DNA from: an uncultured Geobacteraceae bacterium
GTDB taxonomy: Bacteria; Desulfobacterota; Desulfuromonadia; Geobacterales; Pseudopelobacteraceae
Length of the DNA stretch: 46,267 nt
NCBI GenBank assembly: GCA_903930585.1
Contig: CAIYZD010000123.1
Location: forward strand, 1-46,267
Direction: 5' to 3'
Shown: positions 1 through 46,267 of the stretch, in pieces
How positions within the stretch are numbered: the stretch's first letter is position 1
How the letters are laid out: each line of letters starts with the position of its first letter
Translations under genes and position numbers: made by a program
Notes under the pieces: generated by a model
What the model saw: only the letters and a program-made list of their open reading frames with translations
The model's database searches: none
What the model was told of the DNA's origin: nothing

Positions 1-1
1 C

Positions 2-448
2 GCCGACCGGGTAGAAGGATTGGAAAACGGCGCCGACGATTACCTTACCAAGCCGTTCAACCTGGTGGAATTTCTGCTGCGTGTCAAAGGGATGCTGCGA
101 CGTTCTTCATGGTATCGACCTGAGCCGGTTGAGGAGGGGTATCGTTTTGGCAATAACGAGGTATTTCTGCTTTCATACCGGGCAAAAACGGCGCAAGGGG
201 AGATTGACCTGACCGAGATGGAAGTGCGGGTACTGTCACTTTTTTTCCAGAAAGAGGGGCTCGCCATCCATCGCAGCGATCTGCTTCAGTCCGTCTGGGG
301 ATACAGCAGCGGCACCGAAACCAGGACACTGGACAATTTTATTGTCCGGCTACGAAAATACTTTGAGCCGGACCCCGCGCACCCGCACCATTTTCAGACG
401 GTGCGCGCGGTCGGCTATCGCTTCAGCCGCGAAGGGGAGAGAGTTTAA
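2..448 (+). CDS. OmpR/PhoB-family response regulator, 5'-truncated by the window
   Basis: This is the C-terminal 148 residues of a two-component response regulator; the reading frame is open to the left edge, so the start and the phospho-acceptor Asp lie outside. The visible end of the receiver domain carries the conserved Lys in the TKPF motif after a GADDYLTKPF stretch. A linker follows, then a winged-helix DNA-binding domain (about visible residues 45-145) with the family pattern LTEMEVRVLSLF, a recognition-helix region ending in VRLRKYF, and the closing VRAVGYRF wing. It would bind DNA as a dimer when phosphorylated. Its kinase is not downstream, where a convergent lipoprotein gene begins, so a partner would have to lie upstream or elsewhere. 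Target genes cannot be inferred. Confidence 0.9.
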   Translation, partial: ADRVEGLENGADDYLTKPFNLVEFLLRVKGMLRRSSWYRPEPVEEGYRFGNNEVFLLSYRAKTAQGEIDLTEMEVRVLSLFFQKEGLAIHRSDLLQSVWGYSSGTETRTLDNFIVRLRKYFEPDPAHPHHFQTVRAVGYRFSREGERV

Positions 449-777
449 TGATGGAAGCGCCCTTTATGCTCCTTATGAGACGGAGTAGGGGACTTATGGC
501 ATTCAAAGCAGGCCAGTTCATCAACTTTTTTCTCTTCCAGCGGCGACTGCTGTCCCCCCAGATTCGGCTGATTGTATTCGGGTGTCTGAAAGACGAGGCG
601 ACCGCGCTCATCAGGAATGTTGACCGGTTTATAGGTCGCCTGCCAGTTGGCGTTTATTGTCGTGGTATGGCACTGGTCACACCCCCCCGGAGGAGGAATA
701 CTTTTCCAGGCGGTAAACATGGCACACCCGCTGATAGTGACCACACATCCGGAAAGCAGTAACAGGGCAAATTTCAT
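445..777 (-). CDS. Diheme c-type cytochrome lipoprotein (small)
   Basis: A 110-residue protein with a lipoprotein signal peptide: hydrophobic residues 3-15 then a lipobox I-S-G-C with the lipidated Cys at about residue 18. Two CxxCH heme-attachment motifs follow, CDQCH (about 33-37) and CFECH (about 90-94). The His-rich tail could supply axial ligands. It is therefore predicted to be exported, lipid-anchored and to carry two covalently bound hemes, a common theme in metal-reducing Geobacterales; an electron-transfer role is inference and the partner is unknown. Its stop codon overlaps the stop of the convergent response-regulator gene (TAA on both strands within 445-448), so no intergenic terminator exists between them. 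It stands alone, upstream of nothing co-directional within 70 bases. Confidence 0.75.
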   Translation of the reverse strand: MKFALLLLSGCVVTISGCAMFTAWKSIPPPGGCDQCHTTTINANWQATYKPVNIPDERGRLVFQTPEYNQPNLGGQQSPLEEKKVDELACFECHKSPTPSHKEHKGRFHH

Positions 778-847
778 GGAAGTGCTCCTAACCTATTTGT
801 ATTGATGTATCGGCGCTTGCTTCGAACTGATACTACCACAGAATCCG

Positions 848-1648
848 TTAAAATACAGCTTCATGAGCAGTACCCTCCAACCGCAGTACTCGTATCACAT
901 TAGACGTTGTTACGCTGGTGACTTCATCAAGGCCTATATCTCGCAATACCGCTACCCGAAGCGCCGTTTCCGTTAACCAGGCCGGACGGTTGAACGTGCC
1001 GCGAAACCGCTCCGGGGTCATATCGGGGGCATCGGTTTCCAGCACCAGATGTTCCAAAGGGATCTCACGGGCAATACGTAGCGGTTTAACGGCATTATTC
1101 CAGGTCACCGTCCCGGAAATCGAGATGGCGAAGCCGAGCCGGATGAACTCGCGCGCCATTTCCAGCGAGCCGGAAAAAGCATGCATGATCCCGCCTACCC
1201 GATCGGCACGCTCTTCGCGCAGTATCGTCACGACCCTTTGAAACGCCTGGCGGCAATGAATAAGCACCGGCAACTGCAGCGTGACGGCTACCCGGAGCTG
1301 CTCCCGAAACACCCGTTCCTGCTGCTCAAGCGGCACCGCACAGGAAGGATCGAGTCCGGTCTCTCCGATGGCAATTCCCCCCACGGCCAGCTTTGACAAC
1401 CTGACGAGAACGTGATCATTCAGAGTTCCCGCATGCATCGGATGAATGCCATATGCCGGAATGATCCGCGCATCCTGTGCCGCAACCGCCATGATCCCCC
1501 CCCAGCCATCGGGGTGTACACCGGGAACGATAAAGCCGCGCACACCGGCAGCAGCAGCTTCCCGCATAATGTCCGGCAGCAGGGAGTGGAGCGGTTCCAG
1601 GTCGAGGTGGCAATGGCTGTCGATCAGGCCGATCGTCACAAAAACCAC
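848..1648 (-). CDS. tatD: TatD-family metal-dependent DNase
   Basis: A 266-residue TIM-barrel metal-dependent hydrolase of the TatD family (3'-5' exonuclease/deoxyribonuclease acting on damaged DNA ends; cytosolic). The N-terminal metal-binding DSHCHLD motif is at residues 10-16, the GETGLD segment is near the middle, the HCRQAF and MHAFSG histidine motifs follow, and the C-terminal LETDAPDMTP aspartate motif is present. Length matches the family. The start overlaps the end of the upstream phospholipase-D gene by 13 bases, so the two are probably translated together. The N-terminal seven residues before the metal motif are slightly variable, and a start a few codons later is possible. Confidence 0.93.
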   Translation of the reverse strand: MVFVTIGLIDSHCHLDLEPLHSLLPDIMREAAAAGVRGFIVPGVHPDGWGGIMAVAAQDARIIPAYGIHPMHAGTLNDHVLVRLSKLAVGGIAIGETGLDPSCAVPLEQQERVFREQLRVAVTLQLPVLIHCRQAFQRVVTILREERADRVGGIMHAFSGSLEMAREFIRLGFAISISGTVTWNNAVKPLRIAREIPLEHLVLETDAPDMTPERFRGTFNRPAWLTETALRVAVLRDIGLDEVTSVTTSNVIRVLRLEGTAHEAVF

Positions 1649-2832
1649 CCGAACAGACTTACCACCCGCTCCATGATCCGGATCAAAAAGCCGCGCCGCT
1701 CGTGAACATCCAGCTCCACCTGACGGGCCACGTCAATCTCTTCCAGCAACAGCTCCCGGATCTGCCCGCCAAAATGGACGTTATCCACCAGACAGTTGAT
1801 CTCGTAATTGCGATGAAAACTTCGTTGATCGAGGTTGGCCGAACCGATGACCGTCCGCTCGGCATCGATAAGCATCACCTTGGCATGCAGGATCTCCCGC
1901 TCCAGTTCAAAAATCTGAACCCCGCCCCTGAGCAGCGTCGCATACGAGCTTCTCCCGAGCAGCAGCATCAGCGGTACGTCGCTACGGGCAGGCAACAACA
2001 ATCGTACCCGCACGCCCCGGCGGACCGCCCGCAACATTGCACGGATAATACGCGGGCCGGGCACAAAATACGGCGTGGCAATCAGGATCTCCTCGGCAGC
2101 GGATGCGATATTTACCTGAAACGCCTCACGAATATAGAAACGCCGATGGCGAGGCCCGCCGCTGATGATGTTGACCGCTGCGTCCCCAACATTGCTATCG
2201 GGGTTTCGAGGCCATTCTGTCGTTGTCAGCGCAACACTCTCATCCCGTTCTCCGTTCCATGTTTCATGAAAGATTGCCACCAGCTCGCAAATCGCCTCAC
2301 CACGTATACTGAAACCCAAGTCTCGAAAGTTCAGGTTATTGGCTACGCACCCGGCATATTCATCTCCGACGTTGAAGCCCCCCAGAAAAGCCAACGCTCC
2401 GTCAACAATGGCCATCTTGCGATGATCACGTTTATCGAATCCGTAAAATCCGCGCTTGAAGGAGGGGATATTAAAAGCAAGCAGCATGACCCCTTGCCTG
2501 GAAAGGTTATTGAAATAGGAGGTTGGAGTATCAAGACAGCCGATATAATCGTAAATCAACTTGACTGTAACCCCGCGCTCTACGGCAGCCGCCAGCTCAG
2601 TCGCCAGCCTGGTACCAATTTGATCGTGATGAATCAGGTAGTATTCCAGCAGGATGGTATGTTGCGCAGCACGAATGGCGAAAAAAAGCGCATCAAAAAA
2701 CTGTCGCCCGCCATGGAAAAGTTCGACGCTATTGTGACGGTGGGTGACCGGCAATTCCAGGGGGCGCAACCGTTTCAGCAGACGGATGAACCGGGGCAGT
2801 CTTTTTTTTGGTGTAAAGTGATTACTACGCAT
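1636..2832 (-). CDS. cls: Cardiolipin synthase-like phospholipase D family protein
   Basis: A 398-residue protein with two HKD motifs (HxKxxxxD): HRKMAIVD at residues 137-144 and HAKVMLID near 315, followed by the GSANLDQRSF signature. Known members transfer a phosphatidyl group between phosphatidylglycerol molecules (or from phosphatidylethanolamine) to make cardiolipin. It lacks the two N-terminal transmembrane helices of ClsA and begins with a basic stretch, so it resembles ClsB-type enzymes peripheral to the membrane; the C-terminal end is hydrophobic (VVSLFGWFL). Which Cls subtype it is cannot be settled from sequence alone. The stop overlaps the tatD start. Confidence 0.88.
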   Translation of the reverse strand: MRSNHFTPKKRLPRFIRLLKRLRPLELPVTHRHNSVELFHGGRQFFDALFFAIRAAQHTILLEYYLIHHDQIGTRLATELAAAVERGVTVKLIYDYIGCLDTPTSYFNNLSRQGVMLLAFNIPSFKRGFYGFDKRDHRKMAIVDGALAFLGGFNVGDEYAGCVANNLNFRDLGFSIRGEAICELVAIFHETWNGERDESVALTTTEWPRNPDSNVGDAAVNIISGGPRHRRFYIREAFQVNIASAAEEILIATPYFVPGPRIIRAMLRAVRRGVRVRLLLPARSDVPLMLLLGRSSYATLLRGGVQIFELEREILHAKVMLIDAERTVIGSANLDQRSFHRNYEINCLVDNVHFGGQIRELLLEEIDVARQVELDVHERRGFLIRIMERVVSLFGWFL

Positions 2833-2847
2833 GGTTTTCCTGTTGCG

Positions 2848-3504
2848 TTACGCTACCGGTATGACCAACCGCCCGACCGAAACGATCTCTGCTGTCATAA
2901 CGTCGCCGGCACGTACCTGGCCGACCCCTGCAGGCGTGCCGGTCAGAATGACATCGCCCGGATTGAGTGTGAAGATGCCTGATATATGGGCGATAATCTG
3001 CGGAATGCGGTTGATCATGTCGGAGGAGCTGCCATCTTGCCGCCCCTCACCATTGACCGCCAGCTTCAGATTCAAGGCATGGGGATCAGGCACCGCCGCA
3101 GCCGGGATAAAGTCGGACAGCGGGCAGGCGGTGTCGAACCCCTTGGCGATATCCCACGGCAATCCCTTGGCTTTGAGCTGATTCTGCACGTCGCGCAGTG
3201 TCATATCGATACTCACGCCGTATCCGGCGACATGCTGCATGGCATCAGCGGCGGATACATTGCGCGTCTCCGTACCAATTAATACCGCCAATTCCACCTC
3301 GTAATGGCACTCCTGCGAGTACGATGGTATCCGTACCGTCTCGCCATCGCCAATCACCGACGAAGCCGGTTTCATGAACAGCACCGGCGCCGCCGGGGTC
3401 TCGTTGCCCAGTTCCTTTGCGTGTTCGGCATAGTTGCGCGCCAGACAGACGATCTTGCCGATAGGGAATTGCTGGTCGGTGCCGATTATACCGCGTGTTT
3501 TCAT
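2848..3504 (-). CDS. Fumarylacetoacetate hydrolase (FAH)-family protein
   Basis: A 218-residue single-domain member of the FAH superfamily, similar in layout to E. coli YcgM and the C-terminal part of HpcE: hydrolases, decarboxylases or isomerases of 2-oxo acids using Mg/Mn. Visible signatures are the N-terminal CLARNYAEHAKELG, the metal-binding ExE in HYEVELAVLIG, the DMTLRDVQ segment, the KGFDTACPL loop and the C-terminal LTGTPAGVG. The start is placed at the ATG at 3504 because a strong AAGGAGG lies just upstream; a longer frame to 3567 exists but lacks this support. The substrate cannot be deduced, and no catabolic pathway genes are adjacent. Confidence 0.88.
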   Translation of the reverse strand: MKTRGIIGTDQQFPIGKIVCLARNYAEHAKELGNETPAAPVLFMKPASSVIGDGETVRIPSYSQECHYEVELAVLIGTETRNVSAADAMQHVAGYGVSIDMTLRDVQNQLKAKGLPWDIAKGFDTACPLSDFIPAAAVPDPHALNLKLAVNGEGRQDGSSSDMINRIPQIIAHISGIFTLNPGDVILTGTPAGVGQVRAGDVMTAEIVSVGRLVIPVA

Positions 3505-3687
3505 ATAAACCTCCTTGAGATTACAGAGACTGTGGTAACTTCTAGTTTCAGGAGACAAGTAGCCCACGTTTGCTGTTTGTCAATAGTGGGATAAATTGCA
3601 CCAAATTCGGCTTTACCTTGAAAGAACGGTAACCCAAGATTTTTGATGTTATATGTTTTGGAAGGAGAAGGTTGCCCCATAATTATT

Positions 3688-5130
3688 TCAGTTCCACAAC
3701 AACCGTTCTGACTGTCCCAGCAGATAGCAAAGTATATGCGCTGGTACCTTCAAAAATCTGGTTTCCAGTCCTTCAAACTCGGTCACACCAAAATCCTTGT
3801 CCTGTCTGGTGACCCAGTACGCCTGTTCCACTTTTTCCAGGCGGCAATAGGTGACGAGGCCGCTCGATTCGCGCAGGTTTGGGTTCTCCTGATACTTGAT
3901 CTCGAACGGTAGAATATATTTCGGGCTGCGGACAATGACATCCACCTCTTTTTGCGTTGCCGGGTCACGCCAGTAGACAATCTCCGGAGTGTCCCGATAG
4001 TAATAGGCATAGAGATGCCGCAGCACAGTGGTTTCGACTATTGTTCCCATCTCATCGGCATTGGTAAGAATTTCCTCGCCGCGCAAAAGTACGGCATTGC
4101 GCAAGGCGGCATCAACCAGATAGTATTTGTTTCGAGCCTTGAGAACTCGCTTGCCGCCTACTTCGGCAGGCGGCAAGCGGTAGATGAGATTGGCCTGTTC
4201 CAGTAGTGCAAGGTGATTGGCAACGGTTGCCGCAGACGTTTCCAGAGCATCGGCACAGGTTTTGTGAGCCACAATCCCGCCACTGTGCAAACAGAGGTAG
4301 ATAAAGAGCTTTTCCAGATCATTGACATTTCGCACCCCGAAGAGAGCTGTCATGTCACGTTTCAGAACCCGTTCAACCACATCTTCCCGCAGCAACCGCT
4401 GACAAAGGGAAATGTTCTTCTGGGTCGCGGTCTCCGGGAATCCACCCACCAGCAAATATTGCTGAAAAGCTGGCATCAACTCCCGTAGCCGGGTCGCTAT
4501 TTCGGCAAGTTCACCTTTCTGTTTGTTAAACAGATCGGAAAGTCTCAAGTTTGCAGGTATTTCCGGCAGGCGTTCGCCACGGATATGCACGAACTCAAAA
4601 AATGACAGAGTCGGGATCGGCACCGTTATCCAGCGCCCAACACCACTTTCTGCCAGTTTTTCTTTATGCACTACGCTGGCGGAACCGGTGGCAAGTATTC
4701 GATAATTGGGTTGATGATCGACCAGAAGCTTGATCTCAGTCTCCCACTCTTTTGAATACTGGATTTCGTCGAAAAGAAGGAAACTGCCTTTCCCCAAAGG
4801 ATAAACGGCTTCGTGATAGATATCAAGAATCTGGCGAAGGTTAAGCAGCTTGATAAGGGGGTGGTCAAGGCTGATGTAGAAGATAGACTTAGGATCAATA
4901 TTCTTGCTTATCAGATTGTTAGCAATCTGGGTCAGGATTGTTGTTTTGCCGACTCGACGCGGCCCTGAGAGGAGAATTGCCCGACGAAGTGAGGAATCTT
5001 CCAGATATGAGCAGCATGTTTCAAATGCCAGCCGCCGAAAAACTGGCACGGTGTAAGGCCTGCCCGACCACCAAGGATTGAAGCCGTGAAGGACGTTGAG
5101 AATCTCGGTGCGATCAAAAAAAACCTTCAT
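3688..5130 (-). CDS. AAA-type ATPase with DUF4143 nuclease-like C-terminal domain
   Basis: A 480-residue protein of the widespread AAA_14/DUF4143 family, whose biological role is unsettled. The N-terminal ATPase has Walker A GPRRVGKT (residues 56-63), Walker B FLLFDEIQ, and a sensor-1-like ATGSAS. The C-terminal half has a winged-helix-like stretch (SAATVANHLALLEQANLIY) and then a PD-(D/E)xK-like pattern: Asp in KEVDVIV followed by EIK in PFEIKY. The nuclease reading is inference from those residues. An AGGA ribosome binding site precedes the ATG. It lies at the edge of a strip of decayed toxin and restriction genes, consistent with a mobile or accessory segment. About 180 bases without a gene separate it from the FAH-family gene. 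Confidence 0.85.
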   Translation of the reverse strand: MKVFFDRTEILNVLHGFNPWWSGRPYTVPVFRRLAFETCCSYLEDSSLRRAILLSGPRRVGKTTILTQIANNLISKNIDPKSIFYISLDHPLIKLLNLRQILDIYHEAVYPLGKGSFLLFDEIQYSKEWETEIKLLVDHQPNYRILATGSASVVHKEKLAESGVGRWITVPIPTLSFFEFVHIRGERLPEIPANLRLSDLFNKQKGELAEIATRLRELMPAFQQYLLVGGFPETATQKNISLCQRLLREDVVERVLKRDMTALFGVRNVNDLEKLFIYLCLHSGGIVAHKTCADALETSAATVANHLALLEQANLIYRLPPAEVGGKRVLKARNKYYLVDAALRNAVLLRGEEILTNADEMGTIVETTVLRHLYAYYYRDTPEIVYWRDPATQKEVDVIVRSPKYILPFEIKYQENPNLRESSGLVTYCRLEKVEQAYWVTRQDKDFGVTEFEGLETRFLKVPAHILCYLLGQSERLLWN

Positions 5131-5236
5131 AGCGGCATCCTAATCAGATAATAACCCCAATAAATACAAAGCGTACTTAGCATATATCTGCATATATATC
5201 AAATTTATTCCCATTAAATAGGTATATAACCTGAAA

Positions 5237-5407
5237 CTATGCCGCCAGCACCTCATTCAGCTCATCCAGCAAACCATCCATCCGGTTGCCAAACAATTGA
5301 TATACCTTCCCTAAACCGCCCTGGGCGTCAAACGGCGCCATCTCCAGATCGTCGCGTTCAATGTGAAACGAACCGGTAACATGATCGCGAATCATACGTA
5401 GCCAGCT
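5237..5407 (-). pseudogene. hsdR: Type I restriction endonuclease HsdR, C-terminal remnant
   Basis: Reading the minus strand from 5407 gives SWLRMIRDHVTGSFHIERD, then APFDAQGGLGKVYQLFG and the ending LDELNEVLAA before TAG at 5239-5237. This is the familiar C-terminal end of HsdR subunits of type I restriction-modification enzymes (S/T-WLR-IRDH...L-PF...GGLGK-YQLFG...LL-ELNE-LAA). Only about 55 codons remain, and an in-frame TGA lies four codons before the Ser. No hsdM, hsdS or upstream hsdR sequence is in the window. It is a dead fragment. Family recognition is from memory of conserved C-termini. Confidence 0.7.
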
Positions 5408-5513
5408 TGAAGGTCACATCGATCTCATCCCACGGCACATAAAAATGTCCGCAGGTATCCTTCTCCACAGGTCCCAGCAGTCCGAACAGTTTGTTCGGTA
5501 TTTCAGTTGGCAT
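5358..5513 (-). CDS. Unrecognised 51-codon frame between hicB and hsdR remnants
   Basis: An open frame starting MPTEIPNKLFGLLGPVEKD and continuing CGHFYVPWDEIDVTFK, then overlapping the hsdR remnant in another frame to a TGA at 5360-5358. The first 36 residues look protein-like (balanced composition), while the last 15 are simply the hsdR remnant out of frame. Its ATG overlaps the last codons of the hicB remnant. I do not recognise the family. It may be the N-terminal stub of a gene whose rest was deleted when it was joined to hsdR sequence, and expression is doubtful. Confidence 0.3.
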   Translation of the reverse strand: MPTEIPNKLFGLLGPVEKDTCGHFYVPWDEIDVTFKLATYDSRSCYRFVSH

Positions 5514-5620
5514 ACATAAGAACGTCCGCAGCCCACTGGTTCAGGCTCTTTCCATGAGCCTCGGCCATCATTAAAGCATTCGTCTTCATCGCTGTATTCG
5601 ATTCTTGCCGCATACCTTTA
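5503..5620 (-). pseudogene. hicB: Decayed HicB-family antitoxin (N- and C-terminal pieces, middle deleted)
   Basis: Two pieces of a HicB antitoxin are recognisable on the minus strand in different frames. The first reads RYAARIEYSDEDECF, which resembles the start of the HicB domain. The second reads ALMMAEAHGKSLNQWAADVL and ends at TGA 5505-5503, which resembles the C-terminal ribbon-helix-helix (GKSLNQW). The central ~70 residues are missing and the frame changes at the junction. It directly follows a hicA remnant, in the usual toxin-antitoxin order. It differs in sequence from the intact HicB at 7923-8261, so it is a separate lineage and not a duplicate. Confidence 0.65.
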
Positions 5621-5768
5621 AAATCATTGTACTACCGTTCAAAACAAAACGAACTCTTGATCCGGCTCCTTCTATAGTCTCTGCTCCCAACGATACAAAC
5701 AACGATTCAAACCGCCCGATCAGACAAACGCTGAACCGGACGGCTTTAAATTTACCACATATCCGCAT
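5618..5768 (-). pseudogene. hicA: Decayed HicA-family toxin
   Basis: The minus strand reads FESLFVSLGAETIEGAGSR and then VRFVLNGSTMIL, closely matching the middle of short HicA mRNA-interferase toxins of the type with a GAEISEGSGSRV segment. The C-terminal part that normally carries the His-rich HRPHPQKETDKG region is absent; the frame runs straight into the hicB remnant. The N-terminal part (MRICGKFKAVRFS) is degraded. The fragment begins 10 bases after the gpmI stop codon. It is not expected to be active. Confidence 0.6.
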
Positions 5769-5777
5769 CTCCCTCCA

Positions 5778-7298
5778 TCACAACAGGCTTTCCCCTGTCA
5801 TCTCAGGCGACTGGGGCAGCCCCAGCATCTTCAGCATCGTCGGCGCCACATCGGCCAGACGGCCACCTTCGCGCAGCGTCACATCCTTGCGACTGTCATC
5901 AACCAGAATCAGCCGGACCGGGTTGGTGGTATGGGCGGTAAACGGTTCGCCGTTTTCATCCTGCATCTGCTCGGCGTTGCCGTGGTCGGCGGTGATCAGC
6001 ACGGCGCCACCTTTTTCACGCACCTTGGCAACCACCCGCCCGGCACAGGCATCCACCGCCTCAACCGCCTTGATCGCAGCCGATTCGATGCCGGTGTGCC
6101 CGACCATGTCGCAGTTGGCAAAATTGAGGATTATCACGTCGTAGACATCGCTATCAATTCGTGCCAGCAACTCGTCCGTTACCAGTCCGGCGCTCATTTC
6201 CGGCTTCTGGTCGTAGGTGGCAACCTCTTTCGGTGACGGAATCAGGGCTCGATCCTCTCCCGGAAAAGGCGTTTCCACGCCGCCGTTGAAAAAGAACGTA
6301 ACATGGGCATACTTCTCGGTTTCGGCGATGCGCAGCTGCTTCAGTCCGGCATTTGCCAGCACACCACCAAGTATGTTGGACAACTCCGTCGCACCGAACG
6401 CAATCGGCAAACCAAAGGTGGCATCGTATTCCGTCAGGCAGACATACCCTGACAATGTGGTCCGTTTGCGCCGCTCAAAGCCGCTGAAATCATCAAGCGC
6501 AAGTGCCCGCGTAATTTCGCGGGCGCGATCGGAGCGGAAGTTGAAGAAGATGAAACCGTCGCCGTCGTCCAGCGTGGCATTTTCGGCAATGACAACCGGC
6601 ACAACAAATTCATCGTGAACCCCGGTTACATAACTCTGCTCAATCGCATCTTGCGCTGAAGCACGCTTCTCTCCCTCGCCGCAAACAATGGCGTTGTAGG
6701 CCTTCTCGACCCGTTCCCAGCGGTTGTCACGGTCCATGGCGTAATAACGCCCCATGACCGTCGCTATTTTACCGACGCCGATCCGGGTAAGCTCGGTCTC
6801 CAGCTGAGCAAGGTACTCGGCGCCGCTCTGCGGCGGAGTATCACGCCCGTCCAGCAGGCAGTGAATAAAAACATCCGTCAATCCCTCACGTTTGGCCAAC
6901 TCCAGAAAAGCATACAGGTGGGTGTTGTGGGAATGTACGCCGCCGTCGGAGAGAAGACCGGAAAGGTGGAGCCTGCCACCTGCCGCCCTGACCTTGGCGA
7001 TGCAATCAAGCAGGACCGGATTGGTGAAAAAGTCGCCATCCAGAATGGACTTGGTAACGCGGGTCAACTCCTGGTACACCACCCTCCCGGCCCCCAGATT
7101 GAGGTGTCCGACCTCGGAATTCCCCATCTGCCCTTCCGGCAGACCGACCGCCATACCTGAAGTGAGAATTGAGGTATGAGGGTACTCGTTCAGATATCCG
7201 GTCAGGTTAGGGGTATTTGCCAGGGCAACGGCGTTGTGGGCAGGATTGGGGTTGATCCCCCAGCCATCGAGGATCATCAGCAGGAGCGGTTTTTTCAT
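5778..7298 (-). CDS. gpmI: 2,3-bisphosphoglycerate-independent phosphoglycerate mutase
   Basis: A 506-residue cofactor-independent phosphoglycerate mutase interconverting 3- and 2-phosphoglycerate in glycolysis/gluconeogenesis (cytosolic, Mn-dependent, alkaline-phosphatase superfamily). Seen: the N-terminal metal motif LMILDGWG, the catalytic Ser in [21 protein letters not shown], the [12 protein letters not shown] active-site segment, and the C-terminal metal motifs [12 protein letters not shown] and ADHGNAEQM. Length is typical. It follows rlmH by 18 bases in the same direction and is probably the last gene of the nadD-rsfS-rlmH-gpmI run. Decayed toxin sequence begins immediately downstream. 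Confidence 0.97.
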
Positions 7299-7315
7299 GG
7301 GAATACCCTTTCGGA

Positions 7316-7774
7316 TTAATGGTGATACGGCTCGCCATTCAAAATGGTGAATGCACGGTAGATCTGTTCCAGCAGAAAGGCCCGCACCATCTGGTGGGTG
7401 AAGGTCATTTTTGATAAGGCCAGCAGCTTGCCGCGACGGCGGAACTCTTCAGAGAAACCGTAGGCGCCACCAATGACGAAAATCAGTTCACCAATGCCGC
7501 TGTCGCGCTGTTTGCCGACAAAGGAGGCCAGTCCGGGGGAGTCCAGCTGTTCGCCCCGCTCATCCAGCAGAATCAGAGTCGCGCCAGGCGAAACCTGCTT
7601 CTCCAACCGTTCGCACTCCCGCCGCCGCATCTCCTCGGCCTCCGCCCCCTTCTCGTCACGGATATCGATCAGCTCCAGAGGCATATAGCGCCGAATGCGG
7701 CCGGCATATTCGTCGATAGCATCCTTGACCCACGGGTCACGGCTCTTGCCGACCCAGAGAATTTTGAGTTTCAT
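7316..7774 (-). CDS. rlmH: 23S rRNA (pseudouridine1915-N3)-methyltransferase RlmH
   Basis: A 152-residue SPOUT-class methyltransferase that modifies pseudouridine 1915 in helix 69 of 23S rRNA on assembled 70S ribosomes. Seen: the N-terminal [20 protein letters not shown], the SAM-knot segments [13 protein letters not shown] and [16 protein letters not shown], and the highly conserved C-terminal end [19 protein letters not shown]...NGEPYHH. Length is standard. In relatives it usually follows rsfS directly; here about 1.04 kb holding hicAB separates them. Confidence 0.97.
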
Positions 7775-7922
7775 GATTTCACTTCAAGAGGCGCGGTCAT
7801 AATGCCGGAAGATACTCGTGAAACGTGTTCATGTAAAGTCCAGGGTATCATTTTATGTGCCATGTTCGATTATCAGGAGTTCAACGAGGCGTTTGGCAAA
7901 AAGTGTCCATGATGTATAAAAG

Positions 7923-8261
7923 CTAATGGCTCAGTTTGGCGCTTGCCAACCGATTGAGGCTCACGCCCGCTTCAGCCGCTTCGATACTCAATTGGCGATG
8001 GACTTCCGGCGGCACACGGATCATGAATTTGCCGCTGAACTGCTTGGCTGCAATCGGTTCAGGGACCGTTTCTCCATTCTGGCGCATGTCTTCAACAACC
8101 TCGCTTACCAGTTTACTTACTCCTTTGAGAGCCCCTTCCGGTGTTTTTGCCAGCCAGCTAAGGCTAGAAAACTCCGCGCACAACCCCACGTACTCTGCAT
8201 CTTCTTCCGACCAGGTCACACGGTAGGTGTATTTGTCACGTGTATCATTTTTCTGCGCCAT
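7923..8261 (-). CDS. hicB: HicB-family antitoxin
   Basis: A 112-residue antitoxin with an N-terminal HicB domain (YTYRVTWSEEDAEYVGLCAEF, a partly degraded RNase H-like fold that binds the toxin) and a C-terminal ribbon-helix-helix segment (GKFMIRVPPEVHRQL...GVSLNRLASAKL) that would bind the operon operator. It overlaps the upstream toxin gene by 17 bases, giving the toxin-first order typical of hicAB. About 150 bases without a gene lie between its stop and the rlmH start. Confidence 0.88.
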   Translation of the reverse strand: MAQKNDTRDKYTYRVTWSEEDAEYVGLCAEFSSLSWLAKTPEGALKGVSKLVSEVVEDMRQNGETVPEPIAAKQFSGKFMIRVPPEVHRQLSIEAAEAGVSLNRLASAKLSH

Positions 8262-8505
8262 GTTCGTTCTCCAACCGGTCTATTGCCCTAAGTACCTGTT
8301 TAATTTGGTATACCTTTGCATTACCCCTGTCGTTTTGGATGTTTACCCTGGGGTCGCCGATCCACGGGGTTTTGTACACCCGATGACTGCCGCTTGCCTG
8401 CCGGGCCGGTCCAAAATAGTAGTCGCAGACTTTGCACAGTTCGGCAAAGCGAACTCCCGAGGAGTTATTCCGCATTGATTCTATAATGTCAGACAATTTC
8501 GGCAT
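8245..8505 (-). CDS. hicA: HicA-family toxin (mRNA interferase)
   Basis: An 86-residue small basic protein with the double-stranded-RNA-binding-like fold signature of HicA: an N-terminal helix, a central GSHRVYKTPW segment holding the catalytic His, and the closing KVYQIKQVLRAIDRL helix. HicA toxins cleave mRNA independently of the ribosome and are neutralised by HicB. The segment upstream of the His (CDYYFGPARQASGSH) is somewhat longer than in the shortest members. It overlaps hicB by 17 bases and has its own candidate promoter/operator upstream, so the module can be transcribed separately from the flanking rsfS and rlmH. Confidence 0.85.
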   Translation of the reverse strand: MPKLSDIIESMRNNSSGVRFAELCKVCDYYFGPARQASGSHRVYKTPWIGDPRVNIQNDRGNAKVYQIKQVLRAIDRLENEHGAEK

Positions 8506-8510
8506 GGCTT

Positions 8511-8539
8511 ATGGTATCAATAGTGATATCGTTAGTCAA
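8511..8539 (-). promoter_or_regulatory. Candidate hicAB promoter with embedded operator
   Basis: On the minus strand a TTGACT -35 (8539-8534) and a TACCAT -10 (8516-8511) are 17 bases apart. An imperfect palindrome GGTATCA-ATAG-TGATATC (8513-8530, one mismatch between arms) covers the -10 and most of the spacer, where a ribbon-helix-helix repressor such as HicB would block transcription. The -10 ends only 5 bases before the hicA ATG, so the message would be nearly leaderless, or the real -10 is elsewhere. The match is sequence-only. Confidence 0.45.
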
Positions 8540-8645
8540 GAGCAGGTGTAATTGGTGCAGACATTCAATACGGTTGCGTAGATATCCCTTAATGACCTTC
8601 ATACGAAATTTCTCAACGGCAGTTAGTATCTGCTGCTCACCCAGT

Positions 8646-8676
8646 GAAACGGCCCCACGATCTGTGAGGCCGTTTC
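8646..8676. repeat. Strong inverted repeat in the rsfS-hicA gap
   Basis: GAAACGGCC (8646-8654) pairs perfectly with GGCCGTTTC (8668-8676). After one mismatch a further CAC/GTG closes a GATCT loop, giving a 12-bp stem with one mismatch. No T-run follows on either strand, so it is not a textbook terminator. The rest of this ~310-base gap (8506-8812) holds no gene I can recognise; short frames on the minus strand have no family resemblance. The hairpin could be a relic of the insertion that placed hicAB here, or a terminator/processing site after rsfS. Confidence 0.5.
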
Positions 8677-8812
8677 AAGACGTGGTTAAAGAAGAGATAC
8701 AAGACCACATAATCAGATCCTGTGTAGCCAGTACGATCCAATTGAAGGTAGATCTTTTCTTGTCGAATTTGGAGTTCTGAGTTCATTGGCTGTTGCGATC
8801 TCAGGTCCGACG

Positions 8813-9226
8813 TTAAAAATCGGATTCCCTGCGCGCCGCTTTGATCTCTGCCGCCAGTTCGACTTCCGGCGCCATGCCCCAGAGGCCGTCCAGATCGTAA
8901 TAGCGGCGGATCTGATCGTGGAAGATATGCACCAGCACATCACCGTAATCCATCACGATCCATTTGCCATCCTTGGCGCCCTCAATATCGTTAATCTTGC
9001 CGAATTTTTTCAAGCCGGTGCGGATATTGTCGGATATAGCCTGGTTCTGCTTGTCGGAAGAGCCGGAGATGATCACCATGAAGTCGGCAATGGACGATAC
9101 GCGGGAGATATCACGCACACAAATATCGTACGCCTTTTTGTCATACGCCAGTTCGGCGCATTTGAGCGCGCGCTCGATAGGGGTAAGGGTCGCCTTTTCG
9201 GCAGGTTTTGCTTTTTTTACTGGCAT
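8813..9226 (-). CDS. rsfS: Ribosomal silencing factor RsfS
   Basis: A 137-residue protein of the RsfS/Iojap (DUF143) family, which binds ribosomal protein uL14 on the 50S subunit and blocks subunit joining under starvation. Seen: the family core ERALKCAELAYDKKAYDICV, DFMVIISGSSDKQNQAISD, and the conserved ending KWIVMDYGDVLVHIFHDQIRRYYDLDGLW. An N-terminal Lys/Ala-rich extension (MPVKKAKPAEKA) and a short C-terminal tail flank it. It overlaps the nadD stop by 10 bases, and the nadD-rsfS pairing is widespread in bacteria. Confidence 0.96.
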   Translation of the reverse strand: MPVKKAKPAEKATLTPIERALKCAELAYDKKAYDICVRDISRVSSIADFMVIISGSSDKQNQAISDNIRTGLKKFGKINDIEGAKDGKWIVMDYGDVLVHIFHDQIRRYYDLDGLWGMAPEVELAAEIKAARRESDF

Positions 9227-9867
9227 TGGTGATAGATCCTTTGCTGCGAGATGTATGCTGCTACGTCAGGTGGTACATACCGGCTGATATCGGCGCCGGC
9301 AACGGCACGCCGTCGAATTTCGGTCGAAGAAAGCTCCAGTGGCGTTCCCGTGACAAACCATACAGATCTGCCCGATTCATGCGTCAGGCGGCCTGTTGCG
9401 TCGTCATAGGCGAATGTTCCCTTGATGGCAACCGGCAGGGCATCAAGCGGGTTGATAATGTGGCAGCCGGGGCGCTCGACAACGATCAGATTACACAGGC
9501 TGAAGATCTCGCCATAGCGATACCACGAGCCGATCTCCAGAAACGAATCCCCGCCGATGATAAAAAACAGTTCATCACCAGCAGAGCGCTCGCGAAACTG
9601 TCGAATCGTGTCAATAGAATAAGACTTGCCCCCCCGCTCCGCCTCAACGGTTGACAGCTCAAAATCCGGACGTCCGGCGATAGCCATGCCAACCATCATT
9701 GCGCGATGTTCAAAAGAAACGTTACCGGCCAGAGGTTTGTGCGGCGGATCAGCCGCCGGAATAAAAATGACCTTGTCAAGTCGACAGGCGGCCTGCGCCT
9801 CCCCGGCAATGCGCAGGTGGGCATTGTGGACCGGGTTGAAACTCCCCCCCAGCAAGCCGATGTTCAT
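9217..9867 (-). CDS. nadD: Nicotinate-mononucleotide adenylyltransferase
   Basis: A 216-residue nucleotidyltransferase that adenylates nicotinate mononucleotide in NAD synthesis (cytosol). Seen: the N-terminal GLLGGSFNPVHNAHLRIA motif with the (H/T)xGH-type His pair, FIPAADPPHK, the substrate loop FIIGGDSFLEIGSWYRYGEI, and the C-terminal SSTEIRRR (ISSTxIR) motif. The ATG sits directly beside the gspN stop codon and its end overlaps rsfS, so it is embedded in the gsp-nadD-rsfS transcription unit. Confidence 0.96.
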   Translation of the reverse strand: MNIGLLGGSFNPVHNAHLRIAGEAQAACRLDKVIFIPAADPPHKPLAGNVSFEHRAMMVGMAIAGRPDFELSTVEAERGGKSYSIDTIRQFRERSAGDELFFIIGGDSFLEIGSWYRYGEIFSLCNLIVVERPGCHIINPLDALPVAIKGTFAYDDATGRLTHESGRSVWFVTGTPLELSSTEIRRRAVAGADISRYVPPDVAAYISQQRIYHQCQ

Positions 9868-10707
9868 CTACAGGATCTCCGGCTTGAGCAGTGTTCCCCT
9901 GATTGGTACGTTATACACTCCCGGAGAAGTCATAAACTTGGTCAGCAGCATGAAAACCAGCTTTTGTTTTTCCATGAATTCCGGTTTCGGCATAATCTGG
10001 AGGCCCAAGTTAAGAGGCGTCACCGCGGCATTGGCGCCTGATGGCAAATCACCCGAGATGCGCATAAAAATACCCTCTCCTTCAAGCGTAACGCTTTCAA
10101 GGCGGGCTTTACCGCCACTAACCCTGACTATCCCCTGCGCTTTCAGATTGGCGGCATCCGGGAGCGGGAAAGCTCCCAGCTTGACTCCTGAAAGTTCCAG
10201 TTGCTTTATCTCCAGCTTCAGGTCGCCGCTCAGTCCTTGCGCCCCGCGCTGAAGTGTCCCCCGGCTCCAGAGATTACCGGCAACTTTTGCTCCCATAACG
10301 CTCTTGAAAAAGGGGATGTCGGCAAGTGATATACCGTCGGCATCCAGGTTCATGGCCGCTTTGCCATTCAGAGCATACCTGACATCCAGGTGTCCCTTAC
10401 CCATGGTTGCCTCCCCGGAAACAACAGCCCGCCCGATAAAGAGTGGCAGCAACAGCACCCTGACCTGAAGCCGTCCGCAACTGAGCAGTTGTCCCTGTTC
10501 CGACGACAGCACCATATTGTCCCACGCCAAACCGGGCAGCACCGTTTTGTGAACCGCCGGAGCCAGCGTCAACCCCTGCTGCGCCAACGCCTGTGCAATA
10601 AGTGAGTCGATCCTGCCGGTGGGAAACAACCAGTAACAGAACATCACAAACAGTACCAGGACCGTGGCCAGCAGAGCGGCGCTTCGCAGCAGTAACGCGC
10701 CTTTCAT
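9868..10707 (-). CDS. gspN: Type II secretion system protein GspN
   Basis: A 279-residue inner-membrane protein with one N-terminal transmembrane helix (ALLLRSAALLATVLVLFVMFCYWLF) and a periplasmic beta-rich domain resembling GspN/AsmA-type proteins of deltaproteobacterial type II secretion clusters. The start at 10707 is chosen because its ATG overlaps the gspM stop as ATGA; a longer frame to 10761 would intrude 57 bases into gspM. Repeated hydrophobic/Gly strands (GEATMGKGHLDVRYALNGKA) fit the family. Identification rests on length, topology and position last in the gspH-N series. Confidence 0.78.
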   Translation of the reverse strand: MKGALLLRSAALLATVLVLFVMFCYWLFPTGRIDSLIAQALAQQGLTLAPAVHKTVLPGLAWDNMVLSSEQGQLLSCGRLQVRVLLLPLFIGRAVVSGEATMGKGHLDVRYALNGKAAMNLDADGISLADIPFFKSVMGAKVAGNLWSRGTLQRGAQGLSGDLKLEIKQLELSGVKLGAFPLPDAANLKAQGIVRVSGGKARLESVTLEGEGIFMRISGDLPSGANAAVTPLNLGLQIMPKPEFMEKQKLVFMLLTKFMTSPGVYNVPIRGTLLKPEIL

Positions 10708-11252
10708 CTGGGCTGACCGGGCGCCGGCTTCAGCAAAGCCAGTATCAATGTCAGATCGCAACGGGATGGATCATCAAACCGGACACGCACATTGCATTTT
10801 TTAATAACCAGCGGACGACTGCTGCTTTCAAGACGATAGATCAGATTGATCGCTTCGTTGAGTGTCAGGCCGTCGATACGGATATCAGCCGCATCCTCGG
10901 TAAAGCCTTTGCGTTCATCCCCCTTGACCGGCATGATTTTAACCGATTTACCCTTGATACCGGTATCTTCGAGTATTTTAGCCGGTGAATCGTCAGGACG
11001 GAGCGAAGCGATGCGCCCGTTCAGCTGATCGGATGACTGACGGGCCGCCAGGTATGCCGCTTTGAGTGGTAACAGCTCTTTCAGCACCGCTTCGCGGGCA
11101 ATCCGTTTCTTTTCGAGTGTCTGTACTTTGTCATTCAGCGTCGACCAGCCAACCGCTACAGCCAGCAGCACAATGACGGCATAACCGGTCCGGATGCGGG
11201 TGCGACCGTCAAGATCCTGCCAGAAGTCGTTGATGATCTCCAGAGGTCTCAT
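10704..11252 (-). CDS. gspM: Type II secretion system protein GspM
   Basis: A 182-residue inner-membrane assembly-platform protein: a short cytoplasmic start, one transmembrane helix (TGYAVIVLLAVAVGWSTL, about residues 22-39), a coiled-coil-like region (VQTLEKKRIAREAVLKEL), then a ferredoxin-like periplasmic domain. GspM binds and stabilises GspL. It overlaps gspL and gspN by 4 bases each, the tightest possible coupling. Sequence conservation in this family is weak, so the call leans on topology and gene order. Confidence 0.82.
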   Translation of the reverse strand: MRPLEIINDFWQDLDGRTRIRTGYAVIVLLAVAVGWSTLNDKVQTLEKKRIAREAVLKELLPLKAAYLAARQSSDQLNGRIASLRPDDSPAKILEDTGIKGKSVKIMPVKGDERKGFTEDAADIRIDGLTLNEAINLIYRLESSSRPLVIKKCNVRVRFDDPSRCDLTLILALLKPAPGQPR

Positions 11253-12577
11253 TTTTTTCCCTCCTTAAGCGTACCGGTCAGGGTAAAGCCGACCGTGCCG
11301 TCGGGACGGCTCTTGACTTCACCCAATTCGACGGTCGCCAGCATCGGGGTAAGCGTTGCTTTAAACTGATTGACCTCCTGAGCGGAACGGGCATCCCCCT
11401 TTACGCGCAAAGAGCGCCCCTCGAATTCAGCTTCATACAAGCCGTTGATACTGTTGTTCCCTTTTGCTTCCACCAGTTTCTTCAGGATATCCAGATACCC
11501 GTTTGAGCTTTCGATACCGGCCAGCTTCTTGATTTCCCCTTTGACTTCGGAAATTTCGTCAATCGCCTTTGCTCTGCCGGGGAAAATCTCGCGATACATC
11601 GTCGCAACGGAATTGTTAAGAGAGACAAGGTTGGTTACGGCAGCTCGGTACTGAAGCCCTTTACCGACAAACAGCAAAACGATGCAAACCACCGCCAGTA
11701 TTCCGGTCAGCAGCAGTTTCCTGCGCAGCTTGGCATCTCCGGCGGTCCAAGCCAGTTCTCCCTGCCGGAAATCTGGAAGCGTACCGGCAAATCCGGCACG
11801 AGCTACGGCATAAAGCCCTGCCAACTGGTGAAATGTTTCATCGTTTTTGAACAGGTGTCCCAGCTCGGAAGGAGTTTCCAGCACTTCTGCCGGTACCGGC
11901 AACAGGTCAGCATCGTCAAACGCTCCGGCCACAGGTCCGACCAGACAGAGCCGCTGCGGAAGAGCCAATCCGGAGAGCTCCAGCGCTGCCAGGGTGGCGG
12001 TAATCAGTGGGGCGGTTACGGCAGAATTGAACGAGCGGAAATAGGTTAGCCGTCCCCCCTTCAAAAGTGCCAGCGTAGCTCCATCGCATGCGGCACACTC
12101 TGCGGGCACTCCCGGCAGGTCAGCCAGGGCAAACGGAAGTGACGTGACAATCTGCGGTTCGATACCGGCATCCCGGAACTGATTGATTGCCGCACGGATG
12201 TCGCTCTTGCGAGCCCACAACGCCAGGAACTGGCCATCACCAGCCGGCATCACCTCCAGCACCAGCTCTTCGACCGGAAGCGCAATATCTCCCTGCAAAT
12301 GAGCAGGCAACACTTCCCGCACCTTGCGCAGATCGTTAAACGGGAGCGACACGGTGCGCTGCGCGAAAAGCGACGGCGGAAGACAGAGCACTATTCGGGG
12401 GGAGCCGGTTATTTTTTCGGCGATCTGGTGGACGGCATCGGCTAATGACCGCTCTTCGTTCAACTCTATCGAGGCTGCACCGATCAGTTCCGTAGAACGC
12501 CGGGTAACTCCGAAATGGGCAACCGTCACCCGCATTTTTTCAGCCTGAAGAATCAAATAATCCATGATCTGCTGCAC
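11249..12577 (-). CDS. gspL: Type II secretion system protein GspL
   Basis: A 442-residue protein with an N-terminal actin-like cytoplasmic domain (about 1-270, pilM-like, including IVLCLPPSLFAQRTVSLPF) that contacts the GspE ATPase. One transmembrane helix (KLLLTGILAVVCIVLLFVG, about 285-303) and a periplasmic ferredoxin-like domain (about 330-440) follow. The frame begins at GTG 12577; an ATG four codons later (12565) is an equally good start. Neither gspE nor gspF is in the window, so this platform subunit must work with components encoded elsewhere. Confidence 0.88.
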   Translation of the reverse strand: MQQIMDYLILQAEKMRVTVAHFGVTRRSTELIGAASIELNEERSLADAVHQIAEKITGSPRIVLCLPPSLFAQRTVSLPFNDLRKVREVLPAHLQGDIALPVEELVLEVMPAGDGQFLALWARKSDIRAAINQFRDAGIEPQIVTSLPFALADLPGVPAECAACDGATLALLKGGRLTYFRSFNSAVTAPLITATLAALELSGLALPQRLCLVGPVAGAFDDADLLPVPAEVLETPSELGHLFKNDETFHQLAGLYAVARAGFAGTLPDFRQGELAWTAGDAKLRRKLLLTGILAVVCIVLLFVGKGLQYRAAVTNLVSLNNSVATMYREIFPGRAKAIDEISEVKGEIKKLAGIESSNGYLDILKKLVEAKGNNSINGLYEAEFEGRSLRVKGDARSAQEVNQFKATLTPMLATVELGEVKSRPDGTVGFTLTGTLKEGKK

Positions 12578-12609
12578 CCTACCTACTGATGTATTTTTTC
12601 AGCGGTTCT

Positions 12610-13569
12610 TCAGTATTCCTGCCAGGATAAAAATGCTCCATTTGACAGAACCGCCTCAACGGTCCGTACGGAATCCTTTACCTTGGCTACGGCTATTACT
12701 CTGAGGAGAAGAGCTTTATTTCTGACGAGATCATCACTCGTAGTAAGCCTGCCGCTCCACGTCCCATTGGCTATCGCATTTAATTCACCAACTTTTGAAA
12801 ATTCTCCAACAGATTTGAAAGGACGCGTGTTTATTATTCGGTCCGCAACCGAATCACTAATGTTCCTGTCCAACGCCATCAGAACCGGCTTAGGAGCGGA
12901 ATTTACGTTGATTACCGATACCGGCTGATTTGAATAGATCGTTAGACAATCCCGAAACCTGACACTTTCCTTTTCATCTACAAACCGGTCGAGCATATCA
13001 GGCGTTATCCCATTAACAAGAGACAGCTCCGTCAACGTCATCATCTTACCATTGCGAGCGCTATACGGAGTCGGCTTCTTGTTGCGGTAATACAAAGGAT
13101 CTGCGCGCGCGAATTGTGACGGTGCTTTCGTATCGATCCAAAACGCGACTGAGTCCAGTACATTACCGGGTGAAGATACGTGCGGTTTCAGGCGGCTCAT
13201 CAGCAGCAACAGCGCTTCTTTTGTAGGGATATCGTAATTGCCGAGTCCATTTACCAGGAAGTTACTGTTAATTTTACTATTTTCGTCACTAATCCTGATT
13301 TCCAGTGAGCCAATGTCATCACTGAGCGGTTTTGCCAGAAACGTTGCCAGAAGAGCCGGGTCAGCACCTGAGTATAGTGCCGTTCTTACCGCCGTCACAC
13401 CCGATTCCGCTAGAATCGACGCCTGCTGTCCATCACGGAAACCGCGGCTTATCGTGGTATCTACATATACCTGGTGGATCATCTCCACCACGACTGCGAC
13501 CATGAGCGCCGTTACAACCAGGGTCAGAATAAGGGCAAAGCCCGCTTCATTCTTGATTCGTCCGGTCAT
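12610..13569 (-). CDS. gspK: Type II secretion minor pseudopilin GspK
   Basis: A 319-residue minor pseudopilin that caps the pseudopilus tip with GspI and GspJ. The type III-like prepilin leader is MTGRIKNEAG followed by the hydrophobic FALILTLVVTALMVAVVVEM; the +5 Glu of major pilins is absent, as usual for GspK. The large globular domain has the expected SAM-like helical motifs (SVINVNSAPKPVLMAL, ADRIINTRPF) near residues 215-260. It overlaps gspJ by 4 bases and is separated from gspL by about 30. Confidence 0.92.
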   Translation of the reverse strand: MTGRIKNEAGFALILTLVVTALMVAVVVEMIHQVYVDTTISRGFRDGQQASILAESGVTAVRTALYSGADPALLATFLAKPLSDDIGSLEIRISDENSKINSNFLVNGLGNYDIPTKEALLLLMSRLKPHVSSPGNVLDSVAFWIDTKAPSQFARADPLYYRNKKPTPYSARNGKMMTLTELSLVNGITPDMLDRFVDEKESVRFRDCLTIYSNQPVSVINVNSAPKPVLMALDRNISDSVADRIINTRPFKSVGEFSKVGELNAIANGTWSGRLTTSDDLVRNKALLLRVIAVAKVKDSVRTVEAVLSNGAFLSWQEY

Positions 13570-14219
13570 AAGCCGATCCGCGGAGTCGAGAGCATCGTAA
13601 ACTCTACCGGTTTCCCCTCTTCCATGATCTGCACCGTTACCCGCACACTGCCGCCAACAGAAACGACACTCTTTGGTAAACCATTGTTTATGGCAGTATC
13701 CCAGCTCTTAACCCATTTTGACCCGTCATAACACTCGACCAGAAACGAACTGATCTGCTCCATCTGCGGGTAGTCGATCACGGTGCTCTCTTCGGAAAAC
13801 AGGTCACGTTCCTGACGCCGTAACGAGAGCTTTTTATCCTTTTCCACTACATGGTAGGTGACGAGAGAAATGCCGGACTCTCCATGCGTCAATCCGAATG
13901 CCGGCGGCTTCAGGGTAGTCAGCGTCAGTGTCGATGCCGGAGCGCCGAAATTGTCTCGATCCTCCACCACGAACTTCAATGGATGACGCTCAGTGGCTCC
14001 GCTCGGTACAAACTTCGCGGATGAAACTTCGCGGCGGATCAGGTCAAGCGTGGCCCCCAGTTCCCGCCGTGCTTCCATGCCTGATGAAGCCCGGTCCCTG
14101 GCCCGTAATACGCCGAAATAGCTGCCATAGAGCGCAGCCGAGAGGATGCCGAGCAATACAACCGCGATCAGAACCTCCAGCAGGGTAAAGCCGTTACTGT
14201 TTCGCACTGTACCAGACAA
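13566..14219 (-). CDS. gspJ: Type II secretion minor pseudopilin GspJ
   Basis: A pseudopilin of about 217 residues with prepilin cleavage site NSNG/FTLLEVLIAVVLLG and the characteristic +5 Glu. The likely start is TTG at 14219, six bases after GGGAGG; a GTG at 14207 is the alternative, and the longer frame from 14261 would give an unusually long leader. It overlaps the end of gspI and couples to gspK through ATGA. GspJ forms the pseudopilus tip complex with GspI and GspK. Confidence 0.88.
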   Translation of the reverse strand: MSGTVRNSNGFTLLEVLIAVVLLGILSAALYGSYFGVLRARDRASSGMEARRELGATLDLIRREVSSAKFVPSGATERHPLKFVVEDRDNFGAPASTLTLTTLKPPAFGLTHGESGISLVTYHVVEKDKKLSLRRQERDLFSEESTVIDYPQMEQISSFLVECYDGSKWVKSWDTAINNGLPKSVVSVGGSVRVTVQIMEEGKPVEFTMLSTPRIGL

Positions 14220-14529
14220 GGGCAACCTCCCTGCCGTCACTGCTCCGCCGTACCTTGACAACCCACTTCTGCAAAAATGAGTAATCCGTCGGCAGCGAAT
14301 CCAGCTTCCAGCTCAGTTCGGGATGGGTCGGGGCACACGTTCCCTCCCCCTTGACCGGCATAAGTTTCTTCTCATCCACGATGTTACGGGCAACCAGGGT
14401 CAGAGTCGTGTTGTCCCGTTCGTTGGCTATGATCCCGAGATGATAGTTTACCGAACCCAGCACGGTAAGGATGACGCCAGCCATTATTGCCAGCGATACC
14501 ATTACTTCCAGAAGTGTAAAACCCCTCAT
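14194..14529 (-). CDS. gspI: Type II secretion minor pseudopilin GspI
   Basis: A 111-residue pseudopilin with a very short leader (MRG) cleaved before FTLLEVMVSLAIMAGVILTVLG, +5 Glu present. The rest (ANERDNTTLTLVARNIVDEKKL) matches the small globular GspI domain. It starts within the last four bases of gspH (ATGA) and its end overlaps gspJ. GspI nucleates the GspI-J-K tip complex. Confidence 0.92.
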   Translation of the reverse strand: MRGFTLLEVMVSLAIMAGVILTVLGSVNYHLGIIANERDNTTLTLVARNIVDEKKLMPVKGEGTCAPTHPELSWKLDSLPTDYSFLQKWVVKVRRSSDGREVALVWYSAKQ

Positions 14530-15086
14530 GGCGGATCCTCGATATATCCTTCCATGGCTTTGACTTTTCCCCCCGAAGGAAATGCCATTACCGTCCAGAA
14601 TTGCCCGACCGGTGAACGAAGATGAATGGTGACAAAATCCTGTATTCCTCCAACAGGCACGTCTACCCGCTGCTGACCATCAATAACTTTTCCGACCTGC
14701 GGAATGCGTACGTCGGCAACCAGTATTCCTTCTTTGATCGGTGACTTCTGCAAAAGAGGGTCATCAGGTTCTTTTGAATTGCCATCACCCCCGATTTCGA
14801 GAATTTTCACCACCTCTGTTCCGGGAGCAAAAAGGAGGTAATAACCTCTCCGGGAAGCTGTTGTTGCCGCCCTCTCCTGCATATAGCGGAGCGTAGAGGC
14901 CAACGTCCGTGCCGATATCTTCAAATTTTCACGGTCCGATGAGGGAAGCCTCGGGAGTACCACGAGCATCACCATACCGATAATGGCCAAAACCACCGCA
15001 ATCTCGATGAGCGTAAAACCTGTCCGACTGCCGATTGTCCGGCGTGGCTTGTCTGAATCGGATCCGGTGGCGGGGCGATGTTTCAT
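14526..15086 (-). CDS. gspH: Type II secretion pseudopilin GspH
   Basis: A 186-residue pseudopilin with leader ending RTG before FTLIEIAVVLAIIGMVMLVVLP, +5 Glu present, and a beta-sandwich domain (GspH/FimT-like; TLRYMQERAATTASRRGYYLL). The ATG at 15086 lies a few bases after the rnd stop codon; the longer frame to 15128 would overlap rnd and lengthen the leader to about 38 residues, so it is rejected. This is the first gsp gene after rnd. No gspG precedes it, so the major pseudopilin is encoded elsewhere. Confidence 0.87.
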   Translation of the reverse strand: MKHRPATGSDSDKPRRTIGSRTGFTLIEIAVVLAIIGMVMLVVLPRLPSSDRENLKISARTLASTLRYMQERAATTASRRGYYLLFAPGTEVVKILEIGGDGNSKEPDDPLLQKSPIKEGILVADVRIPQVGKVIDGQQRVDVPVGGIQDFVTIHLRSPVGQFWTVMAFPSGGKVKAMEGYIEDPP

Positions 15087-15090
15087 CAGC

Positions 15091-16239
15091 CTAGGCAATT
15101 GCAAGAATGCGGGACAACTCTTCACCATAAAGCCGTTTTTGCCACGCTCTCATGCCTGAGATGCCATCCAGCTCTTCTAGTGACGCTCGCTCCGTATCGG
15201 CAACCGCTTCCAGCAACCAGTTAGGCGCCAGCACTCCCGGATCAAGGCCAAGCTGCTGGCTGCAGCGCTCCCGCCATGCTTTGAGATTTTTCAGACGCTC
15301 CTTAACCCGCTCCAACACATCTTTTTTGCTGCTGCGAGGAAAACGGGGCAAACTGTTTTCAGGCGTTGAAACTCCCCGCTCCACGGCAGCCAGAATGCCG
15401 GAACCGTGCCGCTGCAACTGCCCGGAGGTCATCCCTTTGATCAATGATAGATCGTGAAGCGACCGGGGTCTGCTCTCTGCCACCTCAATCAGTGTGTCAG
15501 CCGATAACACCTTGAATGGAGGACGATCAAGGAGCTCTGACTGCCGATCACGCATCTGCAAAAGCTCCTCCAGAATGGCCAGAGTATGTCCGCGCAATTT
15601 TCCGGCGCCTTTACAGTAGAGAAAGAGCGGGCCATCCTTTTCCGTTACCCGCGCTTGGCACACCATGCACCCCTCTTCTTCCAGCCATTCCAATCTGCGT
15701 TTGTCCGCCAGTTCAACATGAAACTGATCGTAGAGAGGCAGCAGATCCGAGGTGTCAGCGGCCGCATAGGCGCACATTTCGCGGCTCAACGGACGCTTGC
15801 TCCAATCGGCTTTCTGGTACTTTTTGTCCAGTTCGATACCGAAGCGCGCTCTCAACAGCGCTGCCAGCCCAAACTCCCCGATACCCAGAAAACGCGCTGC
15901 TATCATGGTATCGAACAGGTTCGAAACTTCGATACCGAAATCCCGATGTAACGAACGGATATCGTAGTCAGCCCCATGCATGACAACCCTGATTTTCGGA
16001 TCGGCAAACGGCGCCGCAAGTGGCTCAAGCGACGTCAGTGCCAGCGGGTCTATCAACCAGCTCTGCTCACGAGTCGAGACCTGGACCAGACAGACCTTTT
16101 CGCGATAATGATGGAGAGAATCCATCTCAAGGTCGACCGCAATTTCCGTCTGTTTGGAGAGAATATCGGCGACATCGGCCAACCGCGCCGGGGAAGTGAT
16201 TATTTCGCAGGTTCCAGCCTGCCTATGGAAAGAACTCAA
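15091..16239 (-). CDS. rnd: Ribonuclease D-like 3'-5' exonuclease with HRDC domain
   Basis: A 382-residue DEDD-family exoribonuclease that trims the 3' ends of tRNAs and other small RNAs. Exo motifs are visible: I (AVDLEMDSL, DxE), II (MHGADYDIRSL) and III (YAAADTSDLLPLY). An HRDC nucleic-acid-binding domain follows in the C-terminal half (DRPPFKVLSADTLIEVAESR and LIKGMTSGQLQRHG), and a further segment near residues 290-375 (DGISGMRAWQKRLYGEEL) fits a second HRDC. It overlaps mqnC by 4 bases and precedes gspH closely, so it probably shares a message with both. Confidence 0.93.
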   Translation of the reverse strand: MSSFHRQAGTCEIITSPARLADVADILSKQTEIAVDLEMDSLHHYREKVCLVQVSTREQSWLIDPLALTSLEPLAAPFADPKIRVVMHGADYDIRSLHRDFGIEVSNLFDTMIAARFLGIGEFGLAALLRARFGIELDKKYQKADWSKRPLSREMCAYAAADTSDLLPLYDQFHVELADKRRLEWLEEEGCMVCQARVTEKDGPLFLYCKGAGKLRGHTLAILEELLQMRDRQSELLDRPPFKVLSADTLIEVAESRPRSLHDLSLIKGMTSGQLQRHGSGILAAVERGVSTPENSLPRFPRSSKKDVLERVKERLKNLKAWRERCSQQLGLDPGVLAPNWLLEAVADTERASLEELDGISGMRAWQKRLYGEELSRILAIA

Positions 16240-17288
16240 ACCGGAAACTCCCTAATAATTGAATAAGTTGTGGTACGCTGTGCCGCACGGAACCCGGCGC
16301 CGTGTATCAGGGTGATCATCTCGTTTTGCGACATACTGAAACTGCATCCGGCCGCCGCTACTACATTTTCCTCAAGCATGGTGCCACCAAGGTCGTTAGC
16401 TCCGAAGAAGAGTGCGACTGAAGCCATTTTGGCGCCCTGCGTAACCCAGCTGGCTTGAATATTGGGGATATTATCCAAGACAATCCGCGACAACGCCAAC
16501 ACCTTTAAATAGTCAACTCCCGTTGCCGTTGTTCCGCCGAGTTCGGTATTACCCGGCTGGTACGTCCAGGGAATAAACGCCGTAAATGATCCTCCCTGGT
16601 CCTGGATCTCACGGACCCTGAAGAGGTGCTCGACAATATCTTCCGGTTTTTCCCTGCTGCCAAACATCATCGTGGCGGTTGTCGGCATGCCCAACTGCGC
16701 AGCTATCAGCATAACCTCCCGCCACTGTTTCCAGCCGATCTTTTTGGGAGAAATGGTTCCGCGTACTTCGTCTACCAGAATCTCGGCCCCTCCTCCCGGA
16801 ATCGAATCAAGGCCGGCATTCTTGAGACGCAGCAGTGTTTCATCAAGCGTAAGGGCCGAATTAGCCGCAATACATGACACTTCCGCCGGTGAGAGTGAAT
16901 GATTCCGAACTGTCGGAAACCGTTTTTTAATTTCCCCGAAGAGCTCTTCAAAAAACCCGATTTTCAGGTCGGGGTTGAGCCCTCCCTGCATCAGCAGTTG
17001 GGTGCCCCCCTGGGCTACAAGCTCAGCTATCTTTTCATATATCTGGCTGCAGGTCAAAACGTACGCATCCGGTGCATCCTTGCTCCGGTAAAAGGCGCAA
17101 AAAGAGCATTTCGAGTCACAGATATTCGTGTAGTTCACGTTGCGATCAACAACAAAAGTTACCACATTGCCCGGATGGAGACATCGCCGTATTTCGTCGG
17201 CACTCTTCCCAAGGGTGAGCAAATCGGCGTTGCGCAATAAGTCAAGAGCCGCTGCACGCACGATTCTATCGACACCGGGTGTCTTCAT
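16236..17288 (-). CDS. mqnC: Cyclic dehypoxanthinyl futalosine synthase MqnC (radical SAM)
   Basis: A 350-residue radical-SAM enzyme of the futalosine route to menaquinone, forming the spiro cyclic intermediate from dehypoxanthine futalosine. The cluster motif CDSKCSFC (CxxxCxxC) follows VDRNVNYTNI. Further signatures are LLMQGGLNPDLKI, SPAEVSCIAANS, IPGGGAEILVDEVR, TTATMMFG, FIPWTYQPGNTEL and GANDLGGTMLEENVV. Length and motif order fit MqnC better than MqnE. It overlaps the upstream thioesterase gene by 4 bases. Its presence indicates menaquinone-based respiration made without the classical Men pathway. Confidence 0.94.
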   Translation of the reverse strand: MKTPGVDRIVRAAALDLLRNADLLTLGKSADEIRRCLHPGNVVTFVVDRNVNYTNICDSKCSFCAFYRSKDAPDAYVLTCSQIYEKIAELVAQGGTQLLMQGGLNPDLKIGFFEELFGEIKKRFPTVRNHSLSPAEVSCIAANSALTLDETLLRLKNAGLDSIPGGGAEILVDEVRGTISPKKIGWKQWREVMLIAAQLGMPTTATMMFGSREKPEDIVEHLFRVREIQDQGGSFTAFIPWTYQPGNTELGGTTATGVDYLKVLALSRIVLDNIPNIQASWVTQGAKMASVALFFGANDLGGTMLEENVVAAAGCSFSMSQNEMITLIHGAGFRAAQRTTTYSIIREFPV

Positions 17289-17704
17289 TCAGCATTCTCC
17301 AATTCCGCTTCAAGCATCCGGCGAATGGCCAAGGGGATACGTTTGGCTTTCAAAGCAGGTCCTATACACGCGAGAGTGACAAATCCGTCAACCAACAGTT
17401 TTCCGTCGTTGTGCCGTACGATCTTCTGGCAAAGAGTCACGGATGACCCGCCAATTCGAACTGGGGTGGTTACAACGGAAAGAAGGTCATCATGAAAAGC
17501 CGGTGCTTTAAAATCAATTTCCAGCCGTACCACCGGAAAAACGAAACCATCACTGGCAAGTTGCGCAATAAAAAAATTACGACTGCGAAAGTATTCAGTT
17601 CTAGCCCGTTCCAGATATTTTATGTAATTGGCATGATACACGAAACCACCCGCATCGGTATCCTCATAATATATTCGAACGTCCATAGCTGTCGTATGCT
17701 CCAC
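17285..17704 (-). CDS. YbgC/FadM-like hotdog acyl-CoA thioesterase
   Basis: A 139-residue single hotdog-fold protein of the 4-hydroxybenzoyl-CoA thioesterase family. The active-site segment YYEDTDAGGFVYHANYIKYLERAR carries the catalytic Asp and helix-start Gly pattern. Known members hydrolyse acyl-CoAs or act with the Tol-Pal system; the substrate here cannot be told, and its coupling to mqnC by a 4-base overlap only indicates shared transcription. An ATG six codons inside (MDVRIYYED) is an alternative start. Confidence 0.88.
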   Translation of the reverse strand: MEHTTAMDVRIYYEDTDAGGFVYHANYIKYLERARTEYFRSRNFFIAQLASDGFVFPVVRLEIDFKAPAFHDDLLSVVTTPVRIGGSSVTLCQKIVRHNDGKLLVDGFVTLACIGPALKAKRIPLAIRRMLEAELENAE

Positions 17705-17852
17705 ATTTTCGCCTGGTATTTTTGTACGCGATGTTAAGGGGTTTACTTTAGTGCAGATTCAGTTCATCTGCAACCTATTCTCGGCACTCCGGGACTAAAA
17801 TCAATTTTTAAATGCTGATTCTCCCGTATTCAGCCTGTAGCAGTGGATCTTC

Positions 17853-17895
17853 AAAAAAGGAGGCTTGACTATCTCCAGGCGTCCCTTTGTGCCTC
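17853..17895 (-). terminator. Candidate terminator downstream of rsmG
   Basis: On the minus strand GAGGC (17895-17891) can pair with GCCTC (17864-17860), followed by CTTTTTT (17859-17853). The loop is long (26 bases) and could contain smaller pairings, and a perfect 10-base palindrome GAGACGTCTC lies nearby toward rsmG. This 230-base gap (17705-17934) otherwise holds no gene; in many relatives parA and parB follow rsmG at this point. Confidence 0.4.
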
Positions 17896-17934
17896 AGAGA
17901 CGATTTTTGAAACGAGACGTCTCCAGCCCTTATT

Positions 17935-18596
17935 TTATGCGGCTTTGCTCTGTTTCAGGAACGTCAGCACCCGATCCCCCATGTTTTGTGGCAATGTATA
18001 GCGATGTACCGACACAACCTCGAAGCCAACAGCGTTAACATGGTCGTCACTCGCCGCAATCTCCACATCTGCCTGATCCCCCTTCATGGCAATCAGCATT
18101 CCACCCTCTGCCAGGAGTGGTGCCGCCAGGGAAACAAATCGATCAAGCCGGGTAAAGGCACGTGACGTAATAACACTAAATGAGTGGAGATGTGTTTTAT
18201 GCAATTCTTCAACCCGTGCATGAATTGCCTCGATGTTCTTAAGATTCAGACTCCGGATAACATGACGCTGAAAATGTATTTTTTTGCCACGGCATCGACA
18301 GAGATCATCGGTATGTCAGACAGTACTATCTTAAGGGGAATTACGGGAAGTCCGGCCCCCGATCCTATATCAAGCAGGGTATCATCCGCTGCCAGAAAGG
18401 GAAAAACAGCGAGAGAATCGACGAAATGTTTTATCGCTATCTCGGCATCTTTTGTTATTGCAGTAAGATTGACCTTACTGTTCCATTTTTTAAGTTCGGC
18501 AGCATAACCTTCAAATAGCTCTATTTCTTGAGGCGTAAGTGCCCTCTTCATCACGTACGCTTCCCTGGCTACAATGTCTCCAAGTACGGAACGCAT
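17935..18596 (-). pseudogene. rsmG: 16S rRNA (guanine527-N7)-methyltransferase RsmG, frame broken by -1
   Basis: The first frame (18596-18246) encodes the N-terminal half, including LTPQEIELFEGYAAELKKWN and the SAM-binding LLDIGSGAGLPVIPLKI, then stops after 116 codons. The second frame continues with HFQRHVIRSLNLKNIEAI, then VITSRAFTRLDRFVSLAAPLL and the end, to 17935. The two join exactly at a run of seven A (minus strand, 18285-18279). Reading one base back there restores an uninterrupted 220-residue protein of normal family length. It could be a real -1 ribosomal or transcriptional slip, a true mutation, or a homopolymer sequencing error. The start ATG overlaps the mnmG stop (TAATG). RsmG methylates G527 of 16S rRNA, and its loss causes low-level streptomycin resistance in other bacteria. 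Confidence 0.85.
18279..18285 (-). promoter_or_regulatory. A-AAA-AAA slippery heptamer in rsmG
   Basis: In the rsmG reading frame the codons are GTG GCA AAA AAA TAC, so the last base of GCA plus two AAA codons form the classical X-XXY-YYZ heptamer A-AAA-AAA. A -1 slip here gives AKKIHFQRH, the family-like continuation, whereas the zero frame ends 10 codons later. No strong downstream pseudoknot or Shine-Dalgarno-like stimulator is obvious by eye. Confidence 0.5.
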
Positions 18597-20482
18597 TACT
18601 TAGCACTTCCCTTCCACGATGAAGATTTCAAGGCAATTGACAAAATTGAGATGGCCGCCGGCGTAACACCCGGAATCCGGGACGCCTGCCCAAGAGTATC
18701 AGGTCTGTTTTTCGAAAGCTTTTCTCGAACCTCGGTGGTCAGACTTTTCACCGCAGCATAATCAAGCGTTACGGGTATACGCGTCGTCTCCAGTTTTTTT
18801 GACTGTTCAACCTGTTCCAACTGACGGTCAATATACCCCTTGTATTTCGTCTGTATTTCAACCTGCTCGCGGATAACTGAAGATGTTTCACGTGAAACCG
18901 TGTCCAGTTCCGCAAGATCCGCATAACAGATTTCAGATCGTTTCAACAACTGCTCCAGCGTCGTCCCTTTTTGGATATCCTCAAGCCCATGCCGGGCAAG
19001 AACCTCAAGCTGCTCTTCAGTAAGTCGCAAACGGGTACGCGCAATACGATCAAGATCTTCCGTAATTCTATTTCGTTTTTCAATAAAATGCGAATACTCC
19101 TGATCTGTGACAAGCCCGAGTCGATACCCCGTTTCGCGTAAACGCAAATCGGCATTATCTTCACGTAACAGGAGGCGGTATTCCGCGCGCGATGTGAACA
19201 TGCGATACGGCTCTTTTGTACCGAGTGTCACCAGATCGTCAATCATCACGCCAATATATGCCAGGCTTCTATCAAGAACGAGCGGATCACGCCCCTGCGT
19301 ACGGAGCGCAGCATTTATACCGGCAATTAGTCCCTGCCCTGCCGCTTCTTCATAACCGGACGTGCCATTAATCTGACCGGCATGGTACAGGTTTTTGATC
19401 ATCTTCGTTTCAAGCGATGAATGCAACTGTATCGGATCGACGTAATCGTATTCAATGGCATAGGCCGGACGCATTATTTCAACCCGCTCCAACCCAACGA
19501 TGGAACGATAAAATGCAATCTGAATATCAATCGGCAGCGACGTCGACATGCCACTCGGATAAACTTCAATTGTGTCCAACCCTTCCGGTTCTATGAACGT
19601 CTGGTGACGATCCTTGTCGGGAAAACGGACCACTTTGTCTTCAATTGAAGGGCAGTACCGCGGGCCTATTCCTTCAATAACACCGGAATACAACGGAGAA
19701 CGATCAAGGCCGGTTCTGATTATATCATGCGAACGCTTGTTGGTGTAAGCGATGTGACAGGGCAATTGCGGCATCACGATACGTTCGGTTGAAAAAGAAA
19801 ACGGCTGCGGCGGATCGTCGCCAAACTGGGTCTCAAGCCTGGAAAAATCGATTGAACGGGAATCCAGCCGCGCCGGTGTACCGGTCTTGAGGCGTCCGAC
19901 CTGTAAACCAAGTGATTTGAGTTGATCTGACAGGCCGATTGATGGCTGATCTCCAGCCCGACCGCCGGGATAATTGTTGAGACCGATATGAATAAGTCCC
20001 CGCATGAACGTTCCAGTTGTAACGACAACCGTCTTCGAGAGGAATCTGATGCCGGACCGAAGTTCGACCCCGCGAAGTTCACTTCCTTCGAAATAGAGGG
20101 ATACCGCCTCCCCCTGTTTGAGATCAAGATCCTGCTGCTGTTCGAGAATTCGTTTCATCCTGAGACGATAAAGCTGCTTATCTGCCTGTGCACGGGTTGC
20201 CCTGACTGCCGGTCCTTTTTTCATATTCAGAATACGAAACTGGATTCCGGTAGCATCTATGTTCTTCGCCATCTCACCGCCGAGTGCATCTATTTCCCTA
20301 ACAAGATGCCCCTTTGCCAAGCCACCGATAGAAGGATTACAGGACATCAAAGCTATCGCATCAAGGTTGATCGTCAGCAACATCGTGCGACACCCCATCC
20401 GTGCGGCGGCCAGGGCTGCTTCACATCCGGCATGACCTGCCCCGATAACAATTACATCGTATTGTTGATCATATGTCATCAT
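18596..20482 (-). CDS. mnmG: tRNA uridine-5-carboxymethylaminomethyl modification enzyme MnmG
   Basis: A 628-residue FAD-dependent enzyme that, with MnmE, installs cmnm5 at wobble U34 of certain tRNAs. Seen: the FAD-binding VIGAGHAGCEAALAAARMG, CNPSIGGLAKGHLVREIDALGG, GRLKTGTPARLD, the NGTSGYEEAAGQG motif, and the C-terminal helical MnmE-binding region ending PGVTPAAISILSIAL. A near-perfect parS sequence is embedded in the codons for VSRET (18884-18899). It is 40 bases from mnmE, with a perfect parS in that gap, and its stop overlaps the rsmG start. Confidence 0.97.
   Translation of the reverse strand: MMTYDQQYDVIVIGAGHAGCEAALAAARMGCRTMLLTINLDAIALMSCNPSIGGLAKGHLVREIDALGGEMAKNIDATGIQFRILNMKKGPAVRATRAQADKQLYRLRMKRILEQQQDLDLKQGEAVSLYFEGSELRGVELRSGIRFLSKTVVVTTGTFMRGLIHIGLNNYPGGRAGDQPSIGLSDQLKSLGLQVGRLKTGTPARLDSRSIDFSRLETQFGDDPPQPFSFSTERIVMPQLPCHIAYTNKRSHDIIRTGLDRSPLYSGVIEGIGPRYCPSIEDKVVRFPDKDRHQTFIEPEGLDTIEVYPSGMSTSLPIDIQIAFYRSIVGLERVEIMRPAYAIEYDYVDPIQLHSSLETKMIKNLYHAGQINGTSGYEEAAGQGLIAGINAALRTQGRDPLVLDRSLAYIGVMIDDLVTLGTKEPYRMFTSRAEYRLLLREDNADLRLRETGYRLGLVTDQEYSHFIEKRNRITEDLDRIARTRLRLTEEQLEVLARHGLEDIQKGTTLEQLLKRSEICYADLAELDTVSRETSSVIREQVEIQTKYKGYIDRQLEQVEQSKKLETTRIPVTLDYAAVKSLTTEVREKLSKNRPDTLGQASRIPGVTPAAISILSIALKSSSWKGSAK
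18884..18899. promoter_or_regulatory. parS: parS-like ParB-binding site inside mnmG
   Basis: TGTTTCACGTGAAACC matches the 16-base parS consensus TGTTTCACGTGAAACA at 15 positions; only the last base differs, and the palindromic core TTTCACGTGAAA is intact. It is read through as VSRET in MnmG. Sites at this location near oriC are known from other bacteria. ParB would load here and spread to organise origin segregation. Confidence 0.8.
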
Positions 20483-20500
20483 ATGCGTTGTCCATTGATA

Positions 20501-20516
20501 TGTTTCACGTGAAACA
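20501..20516. promoter_or_regulatory. parS: Perfect parS centromere site between mnmE and mnmG
   Basis: TGTTTCACGTGAAACA is the exact 16-base consensus palindrome bound by chromosomal ParB. It lies in the 39-base gap between the mnmE stop and the mnmG start, about 5.5 kb from the probable oriC and 1.6 kb from the second site. Neither parA nor parB is in this window, although they commonly follow rsmG. Confidence 0.93.
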
Positions 20517-20521
20517 TGGCA

Positions 20522-21889
20522 TTATTTACCAATGCAGAATGAAGAAAAAATCAGGTCAAGAACTTCATCCGTGGCGGTCTGACCGGTAACAGCCCCGACA
20601 GCCTGAAGCGCACCCCGCAAGTCCAACGCCAGCAGTTCCAGATTACGATCCCGAAGCCCGTCAGAAAATTGTATCAACTGTTGTTCGGCACTTGACAGCG
20701 CATCACGGTGACGAGCCCGTGATAGAGCCACAAATTCGCGCGAATCTGGAGTTGAGGAATGGAGAAACTGCGTACAAACCTTTTTCTTGAGCTGTTCGAT
20801 TCCACTTCCCGTAAGCGCGGCAATTTTGATCAGGGCCACAAAACGATCTTCATCCGGCAGGACAAGACGCTGGGCAAGATCCGTCTTGTTAAGCACCGCT
20901 ATGGCGGTGCAACCTGAAAGAGCATCAAGTATCAACTGATCTTCCTGGCTAAATTCACACGAGGCATCAAAAACAGCGAGAACAAGATCTGCGAGCGGTA
21001 TCTTTTCGAGAGCCCTGCTGATTCCCTCCTGCTCCACCAGGTCATCGGTATGGCGAATACCTGCCGTATCAAGTAAACGGATCGCCAGCCCGTCAAACAT
21101 AACGGTTTCTTCTATAATGTCGCGAGTCGTGCCGGGTATATGGGTTACAATCGCACGATTTTCATTCAGCAACCGATTAAGCAGACTAGACTTTCCGGCA
21201 TTCGGTTTGCCGACAATCAGAACGGAGATGCCATCCCGCATGATCCGAGCCTCTTCAAACGTTGAGAGCAGTTCGGCAATCATGTTCCGGGCGCTCCCGA
21301 CTGAATCAAGAATAGCCGTGACATCCGTAGCACCGATATCGTCGTCAGGAAAGTCGATATACGCCTCAACCAACGCAAGCGCCTGAAGCAGAAACACGCG
21401 AACTTCGCCGATACGAATAGAAAGAACTCCTTCGCGCTGTCTTTGGGCCAGTTGCAACGCAGCCCCGCTCTTTGATGCGATGATATCCATTACCGCTTCG
21501 GCCTGGATCAGGTCAATACGTCCGTTTAAGAACGCGCGCCGGGTAAATTCGCCGGGCTCGGCAAGTCTGACATCGCACCTTAAAACCAGCGCCAACACGC
21601 TTTCGACAACCAGCCATCCGCCGTGACAATGCAATTCGAGAACATCTTCGCGCGTATATGATCTGGGTGCGCGCATATACACCGCCATAGCTTCATCAAC
21701 TTTCTCACCGGTTTCCGGATCGATGATAGTGCCAAAAGAAAAACGGTGGCTCACAAGGCCACCGTTATATACCGGCTTAAAAACAGTATGTCCGACAGCA
21801 GCCGCCTTATCACCACTCACACGGATTATTCCGATTCCACCGTTACCGGGAGGGGTGCTGACAGCCGCAATTGTGTCACGAATATACAT
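20522..21889 (-). CDS. mnmE: tRNA modification GTPase MnmE
   Basis: A 455-residue GTPase partner of MnmG. It has the N-terminal formyl-THF-binding domain ([36 protein letters not shown]). The G domain has G1 [14 protein letters not shown] (about residue 229), G2 IPGTTRD, G3 DTAGIR and G4 NKTD. The invariant C-terminal end is FCIGK with the catalytic Cys. Length is normal. It lies 23 bases downstream of yidC in the conserved rpmH-rnpA-yidD-yidC-mnmE series. Confidence 0.98.
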
Positions 21890-21912
21890 ACATTTATACT
21901 CCGGAATGCCGA

Positions 21913-23520
21913 CTAATCTTTAACCAGTTTGTTTATGTACATCTGCTGGCTGATAGTCAACACGTTATTGACGAGCCAGTACAGTACCAGTCCGGAAGGA
22001 AAGCTGAGAAACATAAACGTAAATACAACCGGCAACGCCAGCATCATCTTTTGCTGCATTGGATCCATGTTGGACGGTGTCATTTTTTGCTGGAAAAACA
22101 TCGTAATACCCATAATAACCGGCGTTACGTAGTAGGGATCCTTATCGGCAAGATCGGTAACCCAAAAGAAGAACGGGGCATGCCGAAGCTCAATTGAAAA
22201 CATCAAAGATTTGTAGAGAGCGAAGAATACCGGTATCTGAACAACCATCGGAAGACAGCCACCCATCGGATTAACTTTGTGTTCGCGATATAACTCCATG
22301 ACCGCCTTGTTCATGGCGTCACGGTCATCTTTATACTTTTCCCTCAATTTAGCCATTTCGGGCTGAATTTTCTGCATCCCCTTCATTGACTTGTAACTCT
22401 TGTGGGTCAGCGGGAAAAAGAGTGCCTTGAGAATAATCGTGATGATTATGATCGCTATTCCGTAGTTGCCGACATAGCGGTAAAAGAATTTCAGTGTATA
22501 GAGAAGCGGCTTGGCAATAACCGTAAACCAGCCAAGATCCAGGGACTGTTCCAATGAATTGCCCTGCGCTTTAAGTACATCGATATCTTTAGGGCCGACA
22601 AACAGGCGGTATTCAGAGGTAACGGACTGCCCCGGATTGACCGTAAACTGGGGGGATGAGACCGTTGACTCCAAAAAACCGGCGCCATTCTTTTTTAGCT
22701 CTACAGAGGCAATGCTGCTTTTCTCGCTTAGAATCGCACTCAGAAAATACTTGTCGGCAAACCCTGCCCACAAAATAGTCTTGTCGTACCGTTTTGAAGC
22801 GGAGGCTACGTCTTTCATTTTATTAGATTGAAGACTATTGTCGGAAAAGAGATATGATCCGGCCGTATCAAAGCGATTATTCTTAACTTTCGGTTCTGCC
22901 GGATAGGTCATTACGTGTTGAATGGCGCCGACCAAAGAAGCAGCTGAGTTATTAAAGAGCTGTGTTTCCAGCTTGATGCCATACTCACCGGAAGTGAACG
23001 TATAAATTTTACGAACCGTAAATCCCTGTCCGGAAATATAGTTGAATGTGAGTTGCCTGGATCCGCTTTTGTCAATAGTTAGTACGTCGGAATCGGTACT
23101 GAACAGCGTGTTGTCGGGAAGATTAAGGCCGGTAGCCCTTGTTGAAAACAAATATATATTCGGGTCGGCATCATTTCCCAAGGAAACGTTTATTGCTGCA
23201 GGTGCATTTTCTTCGCGGTATTTTTTGAGTGTCAAACTTTTGAGGCTCGCTCCGCGTGAAGAAAACACCGCCGTATAAAGATCCGTATTGACACTGACAT
23301 CCTTTTGCGGTGCATTTGCAACAGGGGATTGCCCCGTAACAGGCGCACCGTTCTGCTGCACAGTTGTTTGTGGCGCAGCCGCAGCCGGATTATGTACCTC
23401 TGAAGATGCACTTTGCGGGACAGAAGGCTCAACTTTATGTTTATCCGGACCAAACATCATGGAAAACAGATAAAAAACAGCAATTGAAAGACCTACAGCT
23501 ATAAAAGCACGCTTTTCCAT
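21913..23520 (-). CDS. yidC: Membrane protein insertase YidC
   Basis: A 535-residue Gram-negative-type insertase that places proteins into the inner membrane, alone or with SecYEG. The start is ATG 23520 ([19 protein letters not shown]) because AGGAG precedes it at proper spacing; the longer frame to 23592 would run into yidD. It has the first transmembrane helix, a Thr/Ser/Ala-rich linker, the large periplasmic P1 domain, then the conserved core ([35 protein letters not shown] with the hydrophilic-groove Lys region, [37 protein letters not shown]). It ends in INKLVKD. Confidence 0.97.
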
Positions 23521-23549
23521 CAGGGCTCCTAATAAATTATATCTCTGTG

Positions 23550-23762
23550 TTAGGGTACCGGATCGTAACCGCCCGGATGAAACGGATGACACTTACATAT
23601 TCTGAGAAAGGTAAGCAACATACCCCTGGCAACACCATACCGAATTAATGACTCACGGGAATAATCGGAACAGGAGGGATAAAAGCGACAGGTCTGTGGA
23701 AGAAGCGGCGAAATCATCTTCTGGTAAAACCTGATTACAAGGAGGATACAGCTTTTTGACAT
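23550..23762 (-). CDS. yidD: Membrane protein insertion efficiency factor YidD
   Basis: A 70-residue YidD-family protein with the conserved pattern [25 protein letters not shown] and [13 protein letters not shown]. It helps insertion of YidC substrates and has an amphipathic N-terminal helix. It overlaps the end of rnpA by 28 bases and lies 29 bases before yidC. Confidence 0.96.
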
Positions 23763-24115
23763 GGGTTTATGCCTATAAACCGAAAAGCTTTATGGAGTTC
23801 CCGCACAACATCGGAATACGTCATTTGAGCCGATTCTCGTCGGGCTACGACATTTATATCCACGGCTGCCAACCCGAAACGATTATGCCGGAAGAACTCT
23901 CTCAGATATCGTTTAACCCGGTTACGAACAACCGCGCAACCGATTTTCTTACTTGCCGTAATACCTAAACGAACCGTCTGAAGGTTGTTCTCACGCCACA
24001 CAACAAGAAAACCACGCACAGTTGTTTTTTGTTGTGCGGAAGCGAGCCGAAGAAATTCAGCTCGCTTCCGCAACCGTGCAGTTTTTGGAAAAGTGGCCGC
24101 AGTGTCAACAATCAC
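23735..24115 (-). CDS. rnpA: Ribonuclease P protein component
   Basis: A 126-residue protein subunit of RNase P, which helps the catalytic RNA mature tRNA 5' ends. Seen: [13 protein letters not shown] near the start, [27 protein letters not shown] (the RNR signature) and DINVVARR. The frame begins with GTG 15 bases after the rpmH stop; start choice is uncertain because no clear ribosome binding site is visible. The C-terminal end overlaps yidD. Confidence 0.95.
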
Positions 24116-24129
24116 GCAAGAATGCAGAT

Positions 24130-24279
24130 TTATTTGGTTGCGATTCTGACAGAAAGGCTTTTACGCCCTTTTGCTCTTCTACGTTTAATCACCAGCCGAC
24201 CATTCTTTGTAGCCATTCTGACCAGAAAACCGTGGGTACGCTTGCGTGAAGTGTTACTTGGCTGATAGGTTCTTTTCAT
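24130..24279 (-). CDS. rpmH: 50S ribosomal protein L34
   Basis: A 49-residue highly basic protein reading [18 protein letters not shown], then [20 protein letters not shown] and ending LSVRIATK. This is bacterial L34 (slightly longer at its C-terminus than the 44-46-residue forms). The ATG is preceded by GAGGT at proper spacing, and a good sigma-70 promoter lies 42 bases upstream. It is the first gene of the leftward origin-flanking operon. Confidence 0.98.
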
Positions 24280-24320
24280 CTCGATTTACCTCTACGTAAT
24301 TATTTTTCAGGAAATGGGTT

Positions 24321-24348
24321 ATTAAACACAACTTGATGCTCATGTCAA
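24321..24348 (-). promoter_or_regulatory. Sigma-70-type promoter of the rpmH operon
   Basis: On the minus strand a perfect TTGACA (24348-24343) is 16 bases from TTTAAT (24326-24321, 5 of 6 to consensus), about 42 bases from the rpmH ATG. The spacer and -35 contain a CTTGA/TCAAG inverted repeat. This fits the expected strong ribosomal-protein promoter. Confidence 0.65.
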
Positions 24349-24491
24349 GTTTTATATTATATCCGCAACCGGAACAATTACCATTGATTTGCCTTGAAAA
24401 AGAGGGTTGGCTCTGCTATTCTCCAGAACCCTCAACAGGCGTAATTTTATCGAAAGTATGCTTTAACATATCGTTATTGCATTAAAAATAG

Positions 24492-24523
24492 TTTTCCACA
24501 GCTGTTAACAAGAGTGTTGATAA
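24492..24523. promoter_or_regulatory. Two DnaA-box-like sites upstream of dnaA
   Basis: TTTTCCACA (24492-24500) and, in the opposite orientation, TGTTGATAA (24515-24523) each differ from the DnaA box TTATCCACA by one base. The second overlaps a TTGATA (24517-24522) that could be the dnaA -35 element, with TTTTAT or TTTATA about 17-18 bases further on. This arrangement suggests DnaA autorepression. The remaining part of the 24280-24628 gap is AT-rich with no other gene seen. Confidence 0.5.
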
Positions 24524-24628
24524 CTTTTTTATATGTCTGTTTTATATACCATAAATACACTTTCTCCTGTAGTATTACACGCCGCATTTGATGTTACTAC
24601 CCAATACTATCATGATTGTGATTTCTCG

Positions 24629-25978
24629 ATGTTAGATGCATGGCAACAAGCAACCGAAAATATAGAAAAAGTAATGTCTGAAGCCGATTTTGGCACCTGG
24701 ATAAAGCCGGTTCATTACAGCCATCATGACGGTCGCACCGTTTTTTTGTCTGTTCCGAATTCATTTATAAAAGAGTGGCTGGAAGACCATTACATGAATG
24801 TTTTGACCGGTGCACTCTCCGCTACATCCGGTTATCCGGTTTCCCTCAGCTTTATCATCAGGCCCGATGAAGAACACCAGCCATACATTTCAGAAGATTT
24901 TGTAACTAAAAACGAATCTGAAACTGCCGTCGGCAAAATAGCACCTTTTGAACAGGTATTTACTCCACTAAACCAAAAATATACATTTGACCTGTTTGTA
25001 AGCGGAACCGGCAACCAATTTGCTCATGCCGCTGCAATGGCGGTAGCAAATAATCCTGCTGATACATATAATCCTCTTTTTATCTATGGTGGTGTCGGAC
25101 TGGGGAAAAGTCACCTGTTAAATTCAATAGGTCACACGATTCGCAGTAATTCACCGGAATTAAATGTCTGCTACTGCTCTGCTGAAAAATTTATGTATGA
25201 AATGGTCAATCACCTCCGTCTGAAAAAGATGGATATATTCAGAAATCGTTTCAGAAATGTTGATGTGCTGTTAGTTGATGATATCCAGTTCATCTCAGGT
25301 AAGACCGGAACACAGGAAGAATTTTTTCACACATTCAACGCTCTGCATGACGCTCACAAGCAGATTGTAATTACCTCTGATAAATTTCCGCGAGAAATTT
25401 CCGATCTGGAAGAGCGCCTGAGATCGCGGTTTGAATGGGGTCTCATTGCCGATATCCAACCGCCGGATGTGGAAACAAAAATTGCAATTCTGAAAAAGAA
25501 ATCGGAAGTTACGAGAGTCTATTTTCCTGAAGACGTCTATTATTTTCTTGCTTCAAGCGATACCAGAAACATCCGGGAGCTTGAGGGAATGCTCATACGG
25601 CTCGGAGCCTTCAGCAGTCTCCAAAATATCCCGGTCACCTTGGATATGGCCAAGGAGAATCTTAAAGATATCCTGGGAGACAGGCATAAAGAAGTAACTG
25701 TTGAATTAATCCAGAAATCTGTTGCCGAATACTTCGATTTGAAGGTGGTTGACCTCAAATCGGAAAAACGGTTGAAGAATATCGTTCAGGCTCGACAGAT
25801 AGCTATCTGGTTCTGTCGTGATATGACGAAATCATCTTATCCCGACATCGGACTTAAATTTGGTGGAAAAGATCATTCAACCATTATTCACTCTTTCAAA
25901 AAAATAGACAACGCATTGGCAAATGAACCTAAACTATCTAAAATTATTGATGAAATAAGACGTATCCTCCTCAAGTGA
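24629..25978 (+). CDS. dnaA: Chromosomal replication initiator protein DnaA
   Basis: A 449-residue initiator that binds oriC and melts it. Domain I is MLDAWQQATENIEKVMSEADF with FGTWIKP. The AAA+ domain has Walker A GGVGLGKSH (about residue 150), Walker B LLVDDIQFISGK and the RLRSRFEWGL arginine-finger box. Domain IV ends with DHSTIIHSFKKI, the DnaA signature that reads DNA boxes. The frame is open back to an ATG at 24533, but that would add 32 residues not found in DnaA and lies upstream of the likely promoter -10; the start at 24629 aligns with the usual short N-terminus. Neither start has a strong ribosome binding site. Confidence 0.96.
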   Translation: MLDAWQQATENIEKVMSEADFGTWIKPVHYSHHDGRTVFLSVPNSFIKEWLEDHYMNVLTGALSATSGYPVSLSFIIRPDEEHQPYISEDFVTKNESETAVGKIAPFEQVFTPLNQKYTFDLFVSGTGNQFAHAAAMAVANNPADTYNPLFIYGGVGLGKSHLLNSIGHTIRSNSPELNVCYCSAEKFMYEMVNHLRLKKMDIFRNRFRNVDVLLVDDIQFISGKTGTQEEFFHTFNALHDAHKQIVITSDKFPREISDLEERLRSRFEWGLIADIQPPDVETKIAILKKKSEVTRVYFPEDVYYFLASSDTRNIRELEGMLIRLGAFSSLQNIPVTLDMAKENLKDILGDRHKEVTVELIQKSVAEYFDLKVVDLKSEKRLKNIVQARQIAIWFCRDMTKSSYPDIGLKFGGKDHSTIIHSFKKIDNALANEPKLSKIIDEIRRILLK

Positions 25979-26198
25979 GGAAAACCTGTTGATTCAGTGT
26001 GAATAACTGTTGATACTTTTTACCGGTGTGCAAAAGCATGCAACATGGTGTCCGGTATACACAGCCACTTCATGACAGGTATCCACCATAATCAAACCGG
26101 TTACGGGATTATCCACAGTTTCAACAGGACCAACAACGTACTACAAGGTTTTAAATATATTATAAACATACTATCAGTATTGAAAAGGGGGGATATCT
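25979..26198. other. oriC: Probable oriC (dnaA-dnaN intergenic region)
   Basis: The 220-base gap holds one perfect DnaA box TTATCCACA (26109-26117), near matches TGTGAATAA (25998-26006, one mismatch) and TGTTGATAC (26008-26016), weaker ones such as GTATCCACC (26079-26087), and an AT-rich tract TTTTAAATATATTATAAAC (about 26150-26168) suited for unwinding just downstream of the perfect box. The abrupt change of gene direction at rpmH/dnaA and the parS sites nearby support origin placement. A strong GGGGGG ribosome binding site for dnaN ends the region. The boxes upstream of dnaA may form a second sub-region. Confidence 0.7.
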
Positions 26199-27320
26199 AT
26201 GGAATTCAAAATTGAAAAAGAACATTTCCTGAAGTCGTTGCAAAAAATTCAGGGAATTGTCGAAAAAAGAACTTCAATGCCCATTCTGTCCAATGTTCTT
26301 CTTGAAGCTACCGAAACAGTCCTTCTAGTTACCGCTACAGACTTGGAAGTGGGAATGAAAAGCAGCTATGCGGCGGATGTTGTAAGTCCCGGTAAAATTA
26401 CTGTTTCAGCAAAAAAATTGTACGAAATAGTTAAGGAACTCCCGAATCAACCCATTTCATTTTTAACGAAAGATAACGATTGGGTCGAAATAAAATGCGG
26501 TAAGGTTCAGTTCAACATCGTCGGCCTTTCGCCGGATGAATTTCCGTACTTTCCCGATGTAAAAGAAGAAAACCTCTTTGAAATAGAAACATCCCTGTTG
26601 CGCGGAATGATCGAAAGAACATCTTATGCAATCTGCACTGACGAAACAAAATATAACCTTAACGGAATTTTTACCAAAGTTGAGATACGTCAGGACGGAA
26701 GCAACTGTCTTAAAATGGTTTCAACGGATGGACATCGCCTCTCGATAGCTTCCGGTAATTTTAAGGGAAACACCGGACCTGAACTGTTGAAAGGGGTAAT
26801 ATTACCGAAAAAAGGCGTCTACGAGATGAAGAAGGTCACCGATGAAGAGGGTGGAACTCTGCTGTTCGGTTTTATGGACAACAGCGCCGTCATTAAACGG
26901 GGCGATTCATACATGGTCATGCGTCTGGTCGATGGAGAATTTCCCGATTATAATCGCGTTATCCCAACTGCAAATACGCAGGTAGTAACTGTAAACAAGG
27001 AAGATTTCAGTCATTCGGTGCGTCGTATGGCAATACTTTCCAGTGAAAAGTTCAAGGGCATCATGTTGGAAATTTCATCCGGTGGCATTAAAATTTCTTC
27101 CAGCAATCCGGAATTGGGAGATGCCATGGAAGAACTGGATGTTATCTATACCGGAGAACCTATTTCCGTCAGATTTAACGCTCGCTATCTACTGGATGTA
27201 CTTTCAGTGGCCGAAACCGAGCGAGTCGAAATGAAGTTTAAAGATGAACTTTCTCCTTCAATAATTGTTCCTGAAAATTCCGACAGTTTTTTGGCTGTCA
27301 TTATGCCAATGAGGCTCTAG
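26199..27320 (+). CDS. dnaN: DNA polymerase III beta sliding clamp
   Basis: A 373-residue processivity clamp made of three similar domains, dimerising into a ring around DNA. Seen: the start MEFKIEKEHFLKSLQKIQGIVEKR-type first domain with TSMPILSNVLLEA, SPDEFPYFPD, the second-domain TDGHRLSIASG, the DGEFPDYNRVIP segment, and the C-terminal IMPMRL (the MPxRL clamp ending). An AAGGGGGG ribosome binding site precedes the ATG. Confidence 0.98.
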   Translation: MEFKIEKEHFLKSLQKIQGIVEKRTSMPILSNVLLEATETVLLVTATDLEVGMKSSYAADVVSPGKITVSAKKLYEIVKELPNQPISFLTKDNDWVEIKCGKVQFNIVGLSPDEFPYFPDVKEENLFEIETSLLRGMIERTSYAICTDETKYNLNGIFTKVEIRQDGSNCLKMVSTDGHRLSIASGNFKGNTGPELLKGVILPKKGVYEMKKVTDEEGGTLLFGFMDNSAVIKRGDSYMVMRLVDGEFPDYNRVIPTANTQVVTVNKEDFSHSVRRMAILSSEKFKGIMLEISSGGIKISSSNPELGDAMEELDVIYTGEPISVRFNARYLLDVLSVAETERVEMKFKDELSPSIIVPENSDSFLAVIMPMRL

Positions 27321-27329
27321 CAGCGGCTG

Positions 27330-30837
<3,508 letters not shown>

Positions 30838-30864
30838 ATCCTACAAATTTATACACAATTACTT

Positions 30865-30881
30865 CTCATCGTTTTGATGAG
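30865..30881 (+). repeat. Short hairpin between gyrB and gyrA
   Basis: CTCATC-GTTTT-GATGAG forms a 6-bp stem with a 5-base loop in the 64-base gyrB-gyrA gap. No T-run follows, so it is more likely an mRNA stabiliser or processing site than a terminator. Confidence 0.35.
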
Positions 30882-30901
30882 TACGCAGATACGAGGTACC
30901 A

Positions 30902-33460
30902 ATGCAGATCACGACAGAAATCCCAATTAACAAAATAGCAGTTAATATCGAAGACGAAATGAAACGTTCCTACATGGATTACGCCATGTCGGTTATCATC
31001 GGTCGTGCCCTGCCGGATGTCCGCGACGGTCTCAAGCCGGTGCATCGCCGCTGCCTGTATGCCATGTACGACATGGGCAACGACTACAACAAGCCGTACA
31101 AGAAATCGGCTCGTGTAGTCGGTGATGTTATCGGTAAATACCATCCGCATGGTGATACGGCGGCGTACGATACCATCGTACGTATGGCCCAGGATTTTTC
31201 GTTGCGCTACATGCTGGTGGATGGCCAGGGTAACTTCGGTTCGGTGGACGGTGACCGTCCGGCGGCCATGCGTTATACCGAGATCCGCCTGCGCCACCTC
31301 ACCCATGAGATGTTGGCCGATCTGGACAAAGAAACCGTCAATATGCAACCCAACTATAATGAGGAGATGCTGGAACCAACGGTTCTGCCGTCCAAGTTTC
31401 CCAACCTGCTGATAAACGGTTCAACCGGGATTGCTGTTGGTATGGCGACCAACATACCGCCACATAATCTGGGCGAGATCATCGACGGCATTATCGCGGT
31501 TATCAGGAATCCGGAAATCGGTTTTGAAGAGTTGCTGGAAATGATTCCGGGCCCCGACTTCCCTACTGGCGCTACGATCTATGGTCGCCAGGGTATCAGG
31601 GATGCCTACAGCACCGGTCGCGGCATCATCCAGATCCGTGCCAAGGCTCACGTGGAGGCCTCCAAGCGTTCGGAGCGCCAGGCAATCATCGTCACCGAGC
31701 TTCCCTATCAAGTAAACAAGGCTCGGCTGATCGAAAAAATTGCCGAACTGGTCAAGGAAAAGAAAGTCGAGGGAATTACCGAAATCCGCGACGAATCCGA
31801 CCGTCAGGGTATGCGCATCGTCATCGAAGTCAAACGGGACGAAAATGCCGAGGTACTGCTCAATCAGCTCTACAAGCAGTCGCAATTGCAGGTATCGTTC
31901 GGCATCATCATGCTGGCCATTGTTCATAACCGTCCGCGAGTGCTGACACTGCGCGAAATGATGGATTGTTTCGTCGAGCATCGCTGCGAAGTGGTCACCC
32001 GGCGCACAAACTTTGAACTGAAGAAGGCACTGGCCCGGGCCCATATTCTGGAAGGTCTCAAGATTGCGCTGGACTGGCTTGATGCGGTCATTGAACTGAT
32101 CCGCGAGTCCAAAACGCCACCTGAAGCCAAACAGGGGCTGATTGAAGGAAAGTTTGCCAATCCCGAGTACTTGGCACGGTTGAATCTCCCACGTCCGGCG
32201 GGGTATGAACATGAAGTTCAGTTGTCGGATATTCAGGCACAGGCGATCCTGGAGATGCGTTTGCAGCGCCTGACCGGGCTTGAGCGGGACAAGATCGTTG
32301 CCGAGTATGAAGAGATCATGAAACTGATTGCCCGTCTGCGGGAAATTCTGGCGTCCGACACCGAGATCCTCAAGATAATTGTTGGCGAACTGACCGAGAT
32401 TCGGGACCGGTTTGGCGACAAGCGTCGTTCGGAGATTGCCGACAAGAGTGCCGACATCTCGCGGGAAGATACCATTGAAGACGAAGAAATGGTGGTCACT
32501 ATCTCGCATACCGGCTACATCAAGCGGAGTGCTGTTGACCTGTACCGCTCGCAACGCCGTGGCGGCAAGGGGAAAACCGGCATGAAGACCAAAGAGGAGG
32601 ATTTTGTCGAGCAACTCTTCATAGCCTCAACCAAGGACTACCTGCTCTGCTTCACCGATGCCGGTCGGATGTACTGGCTCAAGGTCTATGAAATTCCGGA
32701 AGGAAGCCGTACCACCAAAGGTAAGGCGGTCGTCAATCTGGTCAATGTCTCTGCCGGTGAAAAGATTACCACGATCCTGCCGGTCAAGGAATTCAGTGAG
32801 AACACGTACCTCTTCATGGCGACCAAATACGGTGTTGTCAAAAAGACACCGCTGGTTGACTACTCCAATGTCCGGAGCGGCGGTATTAACGCTGTTAATC
32901 TCGACGATGGCGACAAGCTGATTTCCGTGGCTCTGACCGATGGCACCAAAGACATATTCCTTGGGTCGCGCGGCGGCAAAGCAATCCGTTTCAATGAGGA
33001 GGACGTTCGCCCGATGGGACGCGTCACCCGCGGAGTTCGTGGTATGAATCTTGCTGCTGATGATTGGGTGATCGGCATGGAGATCGTTGACAATACGGCT
33101 GTTGGATCGACAATTTTCACTGTTTGTGAAAACGGCTACGGCAAACGCACCGATCTGGACGAATATCGTGACCAGTCACGTGGCGGCAAGGGTATTATTA
33201 CGATTAAAACGACCGAGCGTAACGGTTCGGTCGTCAACGTCATGCAGGTCGCGGACGATCACGATCTGATGGTAATCACTGATCAGGGAAAGATACTGCG
33301 GGTTCCGGTCTCCGGCTTCTCGGTTATCGGTCGAAATACCCAGGGTGTCACCTTGATGAATACCGAGGAAAACGAGAAAGTTGTAGCTGTTGCCCGTCTC
33401 GCTGAAAAGGATGAAGATGAAGGTGAAGGTGAAGAAGGGATTGAAGAAACGGAAAGCTAG
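30902..33460 (+). CDS. gyrA: DNA gyrase subunit A
   Basis: An 852-residue cleavage-rejoining subunit. The catalytic Tyr is at about residue 125 in [10 protein letters not shown]. The helix near residues 80-90 reads [12 protein letters not shown], with Thr at the position of E. coli Ser83 and Asp at Asp87. The C-terminal beta-pinwheel contains the GyrA box QRRGGKG, which marks gyrase as opposed to topoisomerase IV. The acidic tail [15 protein letters not shown] is typical. AGGT precedes the ATG. Confidence 0.98.
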
Positions 33461-35050
33461 ATGACTCTGCCCATCAACATAGATAAAACTTTGCGGGAAC
33501 GGCGCCGTATTAATCGGCTGCTGGACTTTCTCAAGCGGGACGACCTGACGGGCGAACAGATGGAACGTATCGGCTGGCGGCTGCAGAAGTCCGGAAAGCG
33601 GGCCCTTTCTCCGTTGGTGCGTAAGCTCTGGTGCGAACAGAACGGCACCGCGTTATATCGCTATACCTGCATGCTGGATTTTTTCGATGCCTCGGCGTGG
33701 ATGGATCAATTGATTCAGATTACATTGCAGCGCAAGGATCTGGAAGAGGATGGCAAGCTGGCGTTGCTGGATGTGTTGCACGATAGCGGCATCGATGTCA
33801 CAGCTCCCCCTTTTGCTGCCATGACCGGATACGGATCACCAACGCTGGAGGGGTTTGTCGATGACTGCCTTGGCGATGGTGAGCGCGGCCTGGTTCGGTT
33901 TATTGACAGCTTTCTTGATGTCGCAGACGAATTCCGCGAGCGTATGATGCATCGTCTTGCCGATAATGCATCCGCAGAAGCAGTTGCGCTCCTCGACATT
34001 CTGCTCTCCTTCGAGAAGGAAGAGATCGTGCGGGAAACGATTCGAACCCTGGGACGTACAAGAAGCGGGTATGCTCTTGATGTACTGCGGCGTGCCGAAA
34101 CACGGTTCGAGGGAGACACGTTGGCCATGATCAGGCGCAGTATACTGCGGCTCTCATTCATCGGAATTCATGATTCCCTGGAACTGCCGTACTCATTTCA
34201 GCAGCCACTCCCGTTTCACGAAGTGTACGCCGGCCCGGTTGATTTCTATGGATCTCGTACACTCTGGTTCTCCTGGCGAATCGATGATCAGACGTTTGCC
34301 GCCATGTTAATCCTGACAGGCGAGACCGATGGCGTTCTTAACGCCATCAGTTATCGTATGAAGGACGCAAAGGAGTATGGCCATATTTTGAAGGATGTGG
34401 CCGGCGGTGAGATGCTGACGCCTGTTGATGTGGAATATGCGCTGGCATCACTTCGCGCTGCACTTTATCGCAGCCGCGAGGGAGGCTTTTACCTTCCTCC
34501 CGACTTCTACGTAGATATGCGCTTCTTTCGTCCTGATTCTCTGAAACCGGAAGCATATATTCCCCGATTCAGGCTTAAGCATCTGGAAGATATCGTTGAA
34601 AAGATTCCGGGCTATGTTGCAACCAGCAACGATCTGCTGGATGAGTCGGGGCTTGAGGGGTGGGTTTTAACGGAGTCGGCGCTATATGACGCTGCTGATC
34701 GCTTCAATGTTCTGGAAGCGGCAAGCGGGCTCGGTTCAATATCGACCGAGGCTCTTGAAAAAGAGATTTCACGCTGTTGTGACGAGTTGATTATACCGCG
34801 GCGTGCCGACATCATAAAACGGCTTCTGCTTATCGCCGATTATCTGCAGCAGATAGAAGGCAATGAAAGTGCGGTACAAAAGACACTTGCTACGGTCCTA
34901 AGTCTCGTTGGAGGTTTTTTGCCCGATTGTCGTCACCCTTTTATCCGGCGTCTCCTGATCGACAGCGTGGATGCTGCCCGGCAAACGCTGGCAGAGGGGT
35001 ATGATCCGCGTCTGGAGGAAGGGAACGATGACGATGACTATGACGACTGA
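33461..35050 (+). CDS. Conserved protein of unknown function with HEAT-like helical repeats
   Basis: A 529-residue cytosolic protein without signal or membrane segments, starting one base after the gyrA stop codon. Residues ~40-240 form helical pairs reminiscent of HEAT/armadillo repeats (for example AEAVALLDILLSFEKEEIVRE followed by TIRTLGRTRSGYALDVLRRA). Residues ~250-400 are an alpha/beta region (TLWFSWRIDDQTFAAMLILTG, GGFYLPPDFYVDMRFF), then a helical end and an acidic tail (EEGNDDDDYDD). In my recollection a gene of this kind occupies the gyrA-gpsA interval in Geobacter. Tight packing against gyrA suggests co-expression. I do not recognise an enzymatic motif and assign no function. Confidence 0.85.
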   Translation: MTLPINIDKTLRERRRINRLLDFLKRDDLTGEQMERIGWRLQKSGKRALSPLVRKLWCEQNGTALYRYTCMLDFFDASAWMDQLIQITLQRKDLEEDGKLALLDVLHDSGIDVTAPPFAAMTGYGSPTLEGFVDDCLGDGERGLVRFIDSFLDVADEFRERMMHRLADNASAEAVALLDILLSFEKEEIVRETIRTLGRTRSGYALDVLRRAETRFEGDTLAMIRRSILRLSFIGIHDSLELPYSFQQPLPFHEVYAGPVDFYGSRTLWFSWRIDDQTFAAMLILTGETDGVLNAISYRMKDAKEYGHILKDVAGGEMLTPVDVEYALASLRAALYRSREGGFYLPPDFYVDMRFFRPDSLKPEAYIPRFRLKHLEDIVEKIPGYVATSNDLLDESGLEGWVLTESALYDAADRFNVLEAASGLGSISTEALEKEISRCCDELIIPRRADIIKRLLLIADYLQQIEGNESAVQKTLATVLSLVGGFLPDCRHPFIRRLLIDSVDAARQTLAEGYDPRLEEGNDDDDYDD

Positions 35051-36065
35051 CGGAACGGTTGCTATTGAGCGGATTGCCGTTATCGGCGGCGGCAGCTGGG
35101 GAACTGCTTTAGCGGGGAGACTGGCTGCCAACGGTAATGATACGATATTGTGGGCCTATGAGCAGGAACTGGTTGCGGAGATCAACTCCAGCCATACCAA
35201 TTCTCTCTATCTTCCCGGCATCAACCTTCACCCGACTCTGGCTTGCACGGGAAATCTGGAAGAAGCGGTAACCGGGCGCAGCATCGTATTGCTCGTGACA
35301 CCGGTGCAGGTTATGCGGGGGGTGTTTAAACAGCTTGCTCCGAGTATCTCGCCGCATGCGATTATTGCCAATGCGTCCAAGGGAATCGAGCTCGAAACGC
35401 TACATACGGTTTCCCAAATATGTGGCGAATTGCTCGGAAGCGCTGCGCTTGTCCGCTATGTAGCGCTTTCCGGGCCAACATTTGCCCGCGAAGTCGCCCA
35501 GGAACTTCCCTCGTTGATTGTAGCTGCCTCTCGGAGCGAGAGCAGCGCTTGCCGCGTTCAAGCGGCATTCAGTTGCCCCTGTCTGCGGGTTTACACCAAC
35601 AGCGATGTTACCGGAGTCGAACTGGGAGGCGCCGTCAAGAATGTTATCGCCATAGCGGCCGGTATTAGTGACGGCCTCGGGTTCGGATATAATGCCCGGG
35701 CTGCCCTTATTACGAGAGGGCTGGCCGAAATGAATCGTCTGGGGAATGCCATGGGAGCACAAAGTGCAACTTTTGCGGGTTTGGCCGGCATGGGTGATCT
35801 GGTGTTGACCTGTACCGGTGATCTCTCCCGTAACCGTACGGTGGGCTTCAAACTTGGCCAGGGGATTAAGCTGCCGGACATTCTGGCCGAGATGCGCATG
35901 GTTGCCGAAGGGGTGAAGAGTGCCGAATCGGTCTACCTTCTTGCTTGTCGTCTCGGTGTCGAGATGCCGATTGTTGAAAAAACATATCAGATTCTGCACG
36001 AAGACAAGCCTGCGAGGCAGGCAGTAATTGAACTGATGGCTCGAAATCTGCGGTCAGAGGGGTAA
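35028..36065 (+). CDS. gpsA: NAD(P)-dependent glycerol-3-phosphate dehydrogenase
   Basis: A 345-residue enzyme reducing dihydroxyacetone phosphate to sn-glycerol-3-phosphate for phospholipid synthesis. Seen: the Rossmann motif IAVIGGGSWGTALAGRLA, ASKGIE, LSGPTFAREVAQELP, the catalytic-Lys region GGAVKNVIAIAAGISDGLG, and GLAGMGDLVLTCTGDLSRNR. The ATG at 35028 has GGAAGGG just upstream; ATGs at 35034 and 35040 (MTMTMT) are alternatives, and the frame to 34971 is rejected. It overlaps the previous gene by 23 bases. Confidence 0.97.
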   Translation: MTMTMTTDGTVAIERIAVIGGGSWGTALAGRLAANGNDTILWAYEQELVAEINSSHTNSLYLPGINLHPTLACTGNLEEAVTGRSIVLLVTPVQVMRGVFKQLAPSISPHAIIANASKGIELETLHTVSQICGELLGSAALVRYVALSGPTFAREVAQELPSLIVAASRSESSACRVQAAFSCPCLRVYTNSDVTGVELGGAVKNVIAIAAGISDGLGFGYNARAALITRGLAEMNRLGNAMGAQSATFAGLAGMGDLVLTCTGDLSRNRTVGFKLGQGIKLPDILAEMRMVAEGVKSAESVYLLACRLGVEMPIVEKTYQILHEDKPARQAVIELMARNLRSEG

Positions 36066-36104
36066 GGAACCGCTCATTGATACGGTTTATTGACAGGTAC
36101 GCAT

Positions 36105-36143
36105 GTACGGAGGCATATTTCAATTCGAGATACGCCTCCGTAC
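36105..36143 (+). terminator. Hairpin after gpsA, likely terminator
   Basis: GTACGGAGGC (36105-36114) pairs with GCCTCCGTAC (36134-36143); after one mismatch TAT/ATA extends the stem. A TGGTTTAAATA sequence follows rather than a clean T-run. It separates the gyrase/gpsA unit from the flagellar operon. Confidence 0.5.
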
Positions 36144-36186
36144 TGGTTTAAATAGTTGCAAAAACGGAAGATTCGTTTAACATAGT

Positions 36187-36218
36187 ACAATGAATATTTA
36201 ATTCATTGAATTCATTGT
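36187..36218 (+). promoter_or_regulatory. Competing inverted repeats before fliL
   Basis: ACAATGAAT (36187-36195) is complementary both to ATTCATTG (36201-36208) and to ATTCATTGT (36210-36218), so two mutually exclusive hairpins, or a three-part protein-binding site, can form. They lie 19 bases before the fliL start, just before its GGAGG ribosome binding site. A regulatory role is inference. Confidence 0.4.
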
Positions 36219-36236
36219 CCATTCGCGGAGGATTAC

Positions 36237-36818
36237 ATGGCCAAAGATGAGCAGGATACCGCTGAAGCAGAAGGTGAAGGCGGCGGTAAGAAAAAGATGT
36301 TTATCATTATAGGCGCTGCGGTAGCGGTTGCGCTTATTCTGGGTGTTGTTGCATTCATGATGATGGGCAAGGGTGACAAAAAGACCAAAAAAGAGGGCGA
36401 TGCCGCGCACGCCGAAGGTGCGGCTGCACCGGCCGCCGGTGAGCATGGGGCAGCGGCTCCTGCGGCTGCTGGCGGTCATGGCGCCGCACCTGCAGCCGGC
36501 GCCGCCGCGGGTCCATCAGCCAACATTTACCCCCTTGATCCGTTCATCGTTAATATCTATGATGGTCAGGAGCTGCGCTATCTCAAGGTAAAAGTTGAGC
36601 TGGAGATGGTGGGTGCGACCGTAAAACCTGAGATCGATGGTAGACTGGCGCCGATACGCGATTCAATCCTGATATTGCTCAGTGCGAAAACGCTTCAGGA
36701 TATTCAGGATGTTCAGGGCAAAAATACGCTCAAGGATGAAATTCTGGGGGCAATTAACAAGAACATCCCCCCCGGCAAGATTGCCAAGGTGTATTTCACC
36801 GATTTCGTGGTTCAATAG
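36237..36818 (+). CDS. fliL: Flagellar basal body-associated protein FliL
   Basis: A 193-residue inner-membrane protein that rings the stator units of the flagellar motor. A charged cytoplasmic start is followed by one transmembrane helix (MFIIIGAAVAVALILGVVAFMM, about 21-42). Next comes an Ala/Gly/His-rich low-complexity linker of about 45 residues, longer than in E. coli FliL. The periplasmic FliL domain is NIYPLDPFIVNIYDGQELRYLKVKVELE with the ending KVYFTDFVVQ. CGGAGGA precedes the ATG. It opens the fliL-M-N-O-P-Q-R-flhB operon. Confidence 0.95.
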   Translation: MAKDEQDTAEAEGEGGGKKKMFIIIGAAVAVALILGVVAFMMMGKGDKKTKKEGDAAHAEGAAAPAAGEHGAAAPAAAGGHGAAPAAGAAAGPSANIYPLDPFIVNIYDGQELRYLKVKVELEMVGATVKPEIDGRLAPIRDSILILLSAKTLQDIQDVQGKNTLKDEILGAINKNIPPGKIAKVYFTDFVVQ

Positions 36819-36826
36819 GTACTGCT

Positions 36827-37816
36827 GTGGCTGCAATGGAAAAAATCCTTTCTAAGGCGGAGATTGAAGCGCTGCTTAATGCTGTCTTCGAGGGACGCAT
36901 AGAACCGGAAAAGGAACTTTCTAAAGCGGAGGGATCGATCGAGACGTATGATCTTATCAACTCTGACGCCCATAAAGGCTTCGTTCCGAATCTTGATATT
37001 ATCTACGACAGCTTTATCCGTTACAACCGCGTCAATCTTTCCAACCGCCTGCGAAAATCGGTGGAAATAAAGAAAATTGGAGCCCGATCATATAAATTCG
37101 ACGATTTTCTCCAGACGCTGCCGTCACCGGTATGCATGGGCATTTTTAAGATTGAGCCGTTAAAAGGCGCCGCCCTGATTTCGTTCGACAGCACGCTGGT
37201 GCTGTCGCTGGTTGACAGTCTCCTCGGCGGGACCGGAAGCGCTAAGGTCCCGATTGCCAATCGCATGTTCACCTCAATCGAGGTGCGTCTGATGGAAAAG
37301 ATCGTAGGAGACGCTCTGCAGGATCTTGAAAAAGCCTGGGCGCCTCTCTATGCAACACATATGAGCCTGTTGCGGATGGAAATGAACCCGCGTCTGGTTA
37401 ATATCGTCCCTCCCGAATACCAGATTGTAACAATGACTCTCAAGATCCAGATTGATGATGTGTCCGGCAATATGATGTTTGCTGTGCCGTTCATGACAAT
37501 CGATCCGATTCGGGACAAGCTAAAGACCGGGATGCAGTTCGACTTGATGGCAATCGACCCGCAGTGGTCGTTCCGCCTGTCAAACGAAATACTGGAAGCA
37601 CCTATGGAGGCCGCTGTCGAAATGGGAAATGCCAGCATTACATTGCGCGAACTGCTGGATTTGGCCCCAGGCGATACTATAATGCTTGACCAGGCTTGTT
37701 CGAGTGAAATGATTGTCAAGATTGAAGGGGTACCCAAGTATTTTGGTATTCCAGGAGTCAAACATGGCAATAAAGCAATCCAGATCAGCAAGATTTGTAA
37801 CACGAGGGGGCAGTAG
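36827..37816 (+). CDS. fliM: Flagellar motor switch protein FliM
   Basis: A 329-residue C-ring protein that receives phosphorylated CheY and sets rotation direction. The N-terminal EKILSKAEIEALLNAV differs slightly from the classical LSQ(D/E)EIDALL CheY-binding peptide but is in place. The middle CheC-like domain includes VDSLLGGTGSAKV and MRMEMNPRLVNIVPPEYQI-type sequence, and the C-terminal SpoA domain binds FliN. The frame starts with GTG 36827; ATG 36836 is an alternative. Its stop overlaps the fliN start by one base. Confidence 0.95.
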   Translation: MAAMEKILSKAEIEALLNAVFEGRIEPEKELSKAEGSIETYDLINSDAHKGFVPNLDIIYDSFIRYNRVNLSNRLRKSVEIKKIGARSYKFDDFLQTLPSPVCMGIFKIEPLKGAALISFDSTLVLSLVDSLLGGTGSAKVPIANRMFTSIEVRLMEKIVGDALQDLEKAWAPLYATHMSLLRMEMNPRLVNIVPPEYQIVTMTLKIQIDDVSGNMMFAVPFMTIDPIRDKLKTGMQFDLMAIDPQWSFRLSNEILEAPMEAAVEMGNASITLRELLDLAPGDTIMLDQACSSEMIVKIEGVPKYFGIPGVKHGNKAIQISKICNTRGQ

Positions 37817-38106
37817 TGAGTGATACGCCTGAAGATTTACTTGACAAGAAGAACCTTGATTTCATCCTTGACATTCCCTTGCAGGTAACCGTTGAACTCG
37901 GAAGAACCAAACTGCTGGTTAAGGATATTCTGCAATTAAACCAGGGGGCTGTTGTCGAATTAACCAAGCTGGCCGGCGAACCGCTGGATATTTTTGTTAA
38001 CTCCAAGCTGGTAGCTCGCGGTGAAGCGGTTGTTGTTAACGAAAAATTCGGTGTCCGTCTGGTGGATATCGTCACTCCTAACGAGCGGGTGGAGAAAATT
38101 CTGTGA
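37816..38106 (+). CDS. fliN: Flagellar motor switch protein FliN
   Basis: A 96-residue SpoA-domain C-ring protein: LDFILDIPLQVTVELGRTKL, VVELTKLAGEPLDIFVNSKLVARGEAVVVNEKFG and VRLVDIV match the family closely. It lacks the N-terminal extension of longer FliN/FliY proteins. The start is GTG with GAGGGGG upstream, and its end overlaps fliO as GTGA. Confidence 0.96.
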   Translation: MSDTPEDLLDKKNLDFILDIPLQVTVELGRTKLLVKDILQLNQGAVVELTKLAGEPLDIFVNSKLVARGEAVVVNEKFGVRLVDIVTPNERVEKIL

Positions 38107-38522
38107 AAAGTGCGGCCTCCGCGCTACTTCTCTTCCTACCAACCTTAGCGTCGGCTGCTGACAACTCCGGACAGGAGTTCAGTTTTCTGGCAAGTTTTCT
38201 GCAGATGATCGCAGCACTGGCTCTTGTCGTCGGCCTTATCCTGATTACCTGGCATTTTTCCAGCAAACTTATGAACGGTTTGCCGGTCGGGCGGCAGTTG
38301 CTCTCAAAGCATATCCGTTTGATAGAGACCCGCTATCTGGGACCGAAAAAATCCTTGATACTCATTGAGGTCGGTGGAGAATACCTGCTGCTGTCAAACA
38401 GCGAAACCGGCCTGACCTTAATCAAACAGATCAACATGCTTGAAGAGATTGAAGTCATGGAAGAGAAGCGTGAACAGAGCAGCTTTGCCACCCTTCTGGC
38501 TCGTTTAAGGCACACATCATGA
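38103..38522 (+). CDS. fliO: Flagellar biosynthetic protein FliO
   Basis: A 139-residue membrane protein that helps assemble the FliP ring of the export gate. It has a cleavable-looking signal (ASALLLFLPTLASAA), one transmembrane helix (LQMIAALALVVGLILITWHF, about 37-56), then a small cytoplasmic FliO domain (IRLIETRYLGPKKSLILIEVGGEYLLL). It starts with GTG overlapping fliN and ends overlapping fliP by 4 bases. Confidence 0.9.
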   Translation: MKSAASALLLFLPTLASAADNSGQEFSFLASFLQMIAALALVVGLILITWHFSSKLMNGLPVGRQLLSKHIRLIETRYLGPKKSLILIEVGGEYLLLSNSETGLTLIKQINMLEEIEVMEEKREQSSFATLLARLRHTS

Positions 38523-39286
38523 TCACTAGGCACCTTACAAAACGCAGCTTCATTCTCGGCCTGACGGTTATCCTGTTGCTGGCGGGTGCCATGGCATCGG
38601 CAGAACCACTTCCGTTCCCGTCACTCAATATCGGAGTCGGCTCAGCTACCAAGCCGAATGATGTTGCGGTAACGGTTCAGATATTCCTGCTGATGACGAT
38701 CATGTCGCTCGCACCGGGGCTGCTGATCATGACGACTTCATTTACCCGCATATCGGTCGTACTTTCGTTTCTGCGTACCGCGATGGGTACACAGGCGGCT
38801 CCTTCCAACCAGATTATTTTATCGCTATCAATGTTTTTAACGTTTTTTATCATGACGCCGGTCTGGCAGCAGATTAACAAGGACGCGTACCAGCCCTGGA
38901 AGGCACAGCAGATAAGCCAGGAACAGGCCATGGAACGCGCTGTCAAACCCGTTCGAACATTCATGCTGTCCCAAACACGTGAGAAGGATCTGGCACTGTT
39001 CGTAAGCCTGTCCAAGCTGGAACGGCCGAAGAATGCCGAAGGTATCCCGACTCTTACCATTATTCCCGCGTTCATGATTTCTGAACTGAGGACCGCTTTT
39101 CAGATCGGATTCCTGATCTATATCCCTTTTATTGTTGTCGATATGGTTGTAGCATCGGTTCTGATGTCGATGGGGATGATGATGCTTCCTCCCGTCATGA
39201 TATCGCTCCCGTTCAAAATCCTGCTCTTCGTGTTGGTAGATGGCTGGGGTCTTGTAATCAGCTCGCTCGTTAAAAGCTTTGGATAG
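38519..39286 (+). CDS. fliP: Flagellar type III export gate protein FliP
   Basis: A 255-residue polytopic protein of the FliPQR export gate. A signal peptide (about 1-29, ending AGAMASA) is followed by the periplasmic start LPFPSLNIGVGSA. The core has MSLAPGLLIMTTSFTRISVV, LRTAMGTQAAPSNQI, FKIGF-type helices and FPKILLFVLVDGW-type ending (here PFKILLFVLVDGWGLVISSL). Length and motifs are standard. The start overlaps fliO as ATGA. Confidence 0.97.
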   Translation: MITRHLTKRSFILGLTVILLLAGAMASAEPLPFPSLNIGVGSATKPNDVAVTVQIFLLMTIMSLAPGLLIMTTSFTRISVVLSFLRTAMGTQAAPSNQIILSLSMFLTFFIMTPVWQQINKDAYQPWKAQQISQEQAMERAVKPVRTFMLSQTREKDLALFVSLSKLERPKNAEGIPTLTIIPAFMISELRTAFQIGFLIYIPFIVVDMVVASVLMSMGMMMLPPVMISLPFKILLFVLVDGWGLVISSLVKSFG

Positions 39287-39296
39287 GTGAAACAAC

Positions 39297-39566
39297 ATGA
39301 CTCCCGAATTAGTCGTTCAGCTTGCCCGGCGCAGTTTTGAAGTAACCCTGATGCTGGCTGCTCCGCTCCTGATCGCCAGCCTGATTATCGGTCTCATAAT
39401 CAGTATTTTCCAGGCTGTAACCTCAATCAATGAGGCGACACTCGCCTTTGTCCCGAAAATTATTGCTGTCATGGTTGCCATGATCATTTTTTTCCCTTGG
39501 ATGATGAGCTACATGAGTGATTTTACCCGAGAGATTTATTCGTTCATAGCTACCATGAGGCGCTAG
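39297..39566 (+). CDS. fliQ: Flagellar export gate protein FliQ
   Basis: An 89-residue protein with two transmembrane helices. The conserved core LLIASLIIGLIISIFQAVTS, INEATLAFVPKI and FFPWMMSYM identifies FliQ. It lies 10 bases after fliP and 6 before fliR. Confidence 0.97.
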   Translation: MTPELVVQLARRSFEVTLMLAAPLLIASLIIGLIISIFQAVTSINEATLAFVPKIIAVMVAMIIFFPWMMSYMSDFTREIYSFIATMRR

Positions 39567-39572
39567 CCTCAC

Positions 39573-40367
39573 ATGTTTCCGCTACTCCCCTTTCCATCTC
39601 CTCGCGAAGTCATTTTCTTTATGCTGGTGCTCAGTCGCGTTGCAGGCATTTTCGCCGCCCTTCCGGTGTTCGGCGGACGTCGGATGCCGGCCCGCATCAA
39701 GGCGGTTGTTGTGTTGATGATTACCCTGGTCTGTTTCCCGACACTATCGGTAGCGCTTCCTCAGATACCGTCCGACGCATTTGGCCTTGCGCTGCTGGCA
39801 TTCGGAGAAGTCATGGTCGGGTTGACGCTGGCATTTATAACGCAGATCATTTTTGCAGCGATCGAATTCAGCGGCCAAATTATCGGCATGCAGATGGGAC
39901 TTACCATCTCATCGATACTGGACCCGTCCCAAGGGACACAAACACAGCTCATGTCGGTTATTCAGACCCTGTTTGCAACGCTGATGTTCCTGTCGCTTAA
40001 TATTCACCATATGTTCATCCGTGCCATTATGGACAGTTTCAAGGTCATCCCGCTCGGCGGATGGCGTCTTAGCGGGGAATTGACTAATATGCTTGTTATG
40101 CGAACAGCTGACATTTTTATCATCGGAATAAGGCTGGCCGCACCCGTCATGGTGGCACTGCTCCTGACAACCATTGCGCTTGGCATTATGGCCCGCGCCT
40201 TTCCGCAGATGAATATCTTTATGATCAGCATGCCGCTCAACATCGGCCTGGGGCTGGTAATACTCGGAATGACGCTGACTATTTTCTTCCATGTTCTTCA
40301 GGTAGCGTTCGGGAATCTTTCCTCTCAGATAGAGGCACTTTTCCGGCTCATGGCAAAGGGGGGATGA
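39573..40367 (+). CDS. fliR: Flagellar export gate protein FliR
   Basis: A 264-residue membrane protein with six or so transmembrane helices. Family signatures include LVLSRVAGIFAALPVFGGRRMPAR, GEVMVGLTLAFITQI, GQIIGMQMGLTISSILDP and MNIFMISMPLNIGLGL. One copy joins five FliP and four FliQ in the export gate. Its TGA lies within an ATGA and just before flhB, whose start is abnormal. Confidence 0.97.
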   Translation: MFPLLPFPSPREVIFFMLVLSRVAGIFAALPVFGGRRMPARIKAVVVLMITLVCFPTLSVALPQIPSDAFGLALLAFGEVMVGLTLAFITQIIFAAIEFSGQIIGMQMGLTISSILDPSQGTQTQLMSVIQTLFATLMFLSLNIHHMFIRAIMDSFKVIPLGGWRLSGELTNMLVMRTADIFIIGIRLAAPVMVALLLTTIALGIMARAFPQMNIFMISMPLNIGLGLVILGMTLTIFFHVLQVAFGNLSSQIEALFRLMAKGG

Positions 40368-40370
40368 CCT

Positions 40371-41444
40371 ACGGCAGAGGATGTAGATAAACACTCCAAA
40401 ACAGAACAGCCAACAAGTAAAAGGCTCGATAAGTCGCGCGAAGACAGTCCGCCGCCGATGAGCCAAATGCTGACGTCGTCACTTACCCTCCTCTCGGGTA
40501 TTGTTTGCCTTTACGTCTTCGGCAGTTTCATGTTGGATGGCCTCAAACAGAATACCGTTAAAATATTGTCAACGATGGGCAATTTTGAACTGACGGAATC
40601 AAACCTCTACGTTCTGCTTCTCAAGCTGTTTGGCACGATTGTTCTGCTGATGGCGCCTCTGATAATAACAATTGTGAGTACTGCAGTACTTTCAAGTGTG
40701 ATACAGGACAACGGCAGACTTGAGTTCATGACGTCTCGACTGAAAGTAGATTTCAGCAAGCTGAGTCCCATGAAAGGTTTCGGGAGGTTGTTTAACAAGG
40801 ACGCCCTTGTCGAGATACTGAAATCGTTGCTGAAATTATCAGTAGTTGCCTGGATCGCCTACGGCGTGATGCGTGACGAAATGCAGAATATTACGTTTCT
40901 GGCAGAAGCCGATATTCAGACTATATTTACTTTTATCGGTCACATCGCTTTCAAGATCGTCACCCACACCTGCGGCATTATGATTGTACTTGGTCTGCTC
41001 GACATGCTTTACGTCAAATGGCGCTATACGGAAAATCTCAAAATGACCAAACAGGAGATTAAGGACGAGCATAAAGAGTCTGAGGGAAACCCGGAGACGA
41101 AGGGCAAAATCAAGAAGATGCAGTTTCAAATGGCTCGGCGCCGAATGACAAAAATAATCCCGCTTGCCGATGTGGTCATAACCAACCCGACACACTTTGC
41201 AGTAGCTCTTAAGTATGACCGCCAAAAGATGGCGGCCCCGATTGTTCTCGCCAAAGGGATGGATATCATGGCCGAGGCTATCAAGAAAATAGCCCGAGAA
41301 CATGGCATCACACTTGTTGAAAACCGGTTCCTGGCTCGTGAACTCTACGATCAGGTAAAAGAGAACGAGCCGATTCCTGAAGCACTTTATGCTGCTGTTG
41401 CCGAAGTATTGGCCTATGTCTACAAGTTGAAGGGCAAGGTGTAG
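40371..41444 (+). CDS. flhB: Flagellar export switch protein FlhB, with non-canonical ACG start or a start-proximal frameshift
   Basis: The 357-residue reading has the conserved cytosolic N-terminus AEDVDKHSKTEQPTSKRLDK, four transmembrane helices, and the cytoplasmic switch domain with the self-cleaving NPTH (about residue 272) in VVITNPTHFAVALKYD. No ATG, GTG or TTG lies in this frame between the fliR stop and an internal ATG at 40458. Starting at 40458 would delete the conserved N-terminus and leave 328 residues. ACG at 40371 has AAAGGGGGG seven bases upstream and gives (M)AEDVDKHSK. Alternatively ATG 40364 (ATGA with fliR) would be in frame if one base in ACCTACG were removed. FlhB controls the hook-to-filament switch together with FliK. 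Confidence 0.9.
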   Translation, partial: TAEDVDKHSKTEQPTSKRLDKSREDSPPPMSQMLTSSLTLLSGIVCLYVFGSFMLDGLKQNTVKILSTMGNFELTESNLYVLLLKLFGTIVLLMAPLIITIVSTAVLSSVIQDNGRLEFMTSRLKVDFSKLSPMKGFGRLFNKDALVEILKSLLKLSVVAWIAYGVMRDEMQNITFLAEADIQTIFTFIGHIAFKIVTHTCGIMIVLGLLDMLYVKWRYTENLKMTKQEIKDEHKESEGNPETKGKIKKMQFQMARRRMTKIIPLADVVITNPTHFAVALKYDRQKMAAPIVLAKGMDIMAEAIKKIAREHGITLVENRFLARELYDQVKENEPIPEALYAAVAEVLAYVYKLKGKV

Positions 41445-41462
41445 CGACAGGAAGTAATAAAA

Positions 41463-41486
41463 CGGGGAAAGGTTACCCTTTCCCCG
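41463..41486. terminator. Bidirectional terminator between flhB and fliC
   Basis: CGGGGAAAGG (41463-41472) pairs perfectly with CCTTTCCCCG (41477-41486) around a TTAC loop. On the minus strand TTTTATTA follows the stem, making a good intrinsic terminator for the flagellin gene. On the plus strand the following sequence is CGATTAAAT, so termination of the fli operon would be weaker. Confidence 0.75.
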
Positions 41487-41523
41487 CGATTAAATGGGAA
41501 CAAATTTCGACCTTCCATTACGA

Positions 41524-42339
41524 CTAGAAGAGTTTCAGTACCGACTGCGACGCTTGAGAAGAAAGGCTCAAAGCGGTGGTTCCCAATGACTGACGGGTCT
41601 GGAGCGCCAGCATGTTTGCACCCTCCTGATTCATGTCGGCCAGGGTCAGATTGTCGGCGCCGGTCTGGAGCGTGTTGATCATCTGTGTGGTGAAGTCCTG
41701 ACGGGTTGTGATAACGGACAGGTTGCTGGCCAGGGTTGAAGATTTGGAACGCAGGGTGGTCAATGCGTTCTCCATGTTGAACATTGCCTGAGTAGCATTT
41801 GCAGAAGTATCCCATCCAGATGTTGAGGTAATACCGAGGGATCCCGCATCAGATGAAAAACCAGATATTGTCAGGTTGGCATCACCGGTGATCTGGCTGA
41901 ACTCGATGGAAAGCGTTCCGTTGGTCAGCAGGTTGGTACCACGGTAGCCCGAATCACTGGCGATCGTAGTAATCTGGCTCTGGATCTGAACAAACTGGCT
42001 TTCGTATGTAAGCTGGGACAAAGTATCGGACGTTGCAGACGCAGCGGCGGCAAGACCTTTGGCCGACTGGATCAGGGCGGTGATAGCCGTGATACCATTG
42101 TTCGCACTTTTGATCATCTGTACCGCCTCAGACATGCTGTCTTTACGGTCATTCAAGTCACTGGCGCGATTGGTAGCATTTTGTGCAGCAAAAAAGTTAG
42201 TCGGATTATCAAGTGCCGAGTTTACTTTTTTGCCGCTACTCAAACGGTCCTGGGTTTGAGTAACTTGTGAGGATGTTTTCTGGAGGGCAAGGAGATTATT
42301 CCTCATGCCCGACGTTAGAGAAATATCAGAGATCGCCAT
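41524..42339 (-). CDS. fliC: Flagellin (compact, 271 residues)
   Basis: A short flagellin in which the D0/D1 regions dominate. The N-terminal part (ISDISLTSGMRNNLLALQKT, RLSSGKKVNSALDNPTNFFAA) and the C-terminal coiled coil (ANMLALQTRQSLGTTALSLSS, ending QSVLKLF) match flagellin, with only a small central domain (about residues 140-185). The N-terminal sequence departs from the usual MALVINTN type. AAGGAA precedes the ATG. It is monocistronic: a terminator follows and a strong hairpin precedes it. Confidence 0.9.
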   Translation of the reverse strand: MAISDISLTSGMRNNLLALQKTSSQVTQTQDRLSSGKKVNSALDNPTNFFAAQNATNRASDLNDRKDSMSEAVQMIKSANNGITAITALIQSAKGLAAAASATSDTLSQLTYESQFVQIQSQITTIASDSGYRGTNLLTNGTLSIEFSQITGDANLTISGFSSDAGSLGITSTSGWDTSANATQAMFNMENALTTLRSKSSTLASNLSVITTRQDFTTQMINTLQTGADNLTLADMNQEGANMLALQTRQSLGTTALSLSSQASQSVLKLF

Positions 42340-42453
42340 AGGTTATTGTTCCTTTCGGAGTTGTCCGGATAACCGGTTGGATTTTTTACCTGGTCGTAGT
42401 TGTTTTCAGCCTGTTCTATACCTTTGGTGCAAATACGAGCACTGAACATCCTA

Positions 42454-42489
42454 CAGTTCCACCCTTTTTGCGAAAAAAGGGTGGAACTG
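42454..42489. repeat. Perfect 16-bp stem-loop between flgE and fliC
   Basis: CAGTTCCACCCTTTTT (42454-42469) and its exact complement (42474-42489) flank a GCGA loop. It begins 13 bases after the flgE stop codon. There is no T-run after the stem on either strand, but the stem itself is A/T-rich near the loop. It may stop or process the flgE transcript, or shield its 3' end. Confidence 0.7.
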
Positions 42490-42502
42490 CGCTACTGAAT
42501 GA

Positions 42503-43828
42503 TTACCGGACAAGGTTTAAAACGTCCTGGGTCATCTGATCAGACGTTGTAATCGTCTTCGAGTTGGCAGAATACGCTCTCTGGGTAACGATCATCTGCA
42601 CCATCTGGGCTGCCATATCGACATTGCTCTGCTCCAGTGAGTTCGAAGAAATCTTTTCGCTGGTGCCGTTTGCCGAGTTGCTCGTGGTGGTGAAGGCGGC
42701 GGTCGGTACGCCGGCTTTCAATGTTGCCTTGTAAAGCGACCCGCCTACTTTTTCAAGTGCGCTTGAATCGGCAGGTGTTATGAGGGCAAGGCGCTGTGCG
42801 GTCAGGGAGTTCGACGTTGTGTTGGGGATACCCTGTTGCCCGGACGCATTGTAGAAAAACGAGCTGAGGCCATCCTGCCCTTTATAGGTGATAAGGCCGT
42901 TTGAATCTATTTTGGAAATACTCCCGAAGGCCAACCCCTGCTGTTTGCTAACTGCTGCGTAGCCGGACAGACTTGCTGCTGTATCGCCATTCAGTTCTGT
43001 ATTCATTCCGGTAATCGTTGCTGCGCTGACGACTGTGGCCGCTGCCGTGGCGGCAGCCTGCAGTGCCGCATAGGCAGAGAGGAGTGACGTGTGAGCATCC
43101 TTGGCGGTTGATCCGGTCTGCGAGGCTTGCAAAACGGCGTTTTTAGTGGTTGCACCGGTGCCATCGGTTGGTGCCGGAATAACAGTAGTACCGGTGGAGT
43201 CGATGCCGAGGGCTTTGGCGGTGGCATCCAGTAAAGCCTGGGCATTTGTTTGCGACACACTGCCGGTCGGCATCAAATTAATGACGGTCTGAATTGAGTT
43301 AATGTCCGTAGTTATATCGGCGATGGCTGTCGCGATTGTGCCTCCGGTATTGTAATTTTGAGCGGCTGCCTGGATGTTTTGTGCATTGTCGCTGAACTGG
43401 ATCGGGTTACCCTGCGTATCTAGTACCTGGTAGCCATCTGCATTGGTCAGATACAGATTCGAATCGAGACGAAATGCACCGGCCTTGCTGAGCAGCGCGG
43501 CGCTCTGGTCGATTGGAGCGGTTTGGCTCGGATCTTTCATGGCAAAGAAGCTGTTGCCCGTAATTGCCAGGTCGGTGACAACTTCGGTGGTTGCAAAAGA
43601 GCTCTGGGTGAACATGTTGTCGATCTTCTGAATCTGGGTACCGCGACCAACCTGTGAAGCGCTGTAGGAGTTGGTGACGCTTGTGGACAGCATGTCGGAA
43701 AATTCAATACGACCGCTTTTAAAACCGATGGTGTTGACGTTGGCGAGATTGTTGCCGATTACGTTCATTCCGTCTGCATTAGCCAAGAGGCCGGTTACGC
43801 CTGTGTACATCGCTGATGTGATACTCAT
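42503..43828 (-). CDS. flgE: Flagellar hook protein FlgE
   Basis: A 441-residue hook subunit. The N-terminal flagellar rod/hook domain (MSITSAMYTGVTGLLANADG, MNVIGNNLANVNTIGFKSGRIEFSDM) and C-terminal domain (SNSLEQSNVDMAAQMVQMIVTQRAYSANSKTITTSDQMTQD) are canonical. FlgE-type sequence KTFLxxADGYQVL-like (YLTNADGYQVLDTQGNPI) follows. A central ~130-residue Ala/Thr-rich helical-looking segment (DITTDINSIQTVINL to SGYAAVSKQQ) replaces or extends the usual beta-rich domain. The start at 43828 has AAGGAGG; the longer frame to 43885 is rejected. Confidence 0.9.
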   Translation of the reverse strand: MSITSAMYTGVTGLLANADGMNVIGNNLANVNTIGFKSGRIEFSDMLSTSVTNSYSASQVGRGTQIQKIDNMFTQSSFATTEVVTDLAITGNSFFAMKDPSQTAPIDQSAALLSKAGAFRLDSNLYLTNADGYQVLDTQGNPIQFSDNAQNIQAAAQNYNTGGTIATAIADITTDINSIQTVINLMPTGSVSQTNAQALLDATAKALGIDSTGTTVIPAPTDGTGATTKNAVLQASQTGSTAKDAHTSLLSAYAALQAAATAAATVVSAATITGMNTELNGDTAASLSGYAAVSKQQGLAFGSISKIDSNGLITYKGQDGLSSFFYNASGQQGIPNTTSNSLTAQRLALITPADSSALEKVGGSLYKATLKAGVPTAAFTTTSNSANGTSEKISSNSLEQSNVDMAAQMVQMIVTQRAYSANSKTITTSDQMTQDVLNLVR

Positions 43829-43861
43829 TGTGTTGCCTCCTTGTGTTGTTTGTGGGTTGTG

Positions 43862-43914
43862 AGGGACGCGTCTGTCGGTCGGCATCCCTGGGCTTCCTCA
43901 CGGAGGGCCAGCCC
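43862..43914 (-). promoter_or_regulatory. Structured leader of flgE with two tandem hairpins
   Basis: On the minus-strand RNA, GGGCU (43914-43910) pairs with AGCCC (43894-43890) around an inner CCUC/GAGG stem. AGGGAUGC (43889-43882) pairs with GCGUCCCU (43869-43862) with one G-U pair. The two stems abut each other and end about 30 bases before the flgE ATG. The pattern does not match the c-di-GMP riboswitch consensus I know. Confidence 0.4.
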
Positions 43915-43926
43915 TGTTCGTTGTTG

Positions 43927-44313
43927 TCAGATAACTACTGCCGAGTCAATATTGGTAAAAACGTTGCCTTTCATTTGTGACCGGTCCATGGCTGTTACCA
44001 CTGTCCGATTCTTTACGCTGACTACCAGGGCCGCATCACCCATCATGACGAGCGATTCCTTGCCCCCCTTTTGCGCCACACTGTTAACCGCACCTTCAAG
44101 GTTGGCGATATCGCTGGCTGAAAAGGAAATGTTGCGTGCCCGTAGTCTCTCCTGCGCATGTTGTGAGAACTTCACCTCCTGGGTCGGAATTTTCTGATCA
44201 AGTACTCTGGCAAACGGCGAATCCGATGTCTGACCGTTTACCTGTTTTTGTTGCTGTGGCCGTTCAATTCTTTCCGGCCTGATTGGATTTGGAAATAAAA
44301 TCGGGTCTATCAT
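43927..44313 (-). CDS. TIGR02530-type flagellar operon protein
   Basis: A 128-residue small protein found beside flgD and flgE in many flagellar operons (the flg_new family), role unknown. The signature VKFSQHAQERLRARNISFS is followed by IANLEGAVNSVAQKGGKESLVMMGDAALVVSVKNRTVVTAMD, which is the conserved core. A proline/glutamine-rich N-terminus precedes it. It lies 8 bases downstream of flgD and about 100 bases before flgE. Confidence 0.85.
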   Translation of the reverse strand: MIDPILFPNPIRPERIERPQQQKQVNGQTSDSPFARVLDQKIPTQEVKFSQHAQERLRARNISFSASDIANLEGAVNSVAQKGGKESLVMMGDAALVVSVKNRTVVTAMDRSQMKGNVFTNIDSAVVI

Positions 44314-44321
44314 TGCATTTT

Positions 44322-44990
44322 TTACCCTCCTGTCACACCTATAACGTCTGCCAAGTTAACCGTTGCCGAGCCGATCGTCAAAGCAGGGGTCGTTCCCGAA
44401 TATGATACACCGGTAACTTTTCCTGACGTGTATGGTGTTGATGTTACAATTCTCCCATCTGATGTAGTTGCATTTACCGTAAAGGTGTACGTTCCGGCAG
44501 GCAGCTTTGAGCCGGAGCTGTCGGTGCCGTTCCAGGAAAGAGTCTGGTCGCCGGCGGTCAGCGTCCCCGTCGTTAACGTGTCGACTGTTTTTCCGTTTGC
44601 ATCGGCAATGGTGACCGTGGCGGAGTTGGCAGCAGATTCTAGATTAAAGAGCATGGTTGATGCCGTTGAGCCGTCAAACGGAACAGAGTTGCCGTTGGCT
44701 TTGATCGTTCCCCCAATAAAGCCCGCTGCCGACATTGCCGCCGAATTATTCTGCGCTGCCAGCAAATTCGTCAGATTGGTGTTGACATTATACGATTGCT
44801 CAACCTGTGTAATGCTTGACATTTGACTGAGAAGCTGGTCAGAACTCGTCGGGTTGAGTGGGTCCTGATTTTGCAACTGGGCCACAAATAATTTAAGAAA
44901 ATCGTCCTTGCCAAGCCCCATGGACGATTTCATGGATGCATCTGCCGCAGTTGTGTTGGTTGTTGCTGTTACACTGTTGATCATTCCCAT
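44322..44990 (-). CDS. flgD: Flagellar hook-capping (scaffold) protein FlgD
   Basis: A 222-residue hook cap that guides FlgE polymerisation and is later removed. The N-terminal signature GLGKDDFLKLFVAQLQNQDPLNP and SQMSSITQVEQS is exact for FlgD. The C-terminal half has the FlgD Ig-like/Tudor fold (TLSWNGTDSSGSKLPAGTYTF). It is followed closely by the TIGR02530-type gene and preceded by fliK at 19 bases. Confidence 0.95.
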   Translation of the reverse strand: MGMINSVTATTNTTAADASMKSSMGLGKDDFLKLFVAQLQNQDPLNPTSSDQLLSQMSSITQVEQSYNVNTNLTNLLAAQNNSAAMSAAGFIGGTIKANGNSVPFDGSTASTMLFNLESAANSATVTIADANGKTVDTLTTGTLTAGDQTLSWNGTDSSGSKLPAGTYTFTVNATTSDGRIVTSTPYTSGKVTGVSYSGTTPALTIGSATVNLADVIGVTGG

Positions 44991-45009
44991 CTGCTATCTC
45001 ACCTCACTT

Positions 45010-46267
45010 TCAATAATGTATGTCAAGCATTGAGGTTCCTTGCTGCCTTTGATACGCTGCCTGACTTGATGGAATATCTGCACGGGAAGCGTTGAAGGTA
45101 CGCCCAGACATCCAAGACTGCTGTTGCTGCTTGGCCATTTCGCGCCAGGCGTTCTGGTTCTGACTCTGGTTTCCCGAGCTTTTCCCACCTGTGCTGACAT
45201 CAAAGGATGTCATTGTAATGTTCTGACGTGAAAGAGATTCTTTGAGAGCATCCGTATGCTGTGCTATGGCATCCCGCACAGCCTGGTTTTCGGTTACGAT
45301 CTCAACCGAAAGTTTCTGCCCCTGAAGATTCAGGTTCATTTTCAGCTCACCCAGGTTTTCGGGTGAAAGCGTTAACGTAATGTGCTGAGTGCCCGGTTTA
45401 AGTTCATGTCCCGTCAGTCGTTCTCTGACCTGATTGACAATCTGTTCCACATCGTTCTGACGTGCAGGTTCCGAAGATGTTCCTGATGTTGAATCTACAG
45501 TTTGTCGAGCAACTTTTGGCTGTTCATTCTGCAGAGGGTTCATGGTGTTACTGCCACCCTTTTGATTGAATCCGGATTGATCACTATCGCTGTCCAAACG
45601 GTCTTCCGAGTTCATTGATGTTCCCGCAGAAGAAACAATATTTTTGGACAGTGTTGTCAATTCTTTGACGTCGGTGCGCAGTGCGTTTGACTGAGTGACT
45701 TCCGCAGTCGTTTCCGAATTCATCCGGGCCAATGACCCATGCATATTTTGACGTGCCTGCAGAAGAGAGTATACACCTGCACTGTTTTTTACCGTACCAG
45801 CAGTAACAGGTTGAAGTTCTTGAGGATCAACGCTAACTCCTGAAGGATTCATACCACTGTCAACCGGTATGTTGATGGCAGCAATCGGCATTCTGCCGGA
45901 TTCCTGTTGTTGTACAGCAGTGGTCTGTCGAGGTGACGCCTCTTTTTTATCTGCATATTCAGTGCCATGTGTAGCGGTGCTGTCGTTTGTCTTTATGTCG
46001 GGTCTGGACTGCACATCACGGTTCAAACTGACTCCGTCTATGCTTGTTACGGCAGTAGGACGAAGCTGTGAAAGAATATTTTGTACAATTGGTTCCGTGA
46101 GAGCAACTGGCACAGCTGTCTGACGTACGGATGATTGTTCCATCTGTACCGGTGCAGGTTGTAACGGCGTTGCTACAGGTTCGTCGACCGTTTGAAGTGC
46201 AGCTGTTTGAATCGACTCATCCGGTAGTACAGCCGGTTGTTCTGAATCTGCGCGAGCGATGTCAACG
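45010..46267 (-). CDS. fliK: Flagellar hook-length control protein FliK, partial (5' end outside)
   Basis: The frame is open from 45010 to the right edge with no stop, so the ATG at 46143 is probably internal and the true start lies outside. The C-terminal Flg_hook domain (HITLTLSPENLGELKMNLNLQGQKLSVEIVTENQAVRDAI) is the part that contacts FlhB. The preceding region is long, Gln/Ser/Thr-rich and disordered (the molecular-ruler part). The last ~60 residues are Gln/Ser-rich. Position upstream of flgD and flgE fits. Confidence 0.9.
   Translation of the reverse strand, partial: VDIARADSEQPAVLPDESIQTAALQTVDEPVATPLQPAPVQMEQSSVRQTAVPVALTEPIVQNILSQLRPTAVTSIDGVSLNRDVQSRPDIKTNDSTATHGTEYADKKEASPRQTTAVQQQESGRMPIAAINIPVDSGMNPSGVSVDPQELQPVTAGTVKNSAGVYSLLQARQNMHGSLARMNSETTAEVTQSNALRTDVKELTTLSKNIVSSAGTSMNSEDRLDSDSDQSGFNQKGGSNTMNPLQNEQPKVARQTVDSTSGTSSEPARQNDVEQIVNQVRERLTGHELKPGTQHITLTLSPENLGELKMNLNLQGQKLSVEIVTENQAVRDAIAQHTDALKESLSRQNITMTSFDVSTGGKSSGNQSQNQNAWREMAKQQQQSWMSGRTFNASRADIPSSQAAYQRQQGTSMLDIHY

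Follow-up and report, generated by a model that had tools for sequence, protein, structure and literature searches.

Where does translation of flhB begin when its reading frame holds no ordinary start codon ahead of the conserved N-terminal sequence? The question is raised by a flagellar operon at about 36.2-41.4 kb of the window, the whole stretch of 46,267 nucleotides analysed here, which comes from a draft genome, fragmented into 854 contigs (93% complete, 5.3% contamination), of an uncultured Geobacteraceae bacterium. NCBIfam profiles recognize fliM, fliN, fliP, fliQ, fliR, and flhB above cut-off; the scores of fliL and fliO fall under it. The upstream gene of the pair considered here, fliR (39573..40367, forward strand; TIGR01400, 210 bits, cut-off 169), ends in the stop codon TGA at 40365-40367, and the flhB frame begins directly behind that stop. 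Read from an ACG codon at 40371..40373 of the forward strand, which we propose as its start, flhB spans 40371..41444 of that strand (357 codons plus the stop TAG). Its product is FlhB, scoring 366 bits to TIGR00328 against a curated cut-off of 349, and the nearest FlhB relatives of this protein are from Geobacteraceae/Desulfuromonadales.

The junction between fliR and flhB

A preliminary description of this DNA had held that no ATG, GTG, or TTG precedes the conserved FlhB N-terminus, and indeed none occurs in frame before the ATG at 40458..40460 (forward strand), the first canonical in-frame start, use of which would remove 29 FlhB residues. It placed the ACG at 40371, seven bases after a run of G, and direct reading bears out both the spacing and the coordinates. 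The codons that follow the ACG are GCA GAG GAT GTA GAT AAA CAC TCC AAA ACA GAA CAG, with the translation AEDVDKHSKTEQ. A strong Shine-Dalgarno (SD) site, AAAGGGGGG, lies at 40355..40363 of the forward strand, within the last fliR codons and 7 bases before the ACG. Next comes ATGA (40364..40367, forward strand), whose ATG overlaps the fliR stop and is a possible decoy; because it lies 7 bases 5' of the ACG, it is one base off the flhB frame, as had also been described. Overlaps in the ATGA style were said to occur elsewhere in the operon, and they are found, as ATGA or GTGA, between the fliN stop and the fliO GTG at 38103 and between the fliO stop and the fliP ATG at 38519. The free codon CCT (40368..40370, forward strand) separates the fliR stop from the ACG. 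The two genes share one reading frame, with TGA CCT between them, a point on which the preliminary description is silent. Comparison of sequences indicates that the ACG junction is more than a chance arrangement, the same junction recurring across the family.

Start codon and ribosome-binding site across the family

A search for FlhB matched 34 of 39 genomes in the genus, 68 of 76 in the family, and 118 of 141 in the order. Junction DNA was read at 69 loci of the family and in 40 of the 50 matching order genomes outside it. No flhB match was found in five of the 39 genus genomes (G004, G005, G021, G030, G031), and since four of these are listed at 97-100% completeness, flagella may be lost in those five genomes. 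The window's own genome has, in addition, a short ORF similar to the FlhB C-terminus and set apart from flhB (G000:C474:14156-14383, 91 codons); most same-genus genomes that have flhB contain a similar one.

Start codons at the 69 family loci are CTG at 35, ACG at 29, ATG at 3, and TTG at 2. Two loci, L148 (genome G040) and L149 (G010), both with ATG, were set aside, leaving a clade of 67 rows. Both are divergent flhB copies with no strong SD; L148 falls into a different family of the order on the tree, through transfer or misbinning, and L149, a fragment of 39% identity, has no fliR within the stretch read. L126, a second flhB junction of genome G013 (contig C55), starts with CTG and clusters with a different genus of the family; it probably lies on a foreign contig, as its genome is listed at 9% contamination, and it was kept. 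The start column of the 67-row clade holds CTG in 35, ACG in 29, TTG in 2, and ATG in 1, and never GTG. All 67 were counted directly, the codon alignment being without 7 of the rows at this place because of N-terminal gaps. A codon other than ATG, GTG, or TTG stands at the aligned start in 64 of the 67, a lineage-conserved non-canonical start of the kind described for infC and sigR. The window's genus clade (n=33) has ACG in 29 rows, CTG in 3, and ATG in 1. Sister families of the order start with ATG (38) or GTG (2) at the 40 junctions read, and distant flhB loci from several phyla have a canonical start 5' of the conserved motif in 50 of 50 cases (ATG 41, TTG 6, GTG 3). In 7 of 7 relatives, the other operon genes fliL, fliM, fliN, fliO, fliP, fliQ, and fliR show an ATG or GTG at, or close to, the aligned start; for fliL in G002, fliM in G003, and fliP in G037, the codons at or near the aligned place are ATG, GTG, and ATG, respectively. 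A stop-to-stop extension test of the window's genes flagged 6 of 12 frames, flhB and five others, because neighbours that overlap align as well.

A tree of FliR plus FlhB (quick method, 108 rows) gives the family clade a support of 100. On this tree CTG fills most of the family clade and ACG is the mark of the window's genus, where a single subclade of three rows has CTG; TTG is confined to one pair of sister rows and ATG to one genome (L016). An ATG at 40371 in relatives had been named as an observation that would refute the preliminary description. It does exist in this one close relative, but as an isolated change within the ACG clade. The other such observation, one base fewer at that place, is seen in 0 of 67 junctions; L135 has one base more, with the fliR stop shifted as well.

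Over a tree of 8.1 substitutions per site the start codon changes 4 times, as against 20 times for its left neighbour and 32 times for its right neighbour. Fourteen kinds of codon, TAA and TAG included, occur just before the start in the 67 junctions, and 11 kinds just after it. This contrast between the start and its neighbours stems from the wider family, since the spacer codon is CCT in 33 of 33 rows of the genus clade. At invariant two-fold third bases the family shows a median of 12 changes over 18 columns, none with as few changes as the start, and the genus a median of 7 over 31 columns, 2 of which change no more than the start's second base; inside the genus this neutral comparison is modest. 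The restricted codon set is backed by 4 codon-state changes only, in genomes related to one another. Downstream, codons 5, 7-11, 13, and 14 after the start encode amino acids that are invariant clade-wide, each through 2 to 4 different codons. The FlhB N-terminus must therefore be viewed as translated. We consider it highly probable that flhB starts at the ACG at 40371, and the best reading of the alignments is that this ACG is a derived form of a CUG start inherited by the family. The position of the start is well supported by these comparisons, as are its limitation to near-cognate codons, the strong SD found with it, and its retention through the clade.

The ribosome-binding site ahead of the start is near-invariant in the family. 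G occupies positions -13 to -10 in 67 of 67 junctions, and -9 and -8 in 66 of 67. The fliR end AAG GGG GGA TGA (n=68) retains AAG in 63, GGG in 66, GGA in 63, and TGA in 66 junctions; the Gly codons of the fliR body are GGC 446, GGG 279, GGA 232, and GGT 229. Pairing to the anti-SD, whose letters had to be assumed because the 16S tail was not found in 10 genomes searched, has a median of -11.4 kcal/mol over the 67 family junctions and of -4.2 (-9.3 to +1.1) over 40 sister-family junctions (p about 2e-20). Given these assumed letters, a strong conserved SD of the infC and sigR kind lies upstream of the family's flhB. The 16S 3' end itself, perhaps masked, had no match in the window's own genome and 9 relatives, nearly closed ones included. 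Most junctions of the sister families have a far weaker SD or none, so a strong SD and AUG loss coincide on the tree. L016, the sole ATG reverter, has AAG changed to ATG inside its SD. Measured against the 10-base anti-SD, none of the other rows among the 67 has so weak a site; with two other choices of anti-SD, another row equals it or is weaker still. SD compensation in L016 would be a single case, not proof.

The G run is predicted to be paired in the folded mRNA window, with a median of 0.68, about two thirds, over the 67 junctions, and such pairing could hide the SD. A small hairpin between the G run and bases near the start is not a family feature: it pairs with a probability of at least 0.3 in 25 of 67 junctions, and the median probability is 0.1. 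Values of 0.5 or more occur in the CTG-start junctions L029-L031, L119, L124, L126, L127, L131, L133, L142, L145, and L146. Local mRNA structure was also tried as an explanation in its own right and rejected, the energies of 9 folded junctions lying within about 1.5 standard deviations of shuffles.

In 66 of the 68 family junctions with a fliR stop read, 3 nt separate that stop from the flhB start; among 40 sister-family junctions the distance is -1 to 12 nt in 37, and computes to 57, 127, and 490 nt in the remaining three. At +3 nt the pair has the very short stop-start distance that, like an overlap, marks termination-reinitiation, for which -4 or -1 is usual. The spacer codon is TAA or TAG in L129, L139, and L143, tandem stops occur also in L136, and in L135 the two genes are out of frame with each other. 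The A at -7 is kept in 63 of 67 junctions and missing in 4, and this A of ATGA is kept far above Gly codon use, the proteins not requiring it. The ATG overlapping the fliR stop is missing in 5 of 68 family junctions, L136 among them, yet that one has an ATG at -7; GTG, CTG, or ATA takes its position in L010, L119, L126, and L135. An ORF read from the out-of-frame ATG is 4 codons long in 27 of the 62 family junctions counted and otherwise up to 291, and no conserved ORF was seen behind it among those 62. The ATG is a possible decoy for terminating ribosomes, the composition of the spacer being a dull alternative explanation for the kept A at -7.

Alternative readings of the junction

The fragmentation of the draft genome into 854 contigs invites the suspicion of a sequencing or assembly error, and the preliminary description had itself offered, beside an ACG start, a fresh frameshift truncating FlhB. 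Error or fresh inactivation can be practically dismissed: the same junction, with the same spacing, recurs in tens of independent genomes, single-contig ones among them, and the N-terminus is under protein-level constraint. Of the two readings offered, it is the ACG start that stands, with ACG in 29 of 33 of the genus clade and mostly CTG in the remainder of the family clade. It is scarcely credible that FlhB begins instead at the ATG at 40458, minus 29 residues. That codon is the first canonical one in frame and encodes a Met in 33 of 33 genus-clade rows, but the family as a whole has A, K, M, Q, R, S, or T at the position, the bases just before it (CCGCCGCCG) are unlike an SD, and the stretch that would be skipped is conserved at the protein level both in the family and in sister families that have an upstream ATG. 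A +1 frameshift of the prfB type involves a conserved slippery codon and a slow A-site codon after an SD. If AAGGGGGG acted as such a site, translation could start at the ATG at 40364 and then shift into flhB, and we take the SD-to-codon geometry of the junction, which resembles that of prfB, to count for this reading, as does the A kept at -7 in 63 of 67 junctions. It is nevertheless very unlikely, for no slippery codon is kept, bases -3 to -1 varying freely with 8, 13, and 10 changes in the family; GTG, CTG, or ATA replaces the ATG in L010, L119, L126, and L135; and the landing codon of a shift would not have to be CTG, ACG, TTG, or ATG. Read-through of the fliR UGA into a FliR-FlhB fusion, for which no flhB start is needed, would suit the shared frame and the gap of exactly 3 nt in 66 of 68 junctions. 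A FliR-FlhB fusion is known in Clostridium (PMC7064499), and NCBIfam has a fused FliR/FlhB model, matched by the window's proteins below cut-off (145 and 283 of 739 bits). One frame with a single stop is not, however, common to all members, given that L129, L139, L143, and L136 have tandem stops ahead of the start and that the two genes are out of frame in L135. The linker codon is free in the family and the next codon is limited to near-cognate starts, and the solved gate has the FliR C-terminus in the periplasm and the FlhB N-terminus in the cytoplasm (PMC7064499). Read-through is therefore extremely improbable. A changed initiator tRNA was rejected on the evidence of one locus, which has two tRNA-Met with anticodon CAT and the usual initiator anticodon arm. 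Plant-type C-to-U editing of the ACG, which is not known to occur in bacteria, was rejected as it cannot account for CTG.

Drift accepts the ACG or CTG start as real and denies it any regulation: with a strong SD, and with FliR supplying the ribosome, it would hardly matter which codon stood there, and AUG would have drifted away after the SD arose. The strong SD and the non-AUG start fall on the same tree branch, as buffering would give, and strong SDs offsetting weak starts have been published for GUG and UUG genes (PMC5622118). That survey of closely related genomes reports a tendency of GUG/UUG genes to stronger SDs, and AUG-to-CUG changes numbering 2 in 61,358. Against drift, frequent canonical returns would be expected, since a single step leads from CTG to ATG, GTG, or TTG, and from ACG to ATG, but the 67 rows show only 1 ATG, 2 TTG, and no GTG, while two-fold third positions show their median of 12 changes; moreover, going from CTG to ACG takes two steps (via ATG or CCG) or a double change. 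Drift without function is a quite possible account, which we would adopt only tentatively, and it is a serious rival where the purpose of the start is concerned, not for the start itself.

Proposed function and known systems

In what we see as the most likely mechanism for the near-cognate start, the ribosome would terminate FliR at the UGA, three bases 5' of the ACG, and during this termination the 16S tail would pair with AAAGGGGGG in the end of fliR. The fMet-tRNA would be set on the near-cognate codon, either from the terminating ribosome or by fresh loading at the same SD, and the product would be full-length FlhB with an N-terminal Met. Because CUG and ACG are poor starts, normally rejected by IF3, the yield of FlhB per ribosome would be low. 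It would lean on the translation of FliR, and FlhB would be scarce and matched to the export gate, with its one FliR and one FlhB. As FlhB is reported to be present once on the FliP5Q4R1 gate (PMC7064499), a low FlhB dose tied to FliR would make sense. In one E. coli reporter ACG belonged to the codons giving 0.1-1.5% of ATG, and in another CTG belonged to a 31-73% group; start-codon context strongly affected such levels (PMC6925171). Published coupling is strongest where genes overlap, and bacterial reinitiation is described as falling steeply with distance (PMC10666635; PMC6728339): for three E. coli pairs a gap of 2 nt cost 5, 20, and 70% relative to the native overlap (PMC10666635). The +3 nt found here thus permits coupling but is an unusual layout. 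Throttling, coupling by reinitiation, and IF3 sensitivity are what we infer for the flhB start, and we see the case for a throttling or coupling function as evenly balanced; the preliminary description's expectation that an ACG start throttles a key export protein is plausible. The weak start together with the strong SD may be a long-kept limit on the amount of FlhB. It is unlikely that matters go so far that flhB is barred from efficient independent initiation, with nearly every FlhB made by a ribosome just done with FliR, and with the AUG of AUGA decoying most ribosomes into a dead-end ORF and setting a sub-stoichiometric, IF3-responsive FlhB:FliR ratio, as a family-wide device for export-gate dosage.

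A core motility gene, flhB, has kept a non-canonical start through a family and later moved to ACG. Gene finders that take only ATG, GTG, or TTG would be expected to clip the conserved FlhB N-terminus in most of that family. If the throttle reading is true, a weak start codon would be one way to fix the stoichiometry of a secretion gate. Among literature titles and abstract openings, mostly from outside subscription journals, we found no non-canonical flhB start and no conserved bacterial ACG start.

The precedents for such a start are infC and Streptomyces sigR. Non-canonical starts are repressed by IF3, and its gene infC itself has one, ATT in E. coli and ATC in Streptomyces (PMC5472188). 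Of the 31 infC loci read in the family, L192 (contig C332 of the window's own genome) and L214-L243, 23 show, by the same kind of reading as for flhB, an apparent AUA start preceded by GGAGGTG or GGGGGTG; the remaining 8 were not located by motif. This apparent AUA start makes it probable that these cells do initiate at a near-cognate codon preceded by a strong SD, and likely that near-cognate starts in the family are under IF3-type control. The flhB start resembles that of infC in being non-canonical, the family's own infC apparently using AUA behind a strong SD; the two differ in that infC is autoregulated by its product, whereas flhB has no known role in initiation.

Closest among known systems is Streptomyces sigR, which starts with GTC in 32 of 34 genomes and GTT in 2, behind a strong SD, and is repressed by IF3; given an ATG start, it yields about 4-fold more reporter product (PMC5472188). 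It shares with flhB a lineage-conserved non-canonical start behind a very strong conserved SD, and a two-gene unit, the ratio of sigR to its partner protein being one that matters. In sigR, however, the weak start is a GTC on the upstream gene, whereas flhB is the downstream gene and uses CUG or ACG, and repression by IF3 is a property of sigR that is proposed for flhB.

Termination-reinitiation pairs (PMC6728339, PMC10666635) also have stop and start close together, an SD inside the upstream gene, and products that are partners of one complex. Those pairs overlap mostly by 4 or 1 nt, unlike the junction described here, with its +3 nt, its non-canonical start, and an out-of-frame AUG where ATGA usually lies. 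The natural FliR-FlhB fusion of Clostridium (PMC7064499) likewise ties the synthesis of FlhB to that of FliR, but does so in one polypeptide, where the bacterial family described here has two, separated by tandem stops in some genomes.
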